A stretch of DNA of 64,000 bases from Phycisphaerae bacterium (GTDB lineage Bacteria; Planctomycetota; Phycisphaerae; UBA1845). The translations under genes and the position numbers were made by a program. The stretch's first letter is position 1. Each line of letters starts with the position of its first letter. Positions 1 through 64,000 of this stretch are shown one piece after another. Under the pieces are notes generated by a model. It had not been told where the DNA came from. It was given only the letters and a program-made list of their open reading frames with translations, and did no database searches. The stretch covers positions 62,001-126,000 of the forward strand of contig JAGFJJ010000014.1 of NCBI GenBank assembly GCA_024102815.1. The letters are read 5' to 3'.

Positions 1-365
1 AATTGGCGTCCGTTGCCGGGGACAACCCCTGGCTGACGCTGGCCGTCATCTACGGCGTAACCATGCTCTTTACCGAGCTCATCACCAACAACGGCGCGGC
101 CGTCCTCATCTTCCCCATTGCACTGGCCACGTCCGAGAGGCTCGGCGTGAGCTTCACACCCTTCGCAATTTCCATCATGATGGCGGCATCGGCAAGCTTC
201 TCGACACCGATCGGGTATCAGACCAATCTCATGGTGTACGGCCCGGGCGGCTATCGCTTTGGGGATTACTTCCGCGTGGGCATTCCGCTCAATCTGCTGA
301 TGTGGGCGATCACCGTTCTGATCGCACCCTTGATCTGGCCGTTCCGGTTAGCTGCCTCTGTCTGA
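1..365 (+). CDS. SLC13/DASS-type permease, C-terminal fragment
   Basis: The frame is open from the left edge, so the start lies outside the window; about 120 C-terminal residues are visible. They hold hydrophobic helices, a conserved hairpin (FTELITNNGAAVLIFPIA) and a second conserved loop (SASFSTPIGYQTNLMVYG). Both are typical of the second repeat of SLC13/DASS and related ion-transporter permeases, where the TNN and TPIGYQTN-like loops form the sodium and anion sites. It is therefore an inner-membrane transporter, probably for sulfate, dicarboxylate or a similar anion; the substrate cannot be told from this part. Any TrkA-C domains, common in this family, would lie upstream. The stop codon is one base from the convergent methyltransferase gene, so the two transcripts meet head-on. 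Confidence 0.85.
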   Translation, partial: LASVAGDNPWLTLAVIYGVTMLFTELITNNGAAVLIFPIALATSERLGVSFTPFAISIMMAASASFSTPIGYQTNLMVYGPGGYRFGDYFRVGIPLNLLMWAITVLIAPLIWPFRLAASV

Positions 366-366
366 A

Positions 367-1347
367 TCAGGTAGGTCGAACCAATTCGTACTGGATCTCG
401 GCCGGCTCCGATGCCCCGCTGAACAAATCGAAGCATGGTTCGCAGAACGGAAGAAGCAACTCGACCAGCAGGTCGACCCAGTCGCGCTTAATGGCAGCGC
501 GAGTGTCCGGATTCAAACCATTGGCCATGCGGATAAGCAACGGCGCGATGGGCCGAAGCCCGACGTCCCAGATGTGCGCCTGTGTGCGGGATATGAAAGG
601 CACGGCCCGCTCGATGACGAGTCCCGCACGGCGGAAGCGTGCTTCCCAGGTGTCGCGATCGGCGAGCGTGGGCCAGCAGTCTGTCCGTCCCCGGCCGATG
701 ATATCCAGGAATTCCTCGCCCAGCCGAGCGTGGTGCGATTCGAGCGTATACCCGCGGAGACTGTCCAGTTTCACCTGGAGTACAATTCGCCCCCCAGGTA
801 CCGAAATTCGACGCACCTCATTCAGCAGGGCGTCGATGCGTCGCACCCAATAGGCCGCGTTGCAATAGACGAATCGTACGGAGGCGTCTTCGAATGGAAG
901 GGCTTCATTGGCATCGTGTTCGACGAGACGCTCGTAGATGCCCAGCGGCTTCGCTCGGCGCAGTAGCGCCGACTTCGCGTCGCATCCGATTTCGAACTTC
1001 GTTGCCGGTAGCTTCTGAACCAGAGGGCGAAATTCGTCATCAATGTGGTCGAAAATGTCGTGATGCTCGGTGCGAACACGGTCCAGCCCGCCCACGGACT
1101 GGAATACGTCCCAAGCCGGATCCAGCAGCCCGCCAAGGTGCAGGAAACTGAACACGCCATCGCCGCAGCAGAGATCGAGCGCTGGGCAGGACCATTCCAC
1201 GCGAGACAACATCTCGCTCCGCATCGCCATCCAGAAGGCATTTTCCGGGCGAAGCCAATAAGCGGCCAGAAAGCGCTCCAGCCGTTTACGGCGCCTCAGT
1301 GCTGAAGTTGCGATGGCGGGCGGCGGTTGCTCGAGCGACGCGGTCAT
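367..1347 (-). CDS. SAM-dependent class I methyltransferase
   Basis: A 326-residue protein. Residues 57-64 (LDLCCGDG) form the glycine-rich S-adenosylmethionine loop of a Rossmann-fold methyltransferase. A later acidic/FEDASVRFVYCNAA segment and the strand after it (PGGRIVLQVKL) match motifs IV and V of the family. The C-terminal third (about 230-326) has no motif I recognise and may shape the substrate pocket. The start codon overlaps the stop of the upstream polysaccharide deacetylase gene by four bases (ATGA), so the two are probably co-translated and may act on the same glycan or lipid. That pairing is an inference; the substrate is unknown. Confidence 0.8.
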   Translation of the reverse strand: MTASLEQPPPAIATSALRRRKRLERFLAAYWLRPENAFWMAMRSEMLSRVEWSCPALDLCCGDGVFSFLHLGGLLDPAWDVFQSVGGLDRVRTEHHDIFDHIDDEFRPLVQKLPATKFEIGCDAKSALLRRAKPLGIYERLVEHDANEALPFEDASVRFVYCNAAYWVRRIDALLNEVRRISVPGGRIVLQVKLDSLRGYTLESHHARLGEEFLDIIGRGRTDCWPTLADRDTWEARFRRAGLVIERAVPFISRTQAHIWDVGLRPIAPLLIRMANGLNPDTRAAIKRDWVDLLVELLLPFCEPCFDLFSGASEPAEIQYELVRPT

Positions 1348-2324
1348 CCCAGCCCGACCTCGCAGGAATGGGATTTGAGAAATGAATCAACGGCAATGGT
1401 ATCCACGCGCGGCAGGGAAGCGGTTGAAAGACCGCGGCGGGCAAGCTGAGGAATCGTCGTAAACGCCTGAACAAATCCGGCAGCCTGGCAGGCAGTCTCC
1501 GCGATTTCGTTCACGCTCCCGTAGGGATACGAAAACGGACGCGGCTCCGGACCAAGAGCTTCGCGGAGTATGTCCGCCGTGCGATAGATGTCGCGTCGGC
1601 AGTCATCTGGACTCAGACGGACATACGGCTCATGACGGTAGCCGTGCCCACCGATGGTATGCCCGCGTAACATCATTTCGCGTATGTCATCCCAGCTCAG
1701 ATACCACCGCCGCGCCCATCGCCGCGATGACCCGATATGCCGCTCGAAGAGCTTTTCGACAGCGCGATCGCGCAGGTCGACGGGCAACTGCATCGTAAGC
1801 AGGTGCTTAAGGCGGGCGCGCTCCCGGGTCTCATAGTGATAGATTCGGGTGGCCTCGGCATTGTCAACTCGACCCAGCCAGTCTTCCCCGGATCCGAGCT
1901 CTTGCAGCACTTCGCCAAGTTCCCGCGAAAGCGTTGCATCCCCGAGCGTTGACAGCAGTAGGTGAATGGCGTGGGCTGAGAGCATCCGCCCCTCGACCAG
2001 CGGAAGCGCCGGGACGAGAAAGGTCCCCTTCAGCCCCATGTCGTCCAGGATCGGCTGAACCGTCCGTGCATGATCCGCCAGCCCGTCGTCAAAAGTCAGC
2101 AGGAAGCTGCGTCGGGGAACGGCCGCGCGCCCTTCGAGCCAGGAATAGAAGATCGGCCAGGATACCGGCTCCATCTCCCGGCAAAGCTGCTCGATCTGCC
2201 CGCGAAACTCCGCCGCGGTCGGACCGGGAAGCGGTTCGCGACGTGGCGTCTCCGCTTCATGCACGTAGTGGTACATGACCACGAGGCACGTGGACGAATC
2301 CCGCAGGGGATGGTCACCATCCAT
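1344..2324 (-). CDS. Polysaccharide deacetylase (NodB homology domain)
   Basis: This protein carries the carbohydrate esterase 4/NodB signature: an early VVMYHYV strand, the metal/catalytic LLTFDDGLADH motif and the HGYRHEPY motif with the two zinc-binding histidines. A later FSYPYGS motif is also typical. Such enzymes remove N- or O-acetyl groups from peptidoglycan, chitin-like or exported polysaccharides, usually in or outside the cell envelope. I chose the ATG at 2324 (326 residues) because GAGGA lies just upstream and the NodB core starts soon after. An in-frame ATG at 2477 would add 51 low-complexity, proline-rich residues and is the main alternative. It is followed by the overlapping methyltransferase gene. 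No clear signal peptide is seen with the chosen start. Confidence 0.82.
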   Translation of the reverse strand: MDGDHPLRDSSTCLVVMYHYVHEAETPRREPLPGPTAAEFRGQIEQLCREMEPVSWPIFYSWLEGRAAVPRRSFLLTFDDGLADHARTVQPILDDMGLKGTFLVPALPLVEGRMLSAHAIHLLLSTLGDATLSRELGEVLQELGSGEDWLGRVDNAEATRIYHYETRERARLKHLLTMQLPVDLRDRAVEKLFERHIGSSRRWARRWYLSWDDIREMMLRGHTIGGHGYRHEPYVRLSPDDCRRDIYRTADILREALGPEPRPFSYPYGSVNEIAETACQAAGFVQAFTTIPQLARRGLSTASLPRVDTIAVDSFLKSHSCEVGLG

Positions 2325-2559
2325 ACCGTCCTCGCGGCCCCCTTCCTGGGCATCCCAACCCCGCTGAGACCCCGCGCTACGTGGCGTGGGCCGGCGCAAG
2401 GGCTTTGCGGCCGGGATGTCCGGTGCGGTCCCCTTTCGCCAGGGAGGATCGGCAGGATGCGGAATCATATTGATCATTATCGGATCAGCCGCGATTGACC
2501 TGTAGGGCACTATGTTCCCCCTTCTTCCGCCACCGCGCCGCAGGACAAAACTGGAGTGC

Positions 2560-3825
2560 TCACTGCGGTCGTGCTTGAACCTTGCGGAGTGCGATAACGG
2601 ATTCTCGTGGGGCCAGCAGACCGAGATCGCCGAACCGGTGGCGCGTGGGAACCAGATCCCGCGCGACGAAAATCCCGTCCACGTCCAAACCGCGAACCTC
2701 CGCCAGTTCGGCGACGTGAAGGTCGGCCGGAAAGTAGGCGTCCGAAATCCGGGCGCCACCGACAACGATCCAGCAAGGTGCTCCCACCCGAAGGACACGC
2801 AACAGCTCATCGAACACACGGGCAAGGTCGTTCAAATATTTCCCAACCAGCCGCGCCTCGCGCCTCTTTCCCTGTCCAAGAAGTTCCTCGCAAACTTCCT
2901 CCGCGGCGGCCGCCCCTGGCTCGCCCCATCCCTCGCACCGGGAAGCCTGATTGTTATCATTAGAATCCGCTCCCGACGGGCCGGCGTAATCCGACCGCGA
3001 TACCGCAAACGGCGACGGACGGACTGCCTCGATCTGGGAATCCGATCCATTGGACTCGTCCGGCCCGTACCAGAACGAATACACTTGCTCGTAAGGGCCG
3101 GTCAGACCCACATAATCGTAACGCGAAACATACGGCGGCGACGTCAGGACGCCGGCCATCGACTCCTCTTCGAACATGTCCAGCCGACGCGCATCGCCGC
3201 GATGAACCGCAAACGCCCGCCGTAGCGGCATGGTCAGGTCCTCGCGCATCATCTCCGCAACAGAGTGGAGTAGTTTGCCGATGGGTTCCGCGCCGCGATT
3301 CAGCTTGCCCTTTCCGGTGTACTGCCGGGCAACGGCCAACATCAACGCGGCGTGATGCAGGGGTTCCCGCAACTGGATGGCGTAATCGCGCCAATCCGGC
3401 GAATCCGGCAAGGCTGGAAGCGGCGGAAACGGACCTTGAGACATGACTTCGTTCAGAAACACCAGCGTACGCAGCGGCTCGACGCCGGTTGCGACGATTC
3501 CCCTTCGGGCACACTCCACGACGAAGGTCCCTGACCCGCTGAAAGGGTCGAGCAAGGGTGAGAATTCGCTCGTTCCGCCTCCGCCCGCCCTGGTGCCGTC
3601 CCCCTCCTCCCGAATGAAGGTCCGCACCAGCTCAGGGGAAAACCCTTGGCGATAGGGAATCCATCGGTGGTAAGGCTCGACCACCGCACTGCGCGCCGTA
3701 ACCAGGGTCGCCAGGCGCGGTTCACGCGACATGCGCCGGAACCATTTTCGCTCCAATTGACACCGGCTGCGCGTTGCTCGATCCGGGGGACTTTGGGGGC
3801 GCACGACACGACGTTTGCGGGGCAT
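2560..3825 (-). CDS. Solitary DNA methyltransferase, SPPY type
   Basis: A 421-residue protein with both hallmarks of an amino-methylating DNA methyltransferase. The SAM-binding motif I is DPFSGSGT (residues 93-100) and the catalytic motif IV is TSPPYVSRYDY (228-238). SPPY is most often seen in N4-cytosine enzymes, although some N6-adenine and tRNA-modifying relatives share it. Between motif IV and the C-terminal region there is a low-complexity Ser/Asp/Asn/Ala-rich stretch (about 255-310) that looks like an inserted linker. No restriction endonuclease or specificity subunit lies beside it, so it appears to be an orphan methylase or an RNA guanine-type methylase relative. An internal ATG at 3732 is an alternative start; the upstream Shine-Dalgarno match is weak for both. 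Confidence 0.8.
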   Translation of the reverse strand: MPRKRRVVRPQSPPDRATRSRCQLERKWFRRMSREPRLATLVTARSAVVEPYHRWIPYRQGFSPELVRTFIREEGDGTRAGGGGTSEFSPLLDPFSGSGTFVVECARRGIVATGVEPLRTLVFLNEVMSQGPFPPLPALPDSPDWRDYAIQLREPLHHAALMLAVARQYTGKGKLNRGAEPIGKLLHSVAEMMREDLTMPLRRAFAVHRGDARRLDMFEEESMAGVLTSPPYVSRYDYVGLTGPYEQVYSFWYGPDESNGSDSQIEAVRPSPFAVSRSDYAGPSGADSNDNNQASRCEGWGEPGAAAAEEVCEELLGQGKRREARLVGKYLNDLARVFDELLRVLRVGAPCWIVVGGARISDAYFPADLHVAELAEVRGLDVDGIFVARDLVPTRHRFGDLGLLAPRESVIALRKVQARPQ

Positions 3826-4017
3826 GGCCGTCAGCCTATGTCGAAGGAGGTTGAAAGGGAACCCGGGGGCGCCCGTCGCGTGCCGAAGCAGGAAAATTCA
3901 GTCCGGACAGAGATTCGGGGAAACGACCTATGAACCGCTCTTCCGGAAGTACCGATGACCTGATCGGGTGAGTCACCGGGCACCGCAGCCCGGTTTCACT
4001 TCGCTGACCCGACCGTC

Positions 4018-4081
4018 TGCCAGGCGTTCCAAGTCCGCAGCTCCGGGGTACGTGCTCCGGAGCGCGCCTGGCAGTTTTCCC
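4018..4081. other. Nested inverted repeat downstream of gatD
   Basis: Outer arms TGCCAGGCG (4018-4026) and CGCCTGGCA (4065-4073) enclose inner arms GCTCCGG (4040-4046) and CCGGAGC (4057-4063), followed on the plus strand by GTTTTCCC. This gives a two-tier hairpin in the 292-base gap between gatD and the DNA methyltransferase gene. The short T run lies on the plus-strand side, whereas gatED is read on the minus strand, so it is a poor textbook terminator for that operon. It could still stop or stabilise the gatED transcript, or end a plus-strand transcript. Confidence 0.45.
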
Positions 4082-4117
4082 TCCCGGAACGCCTTTTCGA
4101 CGCTTCTCGATAGAACA

Positions 4118-5503
4118 CTAACGGCGGATCGAGCGAATGAACCGCTCCACTTCCGGGATTGCTCCCTGGTAGATCAGGTAGCCGTTGTACGGCTCGCGGA
4201 GGGTCGTCTCGTGGTTAATGGGCGTGAGCATGATCCGACGGATCTTTTCGCGATCGTCGCTCTGACCCAGCGCCCAGCATAGCTTCATATAGGCGACCTC
4301 GGGCAGCATGTTCGCGGCCGGCACGACGCCCAGTTCCATGATCTCGCGCCCCGTCTCATAGACGTACATCTGCACGTAGCCCCAGAGCGTCTGCACGGTC
4401 ATGTAAATGTGCACGCCTGCATCAACAGCGCGCTTGAGCGCCGGGTACAACGGCCGGTTAACATGCCCGAGCCCGGTTCCGGCAATGACAATCCCCCGAT
4501 AACCCTTCTCGACGATCGCGTCGACGATGTCGGGTCTCATGTTGGGATAGTAGTAGAGGATCGTCACGCGCTCTTCGAACGCGGTGTTGATCGTCACCTC
4601 CCGATCCTTGCGCCGGCGCTTATAGTCCTTCTTGAAGGTGACGATCTCCCTGGCGTCGATTTTCGCCAGCGGAATATCGCCGATCGTGCGGAACGTCGAT
4701 CGATAGCTGGAATGCATCTTGCGCACCCGCGTCCCGCGATGGAGCAGGCAATACTCGTCCGAAGTCGGGCCGAACATGCACACCATCACTTCGGCGATGT
4801 CGCTCTCCGCCGCCGCCTTCACCGCATTCATCAGGTTCAGCGCCGCATCCGAAGACGGTCGATCCGAACTCCGCTGCGAACCCACCATGACGATGGGTAC
4901 GGGTGAATTCTGCACCATGAAGCTCAGCACCGCCGCGGTGTGATGCATGGTGTCCGTACCGTGACCGATGACAACGCCGTCCACCCCGTCGCGAATGGCT
5001 TCACCGATACGCTCCGCAAGGCGGATGTACTGCTCCGGCCCCATGTTCTCGCTGAACACCCCGAAGAGCTTCTCGGTGGTAAGGTTGCAGAAGTCGGCCA
5101 ATTCCGGAACGGAGCCGTAGAGTTCGCCGGGAGAAAACGCCGGAATGACCGCACCGGTACGATAGTCCAGTCGGCTGGCAATCGTCCCACCGGTCCCGAA
5201 CAGCGTGACATTCGGCTTGGAAGGGTGAAACGGAAACTGCTTCTCGGGAATCTTGTAGTGCGCTTCCCGCCGGCCGTGCTCGATCATGCTCGACACGGAG
5301 TCGGCCGCAATGCCCACGTTGTACCCGCTGTCCAGCTTCAGCACGATGTGCCGTTCGTCGGAGGTTTCCGATCGCGGCAGGATCAGCCCACGAAACCGCC
5401 CCCGCGCCGTCTCGACCTCCACGTCGCTCCACACGCCGACGCGGAAGCGCTCGAGCACCGCCTGCCCCACGCCGCGATAGCCGTTGTTGCTGCTCTTGCT
5501 CAT
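4118..5503 (-). CDS. gatD: Archaeal-type Glu-tRNA(Gln) amidotransferase subunit D
   Basis: GatD is the asparaginase-like subunit that frees ammonia from glutamine or asparagine for GatE, which amidates Glu-tRNA(Gln). The 461-residue protein has the GatD layout: an N-terminal small beta domain (about 15-80, GVWSDVEVETARGRFRGLIL) that ordinary L-asparaginases lack, then an AnsA-type domain. The catalytic elements are all present: TGGTIAS with Thr107, GHGTDTM with Thr183-Asp184, and TRVRKMHSS with Lys262. The VGSQRSSDRPSSDAALNL segment matches archaeal GatD closely. The ATG start overlaps the gatE stop (ATGA), so the two subunits are probably made in equal amounts. A plain type I asparaginase is unlikely given the N-terminal domain and the partner gene. 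Confidence 0.93.
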   Translation of the reverse strand: MSKSSNNGYRGVGQAVLERFRVGVWSDVEVETARGRFRGLILPRSETSDERHIVLKLDSGYNVGIAADSVSSMIEHGRREAHYKIPEKQFPFHPSKPNVTLFGTGGTIASRLDYRTGAVIPAFSPGELYGSVPELADFCNLTTEKLFGVFSENMGPEQYIRLAERIGEAIRDGVDGVVIGHGTDTMHHTAAVLSFMVQNSPVPIVMVGSQRSSDRPSSDAALNLMNAVKAAAESDIAEVMVCMFGPTSDEYCLLHRGTRVRKMHSSYRSTFRTIGDIPLAKIDAREIVTFKKDYKRRRKDREVTINTAFEERVTILYYYPNMRPDIVDAIVEKGYRGIVIAGTGLGHVNRPLYPALKRAVDAGVHIYMTVQTLWGYVQMYVYETGREIMELGVVPAANMLPEVAYMKLCWALGQSDDREKIRRIMLTPINHETTLREPYNGYLIYQGAIPEVERFIRSIRR

Positions 5504-7482
5504 GCCTTGGTCTTTGTCGCGGCCGCCCGCGATCCACCCGCCGCGGCAATACGGACACCCGTCTCCATCAAAACAGGTTGCACTTTCCGAGATAACTCCC
5601 GCCCGCCGACGAGCCCTCGCCACGAACGCATGAGCTGCCCCATGACGAACCGCCGCCGGTGCTCCTCGCTTGGGAACGATCGGCCGACGCTCTGGGCGAT
5701 CGCATCCCGAACGCCGGACGCCACCTCCGCTTCGGACGGCGCCGAACCAAGGTTCGCCACGATGTCGTTGACAGCGGCACCATTCTCGTACGCGCCCTTC
5801 TCGCCGGAACGCGCTTCGACTACCTGCCGCAGAACGGAGAAAACACCTTCCGGGGCAAGTCGTGCCTGGGCCACCATCGCCAGCACGTCGAGCAAATCCT
5901 TTTCAGACAGCAAGCGCACATCGAGACCCGATCGGCGTAGCGCTTTGAGCCGCTGCGTAAGAACAACCGCCGCGAACACCGGCGGAACATGATGCTCGCC
6001 CACGGCCCGATCAAACACCTCCGCGTAGTCCGACATGATCAGCGCGTCGATCAACGCGTCCGTCAGCCCCAGCTGGCGATACCTTGCCTCACGATCCCAG
6101 ACGAATTCGGGCATGTGGCCGCGAATGCTCTCGAGCTGCTTTTCATCAACCTTCAACGGCGGCAAGTCCGTATCCGGATACATCCGCTCTGCGCCGGGCA
6201 GCACACGCTCGAAGCCGTTGGTGCCGTCCTTGAGCGCCTGGCGCGTGTCCGGCGGAATGCCCTGCGTCGCTTCGCGGGCACGGATCATGATCTCCTCGCA
6301 GGCGGTGATCGTGTCCCGCTCCGGGCCCCACACGAGCATCAGGGCATCGCCGGGGTCCGCATCCAGCGCCTTGAACAGACGCTGCCAATCCCGCACCAGC
6401 AACGTTTCCGATGCCGTGTCGGAGTGGGCGATGTTGGGCAGCCGCGTCAGGCAGGCAATAACGCGGACACGGTCCGAAAACTCCTTGGCAAACGTCGTGT
6501 GTTCCTGCGTCGGTTCGTTGAGCAATCCGGCAAACCGCCGCAGCGCGACGCAACGGACTCGCTCTCCCGCGGAAACAGCCGACTGAATCGGAACGTAACT
6601 TGTCTTGGCCACGATGCGCGTCACGTCGGCATGGTCGGTAGACAGGTTTTCCGGCGTGACGCCTCGCTGTGCCAACTGGTCCCGAATATGCAAAAGCGAA
6701 CACTGCCGCCGGGCCTCGTTGTAGACCAGCCGGGGAATCCGCCACAGTTGCGGCACGCCTTTGATTTCGATCCGCGTGCCGCCGGTCACGCTGACGTTGA
6801 CGTCCTGTCGCACGGCACCGTACCCCGTGCGAACCTTGCCAGTGCTCCGGCAGAGGCGACGGATGATCTGGCCGACCTCGTACACCTCCTGCGGGTTGAC
6901 CATGTCCGGCTCGGTGACCACCTCGATCAGCGGCATCCCCAGGCGGTCCGTCAGGTATACGCGATCGTGTCCGACATCGGACACCTCCCGGCAGGAGTCT
7001 TCCTCCAGTCCCAATTGCCGGATCCGGACGCGGCGATCCTTGTAGGGCATCCAGCCGTCCACGCCCACGATGGTGGTCCGCTGGAATCCGGTGGGAATCG
7101 ACCCGTCCAGATACTGCTTCCGGGCAATGTGCAATTCGTCCACCATGTTCAGCCGTAACAGCAACGCGATTTCCAGGGCGATGCTCAACGCCTCATCGTT
7201 CAGGAAGAATGGGGGCGTGTCGTCGAATTCGTAGGTGCAGACGGTATCGCGGTGCAGGCGATAGTAGATGTTCTTGCGCGTCTTCTTCTCCATCAGGGCG
7301 GTGCCGTCGTACTCGCCAAGTTCGGAGAGCGTCGGCCGCATGTGCCGCAGAACTTCCGCGTCATACTCGCTGCTGTAGCGGCCGGCCGGGCAGCGGCAGA
7401 AGAGCTTGGTCTGCGTGAGGATCTGCCGATGCACCTCCAGACCGCAACGGAAGCCGATCGCGGCGTAGTCCTGCTCGGTCAT
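5500..7482 (-). CDS. gatE: Archaeal-type Glu-tRNA(Gln) amidotransferase subunit E
   Basis: GatE is the kinase/amidase subunit that binds and activates Glu-tRNA(Gln), the archaeal counterpart of GatB. The 660-residue protein starts with the family opening GFRCGLEVHRQILTQTKLFC and the CRCP segment. It continues through the cradle-domain motifs YYRLHRDTVCTYEFDD, SIPTGFQRT and GLEEDSCRE. VRTGYGAVRQDVNVSV and IEIKGVPQL match GatE and differ from GatB. The central part (roughly 320-470) is the size and position of the AspRS-like insertion found in GatE and absent from GatB, followed by a helical YqeY-like tail. The ATG at 7482 fits homologue starts; 25 more in-frame residues upstream look non-coding. 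It precedes and overlaps gatD. Confidence 0.93.
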   Translation of the reverse strand: MTEQDYAAIGFRCGLEVHRQILTQTKLFCRCPAGRYSSEYDAEVLRHMRPTLSELGEYDGTALMEKKTRKNIYYRLHRDTVCTYEFDDTPPFFLNDEALSIALEIALLLRLNMVDELHIARKQYLDGSIPTGFQRTTIVGVDGWMPYKDRRVRIRQLGLEEDSCREVSDVGHDRVYLTDRLGMPLIEVVTEPDMVNPQEVYEVGQIIRRLCRSTGKVRTGYGAVRQDVNVSVTGGTRIEIKGVPQLWRIPRLVYNEARRQCSLLHIRDQLAQRGVTPENLSTDHADVTRIVAKTSYVPIQSAVSAGERVRCVALRRFAGLLNEPTQEHTTFAKEFSDRVRVIACLTRLPNIAHSDTASETLLVRDWQRLFKALDADPGDALMLVWGPERDTITACEEIMIRAREATQGIPPDTRQALKDGTNGFERVLPGAERMYPDTDLPPLKVDEKQLESIRGHMPEFVWDREARYRQLGLTDALIDALIMSDYAEVFDRAVGEHHVPPVFAAVVLTQRLKALRRSGLDVRLLSEKDLLDVLAMVAQARLAPEGVFSVLRQVVEARSGEKGAYENGAAVNDIVANLGSAPSEAEVASGVRDAIAQSVGRSFPSEEHRRRFVMGQLMRSWRGLVGGRELSRKVQPVLMETGVRIAAAGGSRAAATKTKA

Positions 7483-7727
7483 GTGCTCAAAGGGCTTGAA
7501 CGGAAGAGGCAACAGGCGGCTCCTGAGGCCGTAGCGCGGGTCGGAGCACGTCCGCACCGGCCTGACGCGGGTCGGGAATCACTCGAGGCGGATTCTAAAT
7601 CGCCTGATAGGTGCGGGCAAACGGCGTGCCCGCCGGTGACGGATTGAAGATATTCACCGGGCAGCCAATCCTCGGCAGCCGCAGACAATGCGGGGCAGTC
7701 CCCATTCCTGTTGCCCGTTGCCGCTTC

Positions 7728-8240
7728 CTACACCTCCACGGCCACGGCCCGGCGGATCGTCGCCCGCCGCTCCGACTCCCCCTGACCGATGCCCAGTTGC
7801 AGGACACGACCGGCGCTGTCGGAAATGTTGCCGAGGTGGCGCTGGATGGCAAGGGCATCGATTTCCTCACTCTCTTCGGGAAGCGCGTGGTCCTCGAAAC
7901 CGCCCATCAGCGTGAACGACGCGATGTTGGACTGGGTCTGGGCGATGCCCGACATGGCCCGGTCCCATTCGGCCAGGCTGAGGTCACCGCTGCGGACGAG
8001 TTCGCGGAGGTCCAGAAATTCAGCCGCGAGAGTAGGGAGCTTGATCTCCGTCCCTCCCATAATGGTCAGGAAGAACTGGGTAACGGGTTTGGCGTCCTCA
8101 CGGTTTCGCGATCTTGCCGCCAGAATCTGCCGGGCCACCGTGGGCATGACCAGCTCCGCGCCACCCATGAACGTGATGAAAATCCGTTTATCCGGCCGGA
8201 GCACGCCCCCGTGCCCGCCCATGATGGCAACCTGGATCAT
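7728..8240 (-). CDS. MGG-repeat protein, LiaF C-terminal-like
   Basis: A 170-residue soluble protein preceded by a very good ribosome binding site (AAGGAG, seven bases from ATG). It contains four xMGG turns spaced through the chain: IMGGHGG (6-12), FMGGAELVMPTVA (24-36), IMGGTEIKLPTLA (60-72) and LMGGFEDHALP (111-121). The pattern of a hydrophobic strand, FGG/MGG turn, glutamate and then a hydrophobic-Pro strand resembles the beta-solenoid-like cell-wall-active antibiotic response domain at the C terminus of LiaF and related DUF1707/DUF2154 proteins. There is no signal peptide or membrane segment. It lies about 245 bases before gatE on the same strand, but I see no functional link. The function is unknown. 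Confidence 0.75.
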   Translation of the reverse strand: MIQVAIMGGHGGVLRPDKRIFITFMGGAELVMPTVARQILAARSRNREDAKPVTQFFLTIMGGTEIKLPTLAAEFLDLRELVRSGDLSLAEWDRAMSGIAQTQSNIASFTLMGGFEDHALPEESEEIDALAIQRHLGNISDSAGRVLQLGIGQGESERRATIRRAVAVEV

Positions 8241-8524
8241 CTCGAAACTCCTTCCCGCGACTCGCGGAACGCATCCTGGAACAGTTTGTCATTCGGTGCC
8301 GGGTGGGACAATATTTCGTCATCCTGTCCCTCCGGGGATCGACAGGCGTCCTCCGAGCCCGTTTGAAGCACCCCTGATCCCCTTGGCTCGTCTGGTCCGT
8401 ATTTTGCCTGTAATCTATCCGTTGCACGGATTCGCCGCACGGGTACGTGCGACCTCGGCGCGGCCGGCGGCAGCGGACTTGCCGCCCTCGACTTCGATCC
8501 CGTTCCCCTTTCGAGAGGACTCCC

Positions 8525-9676
8525 ATGAAGAAGATTCGCCTGTTCACGCCCGGTCCCACGATGGTTCCCGAAGATGTCATGCTGGAGATGGCCCGCCCGA
8601 TGGAGCACCATCGCACGGCCTACTACCGCGACCTGCACAAGGAGCTGCACGGCTACATGCAGTACCTGTTCCAGACCAAGGCGACCTGCCTGACCTTTAC
8701 GGGCAGTGGGACCTCGGCGGCCGAGGCGGCGATCGTGGGTTGCTGCCCGCCGGGTCACAAGGCGCTGGTCATCCGCAACGGCAAGTTCGCGGAGCGCTGG
8801 GCCAAGGTGTGCGCGACCTTCGGCATCGAGCACACGACCGTCGACCTCGAGTACGGCCACGGCGGCAAGCCCGAACATGTCAAGAAGGCAATGGACGCCG
8901 ACCCCAAGATCGACACGGTCATCGTGGTTCACAGCGAGACCTCGGCCACGGCGCTGACCGACGTCGAAGGCATTGCCAAGATCACCCGCGATCGCGGAGC
9001 GCTACTCATTGTCGATGGCATTACCGCAGTCGGCACGATCCCCGTGAAAATGGACGAATGGGGCGTAGACGTGTACGTAACCGGTTCACAGAAGGCACTG
9101 ATGCTCCCGCCGGGACTGGCTCTGGCAGCCGTCAACGACAAGGCCTGGAAACGGATCGACTCCGGCAAGATGCCCACGCTTTACAATGACCTCAAGGCCT
9201 ACCGGAAATCCCTGGAAACCTGGGATGCTCCCTTTACGCCGAACGTCGCCCTTGTTCGTGGGCTCATGTTCATTCTCAAAAAGGTCAAGGAAGTCGGACT
9301 CGAGCATATCTGGGCGGAGACGGCCATGCTCGCCAAGGGCATGCGCGCCGCGACGGAGGCGCTGGGCCTGAAGCTCTTTGCCGCCGACCCGGTGGATTCG
9401 GTCACAGCCATCGCCGTCCCCGCAGGACTCGACGAGGCCAAGCTCCGCAAGACCATCCGTGCCAAGTACGGATTCCAGATCGCGGGCGGTCAGGGCGATA
9501 TGCAGGGCAAGATCTTCCGCTTCTCCCACATGGGCTGGGTGGACGCGTTCGACACGCTCGGCGCCATCTCCGCATTCGAAATGTGCCTCGCGGAGCAGAA
9601 TTTCTCCTTCAAGCAAGGCGCGGGTGTCGCCGCGGCCCAGGCCGTGTTTGCAGAGGGATACAAGAAGCTGGCGTAA
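8525..9676 (+). CDS. Class V aminotransferase (alanine/serine-glyoxylate type)
   Basis: A 383-residue PLP-dependent fold type I enzyme. LFTPGPTMVPEDVM at the start and HHRTAYYRDLHKEL match alanine-glyoxylate, serine-glyoxylate and serine-pyruvate aminotransferases, including PucG and the old 'soluble hydrogenase 42 kDa subunit'. Other family motifs are GSGTSAAEAAI, the HSETSATAL active-site strand, the LIVDGITAVG strand with the PLP-ring aspartate, and GSQKALMLPPGLA with the Schiff-base lysine at residue 190. It likely moves an amino group between alanine, serine and glyoxylate in central or photorespiration-like metabolism. The ATG at 8525 follows TTTCGAGAGGACTCCC, a good ribosome binding site. 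It appears to be a single-gene unit. Confidence 0.9.
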   Translation: MKKIRLFTPGPTMVPEDVMLEMARPMEHHRTAYYRDLHKELHGYMQYLFQTKATCLTFTGSGTSAAEAAIVGCCPPGHKALVIRNGKFAERWAKVCATFGIEHTTVDLEYGHGGKPEHVKKAMDADPKIDTVIVVHSETSATALTDVEGIAKITRDRGALLIVDGITAVGTIPVKMDEWGVDVYVTGSQKALMLPPGLALAAVNDKAWKRIDSGKMPTLYNDLKAYRKSLETWDAPFTPNVALVRGLMFILKKVKEVGLEHIWAETAMLAKGMRAATEALGLKLFAADPVDSVTAIAVPAGLDEAKLRKTIRAKYGFQIAGGQGDMQGKIFRFSHMGWVDAFDTLGAISAFEMCLAEQNFSFKQGAGVAAAQAVFAEGYKKLA

Positions 9677-9864
9677 CACCGTCGCAATCTGACTCGCGGC
9701 CTCGGACTCGAAAGGGTCTTGGTTCAGGACTTGGCCATTTGCGCGCCGGCCACCGTGCGGCACGGATGAAACTCATGCGCGGCAGCCCCCGGAGGATCGG
9801 GCCGATGGGGCGCACAAGTGCGTCCCCATTGCCTGCCGCGGTCGTCTGCGGTATACGCACGCGC

Positions 9865-10503
9865 ATGAAGCTCCCCATGCGCCAATTCGTATGTATGCTC
9901 ATCGCCGGTGTGGCGATCGCTTCCATCGGGTCCGGGTGCGCCTCGAATCGCATCCGCGCGCAGCTCATGCGCGAAAAAGACGAGCTTCAACTGGAGAATG
10001 CCGCCCTCGAACGGCAACTGAAGACGTGCCGCGAGGCGAAGCAATCGCTCAGCACTCAGGTCGAGAATCTGCAGAACTTTCCTCCGGATCGCCCGATCAC
10101 GTTGTTCTCGCCGGTGCGGATTGAGATCGCCTCCCTTTCCGGGGGTACCGATCTGGACGGCAAGCCCGGCGACGACGGAGTAAACGTCTACGTGCGTCTT
10201 TTCGACAAGGAAGGCGACACCGTGAAGGCCCCCGGCCGATTGACCGTCCAGATCCTGGACCTGGAGAACGCAGGCAATCCACGCTCGCTTTGCGTTCGCA
10301 CCATCGCATCCGAGCAGGAACTGCGCGAGTCCTGGTACGGACGCTTCGGAACGAACCACTTCAAAGTTGTATGTCGGCTTGATCCCGATGGCTCCCCGCC
10401 GCGTACCGATGAGGTCGGCGTTCGCGTCGAATTTGTTCCGTATCTGACCGGCGTCCCACTATCGACTCTCGGATCGGTTCCGTTCACGCGCGCCCCTCGA
10501 TAA
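9865..10503 (+). CDS. Predicted lipoprotein with short coiled coil
   Basis: A 212-residue protein with an N-terminal hydrophobic segment that ends in a lipobox-like IGSGC (Cys25), so it is probably exported and lipid-anchored. Residues about 30-70 (LMREKDELQLENAALERQL and onward) form a charged heptad-like coiled coil. The remainder is a beta-rich domain with no motif I recognise (FSPVRIEIASLSGGTD is its first strand). It starts at ATG 9865; ATG 9877 is equally possible. It sits between the aminotransferase and clpS with no overlap. The layout of lipoprotein, coiled coil and beta domain is common in planctomycete envelope proteins, but the function is unknown. Confidence 0.75.
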   Translation: MKLPMRQFVCMLIAGVAIASIGSGCASNRIRAQLMREKDELQLENAALERQLKTCREAKQSLSTQVENLQNFPPDRPITLFSPVRIEIASLSGGTDLDGKPGDDGVNVYVRLFDKEGDTVKAPGRLTVQILDLENAGNPRSLCVRTIASEQELRESWYGRFGTNHFKVVCRLDPDGSPPRTDEVGVRVEFVPYLTGVPLSTLGSVPFTRAPR

Positions 10504-10659
10504 GTTCATCCGATCGCTTAAGCGTCTTTGCCGCTGACCCGCGGCGCCCCGCACCGAGTCACCGAAAGGCTGCGAGATGACGTTGGAATCGCCGGTTCAT
10601 GCTTGGCGCGAACTGAACCGATGTCTAAAATAGTCTCAGCGGAAACCCGGTGCAGGACC

Positions 10660-11001
10660 ATGAGCGACAAGCCTGAACAGCAGCCAATCGACCCCAATGC
10701 GGTGAGTGAATCCGGTACGGCGCTGGCCCCGGCCAAGCGTGCGGCACCGCCCGAGCGCAAGCCCAAGAAGCTTCCGCCCTACAAAGTGCTCCTGCACAAC
10801 GACGAAGTGAACTCGTTCGATCACGTAATCAGCGCGATCATGCGACTTGTTGGTTCGACTTTTGAAGACGCCACGGTCAAGGCACTAGAGGCTCACGAAA
10901 AAGGTGTAGCCCTGATCACGGTCACCCACCAGGAGCGGGCCGAGCTCTTTGCAGAGCAATTCGCTTCCCTCAGCCTTACCGTCACCATCGAACCCGCCTA
11001 G
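10660..11001 (+). CDS. clpS: ClpS adaptor of the ClpAP/ClpCP protease
   Basis: ClpS delivers N-degron substrates, those with Leu, Phe, Tyr or Trp at the N terminus, to the Clp protease and blocks other substrates. The 113-residue protein has a disordered, proline/alanine-rich N-terminal tail (1-35), then the conserved YKVLLHNDEVNSFDHVISAI segment containing the HND element of the substrate pocket. AHEKGVALITVTHQERAEL follows, and the last strand (LTVTIEP) is typical. The tail is longer than in Escherichia coli ClpS. GCAGGA lies just before the ATG at 10660; a longer in-frame reading to 10528 has no domain support. No clpA or clpC is adjacent. Confidence 0.9.
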   Translation: MSDKPEQQPIDPNAVSESGTALAPAKRAAPPERKPKKLPPYKVLLHNDEVNSFDHVISAIMRLVGSTFEDATVKALEAHEKGVALITVTHQERAELFAEQFASLSLTVTIEPA

Positions 11002-11058
11002 CCATTCGCTGCGGCATCATGGGATGTCATCTCGCCGGCCCCCGGTTAGAGTACGCCC

Positions 11059-11943
11059 ATGTTTCTCGCTTTCGCGGAAATGAGTCCGGCGCTGCCGGAA
11101 AGCGTACCTCCGCAACTTGACCGGCTCGACGCGATCGACCTTGCACTGTCCGGGTTGGCGGTCGTGCTCTTATCGCTCATGGCCTTGCGGAAGGTCTTGC
11201 GACCAGTTCGCGATCGGCCGGTGCTCCCTCCCCGCCCACGTTCCATCGACGAGATCGTCGTCGCCCTGGGATTCTCCGCCTACGTACTGGCCGGCGCCGG
11301 CTTCAACTATTTGAGCACCCGGTTTGAAAGCGACACTGATCCGCGGCTTGCCCAGCTTGCAGCCGGCACGGCCACCCAGGCGCTTGCCGCCATCGTGTGC
11401 CTTCTCCTCGTCTCCTTTCGCGCAAAAGTAACCCAGAGGACCTTCTGGCTGGGAGCCCGCCACGCACCACGCGCTCCCGCGCGAATCACCGCCCTGGCCA
11501 CGCTGTTTGCCCTCGGATTGTGTCCCCTTGTCCTGATGCTGACACTGGAGGCCCTCATCCGTCTTGTGCCCGGCTACGAACCCACCATGCATCCTACGCT
11601 TACGGCTCTATCACGAGGCACGCTGCCCACCGGCGCGGTCATGCTGCTCTGGGTGGGCGCCGCCGTCGTCGCTCCGATTGCCGAGGAGGTATTCTTCCGG
11701 GGGATTCTCCAGACAGCCGCGCTCAATGTCACGCGCTCCCGCCGCTTCGCGGTAATCACCGCTTCTGCGGTCTTCGCCGCCGTGCATTTCGATCAGGTAC
11801 ACGCCCTGCCCGCGCTGTTCTTTCTCGGGCTGATCCTGGGAACGGCCTACGAGACCACCGGCGCGCTCATCGTTCCCGTCACGATTCACGTGGCGTTCAA
11901 TCTTCGAACGCTGATATGGCAGGCCTTAGGGGCGGGTTCGTGA
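11059..11943 (+). CDS. CPBP/Abi family intramembrane metalloprotease
   Basis: A 294-residue polytopic membrane protein with all three CPBP (CAAX protease and bacteriocin-processing) motifs: EEVFFRG (residues 209-215), FAAVHFD with His243, and HVAFN (277-281). These residues place the catalytic base and metal or water within the membrane, as in Rce1-type glutamyl proteases. About seven or eight hydrophobic helices are visible, including GLAVVLLSLMAL near the N terminus. Members cleave prenylated or peptide substrates or give self-immunity to bacteriocins; which applies here cannot be told. The stop lies one base from the convergent DoxX-like gene. A second CPBP module occurs in the DUF418 fusion at 17.6-19.8 kb. 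Confidence 0.87.
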   Translation: MFLAFAEMSPALPESVPPQLDRLDAIDLALSGLAVVLLSLMALRKVLRPVRDRPVLPPRPRSIDEIVVALGFSAYVLAGAGFNYLSTRFESDTDPRLAQLAAGTATQALAAIVCLLLVSFRAKVTQRTFWLGARHAPRAPARITALATLFALGLCPLVLMLTLEALIRLVPGYEPTMHPTLTALSRGTLPTGAVMLLWVGAAVVAPIAEEVFFRGILQTAALNVTRSRRFAVITASAVFAAVHFDQVHALPALFFLGLILGTAYETTGALIVPVTIHVAFNLRTLIWQALGAGS

Positions 11944-11944
11944 T

Positions 11945-12556
11945 TCAGGAAGCGGTGACGCGATTGCTCCGCGACTCGGCGTTGCGTTCCCGACGATGAC
12001 CCAATCGGTCTGCCTCGGCATTATGTTCGGGCAGGCCGCGCCGGGAGAACAGAGCCGAAAGGCAGAGCAACCGCGAATTGGAGAAAATCGGCACCAGCGA
12101 CAGCAAGAGAAGGCCCGTATTGCTGAGCAGCTTCTTCCAGATGATCACTTCGCCCGAACCGCAGCCGCAGTCAAATGCGACTTGCATGAACGGAGTGCCT
12201 TCGGCCGAGACCATCTGCATGGCGCGGACGAATATGACCGGCGTGAACACTGCGAGCATCCCCGCAATAACCGCACCTGCTCCGCGAACGAATACACCAA
12301 GAAGCAGCGCCGCCCCGGCGACCACTTCCAACCAGGGCAGAACAACGGCAATACTGTTCAGGTAGAAGGCAGGCTCTTCGGGAACCATGCCGTACATGCG
12401 AATGAGCTTGAGAAACTCGATGGGGTCCAGAATCTTCTTGTAGCCCATCCAGATGAAGAGGCCACCGACCACGAGCCTTGCGGCCAGCAGCGGCACACCT
12501 GTTCGGTCAATCCGGCGGATCATCGAAACTGACGCGCCCACGTGCTTAACCCCCAC
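11945..12556 (-). CDS. DoxX/MauE-like redox-associated membrane protein
   Basis: A 203-residue membrane protein with four predicted helices (LLAARLVVGGLFIWMGY, VVLPWLEVVAGAALLLGVFV, AVIAGMLAVFTPVIFV and a final SNTGLLLLSLVPIF) and a paired-cysteine motif FDCGCGSGEV between helices three and four. This is the DoxX/MauE plan, in which the cysteines are thought to take part in thiol-disulfide exchange. The rhodanese gene immediately upstream overlaps it by 11 bases, and such pairs are frequent in planctomycetes and deltaproteobacteria. The two proteins may handle sulfur or redox equivalents at the membrane, which is inference. GTG 12556 is used; GTG 12538 and ATG 12523 are alternatives. The C-terminal 35 residues are polar and arginine-rich. 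Confidence 0.82.
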   Translation of the reverse strand: MGVKHVGASVSMIRRIDRTGVPLLAARLVVGGLFIWMGYKKILDPIEFLKLIRMYGMVPEEPAFYLNSIAVVLPWLEVVAGAALLLGVFVRGAGAVIAGMLAVFTPVIFVRAMQMVSAEGTPFMQVAFDCGCGSGEVIIWKKLLSNTGLLLLSLVPIFSNSRLLCLSALFSRRGLPEHNAEADRLGHRRERNAESRSNRVTAS

Positions 12557-13328
12557 TCCCTGTTGCGATCAGGCTGCTATCCGCCCGCGCCTCCCATTCG
12601 TGCCAGCCACCGGCGTAAAGGTAGAGCCTGTCATATTCCATGCCGAGCTCGAGCAGATCCCGACACATGTAAGCGCTGTCCTCGCAGTCTCCGCCGTTGC
12701 AGTAAACGATGACCTTGTCGGCCGGAAGGGCGCGCTGACTGAGGATACCAATGTAATTTTCGAGCTCGTAATGGTCTGCCTGGATCGCCCCGGGAATGTG
12801 GCCTTGCTCGTACTCATCCATGGCTCGCGCATCGACGAGCACGTACAGTCCCTGTGCATATTTCGGATCGGAGATTGCTTCAACCACGCCCTCGAAGTCG
12901 ATCTCCTGATAGGGATGCTCGATCTTCTTCGATGCAGTGGCGGGTGCTGGCGCCGCCGCTTCCACGGGAGCCGGACGCGCCGCGACACTCGGCTCGGAAC
13001 CAGCTGGCCCGGAACCGTCATCGGAATCGGTGGTTTTCGGCTTGGCGTCTGGCTGGGCAAGGTCGGCGAAAGCGAATTCAGCCGATGGCCCGGGGTGCTC
13101 CCCCGTCTCGCTCTCGGAGGGGGTACCCGCGGCCGCCGACACCGTGCCTGCCCGGTCCTGCATGCGCTGGCGGAGCATCTCATTGACCCGCTCAGTGCCG
13201 CGATCGAAGTAGTTCCGGGAAAGCTGAAGGGACTTGCTTGACCGCACCGCGTTTCCCGCGAAAGCCAAACCCGCCCCGATCGCGAGAAGCACGATCACCT
13301 CGATTAGCGTCGTTCGGATTCTGGTCAT
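12546..13328 (-). CDS. Membrane-anchored rhodanese-domain protein
   Basis: A 260-residue protein with one N-terminal transmembrane anchor (LIEVIVLLAIGAGLAFAG), a long Ala/Pro/Ser-rich linker (about 45-140) and a C-terminal rhodanese domain. That domain includes VLVDARAMDEYEQGHIPGAI and the active-site loop VIVYCNGGDCEDS, which carries the catalytic cysteine and a second cysteine. Rhodaneses carry sulfur as a persulfide or act in redox relay. With the DoxX/MauE-like membrane protein encoded just downstream and overlapping, this looks like a two-protein membrane sulfur or redox module. ATG 13328 follows GGGGG; GTG 13340 would add four residues. Confidence 0.85.
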   Translation of the reverse strand: MTRIRTTLIEVIVLLAIGAGLAFAGNAVRSSKSLQLSRNYFDRGTERVNEMLRQRMQDRAGTVSAAAGTPSESETGEHPGPSAEFAFADLAQPDAKPKTTDSDDGSGPAGSEPSVAARPAPVEAAAPAPATASKKIEHPYQEIDFEGVVEAISDPKYAQGLYVLVDARAMDEYEQGHIPGAIQADHYELENYIGILSQRALPADKVIVYCNGGDCEDSAYMCRDLLELGMEYDRLYLYAGGWHEWEARADSSLIATGSGG

Positions 13329-13703
13329 CAAGACCCCCACGCTTCCGCAAAAGCAACCGCCAGGAAGGCCTCTACAATTCCGGTTCCCAAACCGAACCGC
13401 AGCGCCGAATCTTTGCGGATCGGCACTATTGGGTCAACGAAAACGCATTCCGGCGTTACCGAGGGGTGACAGCGTCGCCTGCGCCCAATTTCTCTTCGGA
13501 CCCGTAACCCGTGTGCCTGGAATTGAGGCAAGCCATCAATGTCGTTGAACTGGATAAGCTGAAGCGGTATCGTATCGCTGTCGGGACGGGACCCGTCTTT
13601 TACATTTGGCCAGACTATCGGACCGGACGACCGGCGATGGGCGCCCGTGCGCGAAGCGCGATAGTCGCGCCCGCAGAATTCCTTTTTTCTCGAGTCGTGT
13701 GCC
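13329..13703. promoter_or_regulatory. Divergent spacer between rhodanese and repeat-protein genes
   Basis: This gap of about 370 bases must hold the promoters of both divergent genes. On the plus strand, TTGAAC (13545-13550), 17 bases, then TATCGT (13568-13573) is a weak sigma70-like match 130 bases before the secreted protein gene. Just before that gene a GC-rich imperfect hairpin (about 13635-13672) is followed after some 10 bases by CTTTTTTC. The gap is too long for a classical terminator, but some form of attenuation is possible. No known riboswitch was recognised. Confidence 0.3.
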
Positions 13704-16700
13704 ATGCCCAACTCTTTGTCGACCCCCAAGTTCCGGGCGGAAACGCTGGTGCTTGTAAGCGCGTTGTGCCTTGCGTTCGTGTTGCCTGATCCGGCCCGAG
13801 CGGGCCAACCGGGCGAGGCGGAGTCCCGAGAAGAAGCCGCCACGCCCGTTACGCAGTCCCTCAGCGGAACAGTGCGCATCGAACTCTCGCCCGATGCGTT
13901 GAGACAGATCGGCTGGGAGGTGATGTCTTCGGCAGGAACGGTCGAGGACCCGGACGCAACGCCGACGAGCTACACGTTCGGTCTGGCCATCGGCGAGGCA
14001 CACTTCGAGATGGAAAATGCGAGGCCCGTCACGTTCCTGGACGCCTCGGTCCGCAGCAAGGGAGCACTGCTGATCAGCGACGGCAGTGAGCGGCGGACGC
14101 TGGGCAATTTTCTGCTCCGATATGAAACCGACAAGGGCTGGAGCCTCGCCAGCACTATTGCGGGTGATGACGACGTACGCTTCGAGCTCCTGCCCGTTCT
14201 CCACGATTTCGCCCATTGGCCGGATGCGGTCACCATCCAGGCCGGCCTGCGTCTTTGCGAGAACGGTGTCTGCGGACGCGAAATCGGAAGAGTAAAGATC
14301 GACTTCGAGCTTAATGGAGAGGCGAGAGCCACGTGCGATGTTTCCGGCGAGAATGCCCCTCGTTCCCCCCTGGCCGGTTCCGGCCCGGACGTCATCGTGG
14401 GTGATCTTTACCAGACGATGAGCTACGGAACCTCCGGAGGGATTTCCGCGTTCTCCGTTGGAACCGTTTCATGCAATCTGGGGAGCGAGCCGCTCAACTG
14501 GTTCTCCAACACGAATCAACATCCCGTCATCGCACAAAACATGTACCGCTTCAAGGACGGCCGGTTTGAGCAGATCGGACAGAGCTGGCTCAAGCACGGA
14601 TTCTTCGCACTCTCCGACAATCTCTGCACGGGCCCGGGCGGATGCGCAGGCGATCCTTCAGGACAACACCTCGGAGTGGGTTGCTCCGATCCTTACTCGG
14701 CGAGTCTGAACGGAACGCAGAACAACCTGGGACCGCGATCCGAGGTGAACCCATCCACCGGGTTCTACCCCTACCCGTTTTCCGCACCGGCCGCCCCGCC
14801 GGTCATTGGTCGGCGCCTTCAGGTCCATAACGACGACATCGACCCCACGCTCAATGCCGGGGCGATGTACTTCGTCGAGGGTCAGTATGTGACCCCGGAC
14901 GACGCGACGGCAGGCAACGGCGACAACAACGCCTCACACCGCCGCGTGACCATCTCCGGAGGCGGAGGCTCGTACAGCCTGAATTTGGCGGACAGCACGG
15001 TACGGGAACGACCGGCTATCCTGGCCTGGCCGGCCCTGGATCACTCGGTGGCCGCGCAGGACGTTCTCATCGCGGGCGACGGTTTGCTGAAGATCGCGGC
15101 ACGGGCCAGCAGCGTCGGGGACGGCTACTGGTCCTATGAATACGCCCTGTTCAATCTCAATTCCGACCGGGCGGTCGGCGGCTTTTCGATCCCGCTCGGA
15201 GGAGGGGGTCTGGTTCGCAACGCCGGATTCCACGATGTGGAATCGCACAGCGGTGAACCCTACTCGAACGCCGATTGGACGATTACGGTCGACCCGGCGT
15301 TTATCGCCTGGGAAACGGAAGCCTACGCTTCGAATCCCAACGCCAACGCGCTTCGCTGGGGAACGATGTACAATTTCCGATTTGAGTCCAATCTCCCGCC
15401 GACCACGACGACAGCAATCATCACGCCCTTCAAACCGGGCACGCCGACCTCCGTCGTCATCAACATCGTCGGCCCGGACGTCGGCCCTCTCGATTGCAAC
15501 AGCAACAGCATCGAAGACATCTGCGACGTGGATTGCACCGCCCAGAGCGGCGCCTGTCAGGTTACCGGCTGCGGGCAGAGCTCCGATTGCAACGCCAACT
15601 TCATCCCCGACGAATGTGAATCGGATAGCGACGGCGACGGCGTGCCGGATTCATGTGATCAATGTCCGGGTTTTGATGACGCGGTGGACAGCGACGGCGA
15701 CGGCGTTCCCGACGGCTGCGATCTGTGCCCGGGTTTCGATGACAGCGTCGATCCGGACGGGGACGGTGTCCCATCCCCATGCGACAACTGCCCAACGACG
15801 CCCAACGCCTCACAGGCCGACGACGACATGGACGGCGTCGGAAACGCCTGCGACCCGGACTATTGTGACCCGATGCCGGCCAACGACCACTTCGACACCG
15901 ACCCAGGCTGGACCGTCGTGAACGAAGGCGCAACCACAGGATTCTGGGATTGGGGCATCCCGGTCGGCGGCGGCGATCGCGAGGACCCGCCGACGGATTA
16001 CGACGGCAACGGTGCTTGCTACCTGACCGGAAACACCGACGGCGATTCCGATGTGGACGGCGGCACGACGCGGCTGCTGAGCCCGGAATATCCGCTCGCG
16101 GGCGGAAACGCGACGCTTCGTTACGCGTACTGGATCGGCACGACCGACACCGCCGGCGGAGACAGCCTCATTGTCGAAGTCACCGGTGACGGCGGCGCCA
16201 CCTGGGTACCCGTTGCAACCTATACGGCCGACAGCAACGTCTGGCAGACGGAACTCATTGATCTCACCGCGGCGATTCCGGCCGCCGAGAACGTCCAGGT
16301 TCGCTTCTCGGCGACGGACGGCGGCGCGGCCACGGTACTTGAAGCCGCCATCGACGCCTTCGAGATTGAAGTGGCCTGCGCGATAGACTGCAGCCAGACG
16401 GGCGTCTGCGACGACGGCAATCCCTGCACCGATGATAACTGTGTCGGGGACCTCTGCGAGTTCGTCAACAACACCGCGCCCTGCGATGACGGCGACGCCT
16501 GCACGGTGAGTGACACATGCGGTGGTGGGGTCTGCCTGCCGGGACCGCTGGCACCCTGCACCGATACGTCCTGCACCGACTGTAATAGCAACGGTGCCCG
16601 CGACGACTGCGAGGGACTGCCCGACTGCAACGGCAACAACATTCCCGACGAGTGCGAATTCGCCGATTGCAACAACAACGGCGTCAACGACGTGTGTGAC

Positions 16701-17684
16701 GTCGCCGGAGGACTCAGCACGGACTGTGACGGCGGGCCGATCGGCGACGCCTCGGCCGGGGCTACCCTCTTCGGATCATCTTGCGTCTTCTGCCACGGGC
16801 AGAATGGCACGGGCGGCTTTGGTCCGAACATCCGCGGAAAGAAGCGGAATCAGATCTGGACGAAGCTCACGCCTCCGACAACGCACCCGGGCGGAATCTT
16901 CCCGGAATTCGTCGATCAGGACTTCGCCGACCTTGAGGCCTTCCTGTCCGACACCGGTGCCGGAGCCCGTCCCGATCGAATCCCCGACGATTGCCAGACG
17001 CTCTCCGACTGCGACGGAAACGGTACAACGGACGCCTGCGAGTTGGGTGCGGGAACGCAATCCGACAGCAACGGCGATGCATTCCCCGATGCCTGTCAGC
17101 AACCTCAGCCCGTAGCGCCCGACGCGATTGTAAAGAACCGCTACATCTCCTTCTCCCCCGGCGCGGTTGGAGCCTCCGCCGGAACGATGCAGGCATTCCG
17201 CATGACCAATCCGGCGTTCCCCGGGTGGGAGAAGTGGGTCGACGCGCCCGACGCTTTCGCCGTCTCGCGTCTGACGTGCGCCCCGGTCTATCGAGAATGG
17301 AACGAGCCCATGATCCATGTGGGCGACGCCGACATTCGCGCGAATTCCGCCTACGTCGTCACGCCGCTGGCCGAGACCTTCGACCCAGGTGATCCCAACG
17401 GATACGGGGCCGAATCGACGATCAACACCGCGTTCCGATGGGGCGATGTCGTGGGATCGTACGACGGTTCGGCCTGGACGGGTCCCAACGGAATCGTCAA
17501 TGGAATTGACGTGCTCGCGGCGGTGAATCGCTTCGAGAACCGTCCCACCGCGCCCCCGCTGGTATGGGTGGATATCGACGGCGCCGTCCCCAACGAACTG
17601 GTCAACGGCAACGATATCCTTCGTATCGTCCTCGCCTTTCAGTCCCCGGCGTATCCGTTTGACGACCCGGCGCCCTGCCCTTGA
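13704..17684 (+). CDS. Secreted TSP3-repeat protein with embedded cytochrome c motif
   Basis: A 1326-residue exported protein with a signal peptide at about 1-33 (cleavage near PARAG). Residues 35-590 form a planctomycete-type domain with segments such as MYRFKDGRFEQIGQSWLKHG and LGVGCSDPYSASLNG. Residues about 595-720 are calcium-binding repeats (DSDGDGVPDSCDQCPGFDD and copies). A beta-sandwich-like section with a GDGGATWVPVA strand comes next, then Cys-rich repeats (CDDGNPCTDDNC, CDDGDACTVSDTC) and DCNGNNIPDECEFADCN repeats. A c-type haem motif CVFCH occurs at residues 1027-1031. The last 70 residues contain a duplicated dockerin-like pattern (VNGIDVLAAVNRF and VNGNDILRIVLAF). It probably works outside the cell; its substrate is unknown. 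The 3' end overlaps the convergent DUF418 gene by 46 bases. Confidence 0.88.
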   Translation: MPNSLSTPKFRAETLVLVSALCLAFVLPDPARAGQPGEAESREEAATPVTQSLSGTVRIELSPDALRQIGWEVMSSAGTVEDPDATPTSYTFGLAIGEAHFEMENARPVTFLDASVRSKGALLISDGSERRTLGNFLLRYETDKGWSLASTIAGDDDVRFELLPVLHDFAHWPDAVTIQAGLRLCENGVCGREIGRVKIDFELNGEARATCDVSGENAPRSPLAGSGPDVIVGDLYQTMSYGTSGGISAFSVGTVSCNLGSEPLNWFSNTNQHPVIAQNMYRFKDGRFEQIGQSWLKHGFFALSDNLCTGPGGCAGDPSGQHLGVGCSDPYSASLNGTQNNLGPRSEVNPSTGFYPYPFSAPAAPPVIGRRLQVHNDDIDPTLNAGAMYFVEGQYVTPDDATAGNGDNNASHRRVTISGGGGSYSLNLADSTVRERPAILAWPALDHSVAAQDVLIAGDGLLKIAARASSVGDGYWSYEYALFNLNSDRAVGGFSIPLGGGGLVRNAGFHDVESHSGEPYSNADWTITVDPAFIAWETEAYASNPNANALRWGTMYNFRFESNLPPTTTTAIITPFKPGTPTSVVINIVGPDVGPLDCNSNSIEDICDVDCTAQSGACQVTGCGQSSDCNANFIPDECESDSDGDGVPDSCDQCPGFDDAVDSDGDGVPDGCDLCPGFDDSVDPDGDGVPSPCDNCPTTPNASQADDDMDGVGNACDPDYCDPMPANDHFDTDPGWTVVNEGATTGFWDWGIPVGGGDREDPPTDYDGNGACYLTGNTDGDSDVDGGTTRLLSPEYPLAGGNATLRYAYWIGTTDTAGGDSLIVEVTGDGGATWVPVATYTADSNVWQTELIDLTAAIPAAENVQVRFSATDGGAATVLEAAIDAFEIEVACAIDCSQTGVCDDGNPCTDDNCVGDLCEFVNNTAPCDDGDACTVSDTCGGGVCLPGPLAPCTDTSCTDCNSNGARDDCEGLPDCNGNNIPDECEFADCNNNGVNDVCDVAGGLSTDCDGGPIGDASAGATLFGSSCVFCHGQNGTGGFGPNIRGKKRNQIWTKLTPPTTHPGGIFPEFVDQDFADLEAFLSDTGAGARPDRIPDDCQTLSDCDGNGTTDACELGAGTQSDSNGDAFPDACQQPQPVAPDAIVKNRYISFSPGAVGASAGTMQAFRMTNPAFPGWEKWVDAPDAFAVSRLTCAPVYREWNEPMIHVGDADIRANSAYVVTPLAETFDPGDPNGYGAESTINTAFRWGDVVGSYDGSAWTGPNGIVNGIDVLAAVNRFENRPTAPPLVWVDIDGAVPNELVNGNDILRIVLAFQSPAYPFDDPAPCP

Positions 17685-19828
17685 TTCGGCAGGCGGTACA
17701 CGCACAGACATGCGCCGACCAGGACGAGTGTGATCAGCCAGCCCCCTTCGGGACCGAAGGCGCTCCCCGTCCACGCGTTGGCGGAGACCCTCGCGTCGAG
17801 CAGGGAACGATCCGTCGCATCGCCGCTCACGCTCAGGCCCAGCAGTGTTCCGATGGCGAAATTCCACGCGGCGTGCAACCCGACGAGCGGCCAGAGGGTA
17901 CCCGCCCTCGCCAGCAGGCCCACCAAAAGCAAGTGGAACAGGAACATGTTGACCATCGCGGCCGCGCCCATACCCCCGGGATTGGGCAGATGAATGCCGA
18001 CGAATCCGATGCCGCATAAGGCAATCGCCCCGAATCGATTCCATTGACAGAGTGTTTGATAGGCGTAGCCGCGGAAGGCGACCTCTTCAAAAGTCGCCAG
18101 TGCGAGGCACGCAAACGCGCCGCCAATCGCAACGAGAAGAGGATGCTGTACCGCAGTGGTATTGATTGCCGTCCAGCCAAGCAGGAACACCGCCCCCATC
18201 CAGATCAGCGGCAGACAAAGTCCCAGAAGCGCGCCCCATGCCAGCCCCCCGGCTCCGGCAACCCGTCGCCCTTCACGTGTGGCCGGTTGCTGTTCCTGTT
18301 CGAAAATCCGTCGGCAGACCCATGCCACCAGAATCGCCGATGCCCCCGCGACGACATAGAGCGCCAGATCCTCAGGAGCCGACTCGCCGGCGACCTGCGC
18401 CGCGAACTTGGCCATCAATGCGATTCCCAGTAGTGGAATCAGCAACCCCGCGAACGCGGCAACGCGGCCCAGCGCCGATACAAAAGAAAGTGCTTCGCGA
18501 CGAGAACCTGAATCAGCCGGGGGCTGAAGGAATGAACTCGAATCCCCCGACACGCGTGTCGAATCGGTGGACCGTGCGCGCATGGCCGGCGGGCGGACAT
18601 AGGTCAATGCCCGCCAGACCCATTCAGCCGGACCGTATTGAAACCGCTTGAGCCAGATCGAGGAAACCGCCAGCTCGACGATCCAGAAGCCCACGGCAAG
18701 CCCCAGCTGGCCGAAGCGGTCGATCTGTCCGATGAGCCCCAATCCGTTCCCATAGAACAAGAACGAACACAGCAGCGTCTGGGCAAGATAATTGCTCAAC
18801 GCCATGCGCCCCACGGCACTCAGCGGCCGGGTGAGCCACGGCAGCGCCCCTGCCCGGCATATCAGCATCCAGAACGCAATCCAAGCCCCGGCCATCAGCG
18901 GTTGAACCGTTTCACTGGGAAGTCGCCCCAGGAACATCGAGTAGGCCGGGGCCCAATCGGCCTGGAAATTGCGATAAAGTCCCCACAGGACAACGGGCAG
19001 TCCAATCGTCAATCCCAGGGCAATCATGAGCAGGTAGATCCGCGGACGAAGCGTCGCGAAGAACACCCCCCAGCGATACAGCGCCATCCCCACGAGCATC
19101 ATGCCCCCCGCGACCCAGAACAGGGCCAGGGGAATAATGACGAGTTGAATCGAAAGGGATGACGCCGCGCGGTCGGGGAACTGGGACCACCATCCCGCCG
19201 CGTACGTCGCGTGGTGCGCCGCGATCTGCTCCGCCGATGGTGCGAACATGGCGAATATCGGTTCGCGAAGTCCCGCCGGCGCCCCGGGAAGGATCAGCCC
19301 GAATACCAGGCAGATGACCATCGGCACGGCGTATGCCGCCAGTCCAAGGGTCAATTGCCAGACCGGCCGAAGCACGCGCAGGGGATACACCGCCATTCCC
19401 GCGAGCGCGTACGTGACCAGGATATCGCCGGGCCAGAGCAGGTACGCGTGCAGCATCCCCATCGCCAGCAGCACCAGCATCCGCCGATAATGAAGTCTGG
19501 TCCCACCGCGCCCGCGGCTGCGGGCGTCGATCATGATGATCCCGGCACCAAACAGCATGGCGAAGATGCTGAGGTCCTTGTGGCCGACAAGAACGTGCAT
19601 CAAGCTCCAAAGCGCAACGTTGGCGGCGTCGGTCCACGGGCCGGCATGGGGGTTCAGGAAAGCCGCCTCTACCGTGGCGAAGAGTTGGATGTTCATCGGC
19701 AGGATGCCGAGAATGACAACGCCCCGCAGGACGTCGATCGCGGCAATACGCTGACCGGGACGGGTCGGATCGCCCGGGATGGGTGATAGCACGTGATCCG
19801 ACGGCCTGGACGGGCTGACGGTGGTCAC
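17639..19828 (-). CDS. DUF418 (YeiB-like) - CPBP protease fusion
   Basis: A 729-residue polytopic membrane protein made of two parts. Residues about 25-420 are a DUF418/YeiB-type acyltransferase-like membrane domain, including IAAIDVLRGVVILGILPMN near the start and GRMALSNYLAQTLLCSFLFY near the end. After a polar Ser/Arg-rich linker (425-460), residues 460-720 form a CPBP intramembrane protease with EEVAFRGYAYQ, a GIHLPNPGG His motif and HAAWNF. YeiB relatives are thought to move or acylate lipids or glycans; CPBP enzymes cut within membranes. It starts with GTG overlapping the stop of the upstream gene (GTGA). The reading frame is continuous through the linker, so this looks like a true fusion. 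Confidence 0.85.
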   Translation of the reverse strand: MTTVSPSRPSDHVLSPIPGDPTRPGQRIAAIDVLRGVVILGILPMNIQLFATVEAAFLNPHAGPWTDAANVALWSLMHVLVGHKDLSIFAMLFGAGIIMIDARSRGRGGTRLHYRRMLVLLAMGMLHAYLLWPGDILVTYALAGMAVYPLRVLRPVWQLTLGLAAYAVPMVICLVFGLILPGAPAGLREPIFAMFAPSAEQIAAHHATYAAGWWSQFPDRAASSLSIQLVIIPLALFWVAGGMMLVGMALYRWGVFFATLRPRIYLLMIALGLTIGLPVVLWGLYRNFQADWAPAYSMFLGRLPSETVQPLMAGAWIAFWMLICRAGALPWLTRPLSAVGRMALSNYLAQTLLCSFLFYGNGLGLIGQIDRFGQLGLAVGFWIVELAVSSIWLKRFQYGPAEWVWRALTYVRPPAMRARSTDSTRVSGDSSSFLQPPADSGSRREALSFVSALGRVAAFAGLLIPLLGIALMAKFAAQVAGESAPEDLALYVVAGASAILVAWVCRRIFEQEQQPATREGRRVAGAGGLAWGALLGLCLPLIWMGAVFLLGWTAINTTAVQHPLLVAIGGAFACLALATFEEVAFRGYAYQTLCQWNRFGAIALCGIGFVGIHLPNPGGMGAAAMVNMFLFHLLLVGLLARAGTLWPLVGLHAAWNFAIGTLLGLSVSGDATDRSLLDARVSANAWTGSAFGPEGGWLITLVLVGACLCVYRLPNQGQGAGSSNGYAGD

Positions 19829-20562
19829 GCGGGCGGACTTCCCGCGTTCTCCGACGGCGTGGTCTCCTTATCGCCGTCCGCCGGCTGCGGCGGCGGTGCG
19901 GCGCCGGCATCGAACTTCTTCAAGGACAGCCCGTCTACGGACAGGTCTTCGAGACGGTACGAGTGCTCGAGCGACAGGGACGGCGACGTCGTAACGCTCA
20001 CGGGGGCATTGCCGTTTACGAACTTGCCCGTGTAGGTGATCGTCTGGACGCGGCCGTCCTCCGAAACGGGGAATTCCGCCTTGTCCCGCGCGAATCCCAC
20101 GAACGTGCCGTGTACGCCCTGGATCTGGGTAAGCCATGCACCAACGCGCCGCTCGTCAGCTACCGCGCTCAGATCCGCGGATGCGACTTCACGAATCATG
20201 CGCGCCGCCTCGGGTGCATCGGACTTGAGCACGTCGATCGCCACCTGGCGGGCCTTGAATATTCCCAATCCGTAGATGCTGCTGATCGCGATGACGATGA
20301 ACATGATTCCCGTCAAACACGAGATGGGCAACGCCGCGACCGCCCAACCCAGCCCGCGCCGCTTGCCGCCGGCGGTCTGCACGATGCCCACAACGCCCAG
20401 GACGATTCCCGCAACGGCCGTGACGCCCAGACAACCGAGCACGGAGCACACGAACGCCGCGATCGCGATTCCGCTTCGCGGTCGCTCGGGGAGAGGACCA
20501 TCAAACGCACCCTGGTAGTCAGACGGCGGATCATAAGGGGGAGGGGTAGTCTGGCCGTTCAT
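19825..20562 (-). CDS. DUF4190-type two-helix membrane protein
   Basis: A 245-residue protein with a proline-rich cytoplasmic N terminus (PPPYDPPSDYQG), then two hydrophobic helices separated by a basic GGKRRGLGW loop (IAIAAFVCSVLGCLGVTAVAGI and VAALPISCLTGIMFIVIAIS). This is the DUF4190 pattern. The rest (about 115-215) is an extracytoplasmic alpha/beta domain, and the last 25 residues are a Pro/Ala/Asp-rich tail. GGGAG lies seven bases from ATG 20562. The stop overlaps the GTG of the DUF418-CPBP gene, so the two are probably co-expressed. The function is unknown. Confidence 0.78.
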   Translation of the reverse strand: MNGQTTPPPYDPPSDYQGAFDGPLPERPRSGIAIAAFVCSVLGCLGVTAVAGIVLGVVGIVQTAGGKRRGLGWAVAALPISCLTGIMFIVIAISSIYGLGIFKARQVAIDVLKSDAPEAARMIREVASADLSAVADERRVGAWLTQIQGVHGTFVGFARDKAEFPVSEDGRVQTITYTGKFVNGNAPVSVTTSPSLSLEHSYRLEDLSVDGLSLKKFDAGAAPPPQPADGDKETTPSENAGSPPA

Positions 20563-20767
20563 TGGTGATCTCCCGCGGCAGGTGTTGGATGTGGACGGAT
20601 CAATCGAAGCAGGTGCAAACTTCGCCGTTTGGGGAAGCACGCACTTCAACCAAACGCAGTCATGACCCTCGCAGCGCGCACACGCTGTCCACAACCCGAC
20701 TCGCGCCGGGTGTGTTATACGCGCGTGCAAAGACTCGTCAATGAGGTGGTCGCAGCAAAGCCCATCC

Positions 20768-21370
20768 CTAGGTGATGTCCGGCGGCAACACGATGATGGG
20801 GTCCTTCGTCGGAGGTGTAATAGGCTCCGGATCGACCGGCACAGGCTCGAACGTGTATACGCCGCCGATGGAAACGCTGCCGCCCGCCTGCTTGACCGTG
20901 ATGCCCTGCCGCCACTTCCCCTGTTGGATGACGATCGAACCGGCCGTGTCGGCCGCGCCGTAGGCATCGAATACGACCGTCTCGTCACCGCCAAACGCCG
21001 CCGTTACCAGCGAGACGTTGTCCAGGTCCTGCGCCAGGTCGATCTTGTACGGCAGCAAGGTGTGATCCGGATGCGCGACGACCTTGTCGGCTGCCACGTC
21101 GTACAGGTAATACTGCTGGCGGGATGAATTGAACACCACGGAGAAATTCGTCCCCTTGGCGCGAGCCAGTTGCCGCGCCCAGTTGAGGTCCGCGGCGATC
21201 CGCCGGGCCGCCCCCTCGACCTTCTCGCGCGAGATGAAGCTGACATAACGGGGTACGGCAATGGCCGAAATCGTCGCAATGACCGCCATCACCACCACGA
21301 CTTCCAGGAGCGAGAACGCCGTCAGCCGGCGGTGAGCGTGATCGTGGACTGAATTCTTCGCTTGTCGCAT
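20768..21370 (-). CDS. Type IV prepilin/pseudopilin (GspH/FimT-like)
   Basis: A 200-residue protein with a positively charged leader (MRQAKNSVHDHAHRRLTA) followed by the prepilin peptidase site and N-methylation region FSLLEVVVVMAVIATISA, with Glu at position 5 of the mature protein. Next comes an alpha helix (EGAARRIAADLNWARQLARA) and beta strands, as in GspH/FimT minor pseudopilins. The C terminus is rich in proline and ends in a threonine. It is the last gene of the pilin set and probably a minor subunit or tip protein. No cysteine pair is visible. Confidence 0.85.
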   Translation of the reverse strand: MRQAKNSVHDHAHRRLTAFSLLEVVVVMAVIATISAIAVPRYVSFISREKVEGAARRIAADLNWARQLARAKGTNFSVVFNSSRQQYYLYDVAADKVVAHPDHTLLPYKIDLAQDLDNVSLVTAAFGGDETVVFDAYGAADTAGSIVIQQGKWRQGITVKQAGGSVSIGGVYTFEPVPVDPEPITPPTKDPIIVLPPDIT

Positions 21371-21386
21371 GTTGATAACCGATCTC

Positions 21387-21941
21387 TCAATCTGACCTTG
21401 TCAACCGCACCAAATCGATACGGACGGCGTCCACGACGCCGACACTGCCGAGGTCGGCATCGGAGGCCAGCACACCAAAGTATCCGTGCGATAGGACCGC
21501 AACCCAGCCGGCGGAGCCGTTCGCCGGGTCGGCCGCTGACGGTGTCGCCTTGACATGCACCGTTGATAGATTGTTCGTCGGGTTTTTCGGAAACGGCGGA
21601 CGCAGATACGGCCCATAAATGAACTCGCCGCCGTAGGATTCGCTGGGATTGCCCTCCTCGTCCGTGTATTTGAGGAGTTGATCCACGAACTTGGCGCCGT
21701 CAGGCAGACTGCTGCTCGGATCGTACCCCGGGTAACGCCCGTGTTCGGCATAGTAGATGTCGATGGCCTTGCGCACACTGGCGACGGAAGCCTGGAGAGC
21801 GTTGGCCTTGGATCCCGCCGCAACGGACGATAGACGCGGTACGGCAATGGATGCAATGATCCCGATGATCGTGACCACGATCACCAGCTCGACGAGACTG
21901 AACGCGCCCCCTCGACGGCGCCCGCCGCACATCAACGGCAT
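21387..21941 (-). CDS. Type IV major pilin/GspG-like pseudopilin
   Basis: A short basic leader (MCGGRRRGGA) precedes the cleavage/methylation segment FSLVELVIVVTIIGIIASI, with mature Glu5. The helix (NALQASVASVRKAIDIYYAE) continues into HGRYPGYDPSS and a PFPKNP-like loop, matching GspG-type calcium-binding pseudopilins. Starts at 21941, 21932 or further upstream (21971 with GAGG, or 22016) are possible, and none has a strong ribosome binding site; only the leader length changes. It lies 17 bases before the third prepilin gene and about 190 bases after the first. Together the set suggests a short pseudopilus or pilus. Confidence 0.83.
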   Translation of the reverse strand: MPLMCGGRRRGGAFSLVELVIVVTIIGIIASIAVPRLSSVAAGSKANALQASVASVRKAIDIYYAEHGRYPGYDPSSSLPDGAKFVDQLLKYTDEEGNPSESYGGEFIYGPYLRPPFPKNPTNNLSTVHVKATPSAADPANGSAGWVAVLSHGYFGVLASDADLGSVGVVDAVRIDLVRLTRSD

Positions 21942-22028
21942 GGTCCGATACAACGTGCACGGTCCCTGCATCCGCCTCGGAGATTGGCGCATAACGCGCA
22001 AAGCGTACGATATCATGCGACAAGATAA

Positions 22029-22074
22029 ACGGACCTCGCGTCACCCGCCGGGCAACGCGAGGTCCGTCTTTTTT
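22029..22074 (+). terminator. Strong hairpin plus T6 run
   Basis: ACGGACCTCGCG (22029-22040) and CGCGAGGTCCGT (22056-22067) form a perfect 12-bp stem with a 15-base loop, followed on the plus strand by CTTTTTT. That is a textbook intrinsic terminator reading rightward, although all adjacent genes read leftward. On the minus strand the stem is followed by TTATCTTG, so it may also end or attenuate the message from the first prepilin gene 60 bases upstream. Confidence 0.75.
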
Positions 22075-22132
22075 CCGAAACAGTCGAGAACCGGATTAGT
22101 GCGCCGTCAGAACAGGACGTCGTGTGCCGCGT

Positions 22133-22651
22133 CTAGTAGGTTGAATACACCGTTCCGCTGGCGTCGGTGCCCGTGGAATTGGCCTTGAATTCCCCGGTGA
22201 CCGTGCTGTAAACCCAGGCAGTGGAGTCGTCAATGTCGGTTCCCGCGATCGCCCCCGAGGTGATGATCTTCACGGTGTTTTCACCCTTCTTGGCGCCGAC
22301 GGGAATTGTTGGAAAGCCGGTTCGCAGGTAAGGCCCCAGTTCGTCGCCGGAGTCATCGACGGTCGTGGCACCGTCAAACTCGGTCTTGTTGGTGAGCTGC
22401 GCCTCGATATCCGCCTGCGTTCCGGACCCTTGGCTGCCGTCCGGAAACTTGCCACCGTGTTCCGCGGAGTACATATCAATCGCGTTACGAATGCCTTGCA
22501 GGCTCATGCGCATCGACGCATCGCCGGCGCCCTTCGCACCACGGCTGATGCGCGGCACGGCGATGGCCGCGATCACCCCGATGATGACAACGACGATGAC
22601 CAGTTCCACCAGGCTGAATGCCGCAAATCGCTTACTTTGGCTGATACTCAT
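22133..22651 (-). CDS. Type IV pilin/GspG-like pseudopilin
   Basis: A 172-residue prepilin with leader MSISQSKRFAA and processing segment FSLVELVIVVVIIGVIAAI (mature Glu5). The helix contains SLQGIRNAIDMYSAEHGGKF, and the C-terminal beta domain includes ELGPYLRTGFP and WVYSTVTGEFKANS. The latter matches the GspG-like WxYxxxTGE ending of planctomycete pilins. It ends with tyrosine rather than a cysteine loop. The position directly after the gspC/pilP-like gene and before a strong hairpin suggests that it is the most expressed, major subunit. Translation starts at ATG 22651; sequence further upstream lacks support. Confidence 0.87.
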   Translation of the reverse strand: MSISQSKRFAAFSLVELVIVVVIIGVIAAIAVPRISRGAKGAGDASMRMSLQGIRNAIDMYSAEHGGKFPDGSQGSGTQADIEAQLTNKTEFDGATTVDDSGDELGPYLRTGFPTIPVGAKKGENTVKIITSGAIAGTDIDDSTAWVYSTVTGEFKANSTGTDASGTVYSTY

Positions 22652-22729
22652 TCCAAGCCCCCGTAGTTGATACCCGTTTCTCGGCGCCGGTATTTCCCAA
22701 TTCCCGGAAAACTCCATACCTCCAGCATA

Positions 22730-23314
22730 CTATCGTCGCTGCTGCGTTACCGGTTTAGTCCCGCTCAGCGGTAACGTGGTTTCAAGTTGCAGAATAGTGT
22801 CACCATCATTGCACTGGAAATGGACTTTTGTTTCCCCGATTTGATGCAGTCTGCAACCGTCCCATAAGCTCCCCTCCCGAAGCCACTGCCCGTCAACAAT
22901 GGCGATCGCCCTCTCGCCGTCGAGCATCACGGCCTCGAGTCGATGACGTTCTGGAAATTCCTCGGCCACGCTCCGGGAGGTCTGCGAATTGGACGTTCGA
23001 TCCGGTTTCGCCGGGGCAGACCCGATCGAGGATGCGCTTGTCGTTCGCCCGGGTCGCCGGAACAGGTCACGGGACATCAGGCGACTCGTCGACTCCGGCA
23101 GGTTCTTCGGAAACGGAACCTCGGGTATGAGCGCTACCGAATCCCCGGTTCTCACCGAAATCCCCCCCACCTGGCCTGCATGCTCGGTCACCGTACCTGC
23201 CGAGGCTCCCTGCGGTCCGGCCATTTGGTAGCCGACCAGGAAGCGGTCCACGAACATGGCCGTCACGCTGATGCCCATCATGATCATGAACCAGCGCTTG
23301 CGGCGGGGTGTCAT
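22730..23314 (-). CDS. GspC/PilP-like inner-membrane assembly protein
   Basis: A 194-residue bitopic protein with a short basic N terminus, one transmembrane helix (WFMIMMGISVTAMFVDRFLVG) and a long polar linker. A C-terminal beta domain has LEAVMLDGERAIAIVDGQWLREG, a strand pattern like the homology region of GspC or the beta domain of PilP. These proteins link the inner-membrane platform to the secretin. GGAGG lies seven bases before ATG 23314, and the start overlaps the stop of the pilO-like gene (ATGA). Similarity is structural rather than strong in sequence, so the exact family name is uncertain. Confidence 0.65.
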   Translation of the reverse strand: MTPRRKRWFMIMMGISVTAMFVDRFLVGYQMAGPQGASAGTVTEHAGQVGGISVRTGDSVALIPEVPFPKNLPESTSRLMSRDLFRRPGRTTSASSIGSAPAKPDRTSNSQTSRSVAEEFPERHRLEAVMLDGERAIAIVDGQWLREGSLWDGCRLHQIGETKVHFQCNDGDTILQLETTLPLSGTKPVTQQRR

Positions 23315-23904
23315 GTTCCACCTCCCGCCGCTTGGACCGCGTCCGCCGCAGGCGCCGCGAACAGGCTGAACGTCAGATTGGCCACGCACTGCCCCTGCAA
23401 CGCCGCATCCGTCGCCTGCTCAATGGCCAAGTGGCTGATGTCCGCCCAGAAATCCGCCCGCTCCACATCGCGGAGAAACTGGGCGATGCCGGGAAGCGAT
23501 CCCGAAACATCGTACGTTAACAACTGCTCATTCAATCCGGGATAGGACCGCGACGGCAGGGGTGTCTGCCCCAGTGCCGACAGGTCACGCCGCGCCGCCC
23601 ATCCCGAGAGCGCCTGCACATATCCTTCCACCGGAGCGGACTCCGGAGGGTGACCGCGTTTCGACAGCTCTTCGTGCCGCTGTTTGACCAGCGCCGACTG
23701 ACGTGCCTTGGCCTGTTCCAGAGTGGACAGGTCCCAACGTGCCGTGCGCAGCGCTTCGCGAAGCTGTCGACCGTCCACCGCGCGGGCTTCAAACCGGAAG
23801 ACCGTGAGCCACAGCGCAATGCCGGCGCAGGCCGCCAGAATGATGACGCCGACGGCGTCGATCATCAGCAATCCGATCCAACTCCGATGTCTGCCGCCTA
23901 CCAC
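23311..23904 (-). CDS. pilO: PilO-like pilus/secretion platform protein
   Basis: A 197-residue bitopic protein. One helix (DAVGVIILAACAGIALWLTVF) is followed by a coiled coil (about 50-85) and a ferredoxin-like periplasmic domain with LLTYDVSGSLPGIAQFLRDVER. The last segment matches the PilO/GspM pattern in which a small-domain strand precedes a helix of the FLxxLER type. I chose GTG 23904 because GAGGTG lies eight bases upstream and it overlaps the pilN stop; ATG 23865 is the alternative. With PilN and PilM it would form the inner-membrane alignment complex. Confidence 0.7.
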   Translation of the reverse strand: MVGGRHRSWIGLLMIDAVGVIILAACAGIALWLTVFRFEARAVDGRQLREALRTARWDLSTLEQAKARQSALVKQRHEELSKRGHPPESAPVEGYVQALSGWAARRDLSALGQTPLPSRSYPGLNEQLLTYDVSGSLPGIAQFLRDVERADFWADISHLAIEQATDAALQGQCVANLTFSLFAAPAADAVQAAGGGT

Positions 23905-24521
23905 TCGCACACCACCTCGAATCGGAAGAACGGTCCTTCGGCCAGCGTCTCCCGGTGCGTGCCCACAAGGCTCACATCCCGGAATGCGCCGCTCTCTTTC
24001 AACCGCGAAACAAACACACTGGGCTCCGCCACCTCGGCCGCATAGCCTCCCAGCGTCAGCTTCCGCGGGGCGTCGATCGTGATCGACGTTCGCACCGCAC
24101 CCTGCTTCTCGTCCGCCGCCGGCGCCGACACCGCCGCGTTCTGATTCCGGCCGGGACGCGGCGGCACGGTAGCCACCGATGTCAGCCAGCATCCCGATGG
24201 CATCGTCTGGCTCAGCAGTGCCAATACGCCCGACCACTCCCGCTTGGAACGAAGGGCGTCGGCGCGATCAATGCGCAGTTGCAGATCACCCGCCTGTCCC
24301 GCCAGCTTCTGTACCTCGACGCGCAATGCACCGACGAGGGACTCCGCCTCAACCACCTGACTCTTCAGCGCTCCGATCCGGGCCTTGTCCCACGTGTCAA
24401 ACGCCGCTGCGGCCAGGACCAGCGCGACGGCGATTCCTCCCATCACCGCCAGCCGCCGCAGATGAACGCGCCGAAGCTGGCGAAGCACGACGTCGTCGGG
24501 AATGAAGTTGACGCTCGTCAT
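23898..24521 (-). CDS. pilN: PilN-like fimbrial assembly protein
   Basis: A 207-residue bitopic protein with the short PilN-type cytoplasmic motif at the start (TSVNFIPDDVV, where N-x-[LI]-P is the PilM-binding element). A transmembrane helix follows (LAVMGGIAVALVLAAAAFDTW), then a coiled coil (KSQVVEAESLVGALRVEVQK). The periplasmic domain contains WSGVLALLSQTMPSGCWLTS, LGGYAAEVAEPSVFVSRL and FEVVCEW, in the order usual for PilN. The gene lies seven bases after pilM and overlaps the pilO-like gene. Confidence 0.83.
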   Translation of the reverse strand: MTSVNFIPDDVVLRQLRRVHLRRLAVMGGIAVALVLAAAAFDTWDKARIGALKSQVVEAESLVGALRVEVQKLAGQAGDLQLRIDRADALRSKREWSGVLALLSQTMPSGCWLTSVATVPPRPGRNQNAAVSAPAADEKQGAVRTSITIDAPRKLTLGGYAAEVAEPSVFVSRLKESGAFRDVSLVGTHRETLAEGPFFRFEVVCEW

Positions 24522-24528
24522 CGCCGAA

Positions 24529-25626
24529 TCATCCTTCCAGGGCAGCGCCGATTGCCGCGGCCATTTCTTCGAGCCCGCTCCGCTTCCCTGACGAATACCG
24601 CAATTGGCAGCCCGACTCCTCCAGGCACGATGACGCGCGCTGCACGGGAATGCCCAGCGCGGACGCCAGATGCTGCGGAACGCCCGGCATCGCGGCGCCG
24701 CCGCCGACGAGAATGAGTTCCGTCGGCGAGGAACCCGGGTAACAGCTCAGCACGTACTCGAAAGAACGCTTGATCTCTCCGGCCAGTTCCCGAAGCTCGC
24801 TTCGCAGGATTCCCAAAAGGATGCCCGAGAGTTCCGCGGTGGCCGTGCCGCCCGGACCTTCGTTCCCCGTGGTTTCACCTGCCGCCGTCGGTGTGCCGCC
24901 CCCCCGGATTCCGTATTCGCGCTTATGAATCTCCGCGGCGCGCGGGCTCACCTGCAGTGACTGGGCAATGCGGTCAGTCCACTCGCCGCCGCCCGAACCG
25001 ACCGAGCGAACCAGCACCGGAACGTGCCCCAGACAAATCACCGCTCTTGCCTGGCGCTGTCCCAGATCGAGCATGCCCCACACCTCGTCCGCCCGCCACT
25101 CGCGCAGCAGTGATCCGAACCGTGCCAGCGCCGTGGCGGACGCGTCGACGCCCATGCAGAGCCAACCCGCGCTCTCAAAGGCCGTGACCAGTTCCATCAC
25201 CTTGTCACGCGATACGGCCGCCCCCACCGCGTTCGGAATCGACGCCCGGGTTGTCGGCAGTTCCCAGTACCGCGTCTCCAGTTCCGCACGCTTCGGCCCC
25301 GCCAATCGCTCGACTTCGTGCCGCACCGCCGCTTCCACGTCGCTCTCGTCCGTCCGGGGAAGTTCCAGCGCGAAGAAGTCCACGTCGGGAGGATGCAGCA
25401 CGGCCGTCACGCGTCGTCCCCGGAAGCCTCCGTGACCCAGGCATCCGGAAACCTCCTCGCCGCTTGGAGCGTGTGTTTCGTCGCCTCTCCTTCCCTCCCA
25501 TCGAGCCGAATGCACAACCTCGACCGCACCGTCCGCTCGGCGCAACTGCACGGCGCGCAGACCCGTCGCTCCCGTGTCGGCACCGACACACGTCAGTCCA
25601 TTCCGTCTTCGCCCCATTCGCACCAT
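24529..25626 (-). CDS. pilM: PilM-like actin-fold ATPase
   Basis: A 365-residue cytoplasmic protein of the FtsA/PilM actin-like fold. VGADTGATGLRAVQL near the start corresponds to the phosphate-1 motif. AVGAAVSRDKVMELVTAFESAGW and VDASATALARFG correspond to the subdomain 1C/2 region. WGMLDLGQRQARAVIC is phosphate-2, and TELILVGGGAAMPGVPQHLA is the adenosine motif. PilM binds the N-terminal peptide of PilN, whose gene follows after seven bases, and links the ATPase to the membrane platform. A Gly/Thr-rich loop (about 250-270) is longer than usual. Confidence 0.87.
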   Translation of the reverse strand: MVRMGRRRNGLTCVGADTGATGLRAVQLRRADGAVEVVHSARWEGRRGDETHAPSGEEVSGCLGHGGFRGRRVTAVLHPPDVDFFALELPRTDESDVEAAVRHEVERLAGPKRAELETRYWELPTTRASIPNAVGAAVSRDKVMELVTAFESAGWLCMGVDASATALARFGSLLREWRADEVWGMLDLGQRQARAVICLGHVPVLVRSVGSGGGEWTDRIAQSLQVSPRAAEIHKREYGIRGGGTPTAAGETTGNEGPGGTATAELSGILLGILRSELRELAGEIKRSFEYVLSCYPGSSPTELILVGGGAAMPGVPQHLASALGIPVQRASSCLEESGCQLRYSSGKRSGLEEMAAAIGAALEG

Positions 25627-25656
25627 GTCTACTTCACGCGCTCCATTCTCAACCGA

Positions 25657-26868
25657 TCAATGAATGGCCGACGTCAGATCGAACAGCGGCAGGAACAATG
25701 AAACCGCGACGAATCCGACGACCAGACCCATCCCCACCAGAATCAGAGGCTCCACCAGTTTCGTCACCACCGCGATCAGCTCGGTGTTGGACTCGTCCAG
25801 CGAATCGGCGCAGTAGGTCAGCGCCCCCCCGATATTGCCCGTGTCTTCGCCGGTGGACACGGCCTGGCAGATGTACGGCTCGATCAGCCGCGACTTCTCG
25901 AACGCCGTGCTCATGCGTCCGCCCCCCGTCACCGCATCGTCGATCGCGTTGAACATCCGCTGGAACCGACGATTGGTGGTCGAATCCCGCACCAGCTCGA
26001 TCACCTCGAGCAGGCTAACCTTGCTCTCGATTAGCGTGCCCATCGTCCGCAGCACCTGGGCCTGAATGAGAAGACGGCGAAGCCGTCCGATCACCGGGAC
26101 CTCCGTCTGCATATTCGCCAGCCAGAGCTTCCCTTTCGGAGCGCGCAGCACCCAGACGATCGCCCCGATCAGGGCTGCCAGCGCTCCGACCAACACCGGC
26201 CAGTAGCCCCGTACGCAGGATCCCACGGCCAGGAGTGCTTTCGTCGTCCCCGGCGTCTCCACGCCGAGCTGCACGAACATGTCTGCAAATCGCGGAACGA
26301 CGAAAAGCAGCATGACCAGCAGGATCTTGATGCACATCACCGTCAGCAGTACCGGGTAGGTGAACGCTCCGATCACCTTCTTGCGCATCGCCCGCCGCTT
26401 GCTCACGATCGCGGCAAGCCGTTCAAACATCGCCGGCAGCGAGCCGCTGGCCTCACCGGCCGCGACGATGGCGCAATACACCGAATCAAACGTCGAGGGA
26501 TAGCGCCGCAAGGCCTCGGCCAGCGGCGTGCCCTCCTCCATGTCCACGATCAGATGCTGAAGCAGCGCCCGGTGACGCGGGTTGCGAAACTGGCGACGAA
26601 TGGCCTGCAGCGCCGGAACGATACCGGCCCCGGCCCGGAGCATCATGGCAATCTGCCGCGTGGCCAGCACCAATACCCCGAGCGGCAGTCGTAGTTCCTT
26701 TCCCCCCTCTCTTGCGATGGCCTCGGCGCCGCGTGCGTGATGTACGTCGTCAATACCGACGGTGCGGATGTTCCCCCGCAGCGGAGCATCCGCTGCCGGA
26801 CCGCGCATCAGTCCCTGGCCCGCACTGCGCGTGGAACCCTGGGAGATGGTCTGCTGTACAGAAGGCAT
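25657..26868 (-). CDS. pilC: PilC/GspF inner-membrane platform protein
   Basis: A 403-residue protein with two GspF repeats. The first contains RQIAMMLRAGAGIVPALQAI and PLAEALRRYPSTFDSVYCAIV with an AGEASGSLPAMFERLA motif. The second contains QVLRTMGTLIESKVSLLEVI and MSTAFEKSRLIEPYICQAVS with STGEDTGNIGGAL. Three long hydrophobic helices lie in the expected places (VIGAFTYPVLLTVMCIKIL, VLVGALAALIGAIVWVL, and the C-terminal LVEPLILVGMGLVVGF). It forms the membrane base on which the ATPase acts. The gene begins two bases after pilB ends. Confidence 0.92.
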   Translation of the reverse strand: MPSVQQTISQGSTRSAGQGLMRGPAADAPLRGNIRTVGIDDVHHARGAEAIAREGGKELRLPLGVLVLATRQIAMMLRAGAGIVPALQAIRRQFRNPRHRALLQHLIVDMEEGTPLAEALRRYPSTFDSVYCAIVAAGEASGSLPAMFERLAAIVSKRRAMRKKVIGAFTYPVLLTVMCIKILLVMLLFVVPRFADMFVQLGVETPGTTKALLAVGSCVRGYWPVLVGALAALIGAIVWVLRAPKGKLWLANMQTEVPVIGRLRRLLIQAQVLRTMGTLIESKVSLLEVIELVRDSTTNRRFQRMFNAIDDAVTGGGRMSTAFEKSRLIEPYICQAVSTGEDTGNIGGALTYCADSLDESNTELIAVVTKLVEPLILVGMGLVVGFVAVSLFLPLFDLTSAIH

Positions 26869-26870
26869 GA

Positions 26871-28625
26871 TTAGTGCGCCGCCCCCACCCCGGTCGGATC
26901 ACCCACCGGCACCGAGTCCGATCTTGTCACCCGCAGCACTTCTTCGAGCGTCGATTCCCCGCACTCCACCACGTCCAGCGCCTTTTGCCGGAGGGTCCGC
27001 CAGCCGGACTCCGCAAGGTACGAACGCATCCCCCCTTCGCTGGCTTCCTCCTGAACCAGACGCTTCATCTCCGCATCCATCAACATCACTTCGTAGATGC
27101 CCACGCGCCCGCGGAATCCGGTGTTGTTGCACTCCCGGCACCCTTCCCCGTGATGGAACAGCTCGTTTGTCCGATGCCCCCATCCGACGCTCTCCAGCAG
27201 CTTGGGCAGAGGGTAGTACGACGTGCGACAACTGGGGCAGATCTTGCGGGCCAGCCGCTGGGCAACGACGCCGAGCAGCGACGACGAGATCAGGTACGAT
27301 TCGATCCCCATGTCGCGCAAACGCATGATGCTCCCGGGGCAGTCATTGGTGTGCAGTGTGGAAAGAACGAGGTGCCCCGTCAGCGCCGCCTGAATGCCGA
27401 CGCGGGCCGTGTCCTCGTCCCGAATCTCGCCCACCATGATCACGTCCGGGTCCTGACGCAGCACCGAGCGGAGCGCCCGCACGAACGAAAGTCCCACGCC
27501 CGTGTTGACCTGGATCTGGTTGATCAGCGGGAGCTGGTATTCCACTGGGTCTTCGATGGTCACGATGTTCGTCGCCTCGCTGCGCAGCAGATCGAGAGCC
27601 GAATAGAGCGTCGTGGTCTTTCCGCTCCCCGTGGGCCCCGTAACCAGCATCAGTCCGTACGGGCACCGGATCATGGCTTCGACCGCCTCGCGGTCCACGC
27701 CGCGCAGTCCCAGCGACTCCAGCTCGAAGCTCAGTTGACTCTTGTCGAGGATGCGCAGCACGATCTTCTCCCCCAGGATCGTGGGCATGCTCGACACGCG
27801 CAGGTCGATCTCGCGACCATCGGCCACGATGTGTACGCGCCCCTCCTGCGGCAGGCGCTTCTCCGCGATATCCATCCGCCCGATCACCTTCACGCGCGAC
27901 ACGATCGCCGCGTGCATACCCTTCGGCGGCTTCAGCATCTCCCGCAGTTGGCCGTCGATGCGGTACCGGATGTGCGTCGCGTCGCGATCTGGCTCAATGT
28001 GGATGTCGCTCGCGCCGGCACGCAGCGCCGTCAGCATGGCCAGGTTCACCAGGTTGACGATCGGACTGCCCTCGACCATTTTGTCGAGGTCGGTCACCGG
28101 ACCTTCGTCGATCGCCTCCGTCTCGGAGATGTGGATGTCGCTCTCTTCCATCGAGGCCAGGAAGGTGTCGACACTCACGTCCGCCGAGAGGTATTTCCGC
28201 TGGTACTCGTGGAGGTTCTCTTCCAGCACCAGGACCGGACGTATGGTGCATCCCGTCATCGCCCGCAGGCGGTCCTGCACCGGCAGCGACTGCGGCTCGA
28301 CCATCCCCACCGTCAGCTCGTCCCGGACCCTGAACAGGGGCAGAACGCGCAGCCGCTCCGCTTCTTCCTTCGGGATGATCTTCGCGATCTTCGGGTCGAT
28401 CAGGCCGTGGCGCAGCACACTACCCTTGACGCCCAGCCGCTTCGAAAGCGCCTGCACCAGCGCCGTCGAGGAAATGGCCCCCGCCTCGACGAGTACACTG
28501 CCGATCCGCTGACCGCTGCGCTGTTGCCGCGAAAGCGCCTCCGCAAGCTGATCCTCGGAGATCAGCCCGTCACGGACGAGCTGTTCTCCCAGGCGAACGG
28601 CGCTTTCGATCATCGTCCCGGACAT
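26871..28625 (-). CDS. pilB: PilB/GspE assembly ATPase with MshEN-like c-di-GMP site
   Basis: A 584-residue hexameric secretion ATPase that powers pilus or pseudopilus assembly. Residues 11-34 (R-L-G-x2-L-x3-G...L-x3-L-x2-Q) and 40-60 (R-I-G-x2-L-x3-G...L-x3-L) form two copies of the MshEN nucleotide-binding motif, which in MshE binds c-di-GMP. The ATPase core has Walker A VTGPTGSGKTTT (328-339), an aspartate box with EDPVEYQL, Walker B DVIMVGEIRDEDT, and the His box STLHTNDCPGSI. Late cysteines (ICPSC and CREC) form the zinc tetrad region. It lies 41 bases after the STAS gene, and the upstream c-di-GMP genes fit with regulation through the N terminus. ATG 28613 is an alternative start. Confidence 0.93.
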   Translation of the reverse strand: MSGTMIESAVRLGEQLVRDGLISEDQLAEALSRQQRSGQRIGSVLVEAGAISSTALVQALSKRLGVKGSVLRHGLIDPKIAKIIPKEEAERLRVLPLFRVRDELTVGMVEPQSLPVQDRLRAMTGCTIRPVLVLEENLHEYQRKYLSADVSVDTFLASMEESDIHISETEAIDEGPVTDLDKMVEGSPIVNLVNLAMLTALRAGASDIHIEPDRDATHIRYRIDGQLREMLKPPKGMHAAIVSRVKVIGRMDIAEKRLPQEGRVHIVADGREIDLRVSSMPTILGEKIVLRILDKSQLSFELESLGLRGVDREAVEAMIRCPYGLMLVTGPTGSGKTTTLYSALDLLRSEATNIVTIEDPVEYQLPLINQIQVNTGVGLSFVRALRSVLRQDPDVIMVGEIRDEDTARVGIQAALTGHLVLSTLHTNDCPGSIMRLRDMGIESYLISSSLLGVVAQRLARKICPSCRTSYYPLPKLLESVGWGHRTNELFHHGEGCRECNNTGFRGRVGIYEVMLMDAEMKRLVQEEASEGGMRSYLAESGWRTLRQKALDVVECGESTLEEVLRVTRSDSVPVGDPTGVGAAH

Positions 28626-28665
28626 GGATACGCACCTCGGGTCGAGCGACCCGAATCCCAGATCG

Positions 28666-29001
28666 TTACAAGTAGCTCTTTACCGCGTCGTTGCCCGACT
28701 TGAAGAAGCGGAAACGTCCCGCCATGCCCGTCAGCTCCAGCACCTCCCGGCAATTCGGCGGAACCTCCGCCAGTCGCAGGACCGACGCCCGCTCGCTGAG
28801 CGCGTCCGCGGCGTCCAGCAACCCCTCCAGTGCCACGCTGTCCAGGTAAGGCACCTCGGCCAGCGACACCACCAGACGTGGATTGGGCGATTGCAGCCGA
28901 TCGAGGAGGTTGCGGCGAAACTGCTCCGCATCCTCATCCACCAGGGCTCCAATCGGCGTCAGCAGGTCCACGGTTCCGACACGCTGGCTCTCGATTTTCA
29001 T
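28666..29001 (-). CDS. STAS-domain anti-sigma factor antagonist-like protein
   Basis: A 111-residue stand-alone STAS domain: VGTVDLLTPIGALVDEDAEQF, then RLVVSLAEVPYLDSVALEGLL, the switch segment in which SpoIIAA-type proteins carry the phosphorylated serine (here Ser at DSVALEGLL). A C-terminal helix ends the domain. Such proteins act in partner-switching cascades or as signalling modules bound to receptors. The start codon overlaps the stop of the GAF-GGDEF-like gene, and pilB follows 41 bases on. No anti-sigma kinase (RsbW type) is present in the window, so the partner is unknown. Confidence 0.87.
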   Translation of the reverse strand: MKIESQRVGTVDLLTPIGALVDEDAEQFRRNLLDRLQSPNPRLVVSLAEVPYLDSVALEGLLDAADALSERASVLRLAEVPPNCREVLELTGMAGRFRFFKSGNDAVKSYL

Positions 29002-30362
29002 GTCGCCGCCTCCTCGACTTGCGGCGCCGCACGCACGTAGTCACCGGACATTGAGGTCTTCTCGAGACGCGCCTTCCGGCAATGATCCAGCGCCCGGGCC
29101 AGCAGGACGCGCAGTTCCGGCATCTCGCTGCCGCTGACCGCAACCCCCAGTCGTACCCCTACCTTCGCGTCACGCTGCGCTTCCCCCTCGCAGAGGCGCG
29201 CCAGCCGCTCCAAAAGCTGCCGCACGATCAACTGCGACAGTTCCGCATCGACGCGCCGCAGCAGAACCAGAAACCGGGATCCGTCGAAGCGCCCCACGCG
29301 ATCGTCCGCCCGGACCCGGCTCCGCAATATCGCCCCGACGTCACGGACGATCTCGTCGGCCACCTCCCACCGGCCGTTGTCGTTCAGCTCGCGCAGACCT
29401 TCCAGTGCCACCACCGCCAGCGCCACCGGTTCACCCAGCGCATAAGCCCCGGCGACGTCCCCCCCGGCAAGCTCCAGAAATGAATCGCGCGTGTGCACCG
29501 CCGACGTTGGGTCGGTCATGGCGGCCAACCGTCGACGGGCCGTATCCACCAGGTTCCGCCAGCACTGCGCGATCCATCGCTCGGCCAGACTCAGCATGGC
29601 CCGCTGCCGGAGAGGAGATAGTTCCACCTGTCCGACCCAGACAACGCCCAGCGCCTGCCCGCCGTCCAGCACCGGAAAACACCAGGCCGGTTTGGCCTCC
29701 GACTTGGTCCCGCCCTCGTCCGCCGCGCGCTCCGCCTGGCGACCCGCTCCACCGACGTACGCCACCCGCGCCGCAAGCACCTCGCCCAGCAATCCCTCAT
29801 CCGCCGAAACGCGCCGGCGATCCATAGCCGCGTGTTCGATGCGCAGCGGCTCGAGCCACGCGCCGTCACCCGTGACCCGATAAGGACGAACTCGTGTCGC
29901 CCCACAGCACAAGCGCAGCGCTCCCCGAACGTACGCATCGAACGCCGGCCAGAGATCCTCCGTCTGCTCGTTCTCCGCAAGCCACTCGTCGAAGCGCTCG
30001 ATCATCTCCGTCAGCCGATGAAGATCATCCGGCAGCGCGCTGGCTCCGCGGAGCGGCGTGGCCGATGCTTCGGCTCGCCCCCCGGTCTCTTCCGCCGGCT
30101 CTCGTCGCCGCTGATCCGTCGCCGCTCCGGATTCACCCGCCCATCCGCCCATGGTGATAATCGCCACCGATCCCGACAGCAGCGTCACCAGCGCCCCCGC
30201 CTGCTGCCACGCGGCGCCGCCCGTGGACAGATGAACCAGTGCTATCCAGAACAACGCGCACATCAGACCGAGCGCGTACCCCTTGGACCGCCCCAGCAGG
30301 CGACCGCCGAGCCCCACGGCCAGGAGGATGGGAAACCAGGGAAGAAAGAGTGCAAGGCTCAC
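28998..30362 (-). CDS. GAF protein with degenerate GGDEF domain
   Basis: A 454-residue protein with two N-terminal transmembrane helices (LFLPWFPILLAVGLGGRLLG and YALGLMCALFWIALVHL, then a third hydrophobic stretch). A GAF-like sensor (about 130-285) and a diguanylate cyclase-like fold (about 290-430) follow. The signature loop is DGSRF (residues 360-364) in place of GG[DE]EF, and the usual NDxxGH motif is altered (LNDNGRWEVAD), so it should not make c-di-GMP. It could bind GTP or a partner and act as a scaffold or receptor. I chose GTG 30362 because GGGGAGGG lies eight bases upstream and the start follows the HD-GYP stop by one base; an ATG at 30428 would overlap more. Confidence 0.82.
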   Translation of the reverse strand: MSLALFLPWFPILLAVGLGGRLLGRSKGYALGLMCALFWIALVHLSTGGAAWQQAGALVTLLSGSVAIITMGGWAGESGAATDQRRREPAEETGGRAEASATPLRGASALPDDLHRLTEMIERFDEWLAENEQTEDLWPAFDAYVRGALRLCCGATRVRPYRVTGDGAWLEPLRIEHAAMDRRRVSADEGLLGEVLAARVAYVGGAGRQAERAADEGGTKSEAKPAWCFPVLDGGQALGVVWVGQVELSPLRQRAMLSLAERWIAQCWRNLVDTARRRLAAMTDPTSAVHTRDSFLELAGGDVAGAYALGEPVALAVVALEGLRELNDNGRWEVADEIVRDVGAILRSRVRADDRVGRFDGSRFLVLLRRVDAELSQLIVRQLLERLARLCEGEAQRDAKVGVRLGVAVSGSEMPELRVLLARALDHCRKARLEKTSMSGDYVRAAPQVEEAAT

Positions 30363-30363
30363 G

Positions 30364-31689
30364 TCACAAACCCTCCCCGACAAACCCATCCAGCGAGCTG
30401 GAAAGCGTGAAACGCTCCGCTTCGGCAATCAGCTCCGCCCAGCGGTTCTCGTCCCCGTCCAGTCGAAGATGCATCATCGTGTCAAAGGTCTGCTGGATGT
30501 GCGGATCGACGGTCGTCCCCGCTTCACGCTTCAGGATCTCGAGCGCTCCCTTCCAGTCATACGCGGCGCGGTAGGCTCGATCGGACGTCAACGCGTCGAA
30601 GATGTCCGCCACCTGGATGATCCTCGCCTGCAGTGGAATTTCCTCGCCGCGCAGCCCGCCGGGATATCCGCCGCCGCCGAAGCGCTCATGATGGTGCAGC
30701 ACACCGGGCAACGCCCGCTGGAGTTGCGGCACGCCCTCAACCACCTGGAAGCTGCGCACCGGGTGCTCCTTCATGTGGTCGAATTCTTCCTTGGTCAGCT
30801 TGCCCGGTTTCTTGAGCACGTCGTCGCGAATCCCGATCTTGCCCACGTCGTGCAGCAGCCCCGCCCATTGCAGCATCTGCACTTCCGAGTCCGGCAGCCC
30901 CAGCCGCTCGCCAAGCACCGTCGCGAAGTACGCCACCCGAATCGAGTGACCCGACGTGTACGGATCCTTCTGGTCAACCGCATTCACCAGCGACCGCACC
31001 ACGGCCACCGACAACTGCCGCAACTCACGCACCAGGCGACGATTACTGATCAGGTCGCCGCAGAACGTGGCCATCGCGTCGAGCAGGTTCATGTCGCTGG
31101 CTTGGAATTCCGGCGCCCCCGCACCACGGATCAGCACGATCGCGCAGACAAAGTTGTCTCCCGCGTAGACCGGCCCGACCATGAGCTCAACGGAAACGGC
31201 CTCGCCGTTGTTCGACAGAACGACCGACTCCACACGGGCGCCGCGCGTTCCCGGCAGCCGTTCCAGAATCGCCGCGAGTTCCGCCGGCGCATCCTCGTCC
31301 GCGCTTCGCCCGGCCACGCTCCATCGACCGTTCCTCTGGTCGAAATACGCCAGGACCTCGCGCCCCCGAAAGCTCTGTCGCAAGCTCTCCAGAAACAGAT
31401 TCAGTACCGCCGATTCCTGGCCGGCCGACGGCAACCGGCCGCAAACGTCGAAGACCATGCCGAGTTGCTCGTAGATGCTCAGCAGCTCTTCGGTCATGCC
31501 GGCGTGCTCTCGAAGCACACGCTCCACCGAATCCGACAATCCTTCGAGTGCGGCCTTCGTGGCACCGCCATCCTGCGCCCCTCCCCCGGACAGCAGCACT
31601 TGCAGACAGGCGCGCGGATCACCCGCGTTCGACACGGCAGGCGGCGTCGATCCCGATGCACCGCTGGTCTGAACAGCTTCTTCAGGCAC
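30364..31689 (-). CDS. GAF-HD-GYP cyclic-di-GMP phosphodiesterase
   Basis: A 441-residue protein with an N-terminal helical and GAF-like region (about 60-215) followed by a complete HD-GYP domain. LLHDVGKIGI (His280-Asp281) holds the metal-binding HD pair, and HHHERFGGGGYPGGL (332-346) is the full HHExxxGxGYP signature. EHPVRSFQVVEGV and HHHE match the metal ligands of active enzymes, so c-di-GMP hydrolysis is likely. GTG 31689 is chosen because GGAG precedes it and it overlaps the receiver gene by eight bases (GTGCCTGA). The protein has no receiver of its own, but a CheY-like protein is encoded just upstream. Confidence 0.9.
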   Translation of the reverse strand: MPEEAVQTSGASGSTPPAVSNAGDPRACLQVLLSGGGAQDGGATKAALEGLSDSVERVLREHAGMTEELLSIYEQLGMVFDVCGRLPSAGQESAVLNLFLESLRQSFRGREVLAYFDQRNGRWSVAGRSADEDAPAELAAILERLPGTRGARVESVVLSNNGEAVSVELMVGPVYAGDNFVCAIVLIRGAGAPEFQASDMNLLDAMATFCGDLISNRRLVRELRQLSVAVVRSLVNAVDQKDPYTSGHSIRVAYFATVLGERLGLPDSEVQMLQWAGLLHDVGKIGIRDDVLKKPGKLTKEEFDHMKEHPVRSFQVVEGVPQLQRALPGVLHHHERFGGGGYPGGLRGEEIPLQARIIQVADIFDALTSDRAYRAAYDWKGALEILKREAGTTVDPHIQQTFDTMMHLRLDGDENRWAELIAEAERFTLSSSLDGFVGEGL

Positions 31690-32053
31690 TGAGCGCTCCG
31701 ATTTGCTCCTCGATATCCGCGACCAGCCGCGAGGGCACGAACGGCTTCGTGTAGAGCCGGACCCCGAAGGGATCCAGTTGCGCCTGTACCGCCGCATGGT
31801 CGCATCGCGCCGTCAGCAGCAGGATGGGCGTCTTGAGCCCCAGGTCCGATCGCGCCTTCTCCACGAGCGTCACGCCGTCCATCTCCGGCATGTTCATGTC
31901 CGTGACGATGATGTCCACGCTCTCCCCGGCGAGAACCTCCAGCGCCTTCTTTCCGTTGGTCGTCTCCAGCACGGTGTGGCCGTGACGTGACAGCCACAAC
32001 GCCATGACGCGCGCGATGTGCGGTTCATCCTCAACGATCAGTACTCGAGCCAT
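31682..32053 (-). CDS. Single-domain response regulator (CheY-like receiver)
   Basis: A 123-residue stand-alone receiver domain. The acidic pair is VLIVEDEP (Glu8-Asp9), the phospho-acceptor is Asp52 in VTDMNMPEMDG, the switch threonine is Thr81 in LLTA, and the conserved lysine is Lys103 in YTKPF. There is no output domain, so it must act by binding another protein. It sits between the histidine kinase gene (four bases away) and the HD-GYP gene (overlap), which makes the HD-GYP protein a likely target; this is inference. Confidence 0.92.
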   Translation of the reverse strand: MARVLIVEDEPHIARVMALWLSRHGHTVLETTNGKKALEVLAGESVDIIVTDMNMPEMDGVTLVEKARSDLGLKTPILLLTARCDHAAVQAQLDPFGVRLYTKPFVPSRLVADIEEQIGALSA

Positions 32054-32057
32054 GTGT

Positions 32058-34070
32058 CTAGGTCTCCGCCGACGCCAGCGACAGCGTGGTCGCCCGGCTT
32101 TCCCGATTGGGCAGCTTCACCAGGAACGTGCTTCCCTCTCCCTTGCGGCTGATCAGCTCGATATTCCCGCCGTGCCGCCGCACGATTTCCCGCGAGGTGT
32201 ACAGGCCGATGCCCGTTCCCGACTCCGCCTGCACCTCGGGGTCGCGACCCCGCTGGAACTTCTCGAATACCCGCGCGTGATCTTCCGGATCGATCCCGAA
32301 ACCGTTGTCCTTGACCGTGATGATCACTTCCGACGACGACACCTGGCATCCCAGCAGCACGTCGCCCCCGGAGGGCGTATACTTGATGGCGTTGCCCAGA
32401 AGGTTGTTCACCACGACCGCCAGCTTGTCGCGATCCCCGCGGATCGGTTCGAGCTTCGACGGCAGCACGAGCTGGATGTCGATGTTCTTCTCGTCCGCCA
32501 GCCCGCGAACGTCACGAACCCCCTCGCTCAGAACCTGTCTGAGATCCACGGTGTCCACCTGGAGGTCGATGCCCCCTACCTCCAGTTGCGAGACGCTGAG
32601 AATGTCCTCGATCAGTCGGGAAAGGCGCCGCGTCTCCTTGGTGATGACGTTGTAGCATTCCGTGATCACCGAGGGATCCTCGAACATGCCGCTCGAAAGG
32701 GTCTCCGCATACGCCCGGATGTTCGTCAGCGGCGTACGCAGTTCATGCGTAACTTGCGTGACAAACTCCTCCCGCGCCTTCTCCGCACGTAGCTGTTGGC
32801 TTACATCGCGGATCACGACCAGGCACTCGCCCAGCGCGTGCGGCCGATGCACCGGTATCACCCACACGCGGTATGAACTCTGGTCCGCGCCGGTCCCCTC
32901 ACCCGACTCCACCGTCTCCGTCATGGCCACGCATGTGCCGTCCGCCTGCTGGGCGGACCGCACGATCTCCGCGATCCGCTCTCCGACCTTGCTGAGTCGC
33001 GGAGCCTTGGAGAGCGTCATGTTGCGGATGTCTTCCCCCCGCCATCCCATCAGTCGCGCGGCCGACGCGTTCGCATAGTCCACCTGCTCCTCCGCGCGAA
33101 GGAACATGATCCCGTCCGGCAGCGCGTGGAGAGCCTCCGCCAGCGCCCCGCCGCCGGACCGCTCCAGCGCATTCTTCAGTTCCGCGTTCGCCTCGTTTCG
33201 CGCCACCGCATTGGCGAGGTTCTGCGCCAGATCGACCAGCGCGTTCCAGGCACCCGTTGCCGTATCCTCCGCCTCACTCAAGCGCAGCATCGCAAGTTCG
33301 CCGACCACCTGCTCGGTGTCAGACCGCAACCGGTTGCCGTGCAGACGCAGCCGTTCCGCGATCTTCACCGGACCGCGAAGCTGCCCGCGAACGCAACGAT
33401 ACGCCACCAGCAATACACCGAACGCCAGCAGGACGATCGCCGCCGCTTCCGCCTGTCCCGCGAGACTCCCGCCGTTGGATCCGATCGCCGGGTACCGCAC
33501 CATCAGCACCAGCGGTGTGGCGCCGACCCCCGTGGCCGTGCCCACCGATCCTTCCCCGTCGGACCCGGCCTTCGTCTTCGCTTCCCACCGAACGCCCTCC
33601 AGCGCCCGCCACGCGGTAACGGAATCTCGTTCCCGATGAATCCGGCCGGCCTGACCGGACGAAAGAGGGTCTGTCGATAGGACCGGATCGGGAATCGTCA
33701 TCCCGATTTCAAGCGGATCGGTAGACGCGATCACCTTGTGCCGCGCATCCAGCACGCGTGCCGTGGCCCCGTGCATGGCGCCCGCCAGCTCGAACAACGC
33801 CAGGTTCCAGTGCCGCGCAATATCGTCACGCGCGTCGAGCTTCTGCCCGGAAGCACGCAGCTCCTCGACCGTCCGGTCCACGGCCGCCAGGACCAGCTCG
33901 TCCACGCGATCCTGCGCATGCCGCCGAAGCTCGCGCATGCCCACGTGTACGATCGCCCCAAGCCCCGCGAGATACACCAATACAAGGGTTAGTCCGAACC
34001 AGCGCGGAATCTCCTCCGCCGTCCAGAAGGCCTTGAACTCATCCCATAATCCGCGCGCACTCACGTTCAC
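32058..34070 (-). CDS. Membrane PAS-domain sensor histidine kinase
   Basis: A 670-residue hybrid of sensing and kinase parts. The first transmembrane helix (about 22-44) and the second (about 208-226) bracket an extracytoplasmic sensor of some 160 residues. A HAMP-like basic region and a helix (to about 310), then a PAS domain (312-428), lead to the HisKA H-box EFVTQVTHELRTPLTN with His442. The HATPase domain has the N-box NNLLGNAIKYTP, G1 DNGFGID and G2 GTGIGLYTS. It should phosphorylate the CheY-like protein encoded four bases downstream. It is the first gene of the minus-strand block that continues through the pilus genes. The start is GTG with a moderate AGAG site. Confidence 0.9.
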   Translation of the reverse strand: MNVSARGLWDEFKAFWTAEEIPRWFGLTLVLVYLAGLGAIVHVGMRELRRHAQDRVDELVLAAVDRTVEELRASGQKLDARDDIARHWNLALFELAGAMHGATARVLDARHKVIASTDPLEIGMTIPDPVLSTDPLSSGQAGRIHRERDSVTAWRALEGVRWEAKTKAGSDGEGSVGTATGVGATPLVLMVRYPAIGSNGGSLAGQAEAAAIVLLAFGVLLVAYRCVRGQLRGPVKIAERLRLHGNRLRSDTEQVVGELAMLRLSEAEDTATGAWNALVDLAQNLANAVARNEANAELKNALERSGGGALAEALHALPDGIMFLRAEEQVDYANASAARLMGWRGEDIRNMTLSKAPRLSKVGERIAEIVRSAQQADGTCVAMTETVESGEGTGADQSSYRVWVIPVHRPHALGECLVVIRDVSQQLRAEKAREEFVTQVTHELRTPLTNIRAYAETLSSGMFEDPSVITECYNVITKETRRLSRLIEDILSVSQLEVGGIDLQVDTVDLRQVLSEGVRDVRGLADEKNIDIQLVLPSKLEPIRGDRDKLAVVVNNLLGNAIKYTPSGGDVLLGCQVSSSEVIITVKDNGFGIDPEDHARVFEKFQRGRDPEVQAESGTGIGLYTSREIVRRHGGNIELISRKGEGSTFLVKLPNRESRATTLSLASAET

Positions 34071-34596
34071 GGACGTCTCTTCGCACCGGGTGAAATTGAT
34101 TCTCCGTATGCTTATCGAATCCGGGCGGCGACGGCGTTAGGCCGCCCCAAGACTTATCATCCCATTCCCGACTTGATGACGACGGCAGCGCGCCCGGATA
34201 AATTCGCACGCCCAATAAGATCCCGTCCACGCACAATTCACAGAAGGGCGCCACGATAACCAGCGGTCATGTGACGTTGCCCTGGGCCCGCTCTCGCTCA
34301 TGTCCACGGTGCCCGATAAACGTCCGACCGTTGCCAGCGACCAGTAACTTCAATCGCCGGCGAATACGCCTCATCGTTTCAACGAACTTGTTTCACACCT
34401 TTCCTCGCCCGCAAGACACACGCAGGTTGCGAGTGAGTTCATTCACGGGCAAGCCGACCCACTGCCCCTTCCCGCCCGCTTCCGGTGAAGCCCCTTCCTA
34501 TCGACTGCCGATAACAAAGGACCGTCTCTCATCGTATAGTGTCATCAATGTGACACCTTTCTGGGACGACGGCTGTGAATTCGGCGAACCAGCTTC
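34071..34596. promoter_or_regulatory. Divergent spacer between kinase and glycan genes
   Basis: A 526-base gap with no convincing gene; a 112-codon open frame here lacks any recognisable domain. It must contain the minus-strand promoter for the kinase-to-pilus block and the plus-strand promoter of the epimerase gene. A short TATAGT (34536-34541) is a possible -10 for the plus strand but I find no good -35. No riboswitch or RNA motif was recognised. Confidence 0.35.
34539..34556 (+). promoter_or_regulatory. Inverted repeat, possible operator
   Basis: GTGTCA (34539-34544), six bases, then TGACAC (34551-34556) is a perfect spaced palindrome 41 bases before the epimerase ATG, overlapping a TATAGT box. 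Spaced TGTCA/TGACA dyads are typical sites for dimeric helix-turn-helix repressors. Which regulator would bind is unknown. Confidence 0.35.
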
Positions 34597-35631
34597 ATGC
34601 GCGTACTGATTACAGGACACCGCGGTTATGTTGGCTCCGTTCTCGCGGGTTACCTGCGCAGCGCGCACTTTGAAGTCGTCGGATTGGACGCCGATCTGTA
34701 CCGCGGCGCAGATCTGGGACGCGTGAGCGTCGATGTGCCGGAATTCGTCTGTGACTTCCGGGACGTTACCTTCGCCGATCTCCTATCTTTTGACGCGGTC
34801 GTCCATCTCGCAGCGCTGTCCGACGATACTTCCGGCGAAATCGACGCGCACCTCACCACCACGATCAACCACGCCGCCGCCGTCCGCTTCGCTCTGGAAT
34901 GCCGCCGCGCCGGCGTATCCCGCTTTCTCTTCGCATCCTCGTGCAGCGTGTACGGGCGGGGCGGATTGGATCTGTTGAGCGAGGACGCGCCGCCCAATCC
35001 TCGAAGCGCCTACGCGGCATCGAAGCTCGCCTGTGAAAACGATCTGCTGATGCTGGCCGGGGGCGATTTCTGCCCTGTCGCCCTTCGGCTCGCCACCGTC
35101 TACGGAATGTCCCCCCGCCTGCGCATGGACACCGTCGTCAACGAGTTGACCGGTGCGGCCGTCACCTCGGGTCGTGTGAACCTCAAGTCGTCCGGCACGG
35201 CCTGGCGCCCCCTGGTCCATGTCGAGGACGTCGCCCGGGCGTTCGCCGCCGCCCTGCTCGCCGATGTTCACGACGTCCGAGGCCGGGTCTTCAACGTCGC
35301 CCCGCAAGGTGCCAACCACCGCGTCATGGAAATCGCCGACGCGATTGTCGAGTGGGTGCCCGATTGCGTGCGCGGATCCGCACGGCAGTCTTTCGACAGC
35401 CGGTCCTACCGCGTCGACGGCTCGCGACTGCTGGAAGCCTGTCCCACCCTCAAATTCCGCTGGACCCTGCCCCAGGGAATCCGGCAACTGCGCGCCGCAA
35501 TGATTGGCGCCGGCCTGACCTTCGCGGATTGGCGCAGCGACCGCTTCCGCCGCGCCCCCCGCCTCCACGCCCTCCAGGAGCGCGGCAAACTCGACGGCGA
35601 CTTGCGCCGCCGTAACGAAGTGGCCGTCTGA
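34597..35631 (+). CDS. NAD-dependent epimerase/dehydratase (extended SDR)
   Basis: A 344-residue sugar-nucleotide SDR. The dinucleotide loop is ITGHRGYVGSVLAGYL (GxxGxxG), the NAD-binding VVHLAAL segment follows, and the catalytic Ser/Tyr/Lys lie in FASSCSVYG and YAASKLACE (Tyr-x3-Lys). LRLATVYGMSPRLRMDTVVNEL and RPLVHVEDVARAF are typical of GalE/RfbG-like and UDP-glucose-4-epimerase-like enzymes. It likely makes an activated sugar for the surface glycan assembled by the downstream genes. Its exact reaction (epimerase, dehydratase or reductase) cannot be told. It starts the plus-strand glycan gene set. Confidence 0.87.
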   Translation: MRVLITGHRGYVGSVLAGYLRSAHFEVVGLDADLYRGADLGRVSVDVPEFVCDFRDVTFADLLSFDAVVHLAALSDDTSGEIDAHLTTTINHAAAVRFALECRRAGVSRFLFASSCSVYGRGGLDLLSEDAPPNPRSAYAASKLACENDLLMLAGGDFCPVALRLATVYGMSPRLRMDTVVNELTGAAVTSGRVNLKSSGTAWRPLVHVEDVARAFAAALLADVHDVRGRVFNVAPQGANHRVMEIADAIVEWVPDCVRGSARQSFDSRSYRVDGSRLLEACPTLKFRWTLPQGIRQLRAAMIGAGLTFADWRSDRFRRAPRLHALQERGKLDGDLRRRNEVAV

Positions 35632-35689
35632 TCGCCGATAGACCAGGTGGACGACCGACCTCCCAGGAACATGCTCCGGACGGCCGCGT

Positions 35690-36835
35690 ATGCGCATCCT
35701 GCTCGTTCAGACCTGGTATCCGGAGTTTCTCACGGAGCTTTACCGCGCGGAGCCCCAGCTCGCCCGGCTTCCCTTCGAGCCTCAGCTTCAGCGTCTCTTC
35801 GATACCGCTTTTGGTATTGGCAACGCCTATTCACATGGCCTGCGGAAGGCAGGATGCGACGCCTGCGAGGTCATCTGCAACGCCGACGAAGTCCAGGCGC
35901 GCTGGGCGACCGAGCATGGATTGGCGCTGGAAGGCAACATCCATGACCGCCGTCGGCAGATCATCGCCGCGCAGGTCGAGCATTTCCGCCCGGATGTCCT
36001 CTACGTTTTCGAGTGGTCGCCGCTCGGTGACGCCTTTCTGAACGACATGCGCGGCCGGGTTCGCCTGCTGACCGGGCAGATCGCCTCCCCCCTGCCGGCC
36101 AATCGCACGTTTGCCGCCTACGACCTGATGCTCTCCTCTTGGCCGCCTGTCGTGAATTACTTCCGCACGCACGGCACCCCCGCCGTTCCCTTTCGGCTCG
36201 GCTTCGACGAGCGCGTTCTGTCAGGCCTGGCGAGCCGAAGATCAACCGGAGGCGCAGAAAAGAAGTATGACATTACCTTTGTGGGCGGCTTCGCTCCGTC
36301 GCATCGCAACCGCATTCCATTCCTCGACGCCCTGCTTCGAATCCGCCCCGTGGACATATTTGCCTACGGCATCGAAACCGTGTCCCCATCCTCCCCGATT
36401 CACGCTCACTACCGTGGCCAGGCGTGGGGTTGGCGCATGTACGAAGTCCTTGAAGCATCCCGGATTACGATCAATCTGCACGCGGAGATCGACGTTCGGG
36501 GAGATGTTTCCCACCGCTTCGCAAACAACATGCGCCTCTATGAAGCCACAGGCGTCGGCACGTGCCTCCTCACCGAATCGCGTGATAACCTGGGAGACCT
36601 ATTTGAAATAGGACGAGAAATCGTGGCGTACGATGATCCGGAGGAGGCCGCGCGGAAGATATCACACCTTCTGGCAAACGACACCGCCCGCCGCGGAATC
36701 GCCAAGGCCGGTCAGCAACGCACGTTGCGCGAGCACACTTACTCATCCCGCACGCAGGAGCTTGCCCGGATTCTGGACGAAGCCCTCAGAAACTCACAGC
36801 GTTCCGTCGGAACGGTGAGCACCGTCCCTCTGTGA
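35690..36835 (+). CDS. CgeB-like glycosyltransferase
   Basis: A 381-residue GT-B-like protein of the CgeB/Glyco_trans_1_2 type. It opens with MRILLVQTWYPEF. The middle has DVLYVFEWSPLGDAFL and YDLMLSSWPPVVNYFRTHG, then a conserved VGGFAPSHRNRIPFLDALL turn that joins the two Rossmann lobes. The C-terminal half has WRMYEVLEASRITINLHAE, RLYEATGVGTCLLTE and REIVAYDDPEEAARKI, matching the nucleotide-sugar-binding lobe. It should transfer a sugar to a surface glycan or protein; donor and acceptor are unknown. It follows the epimerase gene by 58 bases. Confidence 0.82.
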   Translation: MRILLVQTWYPEFLTELYRAEPQLARLPFEPQLQRLFDTAFGIGNAYSHGLRKAGCDACEVICNADEVQARWATEHGLALEGNIHDRRRQIIAAQVEHFRPDVLYVFEWSPLGDAFLNDMRGRVRLLTGQIASPLPANRTFAAYDLMLSSWPPVVNYFRTHGTPAVPFRLGFDERVLSGLASRRSTGGAEKKYDITFVGGFAPSHRNRIPFLDALLRIRPVDIFAYGIETVSPSSPIHAHYRGQAWGWRMYEVLEASRITINLHAEIDVRGDVSHRFANNMRLYEATGVGTCLLTESRDNLGDLFEIGREIVAYDDPEEAARKISHLLANDTARRGIAKAGQQRTLREHTYSSRTQELARILDEALRNSQRSVGTVSTVPL

Positions 36836-37022
36836 AAAAGGATAACGCTCCGCATCCTATCCTTGTTACCACCCGTCCGAGAAGCAGCGCTGCGCGTAGC
36901 GGTTCTTATCGGACGCTGCTCCGGTTTCGGACAAACGCCATAATCGTTCCAACCACAGGCCGTGCAACGAGTTCCCAAGGTCCGCGTACTGAGGAGAACA
37001 ATCGGTTGCCGATAATCTGGGC

Positions 37023-37811
37023 ATGTCCCCTGCCGATGCAACACCCGCACTTTCTTCCGATGCCCGCGAGCATCTTCTCCACCTCGCCCAAGCCGGCGAT
37101 CTGGAGAATTGCGGCCCCTTCCGCGTTCGCATCAACGACGGCCCGAATTTCTACATGCTTCACAAGGACGTCTTCGTCCGCCGGGTATACCACTTTGCGA
37201 CCGACCGGCCCGCGCCGCGAATCCTCGATTGCGGGTCGAACATCGGCATGACCGTCCTCTACTTCAAGATGGTCTACCCGCAGGCCCGAATCACCGCCTT
37301 CGAGCCCGACCCGGAGGTTCTCCCATACTTGCACGAGAATCTCGAAGCCAACCGAATCACCGATGTCGAAGTTGTCAGGGCGGCGCTTTCGTCCTCCCCT
37401 GGAGCCGCCGACTTCCTCGCCGATGCCCGGTACGCCAGCGCCCTGTCCCCGTATGCCGTGGACGCCAGCGCCCCCGGCCACCGGTCGACCACGGTGAATT
37501 GCGTAAGCCTGCGCGACTACCTCGGGGAACCGGTCGACTTTCTGAAGATGAATATCGAGGGAGCCGAAACGGACGTGCTGGAGGATTGCGGTCCGGCGCT
37601 TCGCAACGTGCGGGCACTTGCCGTCGAGTATCACCATCTTCCGGGCCTGCCGCGGACGTTGCACCGCCTTCTCGCTTTGCTCGATCAGCAGGGCTTCGAT
37701 TACCTCGTTCACGACTTCGACCGCGAGACCAACCCGGCGTGCGAGCCCCCCTTCCGCCTGGGGCCGAACACGCGTTACTACCTGCTCGTTCACGCCCGCC
37801 GGAGGGACTGA
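37023..37811 (+). CDS. FkbM family methyltransferase
   Basis: A 262-residue SAM methyltransferase of the FkbM type. ILDCGSNIGMTVLYFKMVYP is motif I, ITAFEPDPEVLPYLHENL motif II, and VDFLKMNIEGAETDVLEDCG the characteristic FkbM core. VEYHHLPGLPRTLHRLLALL follows. Family members O-methylate sugars, glycolipids or polyketides. A 187-base gap separates it from the CgeB-like gene, but the next gene starts four bases after it, so it leads a coupled four-gene run (37023-41181). Confidence 0.9.
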   Translation: MSPADATPALSSDAREHLLHLAQAGDLENCGPFRVRINDGPNFYMLHKDVFVRRVYHFATDRPAPRILDCGSNIGMTVLYFKMVYPQARITAFEPDPEVLPYLHENLEANRITDVEVVRAALSSSPGAADFLADARYASALSPYAVDASAPGHRSTTVNCVSLRDYLGEPVDFLKMNIEGAETDVLEDCGPALRNVRALAVEYHHLPGLPRTLHRLLALLDQQGFDYLVHDFDRETNPACEPPFRLGPNTRYYLLVHARRRD

Positions 37812-37815
37812 CGCC

Positions 37816-38547
37816 GTGCCCCAAGCAACACCCGACAAGCTCGACAGGCAGCGCTCCACGGACGCGGCCATCAACGGGCCTCCATCCGTCTCGGCCGTGT
37901 ACTTCGGGTCGCTGGGGCAAACCGAGCCGATCAGCCGGGTGTTCGGGCTCGATCGCGGGCAGTGCATCGACCGCTATTACGTCGAGCGTTTCTTGAACGC
38001 ACACGCTGAAGACATCCGAGGCCGCGTGCTGGAAGTCGCCGAGAACACCTACACCCGCCAATTCGGAGGCGATCGGGTTACGCAGTCTGACGTGCTGCAT
38101 CTGACCGGCACCCGCCAATCGACCATCGTTGCGGACCTCACCCGCGGCGACGGACTCGCGACCGGTGCTTTCGACTGCATCATTCTCACCCAGACCCTTC
38201 AGCACATCTACGACTCCCGCGCCGCGATGCAAACGATCGAGCGCATCCTGGCACCCGGCGGCACGTTGCTCGTCAGCGTCCCCGGCATCAGCCAGATCAG
38301 TCGCTACGACATGCAGCGCTGGGGCGACTACTGGCGCTTCACGTCGCTGGCGCTGCGGCGGCTTCTGGAGGAGGCGTTCGCGCCGCAGCAGGTCGAGGTG
38401 CAGGCATTCGGCAACGTGCTGCTCGCGACGGCGTTTCTGCAAGGGCTCGTCGTCGAAGACCTCCCGCACGATGCTCTGGGCTTCAATGACCCGGACTACG
38501 AGTTGATTGTCTGCGCGCGGGCATCGAAGAGTGAGACGCCGTCATGA
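37816..38547 (+). CDS. Class I SAM-dependent methyltransferase
   Basis: A 243-residue methyltransferase with an incomplete motif I: VLEVAENTYTRQFGG stands where a GxGxG-like loop is expected. FDCIILTQTLQHIYD matches motif IV and LAPGGTLLVSVPGISQISR motif V-VI of Methyltransf_11/UbiE-like enzymes. The WGDYWRFTSLALRRLLEEAF segment is frequent in glycan-locus methyltransferases. The GTG start follows the FkbM stop by four bases with GGAGG upstream, and its stop overlaps the deacetylase ATG. It probably acts on the same glycan. Confidence 0.82.
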   Translation: MPQATPDKLDRQRSTDAAINGPPSVSAVYFGSLGQTEPISRVFGLDRGQCIDRYYVERFLNAHAEDIRGRVLEVAENTYTRQFGGDRVTQSDVLHLTGTRQSTIVADLTRGDGLATGAFDCIILTQTLQHIYDSRAAMQTIERILAPGGTLLVSVPGISQISRYDMQRWGDYWRFTSLALRRLLEEAFAPQQVEVQAFGNVLLATAFLQGLVVEDLPHDALGFNDPDYELIVCARASKSETPS

Positions 38548-39716
38548 GTCCTTCTCGAACGCCAGCCTTGGCCGGACCGCGACGGGACGTGTTCGCATCG
38601 CCGATCGACCTGATCCTTCTGTACCATCGTGTGGCCGACACCCCGTCTGACCCGCAGCTTCTGGCGGTTTCTCCGCAAAACTTTGCCGAGCAACTGTCCG
38701 CACTGCGCGAGGTGTTCGACATTGTCCCCCTTGGCTCGCTGTGCGTGGCGCGATGCACCCGGCCGCGCGTAGCCATCACCTTTGACGACGGCTACGCAGA
38801 CAATCTGCATCACGCCAAGCCCCTGCTGGAAGCGGCCGAGGCCCCGGCAACCGTCTTCGTCGCCAGCGGCCACACCGACAACGGATACGAATTCTGGTGG
38901 GACGAACTGGAGCGCCTCGTTCTGACGCCGTCGCAATGGCCCGCTCCATTCGAATTGCGTTTGGGAGGCGACTCGATCCTCGTCGACGCCGGTTCCGCCG
39001 CGACGTACACGCAAGGACAATGGACGCGATACCGCACATGGGATGTAACCGCCGCGGATGACCCCACACCCCGGCATCGGCTCTATCGAACGCTCTTCGA
39101 CCGCCTGCGGCCGATGGCAGACGCGACGCGACGCACTGCGCTCGACGACTTGGGCGCATTCGGCAAACCGAGGTGCGCGAGTGAATCGCCGGAAATCCAG
39201 GACCCGACTCGCCGGCCGATGTCGCCGGACGAATTGCTTGGCATCGCTTCCGGTGGGCTTATCGAAATCGGTTCGCATACCGTCACGCACCCCCTGCTCG
39301 CAGCGCAATCGCTTGAAGAGCAGGCGTTTGAAATCCACGCAAGCAAGCGCCGCCTGGAGGACATCCTCGGACGATCCGTGACGATTTTCTCCTATCCCTT
39401 CGGCACACGCCGCGATTATTCGCCCGACACGGTGCATCTCGTTCAAGAGGCGGGTTACGAACTGGCGTGCAGTAATTTCGTTCCGAAGAAGGCAACAGGA
39501 AGGAGCCACGAAGCCACGAAGCCACGGAGCCACGAAGGGGGAAGAAGAAGCGACGAAGGGGAAGAGATGAAGACGAGGAGGAAGAAAGGGCAAGACGACG
39601 ATGTGGCACCGACATCGCACTACGGCGACCGATTTCAGCTTCCGCGTGTTCTGGTCCGCGACTGGGACGGCGACACGCTGATGCGTCGCCTGGCGGAGGT
39701 GGCCGCCGGTGCCTGA
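38544..39716 (+). CDS. Polysaccharide deacetylase with repeat insertion
   Basis: A 390-residue NodB-type enzyme. ILLYHRVAD, the VAITFDDGYADN metal motif (79-87) and IGSHTVTHPLLA give the His-x3-His site, and FSYPFGT follows. Near the C terminus an in-frame stretch of about 38 residues (roughly 318-355) is basic and low-complexity (RSHEATKPRSHEGGRR and on) and comes from a tandem DNA repeat plus purine-rich sequence. Normal family sequence (FQLPRVLVRDWDGD) resumes after it. The enzyme likely trims acetyl groups from an envelope polysaccharide. Its ATG overlaps the methyltransferase stop, and its stop overlaps the glycosyltransferase GTG by eight bases. Confidence 0.88.
   Translation: MSPSRTPALAGPRRDVFASPIDLILLYHRVADTPSDPQLLAVSPQNFAEQLSALREVFDIVPLGSLCVARCTRPRVAITFDDGYADNLHHAKPLLEAAEAPATVFVASGHTDNGYEFWWDELERLVLTPSQWPAPFELRLGGDSILVDAGSAATYTQGQWTRYRTWDVTAADDPTPRHRLYRTLFDRLRPMADATRRTALDDLGAFGKPRCASESPEIQDPTRRPMSPDELLGIASGGLIEIGSHTVTHPLLAAQSLEEQAFEIHASKRRLEDILGRSVTIFSYPFGTRRDYSPDTVHLVQEAGYELACSNFVPKKATGRSHEATKPRSHEGGRRSDEGEEMKTRRKKGQDDDVAPTSHYGDRFQLPRVLVRDWDGDTLMRRLAEVAAGA
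39504..39535 (+). repeat. Four tandem 8-bp units inside a coding region
   Basis: Three exact copies of AGCCACGA plus one variant (AGCCACGG, third unit) lie head to tail, followed by about 70 bases of purine-rich GAAGAAGAAGCGACGAAGG-type sequence. All of this falls within the deacetylase gene without breaking its frame. Similar short units are common between genes in planctomycetes, so this looks like a mobile or slippage-made spacer that entered a gene. Confidence 0.8.
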
Positions 39717-41181
39717 TTCTCCCCTGCACATCGTCCAGGTCAGCACGCGCGACGTACTCGGCGGCGCGGAAAAGGTCGCTTTCGACCTGTTCACGGCCTA
39801 TCGCGAGCGGGGTCACCAATCGAACCTCGTGGTGGGCTATCGCCGCACGAGTGATCCGGACATCTTCGAGATTCCGCACGAACTTTCGCGACGCCGCTGG
39901 TCGCGATTCTGGTGGCGGATGCACCGCCGCCTCCAGCCGCATTACGAACGCACTGCCTGGGCGCGGCGCTTGTGTCGCTGGACGCATGCCTTCGCCGAGC
40001 CGAAGGGCAGGAAGGACCGCGCCCGGGGATTCGAGGACTTCCACTATCCCGGCGCGCGCCACCTGCTCGAGCTGTTTCCGGAAGCGCCGGACGTGCTCCA
40101 TCTGCACAACCTTCACGGAGGCTACTTCGATCTTCGGGCGCTGCCCTCGCTGTGCGAGCGCGTGCCGGTGATGCTCACGCTGCACGACGCCTGGTTGCTC
40201 AGCGGCCACTGTGCTCATTCGCTGGACTGCGAGCGATGGAAGACCGGCTGCGGAAACTGCCCGTATCCCGAGCTGTACCCGTCCGTGTGCTTTGACGAGA
40301 CCGCGGCGAACTGGCAGCGGAAACGCGATATTCTGTCGGACTGCCACCTTTACGTTTCGACACCGTGTCACTGGCTGCGCGACCGCCTCGCGGAGTCCAT
40401 TCTCACGCCGGCGATCGTCGAATCGCGCGTGATTCCCTATGGCGTGGATCTTTCGGTTTTCCGGCCGGGCGACCGCGAGCATGCCCGCGCGGCGCTTGAA
40501 CTGCCGCAGGACGCGGCCGTCCTCGTCACCGCGGCGAGCGGCATCCGGCGTAACCCTTGGAAGGATTTCGCCATGCTCCGCGACGCGCTCATCCTGCTGG
40601 GCGAGCGGAACCTTCGCCGCCCGGTGTGTTGCGTGGCCCTCGGCGACGAGAGCCCGGCGGAGCAGTTTGGCCGCGTCGAGCTGCGTTTCGAGCCGTTTCG
40701 CCGGAACCCTGCTGACGTCGCCCGGTTCTACCAGGCGGCGGACGTGTACGTGCACCCCGCCCGGGCGGACACGTTTCCCAACGTAGTATTGGAATCCCTG
40801 GCCTGCGGCACGCCGGTCGTGGCCACCAACGTGGGCGGAATTCCCGAGCAGGTGCGGGCCCTGATCCTGCCGGGGACAGGTCAAGCGGGCATGTGCGGAC
40901 CATCCCGGGCGACGGGCGTGCTCGTGCCCTCCGGCGACTCGGAAGCCATGTGCGAAGCGCTTGCCAAGCTGCTCGAAGATGAACCACTCCGCCGGGCACT
41001 CGCGGTGAATGCGGCCGAGGACGCAGCGCGGCGCTTTCCGCGGGATCGACAGGTTAACGCGTACCTTGAGTGGTACGAGGAGATTCTCCGATCGCGAGGT
41101 GTCGCGTCGGACCCGAACGGGCCGGGCAACGCCGGTGTTCAGCCGGTGCAACCTGCGACTTTCGCCGAGGCGCATACCTGA
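39709..41181 (+). CDS. GT4-family glycosyltransferase
   Basis: A 490-residue GT-B enzyme. The N-terminal lobe opens with IVQVSTRDVLGGAEKVAFDL, and VLHLHNLHGGYFDLRALP and LHDAWLLSGHCAHSLDC follow; the last segment is typical of WcaC-like transferases. The C-terminal lobe has the donor-binding EX7E region VYVHPARADTFPNVVLESLA and TPVVATNVGGIPEQV. It should build a surface polysaccharide from a nucleotide sugar. The GTG start overlaps the deacetylase stop (GTGCCTGA), so the four genes from FkbM onward are probably translated as a unit. Confidence 0.9.
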   Translation: MPDSPLHIVQVSTRDVLGGAEKVAFDLFTAYRERGHQSNLVVGYRRTSDPDIFEIPHELSRRRWSRFWWRMHRRLQPHYERTAWARRLCRWTHAFAEPKGRKDRARGFEDFHYPGARHLLELFPEAPDVLHLHNLHGGYFDLRALPSLCERVPVMLTLHDAWLLSGHCAHSLDCERWKTGCGNCPYPELYPSVCFDETAANWQRKRDILSDCHLYVSTPCHWLRDRLAESILTPAIVESRVIPYGVDLSVFRPGDREHARAALELPQDAAVLVTAASGIRRNPWKDFAMLRDALILLGERNLRRPVCCVALGDESPAEQFGRVELRFEPFRRNPADVARFYQAADVYVHPARADTFPNVVLESLACGTPVVATNVGGIPEQVRALILPGTGQAGMCGPSRATGVLVPSGDSEAMCEALAKLLEDEPLRRALAVNAAEDAARRFPRDRQVNAYLEWYEEILRSRGVASDPNGPGNAGVQPVQPATFAEAHT

Positions 41182-41223
41182 TTCGTCTTCGCACCGAGCA
41201 TCCCAACGCGTATGATCTTCGCG

Positions 41224-41901
41224 ATGAGCGACGTTCAAGCCGAGTTTCATAATGCGCTCCGCGAAGCACTGGCGAAGTGGAATCTGTCGCTGACGCCCGC
41301 GCAGTTCGACCTGCTGGCGGCGCACTACGCGGCGATGGTGGAATACAACCAGCGTGTAAATCTCACGCGCATTACCGATCCCGCGGAGGCGGCCGTGAAG
41401 CACTACGCGGATTCGCTGAGTGTGCTGCATTGGGTCGAGCAGGCCGGCGTCGGCGCGCGAAATCTGCTGGACATCGGCACGGGCGCCGGTTTTCCGGCGA
41501 TTCCCCTGGCGATTGCGGGGCCGGATTGGAGCGTGGTGGCGCTCGAGGCGACCGGGAAGAAAGTGTCGTTCCTTATCGACTTCGCCCGCGAGGCGAAGCT
41601 GACGAATCTTCACGTCGAGCATGCGCATTCGGCACACTGGAAAACGCGGCGGCGGTTCGACCTGGTCACTTTGAAGGCGGTCGGATCGCTGCGCGAGTGT
41701 TTCGAGCAGGCAGGACGGTTTCTCTGCGAGCGGGGGCATGTGGTCGTGTTCAAGACGGCGGGGATCTCGGCGGATGAAACGGCCGAGGCCGAGGCGTTCG
41801 CGGGCGAGAGTGGATTGACGGTTCTCCAGCCTTTTGTGTACGAACTGGAGTACCAGTTGGAAACGCTGCAACGGTTGTTGTGCGTGGCCCGGAAGGCTTG
41901 A
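41224..41901 (+). CDS. rsmG: 16S rRNA (guanine-527-N7) methyltransferase
   Basis: RsmG methylates G527 of 16S rRNA, and its loss causes low-level streptomycin resistance in several bacteria. The 225-residue protein has the family body: MVEYNQRVNLTRITDPAEA with the conserved W/YN..xNLT pattern, KHYADSLSVLHW, then LLDIGTGAGFPAIPLAI as the SAM loop and VALEATGKKVSFL. FDLVTLKAVGSLRECFEQAG is equivalent to the RAV loop. It starts at ATG 41224, or 41212 with four extra residues. It lies 42 bases after the glycosyltransferase gene, so it may share that transcript although its role is different. Confidence 0.9.
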   Translation: MSDVQAEFHNALREALAKWNLSLTPAQFDLLAAHYAAMVEYNQRVNLTRITDPAEAAVKHYADSLSVLHWVEQAGVGARNLLDIGTGAGFPAIPLAIAGPDWSVVALEATGKKVSFLIDFAREAKLTNLHVEHAHSAHWKTRRRFDLVTLKAVGSLRECFEQAGRFLCERGHVVVFKTAGISADETAEAEAFAGESGLTVLQPFVYELEYQLETLQRLLCVARKA

Positions 41902-42300
41902 ATCCAGCGGCGCGTGGGCACGTTTCCGGAGCTTGTGCGGCTGTGGCTGGCGTTGAAGGTCGTTGACGAACCAGATCGTTACCATCGTACCATGTCCATC
42001 TGACGGGGTGCCTGGGGACCGGCGGATTCGGGCTCCGGACGATGAGCCTCTCCATAGGTAATAACGCGCAGGGGCGCGCGCTCGGCGCGGCGGATAAAGT
42101 GAGCGCCCCGTTAACGGGCGCTCGATTTAGTTGAGCGTTCGATTGAAAATGTCAGTGTAAACGTCCAATATGCTTTTATGCTTCTATTCGTTGTTGGTGC
42201 AAGGTGGCGGGGATTGTATCGAAGAAGGGCGCTGGGGGCGTGAATTCCAAGAAGGTCAACATGACCGCGAGGCGCGGGGTGAGGCGCGCGTCGGCCGGAT
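41902..42300. other. Spacer after rsmG
   Basis: A 399-base gap with no convincing gene. It ends the plus-strand glycan/rsmG unit and the minus-strand small membrane protein gene, whose stop is at 42301. The only clear element is the hairpin at 42101-42123; the rest shows no motif I recognise. Confidence 0.4.
42101..42123. terminator. Hairpin between convergent genes
   Basis: GAGCGCCC (42101-42108) and GGGCGCTC (42116-42123) form a perfect 8-bp stem with a 7-base loop. GATTTAGTT follows on the plus strand and ACTTTATC on the minus strand. It lies between rsmG (plus) and a small minus-strand gene, so it could stop both, although neither side has a clean T run. Confidence 0.5.
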
Positions 42301-42561
42301 TCATGTGTGAACCAAGGCGAGGAGAAATTGGATCGCCGCAAGTGTCAGGCCGAGCCAACGTCGGTAGTCGCGATGTTTGTACACGAAGCCCAGCCCCAGC
42401 AAGCACACGGCGATCGCGATCGGCGTGAGCGGAGCGCTGTTTATCGTTGAGGCGAGCCACGTCACCGGGGCGTTGCGTGCGATGGCATTCCGTACGGCGC
42501 TGGCAGCGCAGAGCCGGACCATTTGCAGGAGAACAGATAACACTAGCAGGCTGATGCCCAT
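42301..42561 (-). CDS. Small three-helix membrane protein
   Basis: An 86-residue hydrophobic protein with three helices: about 3-20 (ISLLVLSVLLQMVRL), 45-61 (LTPIAIAVCLLGLGFVY) and 68-84 (WLGLTLAAIQFLLALVH). GGAGG lies ten bases from ATG 42561, and TTG 42564 is also possible; the good ribosome binding site argues that it is real. No family was recognised. Confidence 0.55.
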   Translation of the reverse strand: MGISLLVLSVLLQMVRLCAASAVRNAIARNAPVTWLASTINSAPLTPIAIAVCLLGLGFVYKHRDYRRWLGLTLAAIQFLLALVHT

Positions 42562-42720
42562 CAATCGCGATCCTCCGAGGCGCCGGCGTCACGTGAATTT
42601 ATGCACGATTGAATATCCGCGGGGCACGACTCGTGGCGAAAGTGCGGGCGTGTCATGGGTCTCGGCGGAATCAGCCAGAAGGATGCGGCGCAGGCGGAAA
42701 ACATCCGGTACGTTCCCGTT

Positions 42721-43272
42721 TCAAGGGGATGCAGCATCTTCATCGGGTAAAAGGGTGTTCAGAAACCTCTCGATCGCATCCACTTGCCCCTCGTCCAGAC
42801 GCGCGCGATCGCAATTTATAAACACCAGTTCAAGTTCGTCCCAGCGGAGGAACACCTCGTATTTCGGTGCAATCTGGACGGGAATGTTGCAGTACGGCCA
42901 GGGATGCCGGCTGATATGCAGCTCGCGAGACAGGACAAGAAAGTGTTCCGCTTCCTCCGAAGTCATCATGCGCTGTGGCAGCCCGGTCAGCGCGGGTGGA
43001 TCGTATGTGGGAATTGTCAACTGCACGAGATATTCGCCCGTGGACGCTCGAATAATGGTTGCCTCACACACGAAAGTGCCGCCGAATCCTTGGTCCGAGG
43101 TCGATGGAATGTCGACACACAACGGATAGTCACCTCGATACTCGAACTCCTCGAAATCTGATGCATCGACGGTTTCGGGATAGGTGGCAACAAAACACCC
43201 GGCACCAAAGAGGGCAACAAGTGCCAAGAAAGCGGTGCCCGCAGTTTTCAACGAGTCATGCAGCGTTTTCAT
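42721..43272 (-). CDS. Predicted lipoprotein, function unknown
   Basis: A 183-residue protein with a basic start, a hydrophobic stretch and a lipobox LFGAGC (Cys27), so it is probably an exported lipoprotein. The mature part is acidic and beta-rich, with several cysteines (CVDIP, CEATI, CNIPV, NCDRA) and a final Asp/Glu-rich tail. AAAGG lies eight bases before the ATG. It has no recognised domain. The gene follows the palindrome-rich spacer and stands alone. Confidence 0.7.
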   Translation of the reverse strand: MKTLHDSLKTAGTAFLALVALFGAGCFVATYPETVDASDFEEFEYRGDYPLCVDIPSTSDQGFGGTFVCEATIIRASTGEYLVQLTIPTYDPPALTGLPQRMMTSEEAEHFLVLSRELHISRHPWPYCNIPVQIAPKYEVFLRWDELELVFINCDRARLDEGQVDAIERFLNTLLPDEDAASP

Positions 43273-43640
43273 GTAACGGGCCTTTCAGAATGTTGCTGGC
43301 CTGAATATCAGCGGGCGGGTTGTCCTCGTCAATTGGTGCATCGAGATGTGTCGTACCCGTCCATGCCCTGGATTCCGGCGTTCGCCGGAATGACGGTCTC
43401 AGGTACCCTCGCCGCTTCGCCCGCCCTCCGGGCGGGACGAGTGCTATTGGGCAAACACACCAGTGACTAAAGTCACTGGCAACGAACGTGCGCCCTGCGG
43501 GCGAGGAGGCGCACGTTGGTGCGTCAAGATTCGTTCCGCGCGGCTCGAGGTAAGCGCATGGCGGCGCCCTGTCCCGGCTTCGCCGGACGGGCTTGGCCAT
43601 GCCACCCGTCCATTGGTGCATCGAGATGCGCCCTACCGCC
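43273..43640. repeat. Palindrome cluster flanked by 17-bp direct repeats
   Basis: The sequence ATTGGTGCATCGAGATG occurs twice, at 43332-43348 and 43612-43628, bracketing about 260 bases that hold several perfect hairpins. ATTCCGGCG/CGCCGGAAT lies at 43372-43391, CCAGTGACT/AGTCACTGG at 43460-43479, and AACGTGCGCC/GGCGCACGTT at 43485-43517. Smaller ones lie near 43420-43440 and 43574-43586. The region has no gene. Such units look like REP- or MITE-like dispersed repeats. Confidence 0.75.
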
Positions 43641-45080
43641 CTACGCTTTGACGACCTTTTTGCCCGCGCCGGTGAGGCCGGCGCAGGCGTTGCGCGTGTC
43701 CACGACGAGCTTGGCGCTGCGGACGATGGCGGGGTAGTCGTAGGCCGTGTGGTCCGTGGCGATGAGCACGCAATCGTACGAGCCGAGCATGCGCGGGGAG
43801 AGCTTGCGGCTGACCATGCCCAGGTTGTGCTCGCGCTGCTTGGGGGTGCGGGGCACGTAGGGATCGTTGTAGTCGACCTTCGCCCCGCGCTCGCGGAGCA
43901 GCTCGATCAGCTCGATGGACGGTGACTCGCGGATGTCGTCGACGTCTTTCTTGTAGGCCAGGCCGAGCACGAGGATCTTCGAGCCCTTGATGGCCTTGCG
44001 GTGCTCGTTGAGGGCCTCGGCCACCTTGTGGATGACGTACTCGGGCATGGAGGTGTTGATCTCGCCGGCGAGCTCGATGAAGCGGGTGCTCATGTCGTAC
44101 TGCCGGGCCTTCCACGTCAGGTAGAACGGGTCGATGGGGATGCAGTGTCCGCCGAGACCCGGCCCGGGGTAGAACGCCTGGAAGCCGAAGGGCTTGGTGG
44201 ACGCGGCGCGGATGACCTCCCACACGTCGATGCCCATGCGCTCGAAGAGCATCTTGAGCTCGTTCATCATGGCGATGTTCACGCAGCGGTAGACGTTCTC
44301 CAGAATCTTGGCTGCCTCGGCGATGTCGCAACTGCTCACGGGGACGACGTTGCGCACGGCCGCGCCGTAGAGCTTCTCCCCGATGCGGGCACTGTGCGGA
44401 CCGACGCCGCCGACGACCTTGGGGATGGTCTCGGTGGTGAAGTCCTTGCGGCCGGGGTCCTCGCGCTCAGGCGAGTAGGCCAGGAAGAAGTCGCGCTCGG
44501 CGCGGAGGCCGCTCTGTTCGAGAATAGGCTGGACGAGTTCCCGGGTGGTGCCGGGATAGGTGGTGCTTTCCAGAACGATGAGCTGGCCGCGCTGGAGGTT
44601 GTCGGCGAGGATGTGGGCAGTGTTCTCCACGTAGCTCATGTCGGGGTCGCGCATCTTGGTCAGGGGTGTGGGGACGCAGATGAGGATGGCGTCGCAGTCG
44701 CGGAGCTGGCGGGGATCGTCGGTGGCGTGGAAGCGGTCCTCCTTGCGGACCTGCTTGATGAGCGCGGAGGGAATGTGCTTGATATAGCTGCGGCCGGCGT
44801 TGAGTTTTTCGACCTTGGCGGGGTCGGCGTCGAAGCCGGTGCAGGCGAATCCGGCGTTGCAGAAGGTGCGCATCAGCGGCAGGCCGACGTAGCCCATGCC
44901 GATGATGCCGACGCGGGCGGTGCGGGACTTGATGGCGTCGATCCAATCGGACTCGGACATCAGCGGCCGCTTGGGTCTGTCCGCCGACTTGCGGCGAACG
45001 GCGCCGTTGTGGGACTCATGCCCGGCCGATTTCGCTTGTTTTCCGGTCCGTGAAGATTTGGCCCGCGTGTGGTCTGCCAT
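43641..45080 (-). CDS. Nucleotide-sugar dehydrogenase (UDP-HexNAc 6-dehydrogenase type)
   Basis: A 479-residue NAD-dependent enzyme of the WbpA/WecC/TviB group, which oxidises UDP-GlcNAc or UDP-ManNAc to the uronic acid. VGIIGMGYVGLPLMRTF is the NAD-binding loop. ESTTYPGTT, AYSPEREDPG and KILENVYRCVNIAMMNEL follow. The catalytic cysteine is Cys313 in GPGLGGHCIPIDPFY. VLGLAYKKDVDDIRESPS and the C-terminal VLIATDHTAYDYP complete the fold. The first 45 residues are a basic, low-complexity extension not found in most relatives; ATG 44960 would remove it. It supplies precursors for a uronate-containing surface glycan, fitting the nearby glycan genes. Confidence 0.9.
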   Translation of the reverse strand: MADHTRAKSSRTGKQAKSAGHESHNGAVRRKSADRPKRPLMSESDWIDAIKSRTARVGIIGMGYVGLPLMRTFCNAGFACTGFDADPAKVEKLNAGRSYIKHIPSALIKQVRKEDRFHATDDPRQLRDCDAILICVPTPLTKMRDPDMSYVENTAHILADNLQRGQLIVLESTTYPGTTRELVQPILEQSGLRAERDFFLAYSPEREDPGRKDFTTETIPKVVGGVGPHSARIGEKLYGAAVRNVVPVSSCDIAEAAKILENVYRCVNIAMMNELKMLFERMGIDVWEVIRAASTKPFGFQAFYPGPGLGGHCIPIDPFYLTWKARQYDMSTRFIELAGEINTSMPEYVIHKVAEALNEHRKAIKGSKILVLGLAYKKDVDDIRESPSIELIELLRERGAKVDYNDPYVPRTPKQREHNLGMVSRKLSPRMLGSYDCVLIATDHTAYDYPAIVRSAKLVVDTRNACAGLTGAGKKVVKA

Positions 45081-45176
45081 GGGGATTTCGACTCGCGTGG
45101 GAGTATGATCGCCGGGAGCGCATCGTGCCCCGGACGCCCGTTCTTCGAACAGTTATCGGAAACGGTCAAACGTCAC

Positions 45177-45182
45177 TATAAT
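45177..45182 (+). promoter_or_regulatory. Candidate -10 box before the DegT gene
   Basis: A perfect TATAAT lies in the divergent gap of about 260 bases between the dehydrogenase and DegT genes. No strong -35 is found at 16-18 bases (TTATCG at 45153 is weak). If used, the leader of the DegT message would be roughly 165 bases long. Confidence 0.3.
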
Positions 45183-45353
45183 GCCGAGCCGGGCCGTCCG
45201 GCAACGGACACACGTGCAGTCGGGTTCCGGGGCCTTGCTATCGCTGGGAAGGCGGGTCGATCCCGCGGCGACCCGTGCGACGATCCCTGCCGATAGACTA
45301 TCCAGCCGTGCAGGCCGTTTTGGACTCCCCTTTTTTCCATGACGGGAACGGAT

Positions 45354-46472
45354 ATGAATCAGCCGACCATCGCCCTGGCCAGACCGTATATCACGGAGGC
45401 GGAAATCCATGCCGTGGTCGAGGTCTTGCGTTCGCCGAACCTGAGCCTGGGGCCGGTGCTGGGGGCCTTCGAGGAGCGCTTCGCCGCTTACTGCGGAACG
45501 CGACACGGCGTTGCCTGTTCCAGCGGGACGACGGGGCTTCACCTGCTGGTGGCGTCGATGGGCATCGGTCCCGGCGACGAAGTGATCACCACACCGTTCT
45601 CGTTCGTGGCCTCGGCCAACTGCATTCTCATGGTGGGCGGCACACCGGTGTTCGCCGATATTGATCCGCACACGTGGAACATCGACCCGGTGAAGGTGGC
45701 GTCGGCGATCACGTCGAAGACGAAGGCGTTGATTCCCGTGGACGTTTTCGGCCAGCCGGCGGACATGGACGCGATCATGGCGCTCGCCCGGCGGCACAAT
45801 CTGAAGGTGATTGAAGATTCCTGCGAAGCGCTGGGGAGCACCTGGCGGGAACGCAGGGCCGGTTCGCTGGGCGATGCCGGCGTGTTCGGCTTCTATCCGA
45901 ACAAGCAGATCACCACCGGCGAGGGCGGAATGATCGTCACCGACGACGACGATCTCGCGGCCATGTGCCGCTCGCTGCGTAACCAGGGGCGCGATACGCA
46001 CGGCGGTTGGCTGTCGCACCCGAGAATGGGTTACAACTATCGACTCAGCGATATCAACTGTGCCCTGGGACTGGCGCAGCTCGAGCGCGTGGATGAGATC
46101 ATCGCCGGTCGCCGCAGCATCGTGGAGATGTATCGTAAGCGTCTCGGCGACGAGCCGCGCCTCGTGCTCCAGCGCATCCATCCCGACGTGGGCATGAGCT
46201 GGTTCGTTTTCGTCGTTCGCCTGGCGGACAAGTACACGGCCGAGGACCGCGACCGCATCCTCGTCGGCCTACGCGACCGGGGGATCGGGTGCAGCAACTA
46301 CTTCGCCCCGATCCATCTCCAGCCGTTCTACGGCGAGCGCTTCGGCTGCACGTGGGGCGATTTCCCGGTCTGCGAGCACGTTGCGGCGCGAACGATCGCC
46401 CTGCCGTTCCACCACGAACTGACCGAAAGCGACATCGACACGGTGTGCCGAACGCTGCGCTCTCTGCTATGA
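45354..46472 (+). CDS. DegT/DnrJ/EryC1 aminotransferase
   Basis: A 372-residue PLP enzyme of the sugar aminotransferase family. ACSSGTTGLHLLVASMGIGP is the cofactor phosphate region, EVITTPFSFVASANCIL follows, and VIEDSCEALGS contains the PLP-ring aspartate. FGFYPNKQITTGEGGMIVTDD contains the Schiff-base lysine (Lys184). GYNYRLSDINCALGLAQLER is a family motif. It transaminates a keto-sugar nucleotide, probably for the same surface glycan as the divergent dehydrogenase gene. ATG 45354 has GGGA six bases upstream; an ATG at 45339 would add five residues. Confidence 0.9.
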   Translation: MNQPTIALARPYITEAEIHAVVEVLRSPNLSLGPVLGAFEERFAAYCGTRHGVACSSGTTGLHLLVASMGIGPGDEVITTPFSFVASANCILMVGGTPVFADIDPHTWNIDPVKVASAITSKTKALIPVDVFGQPADMDAIMALARRHNLKVIEDSCEALGSTWRERRAGSLGDAGVFGFYPNKQITTGEGGMIVTDDDDLAAMCRSLRNQGRDTHGGWLSHPRMGYNYRLSDINCALGLAQLERVDEIIAGRRSIVEMYRKRLGDEPRLVLQRIHPDVGMSWFVFVVRLADKYTAEDRDRILVGLRDRGIGCSNYFAPIHLQPFYGERFGCTWGDFPVCEHVAARTIALPFHHELTESDIDTVCRTLRSLL

Positions 46473-46526
46473 TGCAGGTGGCGTTTGGGCAGCCGGTCAC
46501 GTCGATAGCGGGGTCTATTGCGAGTG

Positions 46527-47375
46527 ATGAAATTGCGTCGTGCTGCACTTTGGATTGTACCGGTGATCGCGGGTCTGGGACCGGCCGGGGCGGTCCGTGC
46601 GCAGTTGCAGGTCGTCGATCCGAACGATCTCAGTGATCCCGCGGCGCGTGCGCTGCAGATGTCCGAACCGGGCGACGAGGTCTTCAGCCGGGAGGTCCCG
46701 GCAGCGGTTCAGGCACGTATCCGGGAATCGATCCGCGGGCTGGCGTCGCCTTCCTACCAGGCGCGGGTGCAATCGACGGACCAGCTCATTGGTATGGGTG
46801 CAGTCACATTCCCGCTGCTGCGCGAAACCTATCGGGACACCGACGACCTGGAGGTGCAGCAGCGCATCGAGATTGTCGTCTTCGAGGCATTCATCAACTA
46901 CATGGTGCCGCTCAACGACTGGGGCTACCTCGGGATACAGGGCCCGATTCAGACGAACATCCGCACGCACGAACATGACGCGCGCATCCCGCGCGGCAAG
47001 ATCGGGCTCCCGCCGACGCAGGTAATGCCGGATACGCCCGCAGAGCGTGGCGGACTCATCGCCGGAGATGTCATTATCGCCATGGACGGTGAGTATCTCG
47101 AAGGCGGACCGGTCAACGGTTTCAGCCTGTTCGCGTCGGCGATTCGCCGCCGAGGTCCGGGAACGCCGGTGAAGCTCACCGTGTTGCGGGAAAATGAGAC
47201 GCTGGAATTGAGCGTCGTGCTCGGACGTCCGCCCGTTGAGCAACTCAATCAAGCCAGCGGTCTGCGCATCCAAGGCTTGAACGAAGCCTACAGCGGCGCC
47301 CGGCAACGCTTCGGCCCGTGGTGGCAGAAATACTTCGCGGACACCAGGCCTTCGGCATTGGGGGCGGACGAGTGA
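46527..47375 (+). CDS. Exported PDZ-domain protein, copy 1
   Basis: A 282-residue protein with a signal peptide (ALWIVPVIAGLGPAGAVRAQ). A helical segment with a HEAT-like look (about 65-130, SPSYQARVQSTDQLIGMG and LEVQQRIEIVVFEAFI) precedes a PDZ domain (about 135-235). The PDZ domain has the usual PAERGGLIAGDVIIAMDGEYL turn and PGTPVKLTVLRENETLELSV ending. No protease domain is attached. PDZ proteins of this kind bind C-terminal peptides in the periplasm. It lies 55 bases after the DegT gene, and its stop overlaps the start of the second copy (TGATG). Confidence 0.82.
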   Translation: MKLRRAALWIVPVIAGLGPAGAVRAQLQVVDPNDLSDPAARALQMSEPGDEVFSREVPAAVQARIRESIRGLASPSYQARVQSTDQLIGMGAVTFPLLRETYRDTDDLEVQQRIEIVVFEAFINYMVPLNDWGYLGIQGPIQTNIRTHEHDARIPRGKIGLPPTQVMPDTPAERGGLIAGDVIIAMDGEYLEGGPVNGFSLFASAIRRRGPGTPVKLTVLRENETLELSVVLGRPPVEQLNQASGLRIQGLNEAYSGARQRFGPWWQKYFADTRPSALGADE

Positions 47376-48226
47376 TGCTCCGTCGGCCTTCGAAAAGCGT
47401 CGCTGTCCAGACCCTGGCGTGGTTGGCGCTTGCCGCGTGCCTGCCCGCCGAAGGCGTAATTCCCGAGGCCAGGGCGCAGGATCCCGCCGGTGCGAACTTG
47501 CGAACCGACGACGCGCCACCTGCGTCGCTCGACCCCGAGCTGCGGCCGGTGACCGATCCGCGGCGGCGGCAGGCGCTGGAGAATCTGATCGAGCAACTCG
47601 CCTCGCCCTCTTTCGATCGACGTGAACAGGCGTCGAACAGCCTCAGGCGTCTGTGGCGGGAAGCCCTGCCTCTCCTCGTCGAGGAATACCGCACCGCCGG
47701 CGATCTCGAAGTCAGGCAGCGAATCGAGCAACTGGTCTTCGAAGCCTATATCGAGAATGCCTTCTGGGACCGGTACGGTTTTCTGGGGATACGCCATGCC
47801 GCGGTTCCGTTTCAGGATCGCCCCGGCGGGCCGACGCGCTACGCCGCCCGGGTCTCAGAAGTGGTATCCGGGACCGCAGCCGAGGTGGCCAATCTGCAGC
47901 TGGACGACCTGATCATCGCCTTCAACGACGAGCCGCTGCCGGTGCTGACCGATCCCCAGGCCTTCGGGGAGTGCATTCGCAAGTTCCCTCCGGGAACGAA
48001 GATCCGCATCACGATCGTTCGTCGAAATGAGCTGCAGGTGGTTTCCGCGACGCTCGGTCGCTGGCCGCGACAACAAGTCGTCTCGCCCGGGCAGCCGGTC
48101 TATTCGCTTCTGGAAGAGGCCAACCATCAGTTCGCGGCGTGGTGGACGCGGAATTTCGAGGCGCCGCCTCCGAGTTCGGCCGCGCCGATGACCTCCAGTA
48201 AGGCGGCAGAAGTGAGCACGGATTAG
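47375..48226 (+). CDS. Exported PDZ-domain protein, copy 2
   Basis: A 283-residue paralogue of the preceding gene. It has a signal peptide (TLAWLALAACLPAEG) and the same helical segment (SPSFDRREQASNSLRRLWRE and LEVRQRIEQLVFEAYIENAF). Its PDZ domain contains GTAAEVANLQLDDLIIAFND and FPPGTKIRITIVRRNELQVV. The shared order of signal peptide, HEAT-like helices and PDZ domain, and the shared LEV-x-QRIE-x-(L/I)VFEA motif, indicate a tandem duplication. The two copies have diverged in the linker and the C terminus. Start ATG 47375 overlaps the stop of copy 1. Confidence 0.82.
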   Translation: MLRRPSKSVAVQTLAWLALAACLPAEGVIPEARAQDPAGANLRTDDAPPASLDPELRPVTDPRRRQALENLIEQLASPSFDRREQASNSLRRLWREALPLLVEEYRTAGDLEVRQRIEQLVFEAYIENAFWDRYGFLGIRHAAVPFQDRPGGPTRYAARVSEVVSGTAAEVANLQLDDLIIAFNDEPLPVLTDPQAFGECIRKFPPGTKIRITIVRRNELQVVSATLGRWPRQQVVSPGQPVYSLLEEANHQFAAWWTRNFEAPPPSSAAPMTSSKAAEVSTD

Positions 48227-48296
48227 GAAACAAGCGTTGCTTGCAGATGCTCCGGAGCGAGGCGAGGCGGCAAAGAGTTTACACAGAAGGGAATCG

Positions 48297-49046
48297 CTAC
48301 GGCGCCGACACGCCTCCCAATAAGGGGAGTCGCGATTGCCGCGCTACGTACTCACCAATACGGCGGAGCTCCTGAACGGTCGCAACCGACGAACCTGCGC
48401 CTAGTTGAATTTCCGTTCCACCGGCCAACCGCATCGTCAACCTGGCGTAGTCCAAATCGAATGCATGATTTGCTATGGGCGCGACATCATGGATTTCGAC
48501 TCGTCGAACTTCACTGAAGGGGTGACACCTGAAAGTGAACAAGCTGTCTGAATAGCTGATGCCTCGGCTGTCGATGAATTGCCTCATATGCGCGCCGCCC
48601 AGCAGGGCCGCCAAGCCGATAAGCCCAGCGAAAATCAGTAAGGGGGGCATTGCACGTCGAATAGAGTAGCGAGTGCCAAAAGCAGATTGTTCGCTCCAGT
48701 AACGAATATACAGGTCGAACTTCATTCCAGCCATCCGGCGCACGAGCCGGATGGCGACAATATGAGCGAGTGCCATACCTCCAAAGAACCCCCCGCAAAC
48801 GTAGAGCAATGCGGCTGAAGAGATTTCGTCGTAAACCGGCTCAACAGGTCGGCGAACGCCCATGTCAACCGCCAACGGGACCAGTGCTAAGATAACGCCG
48901 ATGTGAAACCAAAGGACAAGAAACGCGATCGTGTACCGTTTCTCCATCCGTCGCCCCGTCGGAGCGACGACAGCGTATTCTTCAGGCGTGAGCCGGTCCT
49001 TCACGCGGATCGGAAAAAGCAAGTCAAGAATATGGGACTCAAGCAT
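48297..49046 (-). CDS. Membrane protein of unknown function
   Basis: A 249-residue protein with four hydrophobic helices, among them YTIAFLVLWFHIGVILALVP, ALLYVCGGFFGGMALAHIVAI and MPPLLIFAGLIGLAALLGG. A C-terminal, probably cytoplasmic beta domain of about 90 residues follows (SLFTFRCHPFSEVRRVEIHD and LTMRLAGGTEIQLGAGSS). I do not recognise the family; the final domain has the strand pattern of a PH-like or DUF-type fold. The gene is convergent with the PDZ pair and stands before yidC on the same strand. Confidence 0.72.
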   Translation of the reverse strand: MLESHILDLLFPIRVKDRLTPEEYAVVAPTGRRMEKRYTIAFLVLWFHIGVILALVPLAVDMGVRRPVEPVYDEISSAALLYVCGGFFGGMALAHIVAIRLVRRMAGMKFDLYIRYWSEQSAFGTRYSIRRAMPPLLIFAGLIGLAALLGGAHMRQFIDSRGISYSDSLFTFRCHPFSEVRRVEIHDVAPIANHAFDLDYARLTMRLAGGTEIQLGAGSSVATVQELRRIGEYVARQSRLPLLGGVSAP

Positions 49047-49102
49047 GACAGAGACGCCGACGGGCGGATCCGACGCAAGACCGCGTCGTTACGTACCCAC
49101 CG

Positions 49103-51217
49103 CTATTTCGGCCGCTTCCCCGCGCGGCGGAGTTGCTCTTTGCGGGCCTCGTCGGCCATGTCCTGAAGCCGCTGCAACCAACGGAACTTGAGCTTCTTCG
49201 GCTTGCTGTTTGATTTGTCCTCGTTTTTCTTCGGGCCGTGGAGCGTGCCCGCCTCCTCCTGCTCCCGGATGTGCTTGCGGATCAGGTGCTGCTCGATGGT
49301 TCCGAAGATGGAACTGGCCATGATGTAGAGGTTGAGCCCGCTCGGCGCCTTGTAAAGGACGAGGCACATCATGATGCTCATCATCGGCCCCATCTTCTTC
49401 ATCATGTCCTGTTGGGCGCGCTGCTGCTCCGTCATGTTCGGCGAGGGCTTGGCCTGGGGCATGAGCTTCTGGTTGGTGTACATGGCGATGCCCAGCAGGA
49501 ACGGCAGCAGGTTGAACGCGTCGATGGCCCCGAAAATGGGCAGGTGAATCGGGCTGCTGAAACGAATCAGGGCGTCCGGCGCGGTCAGATCATGGATCCA
49601 GGTGAAGTGCAGCGGCTCGTGCCGCATGGCGATGTTGTTGCTCAGGCTGAGGTAGAGCGCGATCCAGATGGGCATCTGCAGGAACATCGGCAGGCAGGTG
49701 AGCATCTGCCCGGCCGGGTTGATGTTCAGCTTCATCATCTCCTGCTGCATGCGGGCCTTGTCGTTGGCGTACTTTTTCTTGATCTCCTCCATCTTGGGGG
49801 CCAGTTCCTGCATGCGATGCTGCATGCGGACCATGTTCACCTGGCCCTTCTTGGTGATGGGGTGGAGCAGCGTCCGCACGATCAGCACGAGAATGATGAT
49901 CGCCAGACCATAGTCGCGCACGGCGAAGTGCAGGCCATCCAGCAACCAGATCATCAGTTCCACGAGCCAGTTGAACGTACACCAGCCGAAGCCCTGTGAG
50001 ATCTGGAAGTAATAATCGCGGGCGTTGTAGCGGGGCACGTCGCGGAAGCCGCGCGGCTGCTTGCCGCCGATGTAGACCTCTGACGCGAACGTAAACGTGC
50101 TGCCGGGTTCCACGCGCTGAGGGGCAACCGCGAGTCGGAAGGTGACGTCGTCCGTCGTCTCCTTGTCGCCGTCGAGGTCGATCGCCGAGGAAGCCGCGAT
50201 CCGGTCCGAAGGTTTCGAGGTACCGGGCGTCACGGGCGCTACCGTCAGCGTGAAGTACTGGTTGTCGCTGGCCACCCAGGAAAGCCGGGTGTTCACGGCC
50301 GGATCGGGCGAATAGAGGGGAAGCTGGCGGCTTTCCTGGCGAACCACGCTCGCGTCCTGCACGCGTTTGCCGGAGATCGTCCCGTCGCCCATCTCGATGC
50401 CAACGTCCACAAAGCGGTCATCGCGCCGCGGGTCGGTCTTGCGCACGCCGACGCCGCCGATTTCCACGATCTGAAAGTCGTGGGGCTTACCGGAGAGATT
50501 CTCCACCGTGGCGTTGACGTAGAGATCGCGGCGAAGGCTCTTTCGCGTTTGTCGGGGAAGCCGGAATTCGCGGCGGACCCGGGCGACCGGTCCACTCTCC
50601 GACACGATGTCGATCCAGAATTCCGCCTTTTCGCCCTCGAGAGTCTCGCCGTCGGGCATCTGCTCGCTGAACGGTTGCGGGGGCTGGGCATGCCAGCGCT
50701 TGTTTCCCAGATCGACATCGACACCGTCGATGTTCAGCCGCTCCACGGCCAGTGACCGCCAGGTCCGCCCGTCTTCGTGCTCCACGGGAGAGAGAAGCTG
50801 ATAGCGTCCGTGCCCGGGGAGGGCCTCGGCATGGTCCGTCAGAAACGCGTCGGCAATAGAGGCCCCGATATTGCTCAGCTCGAGGCGCATGCGGTAGGGC
50901 TCGTCGCCGGGATTGAATTCCGCCGATTCAACCACACCCGCGCCCAGCGGAACGGTCAACGCTTCTTCCGCCTCGACCGCCGAATAAGGCGAAGCCTGCG
51001 GCGGCGGAGCGCTGCCGGGCGGCGGAGGCGGCAATTGCCCCGTTTCCTGCACCGGTTGCGTCGCGGCCGTTCCGGATTCCCGCGGAATGAGTGTCGCGGC
51101 GTTCTCATTCGGAACGGGCGTGGCCGGCGGTCCCAGCAGGACGCGTCCCAGGGACATGATTCCGAAGAAGACCGCCGCAGCGATCAGCAGATTGCGTAGC
51201 GTGTCGTTTTTTTCCAT
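49103..51217 (-). CDS. yidC: Membrane protein insertase YidC
   Basis: YidC inserts and folds inner-membrane proteins, alone or with Sec. The 704-residue protein has an N-terminal transmembrane anchor (LRNLLIAAAVFFGIMSLGRV) and a large periplasmic beta domain (about 70-400, including VRRETRLPRQT-like and EIGGVGVRKTDPRRDD segments). The five-helix core has IIILVLIVRTLLHPITKKGQ, which contains the conserved hydrophilic-groove arginine, followed by MVRMQHRMQELAPKMEEIKK. The C-terminal tail is basic (RKHIREQEEAGTL and on), as in ribosome-binding YidC. The usual neighbours rnpA, rpmH and mnmE are absent. The next gene upstream encodes a metallophosphoesterase. Confidence 0.94.
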   Translation of the reverse strand: MEKNDTLRNLLIAAAVFFGIMSLGRVLLGPPATPVPNENAATLIPRESGTAATQPVQETGQLPPPPPGSAPPPQASPYSAVEAEEALTVPLGAGVVESAEFNPGDEPYRMRLELSNIGASIADAFLTDHAEALPGHGRYQLLSPVEHEDGRTWRSLAVERLNIDGVDVDLGNKRWHAQPPQPFSEQMPDGETLEGEKAEFWIDIVSESGPVARVRREFRLPRQTRKSLRRDLYVNATVENLSGKPHDFQIVEIGGVGVRKTDPRRDDRFVDVGIEMGDGTISGKRVQDASVVRQESRQLPLYSPDPAVNTRLSWVASDNQYFTLTVAPVTPGTSKPSDRIAASSAIDLDGDKETTDDVTFRLAVAPQRVEPGSTFTFASEVYIGGKQPRGFRDVPRYNARDYYFQISQGFGWCTFNWLVELMIWLLDGLHFAVRDYGLAIIILVLIVRTLLHPITKKGQVNMVRMQHRMQELAPKMEEIKKKYANDKARMQQEMMKLNINPAGQMLTCLPMFLQMPIWIALYLSLSNNIAMRHEPLHFTWIHDLTAPDALIRFSSPIHLPIFGAIDAFNLLPFLLGIAMYTNQKLMPQAKPSPNMTEQQRAQQDMMKKMGPMMSIMMCLVLYKAPSGLNLYIMASSIFGTIEQHLIRKHIREQEEAGTLHGPKKNEDKSNSKPKKLKFRWLQRLQDMADEARKEQLRRAGKRPK

Positions 51218-51306
51218 GAATCCGGCCGAAGGTCAGGCAGCCGCAGCATGCGGGAACGTTCAACCCGGTCAGCATCCCAGCCGAGGATTCGGCTGGGGCA
51301 TGACCG

Positions 51307-52131
51307 CTATTTTCCTTCGAACAGGCGCGACCCGAGGTAATCATCAAGATCCGGCGTATCGTAGATCTTCCGCGCGGATTTCTCGATGTCATATTCCAGG
51401 CGCACGAACTCGACCGTCGAGCAATACTCGTCGTCATCCACGTCCGGAGGATCGTAATCTTCCGGGGCTTCCCCCTTCTCGTACACCACGATGTAACAAA
51501 GCCGCGGGTCCCGGTCTCGTGGCTGACCGATGCTCCCAACATTGATGATGGCCTTTTCGTCCGACGTAATGGAATAGATGTTGGTGTAGGTCAGGTCGCC
51601 GGGCGAATCGAAACAGGGATCGTCAAGGAACACGCCGGGGACGTGCGTGTGGCCGACCATGCACGCCATATGGTTCGGTCCCAGCTTCTTAAAGCTGTCG
51701 AGAATCTTGCTGGGATTGGTGTAACAATCGTCGGCAAACAGGTATTCGTTAATGGGGCGGCGCGGCGATGCATGCACCAACAGCAGCCCCTTGGTCTCGT
51801 GCATCATGGGGAGGCGCCCCAGGGCCGCCCACCGTCGATTACGCTTGGCTCGATCGGGCTCTTCCTCCAGCGTCTGCCGGGTCCAGTAGGCCGCCCGCTC
51901 CGCGCCCACGTGAAAGTTCAGCGGTTCGTAAAAAACCGCCTGGTCGTGGTTACCGCAGAGCACGACCTCGCAGCGATCGATGGCGAGATCGAGGCATTCC
52001 CGCGGACTTGCACCGTACCCCACTACGTCCCCAAGACAGAAAATCTGCTTGATCCCGCGGCGCTCAATATCAGCCAAGGCGACCTCGAGCGCTTCGAGAT
52101 TGCCGTGAATGTCGGAAATGACCGCGAACAT
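51307..52131 (-). CDS. Calcineurin-like metallophosphoesterase
   Basis: A 274-residue phosphoesterase. The five dimetal-binding blocks are present: SDIHGN (Asp7, His9), CLGDVVGYG, LCGNHDQAV, VHASPRRP and GHTHVP. VGSIGQPRDRDPRLCYIV near the C terminus is typical of the YfcE/DUF2437-like subset that hydrolyses small phosphomonoesters or phosphodiesters, sometimes cyclic nucleotides. The last 40 residues are acidic. The ATG at 52131 directly precedes the SDIHGN strand, so the in-frame sequence upstream is probably not translated. It is divergent from tsaB. Confidence 0.88.
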   Translation of the reverse strand: MFAVISDIHGNLEALEVALADIERRGIKQIFCLGDVVGYGASPRECLDLAIDRCEVVLCGNHDQAVFYEPLNFHVGAERAAYWTRQTLEEEPDRAKRNRRWAALGRLPMMHETKGLLLVHASPRRPINEYLFADDCYTNPSKILDSFKKLGPNHMACMVGHTHVPGVFLDDPCFDSPGDLTYTNIYSITSDEKAIINVGSIGQPRDRDPRLCYIVVYEKGEAPEDYDPPDVDDDEYCSTVEFVRLEYDIEKSARKIYDTPDLDDYLGSRLFEGK

Positions 52132-52274
52132 TACGTGGAAACAGACGCCGCCTGCGTATCGGGCCTTCACTCGAGCCGAGAATTCCTCCGAGCCCGACGA
52201 ATGTAGGAGGCCCAAAGGGGCCCGTCAATCCCAGCATTCCTCCAACCGCCCCGAACCGCTATGATCCGATCGCC

Positions 52275-53000
52275 ATGGGTTCGCAGCCGAAAGAGGCCGA
52301 CTTCATACTCGCCATCGAAACGTCCAGCGCTTACGGGAGCGTGTGTCTCGGTCGCGGCGGCGAAGTTCTCGAATCGCGCGTATTCAGCGGCGCCCGCCGC
52401 CACGCCGTCGAGTTCCTGCCGACGATCGACGATCTCGCCCGGAGTTTCGACGTGCGTCCCAGCCAGTTGGCGGGTGTCGCCGTCTCCGTCGGGCCCGGCA
52501 GCTTTACGGGCCTGCGGATCGGCGTGACGGCGGCACGGGCGTTTTCTCTGGCCCTGGGCAGCCGACTGGTCGCCGTCCCCACGCTCGAGGTCATCGCCCA
52601 GAACGCGGGCCTCGCACCGACCCCGCCGCTCCATGCCGGGGTGATGCTCGACGCAAAGCGGGGCCATGTCTACGCGGCGACGTTCCGCCGCACCGAGTCA
52701 TCGTACGTCACAGACACGGAACCGCGCGAGTGGAATCCTCGCGAATTTCTCGAATCGCTCCCGGCCGATGCTGCCGTTCTCGGCGAGGGCATTGCCTATC
52801 ACCGCGATCCGGTCGACGAATCGAATGTGCGCGTTCTCCCGGAGGAACTCTGGCCCGCCCGCGCCGAGACGCTCTATCGACTCGCCTACGAGCGCTTCCA
52901 GCGCGGTGACGTGGTCGGCCGCAGAGATCTCATTCCCCTCTATATTCGCCCGCCGGAGGCGGAAGAGAAATGGCTCCTGCGCCACGGCTCCGACGGATAA
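52275..53000 (+). CDS. tsaB: tRNA threonylcarbamoyladenosine biosynthesis protein TsaB
   Basis: TsaB is the non-catalytic ASKHA-fold partner of TsaD and TsaE in making t6A at position 37 of ANN-decoding tRNAs. The 241-residue protein has FILAIETSSAYGSVCLGRGG at the start, HAVEFLPTIDDL and VSVGPGSFTGLRIGVTAARA, the hallmark TsaB segment. VMLDAKRGHVYAATF and the ending IPLYIRPPEAEEKW are also typical. It lacks the metal-binding histidines of TsaD, as expected. It begins 143 bases from the divergent phosphoesterase gene and ends at a shared hairpin. Confidence 0.93.
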   Translation: MGSQPKEADFILAIETSSAYGSVCLGRGGEVLESRVFSGARRHAVEFLPTIDDLARSFDVRPSQLAGVAVSVGPGSFTGLRIGVTAARAFSLALGSRLVAVPTLEVIAQNAGLAPTPPLHAGVMLDAKRGHVYAATFRRTESSYVTDTEPREWNPREFLESLPADAAVLGEGIAYHRDPVDESNVRVLPEELWPARAETLYRLAYERFQRGDVVGRRDLIPLYIRPPEAEEKWLLRHGSDG

Positions 53001-53027
53001 GCTCCGGCCGCTCCCACCGGGAAACCC

Positions 53028-53077
53028 GCAAAAGCGACAAGGGCCCGGCGCACCGAACTCCGGCCGCCGAGCCCTTG
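53028..53077 (-). terminator. Intrinsic terminator for the outer-membrane protein gene
   Basis: CAAGGGCCCGGCG (53038-53050) and CGCCGAGCCCTTG (53065-53077) form a 13-bp stem with one G-U pair. On the minus strand it is followed by TCGCTTTTGC. It lies between convergent tsaB and the beta-barrel gene and should stop the latter; on the plus strand the T content after the stem is low. Confidence 0.65.
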
Positions 53078-53121
53078 CGTTATGTTCCGGCGGCGCCGCA
53101 TGGCACGGCGCCCGAGTTCAC

Positions 53122-54033
53122 TTACGATCCGATCGAGAATGAATAGACGAGACCGGCGCCGAAGTTCGGCGTGGAATCCTCGTCGTCCAGGCCGATCTGA
53201 ACCGACATGCCCAGCTTGTGCATCTCGGCCATTGCCCACTCCCAGCCGAGCTCAAGCAGGTTGCTGCCGGCCGAACCGTTCAGCTTGCCGCTGTCCCAGG
53301 AGTAGTCGGCAACCCAGCGAAGCGAGCCGTCGTCGCCCAGAGGCCCATCGAGACCGATGATGCCGCCGTACTGGAAGTCACGGAAGCCATCATAACGATA
53401 GCCGTTCCAGTTCCACCAGTTGGTCCAATTGTTGTTGTTCCAGCGACGGGAATTGATGCTCTCGTCATTGTCACCGTTAACCGTCTTCGCCCACGCGTTG
53501 AAGTGCGAGCGAATGCCGCTGTCATACTCGTTCGTGAGGACGAGGCGAAGCTCGCCATCGACGCCGCTCGAGCCGTCGCCAGTGGGAATACGGGCTGTAC
53601 CGCTCAATGCGAGGGCCGGCCAGTAGCCTTCCTGATTCATCAGCCGCCAGAGGACGCCGACGTTCGTGTCGTAGTTACCGTCCCGGAGACCGCCGGCATC
53701 GCCACCGTCACCGAGCCACACCGGAACCTGAACCGAGAGCTCCATATTCTCATAGAAGCCCCAGTAAAGGGCGGGCGTGACGATGTGATCGTCATCCGAG
53801 TCGCCCAGATTGGCCGGGAAACCCGAGGTAACCCACTGATAGCCCAACCGCAGATCCAATTGGCCGGTGGGAACCGGCGTCGCATCCTCAAACAACCAGA
53901 GGTTCGACAGGAGGTCCGGGCATTCCGACGTCATCGTCTTCGTCTCAGACGTCATCGTCGTCTTTTCCGACTCCTGAGCGACCGCGATCCCACACCACGC
54001 CAGCGCTAGAACCAAAGCCACACCACGCTTCAT
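53122..54033 (-). CDS. Outer-membrane beta-barrel protein with Asn/Trp-rich loop
   Basis: A 303-residue exported protein with signal peptide MKRGVALVLALAWCGIAVAQ. The mature part is a run of amphipathic strands (LDLRLGYQWVTSG, MELSVQVPVWLG, ELRLVLTNEY, GAGLVYSFSIGS at the end) typical of a small porin-like barrel. The last residue is Ser rather than Phe or Trp. Residues 198-213 form a remarkable loop of Asn and Trp (RWNNNNWTNWWNWNGY). GGAGA lies seven bases from ATG 54033. A hairpin terminator follows the gene. Related families in planctomycetes are often called transporter or phenol-degradation MetA-like barrels; I cannot assign a substrate. Confidence 0.75.
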   Translation of the reverse strand: MKRGVALVLALAWCGIAVAQESEKTTMTSETKTMTSECPDLLSNLWLFEDATPVPTGQLDLRLGYQWVTSGFPANLGDSDDDHIVTPALYWGFYENMELSVQVPVWLGDGGDAGGLRDGNYDTNVGVLWRLMNQEGYWPALALSGTARIPTGDGSSGVDGELRLVLTNEYDSGIRSHFNAWAKTVNGDNDESINSRRWNNNNWTNWWNWNGYRYDGFRDFQYGGIIGLDGPLGDDGSLRWVADYSWDSGKLNGSAGSNLLELGWEWAMAEMHKLGMSVQIGLDDEDSTPNFGAGLVYSFSIGS

Positions 54034-54365
54034 TGCGCATTCTCCGTTTACGCGACACAACTGCTTGTAGGTTGACGAGATACGGAACAGATTCCGCCGC
54101 GGGCCGCGCCGCCCGCTTTGTTCCCTGTTTCCGACCGTAGTGTATACGCCGCTTCTTCGGCGCCAAGAACGAAATCGCGGAAATTGCGTTCGGAAACGCC
54201 GATTCCGGGCGCAATCCCCGCATTTCCACGCTGCGAACATAGTCGGCATTCAAGGCGCTCGTCCATGAGCGATTTCGAGCCGGAGCCAAGCAAGCTCCTA
54301 TAATACAATCACTTAGGACCAAAAACTACCCGGGCGCTTCATCTCCGCGCGCTTTAACACGGGAG
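54034..54365. promoter_or_regulatory. AT-rich promoter region of the beta-barrel gene
   Basis: This gap of 332 bases separates the barrel gene from the next minus-strand gene. Around 54296-54320 it is markedly AT-rich. TATAAT appears on the plus strand (54299-54304), and its reverse, ATTATA, lies within a minus-strand TATTATAG. The minus-strand element is more likely to be used, because no plus-strand gene follows. The leader would be long, about 260 bases. No clear -35 was found. Confidence 0.3.
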
Positions 54366-55712
54366 TTACCTGCGGCTTTGAGCCACCGAAGGCGCGGAAA
54401 GAAACCGGACAGGGCGGACCACTTCCTGGACATAGCCCGAGAGTCGATCCTCCACCGACACCTTGAGGACATGCTCTCCCTCCGGAAGGTTAGCCGGAAA
54501 TGTCACGCGTTGGGCGATGAAGAAGTCCGTTCGCTTGCCACGGCAAAGATCGACGATTTCAGGCTCCTCGCGTTCCCAGAGCGACTTCCCATCCGCGCTC
54601 AACAACTCCAGCCGGGTCCATACCACCGAGCGGTACTGCCCGTCTTCGGTCCGTTCCGAGTGCAGGTTTCGCACCTCGATGTACACGATGGTCTGTACGG
54701 GTTGATAGGTAACGAATTCCGACTCGGCCATTTCCTCGTAGACGCCGTAGGTCAACACTTTTCGACAAAGAACAACGCCGCTGATTCTCGGCGCGGCGCG
54801 GTCGGCCAACGTCAGTCGCAATTCCTCCACACGATCCAGCGCCTCGTCACCCGAATCAGATGTTCTGGCCAGAAGTCCGCCGATCGATTGCCCAAGGCGC
54901 AGGTAACCTCGCAGAACAGCTTGTTCCACGGGCGAGAATTCAGCACCCACCGCGCCCATTTCAATCGGGCGATCGGCAGCCAGTTGCACGAGCCGCAAGG
55001 CCCATTCATCCCGGGCGCCGCGCTCGCTTTCCGGCTCGCGCTCCATTGATTCCGCCAAGCCGTCCAGCGTCGGCGCACGGCACGACGATTCGACGGCGAC
55101 CCTGCGATTGGACTCCGCCTCAGACGGGGATTTACCCGGCGCCGCGGCCGGCTCAACATCCGGTTGACGCACGTGCAGCGAAAGGAGTCGCGGCGGAACG
55201 AGATGTCGAGCAGCGCGTCCCTGATCTTCCAGAACCATCTGCACATTGGCACGGGCGGTAAGATCGGCATCAGCGTGCGGCAAAGCGCTCGCTGTCCTTG
55301 GAGGATCCTCGAGAACGTCGGGGTCAACGCGGTCGGAACCAGCCGGATGCCCGGTTCGCTCTGTTTCTATTGCTGGTTCGGTCCGTTTTGCAGACGTGAC
55401 CGCGAGGTCGCTTTCGGATGATGCGCTGACCGGCGACTTCATCGCTGGTTGCGGTTCCTCGGCGAGTTCCTTCGTACGTGCGAGGAATTCTGCAACGGCC
55501 GACAGCGTCTGATCCGCCGGCTCGGCTCTTGCCTGTTCGTCGGGCAAATTGATCCGGCCCGCCGGCGCATCGGCCGACGTAGCTTTTTCTTCGCCGCCGA
55601 GCGTCCAGGAGCGTGAGCCGCCGGTGTTGCAATGCGAGGCAACGAGAAGCAGCGCCACTCCGCACAACATCGCCTGCTTCGGCCGCAATAAGGACAATCT
55701 GGCTTCCGTCAC
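54366..55712 (-). CDS. Planctomycete-type exported protein, unknown function
   Basis: A 448-residue protein with an N-terminal hydrophobic segment (MLCGVALLLVASHC) that could be a signal anchor or an atypical lipoprotein signal. A long Ala/Glu/Pro-rich low-complexity region (about 35-225) precedes a folded C-terminal half. In it ISGVVLCRKVLTYGVYEEM, VTYQPVQTIVYIEVRNLHSE, VWTRLELLSADGKSLWERE and QRVTFPANLPEGEHVLKVSV form a beta-sandwich-like domain seen widely in planctomycetes. GTG 55712 follows GGGAG by six bases and is chosen over GTG 55745. The gene follows the putative holA. Confidence 0.7.
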   Translation of the reverse strand: MTEARLSLLRPKQAMLCGVALLLVASHCNTGGSRSWTLGGEEKATSADAPAGRINLPDEQARAEPADQTLSAVAEFLARTKELAEEPQPAMKSPVSASSESDLAVTSAKRTEPAIETERTGHPAGSDRVDPDVLEDPPRTASALPHADADLTARANVQMVLEDQGRAARHLVPPRLLSLHVRQPDVEPAAAPGKSPSEAESNRRVAVESSCRAPTLDGLAESMEREPESERGARDEWALRLVQLAADRPIEMGAVGAEFSPVEQAVLRGYLRLGQSIGGLLARTSDSGDEALDRVEELRLTLADRAAPRISGVVLCRKVLTYGVYEEMAESEFVTYQPVQTIVYIEVRNLHSERTEDGQYRSVVWTRLELLSADGKSLWEREEPEIVDLCRGKRTDFFIAQRVTFPANLPEGEHVLKVSVEDRLSGYVQEVVRPVRFLSAPSVAQSRR

Positions 55713-55769
55713 GGAAGACTCCCTTCTTCCCGCCTGAGCGAACACACCATCGACGATGCCACCAGCGCT

Positions 55770-56753
55770 TTACGCTGATGAGACGGCCGCGACCGGTCGG
55801 CTGTGCCGAACAATGAACCGCTCCACCGCCGTCTCCACCGTCGCCGCACCGGTCTTAACCAATTCGTCCACCTCCAGGAGGTCGCGCTGTTGATCCTCCA
55901 GATCGCGCGTGGAGATTCTCTTGAACCGCCGGGCGAGCACATCCGGCGGCGTAAAGAGCCCCCGGGCGAGCGACTCGATCGATGTACCGGAATCCCATTG
56001 GCGCCGCGCGTCCAGCAGGCGTCGAACGCTCCAGGCCAGGCCCGCCACCGCACGAACCGGAGCGGCCCGGTCGGTCGCAAGAACCTGCTCCCAGTGCCAC
56101 AGCGCCGCCTCCACGTCGCCCGAGGCCATGGCATCTGTCACGGCGAACACGCGCTCTTCGCGGTGACGGCCTGTCAGAGAGCGGATGTCCTCGGCTGTGA
56201 TTTCGGCGCGGTCACCCACAAACGTCGCCAGCTTGCTCAACTCGGTGTCAAGCAATCCGAGCTCGTCCCCGGCATACTCCCTCAGGGCGGCCGCCGCCGC
56301 TGACGCCATCCGCTTGCCGTGGATCGCCGACGCCCGCCGCGCAATCCAGTCGACTACGCCGCGCCCCTTGGGCGTCTCGCAGGGGATCAATTTCCCGTTT
56401 TCCGCGATCGCCTTGTGCAGGCGCGTCGTACGCGGAAGCGTGCGGCAAAGGAAGACCAGCACGCCGCTGTCGCAGGGATTCTGACAGTAACGCTCCAGCG
56501 CCGCACGGTGCATGCTGATGAACGGGTCAGCATCATCCACCACGGCCACGCGGCGACCGCCCAACAGCGACATCGTCCGGACTTCGTCCAGAACTTCGGC
56601 AAGGCCGGCTTCGGCACCATCGAATACCGTCGCTCCGGAGCCGTCCGAGGCGGAATCCAGGCGTTCAAGAAGCGCCGTCAGCGCCTCCCTCACGAGAAAA
56701 CGCTCCGCGCCGACGATGGCGTACACGGGATGAACTTCGCCGTCCTTTACCAT
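55770..56753 (-). CDS. holA: DNA polymerase III delta subunit-like protein
   Basis: HolA is the clamp-loader delta subunit that opens the beta sliding clamp. The 327-residue protein begins VHPVYAIVGAERFLVREALT. SLLGGRRVAVVDDADPFI follows in the position where delta binds the clamp. VLVFLCRTLPRTTRLHKAIAE, PCETPKGRGVVDWIARRASA and ELGLLDTELSKLATFVGD match delta domains II and III. The AAA fold lacks a Walker motif, as in delta. The start at 56753 fits homologues; ATG 56822 would add 23 residues. It lies 77 bases after the TPR gene and before a hypothetical gene. Confidence 0.8.
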   Translation of the reverse strand: MVKDGEVHPVYAIVGAERFLVREALTALLERLDSASDGSGATVFDGAEAGLAEVLDEVRTMSLLGGRRVAVVDDADPFISMHRAALERYCQNPCDSGVLVFLCRTLPRTTRLHKAIAENGKLIPCETPKGRGVVDWIARRASAIHGKRMASAAAAALREYAGDELGLLDTELSKLATFVGDRAEITAEDIRSLTGRHREERVFAVTDAMASGDVEAALWHWEQVLATDRAAPVRAVAGLAWSVRRLLDARRQWDSGTSIESLARGLFTPPDVLARRFKRISTRDLEDQQRDLLEVDELVKTGAATVETAVERFIVRHSRPVAAVSSA

Positions 56754-56829
56754 AGTTTCTGCCAAGCCGCCGCGCCGAGTTGCGGCGATGTGCCACTTTC
56801 GCGACGCGATCCCCGCGATCATTCGACCG

Positions 56830-58119
56830 TCAGGGTGTGGCTGCGATACCGGGCCCGGAATCGCCCGTCGATTCGCCCTGCCGCGGCGTTCCGGCCGCAT
56901 TGTCCATCAGCGCCAGGCGCCGCCGCGCCTGCTCGACGGTCTCCCGAGCCTGGGGATTGATTCGGGCCGCCCGATCGTAGCAATCCCGCGCCAGAACCTC
57001 ATCGCCCTGGTAGATGGCCACGTCCCCGAGATTCAACCAGACCTCGGCATCGCGGGGGTCGTTGCGCAGAACGGCGCGTAGTCGCTGCGCTGCGCTTTGG
57101 TAATTGCCCTGCTTTCCCAGTACGCGGGCCGAACCCTGCAACGCCGAACGCGATTTCGGGTCCTGCATCAGGGCAATGTCAAACGCCGAAAGGGCCCGTT
57201 CCTCCTCGCCGATCTGGAACAGCAGGTTACCAAGCTCGGCGAAGGCCTCGGTATTGAACGGATCGAGCTCCACCGCACGGCGAAGCTTGGCGACGCCCTG
57301 ACGATAGTCGCCACGATCGCGGTCGACCAGCCCCTCCGCGAAGAGCCGGGCCGCTCGCTCCCGCGCCGCGGCGGGGATTTCCGCAGGGCGTTTTTCGGTT
57401 ATGGGGTCGGGCACCCCGGATCCCCGCGTCAGCCAAGCGATATCCGTTGCACGTACCCGCGGAACCTCCATCCGCTTCATCTCGCTGACGATACGATTCC
57501 CGCCAAGATCCGTGGCCGCAACGCGAATCTCCAGAGGACCTTCAAAACCGTCGGGAACCAGCCAGTCGTACTGCCCGGTATTCGCCAGCGGGTCAGGCGT
57601 CAGCACCGACCAGTCCTGGGTTCCCTGGGAGCGAAAGTGCAACTCGATCGGGCGCGGGGGGAAAAAAGCGTCGATGGCGGTCCAGCGAATGCGAATGACG
57701 CGGCGGCCAAGCGATTCGGCCTCCTGCAAGGGATGAAGCTGCACAACCGGAGGCGTCGCATCAACCAGAATGCGCTGCTGCGGCGCGGTTCCAGCCTCGG
57801 GTTGTGGCGCGGAATCGCCGGCCGCGTTGGAGAGTACAACGTAAAGACCGATACGCCCCTCTCGTGGAGCTTCGACCGAGGCTGGAGACTGCCGGTCCTC
57901 GTCGGCCACCAGGAAGCTCCAGGTGGCGCCATCATCGACGGTGTACCAGATTCGCACGCCGGTAAGCGGCAGTGCATCCTCATTCGAGACGTACTCCAGG
58001 TCGAATTGTCTCGAGCGAAGGGCTTGGGAATCGCCGAACGCCGACCCTCCGACCAAGAGGCCCAAAAGAGCCGCGAATCGGGCAGATTGACCGAGAAATG
58101 CTGAATTCAGCCGCCACAT
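56830..58119 (-). CDS. Exported TPR protein with beta-sandwich domains
   Basis: A 429-residue protein with a signal peptide (FLGQSARFAALLGLLVGGSAFG). A fibronectin-like or Ig-like region comes next (about 25-220: LTGVRIWYTVDDGATWSFLV and IRIRWTAIDAFFPPRPIELHFRS). Residues about 255-395 are three or four tetratricopeptide repeats (AEGLVDRDRGDYRQGVAKLR, AELGNLLFQIGEEERALSAF, ARVLGKQGNYQSAAQRL and LGDVAIYQGDEVLARDCYDR). A disordered, Gly/Ser-rich tail ends it. It should act as a protein scaffold outside the cytoplasm. GGAGG lies seven bases before ATG 58119. Confidence 0.8.
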   Translation of the reverse strand: MWRLNSAFLGQSARFAALLGLLVGGSAFGDSQALRSRQFDLEYVSNEDALPLTGVRIWYTVDDGATWSFLVADEDRQSPASVEAPREGRIGLYVVLSNAAGDSAPQPEAGTAPQQRILVDATPPVVQLHPLQEAESLGRRVIRIRWTAIDAFFPPRPIELHFRSQGTQDWSVLTPDPLANTGQYDWLVPDGFEGPLEIRVAATDLGGNRIVSEMKRMEVPRVRATDIAWLTRGSGVPDPITEKRPAEIPAAARERAARLFAEGLVDRDRGDYRQGVAKLRRAVELDPFNTEAFAELGNLLFQIGEEERALSAFDIALMQDPKSRSALQGSARVLGKQGNYQSAAQRLRAVLRNDPRDAEVWLNLGDVAIYQGDEVLARDCYDRAARINPQARETVEQARRRLALMDNAAGTPRQGESTGDSGPGIAATP

Positions 58120-58540
58120 GCACGAACCTCCGCGCGCAAACCGCCGGCAGCGCCGCTCGAACCGAAGGCGCGTCCCGCACCTTCCAGCGCACTTCCTGCG
58201 CATGGTGGCTGTATCGGCGCGGACGCTTTCCCCGCTCCAAACATTTGCCGCGCAAGAAGGATTGGGCCTATCACCTGAAACGCAAAAAAAATCAAACATG
58301 CTTTAATCCGGCCGGGGGAGGATGAACAGTGGATCCGCAAGATACTGGGTAGAATGGCGCGGTTGGATAAGCCCAACGCGACAATCGACTCGGAAAACCG
58401 CATTCTTTGATGCGTCAGGGCCGTTTCAGCCGACTAATCTACTTTGCCGGAGACTTGGTGCGGTGATAGACTCCCGGTCCGAACAGGGCGGGACCGATCC
58501 CCGAATGAACGGGCATACCTTTCTTTGGAGAGGCGTTGGC
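58120..58540. promoter_or_regulatory. Divergent spacer with promoter for the histone-like gene
   Basis: A 421-base gap between the TPR gene (minus) and the histone-like gene (plus). On the plus strand TTGCCG (58444-58449), 17 bases, then TAGACT (58467-58472) is a fair sigma70-like promoter giving a leader of about 60 bases. An A8 run lies near 58286. A longer open frame across this region shows no domain. Confidence 0.4.
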
Positions 58541-58720
58541 ATGGAAGAATACGAACGTCTACGGGAACTGGTCGAGGCGGCGGCAGAAGACGTGCGCAAG
58601 GCGACCGGTGGCAACAAAGCGGCCGGCACCCGCGTCCGCAAGTCGATGCAGGACATCAAGCAGGCCGCCCAGGAAGTGCGCAAGAAAATCCTCGAAGTGC
58701 GCTCCGAATCAAACGTCTGA
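58541..58720 (+). CDS. Hc1/histone H1-like nucleoid protein
   Basis: A 59-residue, lysine/arginine-rich helical protein: EEYERLRELVEAAAEDVRKA, then GGNKAAGTRVRKSMQDIKQA and a basic C-terminal helix (AQEVRKKILEV). The GNKAAxxRVRxxxxxIxxxAxxxR pattern is that of the N-terminal part of chlamydial HctA (Hc1) and its planctomycete relatives, which bind DNA without sequence preference. The lysine-rich tail of HctA is missing, as in many planctomycete members. GGAGAGG precedes the ATG. It has its own promoter candidate and is probably well expressed. Confidence 0.82.
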   Translation: MEEYERLRELVEAAAEDVRKATGGNKAAGTRVRKSMQDIKQAAQEVRKKILEVRSESNV

Positions 58721-58897
58721 CCCTCCCCGCGAGCGGCGACAGGATCACCGCAGGCCGGAGCGTGACCGGGCGCGTGCGCCCGGCGCGCGGGTCTGGCGGT
58801 TTGCGCTGCGGCGCGGGCAGCATTCCCGCCGTAGCCTGGACAGGGACGGCCGACAGTCTCGGTATTGCGTCCGACGCGATGAGGAGTGTTAATCGTC

Positions 58898-59374
58898 ATG
58901 CCCCCTCCCCTGCTCTTCGAGCTGGACGACGTGGACCTGAACAGCGTCCAGATTACGCGAGAGCAGATCTACGCCCGCCTGCCCCACCGTTATGAATTCA
59001 TGCTCCTCGACGGGGCCTGCTACATTGACCCGGAAGGCCGGCGTGTGGTCGCGTTTCACGATTGCGGCGACGACCCGTGGTGGGCAAAGGGGCACGTTCC
59101 CGGACGGCCGCTCATGCCCGGCGTGCTGATGCTGGAAATCGCCGCGCAAACGGCCGCGTTCGCCTCGCAGTGGACGCAGCCGGACAGCACATTCATGGCT
59201 TTCGGGGGGATCGATCAGTGCAAGTTCCGGGAGGCGGCATTCCCGGGAGATCGTCTTTATGTCCTGGCGGAGGCCATGGAGAAGCGTCCCCGGAAGTTCG
59301 TTTCCCGCACCCAGGGCATCAAGGAAGGCCGGGTGGTCTTCGAGGCGACGATCACGGGACTGGTGATGCGCTAG
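58898..59374 (+). CDS. FabZ-like 3-hydroxyacyl-ACP dehydratase
   Basis: A 158-residue hotdog-fold protein. LPHRYEFMLLDGACYIDPEG matches the FabZ LPHRyPFLLVDrv opening. KGHVPGRPLMPGVLMLEIAAQ is the active-site helix with catalytic His66 and Glu80. MAFGGIDQCKFREAAFPGDRL and EGRVVFEATITG complete the fold. It would dehydrate 3-hydroxyacyl-ACP in fatty acid or lipid A-type synthesis. It has about 20 extra residues at the N terminus, and no fab or lpx genes are near. ATG 58898 is used; GTG 58886 is an alternative. Confidence 0.87.
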   Translation: MPPPLLFELDDVDLNSVQITREQIYARLPHRYEFMLLDGACYIDPEGRRVVAFHDCGDDPWWAKGHVPGRPLMPGVLMLEIAAQTAAFASQWTQPDSTFMAFGGIDQCKFREAAFPGDRLYVLAEAMEKRPRKFVSRTQGIKEGRVVFEATITGLVMR

Positions 59375-59409
59375 GGGCGGCGTTACAGAACCATCACTGG
59401 GGCCGACGC

Positions 59410-60966
59410 ATGGGGCGAGTGGTTACGATTGTCATTATCGCGGCCTCCATCGCGATTTCTCTGGTTGCGACAGAAGCGTCTGGAACAACGTTCGAAGTGG
59501 GCGACGGCATGCCCTATGCGACGATCGGCGCGGTTCCCTGGGAATCGGTGTCCGCTGGTGATGTGGTGTTGATTCACTGGCGGTCCTCGCCCTATCGCGA
59601 GAAGTGGGTCATCGGGCGCGCCGGTACGGCGAACGAGCCCATTGTCGTCAGCGGGGTCGCCGGGCCCAACGGCGCGCTGCCCATCATTGACGGCGAGAAC
59701 GCCACGACCCGACTGGCGCTCGACTACTGGAACGAACCCCGCTCCGTGATCAAAGTCGGCGGCTCGTCGATCCCATCCAACACGCTTCCCCAATACGTGG
59801 TCATTGAGAACCTCGACATTCGAGGGGCCCGCCCACCGAACGCCTTCACCGATGACGCCGGCGGCGTCCAAAACTACGCGGCGAATGCGGCCGCGATTCA
59901 CGTTGAGCGCGGTGAGCACATCACAATTCGCAATTGCATTCTGCGTGACAGCGGGAATGGGCTGTTCGTTTCCTCGAGCGATGAGGAAGCGGCGTCGGAC
60001 ATCCTGATCGACGGCAATTACATCCACGGCAACGGCAACGTCGGCAGCATTTATGAGCACAACGTGTACGTTGCCGGGATCGGCATGGTCTTCCAGTACA
60101 ATCGATTCGGCTCGTTGCAGGACGGCGCGGGCGGCAACAACCTCAAGGACCGTTCGGCCGGTCTGGTCATTCGGTATAATTGGATTGAGGGTGGCAACCG
60201 TCAACTGGACCTGGTTGACGGAGAGGACAGCGCACTGATCCGATCGGACCCGGGCTACACGAGCACGTTCGTTTATGGAAACATCCTGATCGAGCCGGCC
60301 GGAGAAGGAAACAAGCAGATTGTCCACTACGGCGGCGACAGCGGAACCACGAGCGCCTATCGAAACGGCACGCTGTATTTCTATCACAACACGGTCGTTT
60401 CGCTTCGGACGGACAGCACGACGTTGTTTCGCCTTTCGACTAATGACAACCACTGCGACGCCCGCAACAACATCTTCTTCGTGACGACGGCGGGGAGCGG
60501 ACTGGCAGCGCTCGACAGCGACGGCGTGCTCGATCTCAGCCACAACTGGCTCAAGCCCGGATGGGTGGACAGTTTCGGCGGACTCGGGGGCATGATCCAC
60601 GACGACGGAACGTCCATTGAAACGAACGAGCCCGGGTTTGCGGATTTCGCGGGACAGGATTTCACGCTGGCAGCAGATTCCGATTGCATCGACGGCGCCG
60701 CACCGCTCTCGCCCGGGGCGCTTCCCGACCACCGGGTCGAGCGCCAGTATGTCAAACATCAATCGGGCCGTGACCGAGAACAAGCGGGCAGCGCGAGTGA
60801 TCTCGGGGCGTATGAGGCAAACGGTCCCGCGGCGGTTCCGACAATTCCCCGGTGTGGCGTCGGGATGCTGTCGACGCTCATCCTGGCCGGCGGCATGGCC
60901 CTGGCAGGCCGCGCTGCCCGAGCGCGGCACTCGGGTGCGGAAACTCCTGATGATCGAAACCACTAA
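59410..60966 (+). CDS. Right-handed beta-helix protein with IPTL-CTERM-like tail
   Basis: A 518-residue exported protein. The signal peptide is VVTIVIIAASIAISLVATEAS. Residues about 100-420 are a parallel beta-helix of pectate-lyase/PbH1 type, with repeating turns such as AAIHVERGEHITIRNCILRD, ILIDGNYIHGNG and YFYHNTVVSL. DLGAYEANGP is the common end of such domains. The tail, VPTIPRCGVGMLSTLILAGG and on, has a short [IV]PT motif, a hydrophobic helix and a basic end, like the IPTL-CTERM exosortase-type sorting signal. It may bind or cut an acidic polysaccharide at the cell surface. It lies 35 bases after the FabZ-like gene. Confidence 0.83.
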   Translation: MGRVVTIVIIAASIAISLVATEASGTTFEVGDGMPYATIGAVPWESVSAGDVVLIHWRSSPYREKWVIGRAGTANEPIVVSGVAGPNGALPIIDGENATTRLALDYWNEPRSVIKVGGSSIPSNTLPQYVVIENLDIRGARPPNAFTDDAGGVQNYAANAAAIHVERGEHITIRNCILRDSGNGLFVSSSDEEAASDILIDGNYIHGNGNVGSIYEHNVYVAGIGMVFQYNRFGSLQDGAGGNNLKDRSAGLVIRYNWIEGGNRQLDLVDGEDSALIRSDPGYTSTFVYGNILIEPAGEGNKQIVHYGGDSGTTSAYRNGTLYFYHNTVVSLRTDSTTLFRLSTNDNHCDARNNIFFVTTAGSGLAALDSDGVLDLSHNWLKPGWVDSFGGLGGMIHDDGTSIETNEPGFADFAGQDFTLAADSDCIDGAAPLSPGALPDHRVERQYVKHQSGRDREQAGSASDLGAYEANGPAAVPTIPRCGVGMLSTLILAGGMALAGRAARARHSGAETPDDRNH

Positions 60967-61142
60967 TCCAACGGCAGTTGATCCCACGCCGGCGATTGCT
61001 CGGTATCGCGCTTGCCACGTCCACACGGCCTTGCTTGGCCGGATAGAAACGCATGCTCCCGCGCCAGGAGCGCTCCCTGCGCCGCGCATTGACCGCATTG
61101 CTCAGGCCATCCAAGATTGCGTGAAGTCCTAGGGAGATCCTC

Positions 61143-62513
61143 TTGGCAACGAACTCCTCGGCAACGGGCGAGCGCCCCGCTCGACGGCTCACCGGCCCGG
61201 TTCGCGTCGCACTGGCGTGGATCGGGGTCGTGCTCGTGGGGGCGATACTCCTGCGCTTTCCGGGCGCGGCGGCGGGCGAACCGCTGGCCTGGATCGATGC
61301 GCTGTTCACCTCGACCTCGGCGCTGTGCGTGACCGGCCTGACCACGGTGACCATCAGCGAGCAGCTCTCGACGTTCGGGCAGACCGTCGTGCTCGTACTT
61401 ATACAAATGGGCGGACTGGGCATCACGACGCTCTCCACGTTCCTGCTGCTCGCCGCAGGGCGCGCAACGATGTCGCACGTTCTTGCGGCAAAGGACACGC
61501 TTGCGGCGGTGCGCGTGAACCCCCTTCGCCTCCTGTTCTGGGTGCTGTTCTCGACGGTGCTGATTGAGGCGGTCGGCACGATATTCCTCAAGTGGCATCT
61601 GGGAGCGTCGTCGACGTGGTGGAATGCGATATTCCACAGCGTTTCCGCGTTCTGCAATGCGGGCTTTTCCCTCTTTCCGGACAGCCTCGAACGATTCCAG
61701 AGCGATGTCGGCGTCAACTTCACCATCACCTCTCTGATTATTCTCGGCGGCCTGGGGTTCATCGCGATCTACCAGTTACTCGTCTGGGCGGCGATGCTGA
61801 TACGTCGACGCAGAAACCGGCTGCCGCTTCACGCCCGGACGGTGCTTTCGGCGAACGTCGCACTGTGGGCACTGGGAATCCTGCTTTTCATGGGATTTGA
61901 GTGGAACGGCGTGATGTACGGCACGAGCCGGGGCACAGGGCTGCTGGCGTCGTGGTTTCAATCGGTAACGACGCGAACCGCGGGGTTCAATACGCTGGAT
62001 TTCGGGCTCATGCGCGAGCCGACCTTGTTTTTCACGATGTTCCTGATGCTCATCGGAGGCGCGTCCGGCGGTTGCGCCGGTGGAATCAAGGTCACGACGA
62101 TGGCGGTGGTGCTTGCCTCGGTACGTGCGCGACTCCGTGGAACGGAGACCGTGGCGCTGTTCCGCCGCACGATACCGGTCGCGGTTGTCCGCCGATCTTT
62201 CCTTATCCTGATTCTCAGCCTTATTTTCCTGACCCTGGTCGTGGCAGGCCTGCTGATCTCCGAGGAACAGCGGCCGGTCGGCGACATCCGCGGCGACCGA
62301 TTCATGCTTCTGGCGTTCGAGGCGGTCTCCGCCTTCGGTACGGTAGGCCTCAGCACGGGAATCACGGCAGGGTTGTCGGTTTCCGGAAAACTGCTGATCA
62401 TCGTCTGCATGCTGGTTGGCAGGCTCGGGCCACTGGCTGTCGCCCTTGCCGTCATTCGGCCGAAGAAACCGCCGTTGTACGAATTCCCGGAAGAGGAACT
62501 GGCCATCGGATAA
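61143..62513 (+). CDS. TrkH/KtrB-type potassium uptake channel
   Basis: A 456-residue K+ transporter pore protein with four M1-P-M2 repeats. Filter regions include FTSTSALCVTGLTT, FHSVSAFCNAGFSLF, VTTRTAGFNTLDFG and AVSAFGTVGLSTGIT, each with the glycine of the TrkH/KtrB selectivity filter. GGASGGCAGGIKVTTM in the third repeat is the intramembrane gating loop. The length fits KtrB better than the longer TrkH. It starts with TTG after GGGAG, and the regulatory subunit gene follows after five bases. Confidence 0.9.
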   Translation: MATNSSATGERPARRLTGPVRVALAWIGVVLVGAILLRFPGAAAGEPLAWIDALFTSTSALCVTGLTTVTISEQLSTFGQTVVLVLIQMGGLGITTLSTFLLLAAGRATMSHVLAAKDTLAAVRVNPLRLLFWVLFSTVLIEAVGTIFLKWHLGASSTWWNAIFHSVSAFCNAGFSLFPDSLERFQSDVGVNFTITSLIILGGLGFIAIYQLLVWAAMLIRRRRNRLPLHARTVLSANVALWALGILLFMGFEWNGVMYGTSRGTGLLASWFQSVTTRTAGFNTLDFGLMREPTLFFTMFLMLIGGASGGCAGGIKVTTMAVVLASVRARLRGTETVALFRRTIPVAVVRRSFLILILSLIFLTLVVAGLLISEEQRPVGDIRGDRFMLLAFEAVSAFGTVGLSTGITAGLSVSGKLLIIVCMLVGRLGPLAVALAVIRPKKPPLYEFPEEELAIG

Positions 62514-62518
62514 TCGAC

Positions 62519-63175
62519 ATGCAGAACTACGCCATTATCGGCTTGGGGCAATTCGGGAAGTGCATCCTGGAGAGCCTCCTGAAACGCAAGTGTGACGTCG
62601 TTGTCATCGACCATGACGACAAGAAGGTGCAGTGGGCAAGCGAGCTGTCGTCCAATGTCGTCAAGGCAGACGCACTGAATCCCGGCGTGATCACGGAGCT
62701 GTTTCCCAAGGGACTCCACTGCGCGATCATCGACCTCGGCGAGCACTGGGAGCCGAGCATTCTCGTCACCAACCGTCTCCAGAAGCTGAAGGTGCCCAAC
62801 ATCGTCGTGCAGGCGCTGAGCCCGGCCCATGCCGAGATTCTCCAGATGGTCGGGGCCACGAAGGTGATCTTCCCGGAGCGGGAAGCGGCGGAACGTCTGG
62901 CCGGTCTCCTGCTGGGACGTGGAATGCTGGATTATTTCCCGGTGAGCGACGATTTCTCGGTGGTCGAGCGGCCCGTTCCCCCGAACTGGGTCGGCAAGAA
63001 GCTCACCGAGATGGACCTTCGCCGCAAACGGGAGGTCCATGTGGTCGGTTTCCGGAGATCGTCCGTGGGAAACGACCGCTGGTACCTGCCGGACGTGGAG
63101 CGGCCTTTCGAATCGCAGGACATCGTACTGCTCGCCGGCGCGACGGCGACGCTGAACGCCCTGCCGACACGATGA
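62519..63175 (+). CDS. TrkA/KtrA-type potassium uptake regulatory subunit
   Basis: A 218-residue cytoplasmic ring-forming RCK protein. The N-terminal RCK domain has the Rossmann loop YAIIGLGQFGKCILESLL and the VVVIDHDDKKV strand that binds the nucleotide ribose (Asp). NIVVQALSPAHAEILQMVGA and VIFPEREAAERLAGLLLG follow. The C-terminal RCK_C domain (about 135-218) contains VERPVPPNWVGKKLTEMDLR. It has one RCK unit, as in KtrA, not two as in Escherichia coli TrkA. In homologues ATP/ADP and c-di-AMP control gating. It pairs with the gene five bases upstream. Confidence 0.92.
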   Translation: MQNYAIIGLGQFGKCILESLLKRKCDVVVIDHDDKKVQWASELSSNVVKADALNPGVITELFPKGLHCAIIDLGEHWEPSILVTNRLQKLKVPNIVVQALSPAHAEILQMVGATKVIFPEREAAERLAGLLLGRGMLDYFPVSDDFSVVERPVPPNWVGKKLTEMDLRRKREVHVVGFRRSSVGNDRWYLPDVERPFESQDIVLLAGATATLNALPTR

Positions 63176-63217
63176 CCGCGGCAAGCGTGGGTGGATGGCC
63201 CGTGTGAACCGACTCAG

Positions 63218-64000
63218 CTAAAGGGTTTGACGGTTGCCGTTCTGGTTGTCGCCGCCGTCGGGGCGAATGGGCCGGCCGCAGTGCGGACAGGTGGCCGCAA
63301 GCAGTCGGGCCCAGCGTTGCGCCAACACGTGCTCGCGGCGCTGCAGCTCGTCATTACGGCGCGCGACGTCGCCTTCACGGCGAACGAGGTCGGTCTGCTG
63401 CTGGAGGGCCTTGTCCCTTTCGGACTGAATCTCGGCGAGTTTCTTGGCGAGTTCCCGCTCCCGCTCCGTAATCTGCTCGTGGTAGCGGGTCAGATCGTGA
63501 AGCTGTCCCCGCAGGGCGGCGTCCTTGGCTTCGAGCTCCGCCTCTCGGACTTCCAAGCCGGCGCTTTGCTTGCTGATCCGCGTGGCATCCTCGCGAAGCT
63601 GCTCCTGCCACTGGTTGAGCCGCTCCCACGAGTTGGAGATGTTCTTCTGCAACTTGAGGAGCTCGCCCTCGATGTACTCGAGGGTCGGCTGAGCGTCGCC
63701 GGCAGCCGTCTCCGCCTCTTCCGTCAACCTGACCACGTCATTTCTCGAAGGCGGCAGCGGAATCGACGGGATGGAGGGTATCGAAGGCGCGGCACTTACC
63801 GGAACCGTTCTGGACTCCGCCGCTTCGCCTGCGGCGCTCTCCCTCGCAGCGTCATCCCAACTGGGCACGCCGACCATTTCGAAGCTCAGCGTGCACGGCC
63901 CGATGCCCACGCGGTCTCCGGGTCGAAGTGCCGCGATGCTGCACGTGCCTCCATTGAGCGTCATTCCCGACTTGCTGCCCAATTCGAAAACGGCCGGACC
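63218..64000 (-). CDS. FHA-domain coiled-coil protein, N-terminal truncated
   Basis: The frame is open to the right edge; about 260 residues are visible and the start lies outside. The first part (LGSKSGMTLNGGTCSIAAL and GDRVGIGPCTLSFEMVG) is the C-terminal half of an FHA phosphothreonine-binding domain. A Pro/Ser-rich linker with three Ile-Pro-Ser units follows, then a long coiled coil (about 105-225) rich in Glu, Arg and Gln. A zinc-ribbon-like CPHCGRPIRPDGG lies at the end. Such proteins act as scaffolds in Ser/Thr kinase signalling, common in planctomycetes. Confidence 0.82.
   Translation of the reverse strand, partial: GPAVFELGSKSGMTLNGGTCSIAALRPGDRVGIGPCTLSFEMVGVPSWDDAARESAAGEAAESRTVPVSAAPSIPSIPSIPLPPSRNDVVRLTEEAETAAGDAQPTLEYIEGELLKLQKNISNSWERLNQWQEQLREDATRISKQSAGLEVREAELEAKDAALRGQLHDLTRYHEQITERERELAKKLAEIQSERDKALQQQTDLVRREGDVARRNDELQRREHVLAQRWARLLAATCPHCGRPIRPDGGDNQNGNRQTL

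Follow-up and report, generated by a model that had tools for sequence, protein, structure and literature searches.

A predicted second type of GatDE amidotransferase in a Phycisphaerae bacterium and, patchily, in other bacteria

The amidotransferase GatDE is made up of GatD, an asparaginase-like subunit that produces ammonia, and GatE, which serves as the kinase/transamidase and binds tRNA. Enzymes of this family are expected to recognise the D-loop and the A1:U72 pair of tRNA(Gln) and to amidate Glu-tRNA(Gln). The bacterial enzyme GatCAB likewise carries out tRNA-dependent amidation, and its subunit GatB is homologous to GatE, but its ammonia comes from GatA, a member of the amidase family, rather than from the asparaginase-family GatD, and GatB and GatE form separate clades. 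Two 2022 reviews describe GatDE as confined to archaea, one of them terming it an archaeal signature protein, and hold that archaea lack GlnRS and make Gln-tRNA solely by the indirect route (PMC9499178, PMC8762117). A survey of bacterial routes to Gln-tRNA counted GlnRS, GluRS and GatCAB only (PMC3927822). No report of GatDE in bacteria was found in the literature on Planctomycetes, Ignavibacteria or metagenomes, subscription journals being mostly outside this coverage; database annotation may already name such bacterial proteins. The genomes searched here contradict both the restriction of GatDE to archaea and the absence of GlnRS from archaea.

The window analysed, a stretch of 64,000 nt, is part of a contig in a 5.09-Mb genome of a Phycisphaerae bacterium that is 95% complete. 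On its minus strand gatE (positions 5500 to 7482, 660 aa, with its ATG at 7482) is followed by gatD (4118 to 5503, 461 aa). The gatE stop and the gatD start overlap in the four base pairs ATGA (5500 to 5503, minus strand, read directly from the sequence), through which translation of the two genes is likely coupled, and most loci of relatives have the two genes in this order on one strand. Both full-length products exceed the NCBIfam equivalog cut-offs for their families: GatD scores 515 bits with TIGR02153 (cut-off 324) and 514 with PRK04183 (cut-off 310), and GatE scores 537 bits with PRK04028 (cut-off 456) and 472 with TIGR00134 (cut-off 320). The GatB models gave the pair at most 155 bits, with cut-offs of at least 315; for GatE the GatB equivalog TIGR00133 gave 141.6 bits, below its cut-off of 314.8, so the protein is not assigned to GatCAB.

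The pair resembles the archaeal GatDE of M. thermautotrophicus (2d6f) and P. abyssi (1zq1) in full-length subunits, domains, catalytic residues and fold. GatD has the Pfam domains GatD_N (residues 26-69), Asparaginase (98-291) and Asparaginase_C (312-425), and its T107, T183, D184 and K262 align with T101, T177, D178 and K254 of M. thermautotrophicus GatD, which we take to be the catalytic residues. In GatE, the GatB-like core (GatB_N, residues 13-450) is interrupted by a GAD insert at residues 299-391 (window positions 6310 to 6588, minus strand; PF02938, 30 bits, cut-off 23.4), the large internal insertion typical of the GatE family. Its tail (residues 489-632) matches the Pfam model GatB_Yqey at 21.2 bits, below the cut-off of 27; it is helical in the AlphaFold model and lies inside the full-length alignment to 2d6f. 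The remaining domains of the pair, GatD_N and asparaginase in one subunit and the GatB-like core with GAD insert in the other, are those of archaeal GatDE, and the tail may correspond to the helical YqeY tail of the archaeal enzyme. Sequence searches of the PDB matched GatD to 2d6f and 1zq1 over nearly its whole length and GatE to 2d6f_C and 1zq1_C over its full length (E 1e-98 or better for both subunits). The AlphaFold model of GatE (pLDDT 82) has 1zq1_C and 2d6f as its top Foldseek matches in the PDB, with a TM-score of about 0.8 (target). An initial sequence-only reading of the locus, as a coupled pair in which GatD has the asparaginase catalytic residues and an N-terminal domain and GatE the large internal insertion, is thus borne out. 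The window GatE differs from archaeal GatE in being only about 36% identical, in falling in its own clade and in having RMYPDTD for RMYxETD; its host, moreover, is a bacterium with GlnRS, whereas archaeal hosts are described as lacking that enzyme (PMC9499178).

Trees were used to place the pair among known families; these were quick trees, in which archaea were sampled as Thermoplasmatota plus two further sequences. A branch with SH-aLRT 100 separates GatB from GatE, with the window protein on the GatE side. Among 95 GatEs, 31 formed an archaeal type, and all bacterial sequences together with ten from Thermoplasmatota formed a second, here called type 2; rooting with GatB gave SH-aLRT values of 95 for archaeal GatE and 99 for type 2, and the GatD tree reproduced the split with support of 100 for bacteria plus the Thermoplasmatota type 2. 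The motif RMYPDTD occurs in 130/130 type-2 GatEs and RMYxETD in 42/42 of the archaeal type, while DGSNxxGFQRT occurs in 40 of the 42 archaeal-type proteins and in no type-2 protein, where its counterpart is DGSIPTGFQRT. Judged by these trees and motifs, bacterial GatDE appears as a separate type 2, common to bacteria and some Thermoplasmatota archaea, and in the quick trees the window pair does not fall inside the archaeal GatDE clade. Two Thermoplasmatota groups were basal within type 2 in the quick GatB-rooted tree, yet an AU test did not reject a single Thermoplasmatota type-2 clade (p-AU 0.32); one clade of all archaeal GatEs was not firmly rejected either (p 0.098). The sequence-only reading had proposed trees to establish the standing of the two proteins, and their separation from GatB held, with GatE and GatB on opposite sides of the SH-aLRT 100 branch rather than the pair nested within GatB and AnsA; what did not hold was confinement to this lineage, since the proteins fall in the type-2 clade with many bacteria and some Thermoplasmatota.

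The host is a true bacterium and GatDE is encoded by its own genes. In GC content and codon usage, gatD and gatE are similar to neighbouring genes, and close relatives named Phycisphaerae hold gatE-gatD, some of them on single-contig chromosomes. Of the 114 genomes examined from the order, 40 have a GatE over the cut-off, the single-contig genomes G457, G458 and G414 among them; families f105 and f108 have none. The possibility that the piece might be a contaminating archaeal contig is met by these carriers, by the one-contig relatives and by the native composition, which likewise confirm a genuine bacterial host. Beyond the order, GatDE is spread widely but patchily through bacteria. Of 392 sampled genomes of the phylum, 21 had GatE over the cut-off and two more had it in pieces, and a GatE-profile scan of 84,980 species genomes returned at least 583 relatives. 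Of the best 80 records, one is from a Thermoplasmata archaeon and 79 are bacterial, spread over about twenty names of phylum rank (Calditrichota, Neomarinimicrobiota, Aminicenantes, Ignavibacteria, Bacteroidota, Acidobacteriota, Cloacimonetes, Latescibacterota, Fermentibacteria, Eisenbacteria, Krumholzibacteriota, Elusimicrobia, Riflebacteria, Caldisericia, WOR-3, Myxococcales and others); these records are MAGs by title or apparently so, with CP070707.1, CP070631.1, CP070718.1 and CP054675.1 listed as chromosomes. No plasmid record matched 80% of the protein at a single site; the top match was to a plasmid of the archaeon Natrinema, with 38% identity. The earlier idea that GatDE is peculiar to this lineage therefore falls, given its occurrence in 40/114 genomes of the order, in 21/392 of the phylum sample and under some twenty phylum names.

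This distribution rules out that the lineage alone recently received the genes from an archaeon, and, taken together with a contaminating archaeal contig, that explanation can hardly be entertained: the family was known from archaea only (PMC9499178, PMC8762117), but 40/114 genomes of the order are positive, one-contig ones included, the closest relatives are bacterial and 60-70% identical, whereas the two archaeal sequences from the PDB reach about 34-36%, and GC and codon usage are native. It also seems very unlikely that the genes have survived by chance next to GlnRS and GatCAB, as a relic that is nearly neutral or has no function. Patchiness within the order, with nothing over the cut-off in two of its families, would fit such a relic, but reading frames are intact in nearly all carriers, the catalytic residues and more than 100 columns are invariant across 25 bacterial GatEs, GatD is 63-79% identical to GatD from other phyla, and GatDE persists in genomes without GatA and GatB.

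The other routes to Gln-tRNA and Asn-tRNA were surveyed in 78 genomes, 68 of them GatE carriers. The host itself has, over the cut-offs, GlnRS (725 bits; 572 aa, encoded elsewhere in the genome), AsnRS (463), GatB (484) and GatA (601), and it also has GluRS. GatDE and the GatCAB subunits GatA and GatB thus stand side by side in this genome, and since GlnRS and AsnRS are present too, GatDE is not its sole route to Gln-tRNA. The guess that the host might use GatDE for Gln-tRNA while reserving or lacking GatCAB is not simply borne out; the proposed genome search did turn up glnS, gatA, gatB and the GluRS gene. Among the 68 carriers GlnRS was found in 51 and GatB over the cut-off in 41. GatA exceeded its cut-off in none of the 25 tested among the 26 GatB-less carriers, a number that leaves out one genome with GatB split over two contigs, and GatDE is therefore often the sole tRNA-dependent amidotransferase where Gln and Asn are charged directly. 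Two of these GatB- and GatA-less carriers, CP054675.1 and CP070707.1, are entered as single chromosomes, and each has GlnRS and AsnRS. Four genomes (G249, G124, G463 and G508) have GatDE and AsnRS but neither GlnRS, GatB nor GatA over the cut-off; their completeness, where given, is 88 to 91%, so part of these absences may be gaps. Absences in the single-contig genomes G457/G535 and G458 were left out, as these genomes are of low completeness and have GlnRS or AsnRS in fragments.

In one planctomycete (G072, locus L246) GlnRS-YqeY (3667-6333), gatE (6330-8399) and gatD (8396-9790) form one run with 4-bp overlaps, and GlnRS adjoins gatE in two further genomes, G052 and G027. The Deinococcus-type GlnRS with C-terminal YqeY, here encoded directly before gatE, has the YqeY/GatB tail but, unlike GatDE, ligates Gln directly, with no amidation. 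In the sample of the phylum there was no association of GatE with GlnRS (GlnRS in 11/23 GatE carriers versus 189/369 others). Arg358 of GluRS was considered as a sign of a non-discriminating enzyme and rejected; Arg is absent in all examined GluRSs of the order, with or without GatE, and present in three GlnRS-less carriers, which makes it not diagnostic, and its effect varies between phyla (PMC3927822).

Of 60 Thermoplasmatota genomes, 15 encode a bacterial-type GlnRS that exceeds the cut-off of TIGR00440 (loci L222-L236 in G506, G540, G541, G544, G549, G552, G553, G555, G562, G564, G571, G577, G579, G591 and G594); several of these genomes are without archaeal-type GatE. This GlnRS was present in nine of the ten Thermoplasmatota with type-2 GatE as against six of the 50 others (Fisher p 3e-6, in a test that ignores shared ancestry), and in eight of these ten no archaeal-type GatE was found. 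Both GatE types occur together in two genomes, G555 (L214, L200) and G564 (L209, L208). In G564 a gene for glycerol-1-phosphate dehydrogenase, over the cut-off and typical of archaea, is found close to the type-2 gatE, and in G506 an RNA 3'-phosphate cyclase is encoded on the GlnRS contig and an archaeal-type asparagine synthetase A on the gatE contig. Archaeal genes beside type-2 gatE or GlnRS argue against simple bacterial contamination, although this is possible for some of the MAGs. In G506, a Thermoplasmata MAG, the gene after the type-2 gatE encodes glutamine synthetase (L250, 1737-5210; GlnA, 462 bits).

By analogy with archaeal GatDE, the preferred reading, to which we give a probability of about 0.72, is that gatE-gatD encodes a working type-2 Glu-tRNA(Gln) amidotransferase that would provide a second or repair route beside GlnRS and the main route where GlnRS and GatCAB are lacking. 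Glutamine or asparagine would be the source of the ammonia that GatD frees, and GatE would activate Glu on Glu-tRNA(Gln) and amidate it to Gln-tRNA(Gln). In the host and other cells with GlnRS, the most likely role would be that of a second or repair route in which the Glu-tRNA(Gln) produced by GluRS is converted ahead of its use; in cells without GlnRS and GatCAB, GatDE would be the main route to Gln-tRNA. The gene pair, its family, the catalytic residues, the distribution and the co-occurring genes are direct observations, from which we infer substrate, activity and repair role. Equivalog identity, the kept catalytic residues and the fold favour a working amidotransferase, as does the retention of GatDE in 25 genomes without GatA and GatB and in four that also lack GlnRS, while the glnS-gatE-gatD run and the GlnRS link in Thermoplasmatota favour Gln-tRNA as its business. 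The lack of association between GatE and GlnRS in the phylum sample and the null result for Arg358 count against this reading, and since the host has every other route, the share of GatDE there may be small.

A more specific proposal, that type-2 GatDE is a GlnRS-associated quality control that repairs Glu-tRNA(Gln) and moved with GlnRS between bacteria and Thermoplasmatota, displacing the archaeal GatDE there, is tentative and rather doubtful as a whole. The main rival to a Glu-tRNA(Gln) amidotransferase, in our judgement improbable, is a bacterial GatDE with a changed substrate, either another charged tRNA such as Asp-tRNA(Asn) or a non-tRNA acceptor. Most carriers have GlnRS and so need no GatDE for Gln-tRNA, most also have AsnRS, and the differences fixed in type 2 (RMYPDTD and DGSIPTGFQRT) fall close to conserved motifs. 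All this would suit a changed substrate; the glnS-gatE-gatD run, the GlnRS link in Thermoplasmatota and the four genomes without another visible route to Gln-tRNA point instead to Gln-tRNA. The Calditrichota MAG G505 (locus L094), in which GatDE and GlnRS are present while AsnRS and GatB both fail to reach the cut-off, could be cited for a changed substrate, but may be incomplete; it represents either an incomplete MAG or an unexplained route to Asn-tRNA.

The archaea-only textbook rule for GatDE looks wrong, and finding GatDE and GlnRS in one cell breaks the view of the two as alternatives and raises the question of why cells that charge Gln directly keep an enzyme for converting tRNA-bound Glu to Gln. 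This coexistence also touches the debate over the amidotransferase set of the last common ancestor, and surveys counting only GlnRS, GluRS and GatCAB (e.g. PMC3927822) would misclassify its carriers.

No tRNA genes were found within the window, and of 13 places in the host genome returned by a pattern search for tRNA(Gln), none was a tRNA by ARAGORN. Near gatE, on the opposite strand, an aminotransferase-like reading frame (8480-9676) matched several NCBIfam aminotransferase models below their cut-offs. A ClpS-like frame with an N-terminal extension (10528-11001) was likewise under the NCBIfam cut-offs. Further along, positions 13704-17684 encode a predicted 1326-aa protein that contains numerous repeats rich in Asp, Asn and Cys as well as a CVFCHG motif of the heme type.
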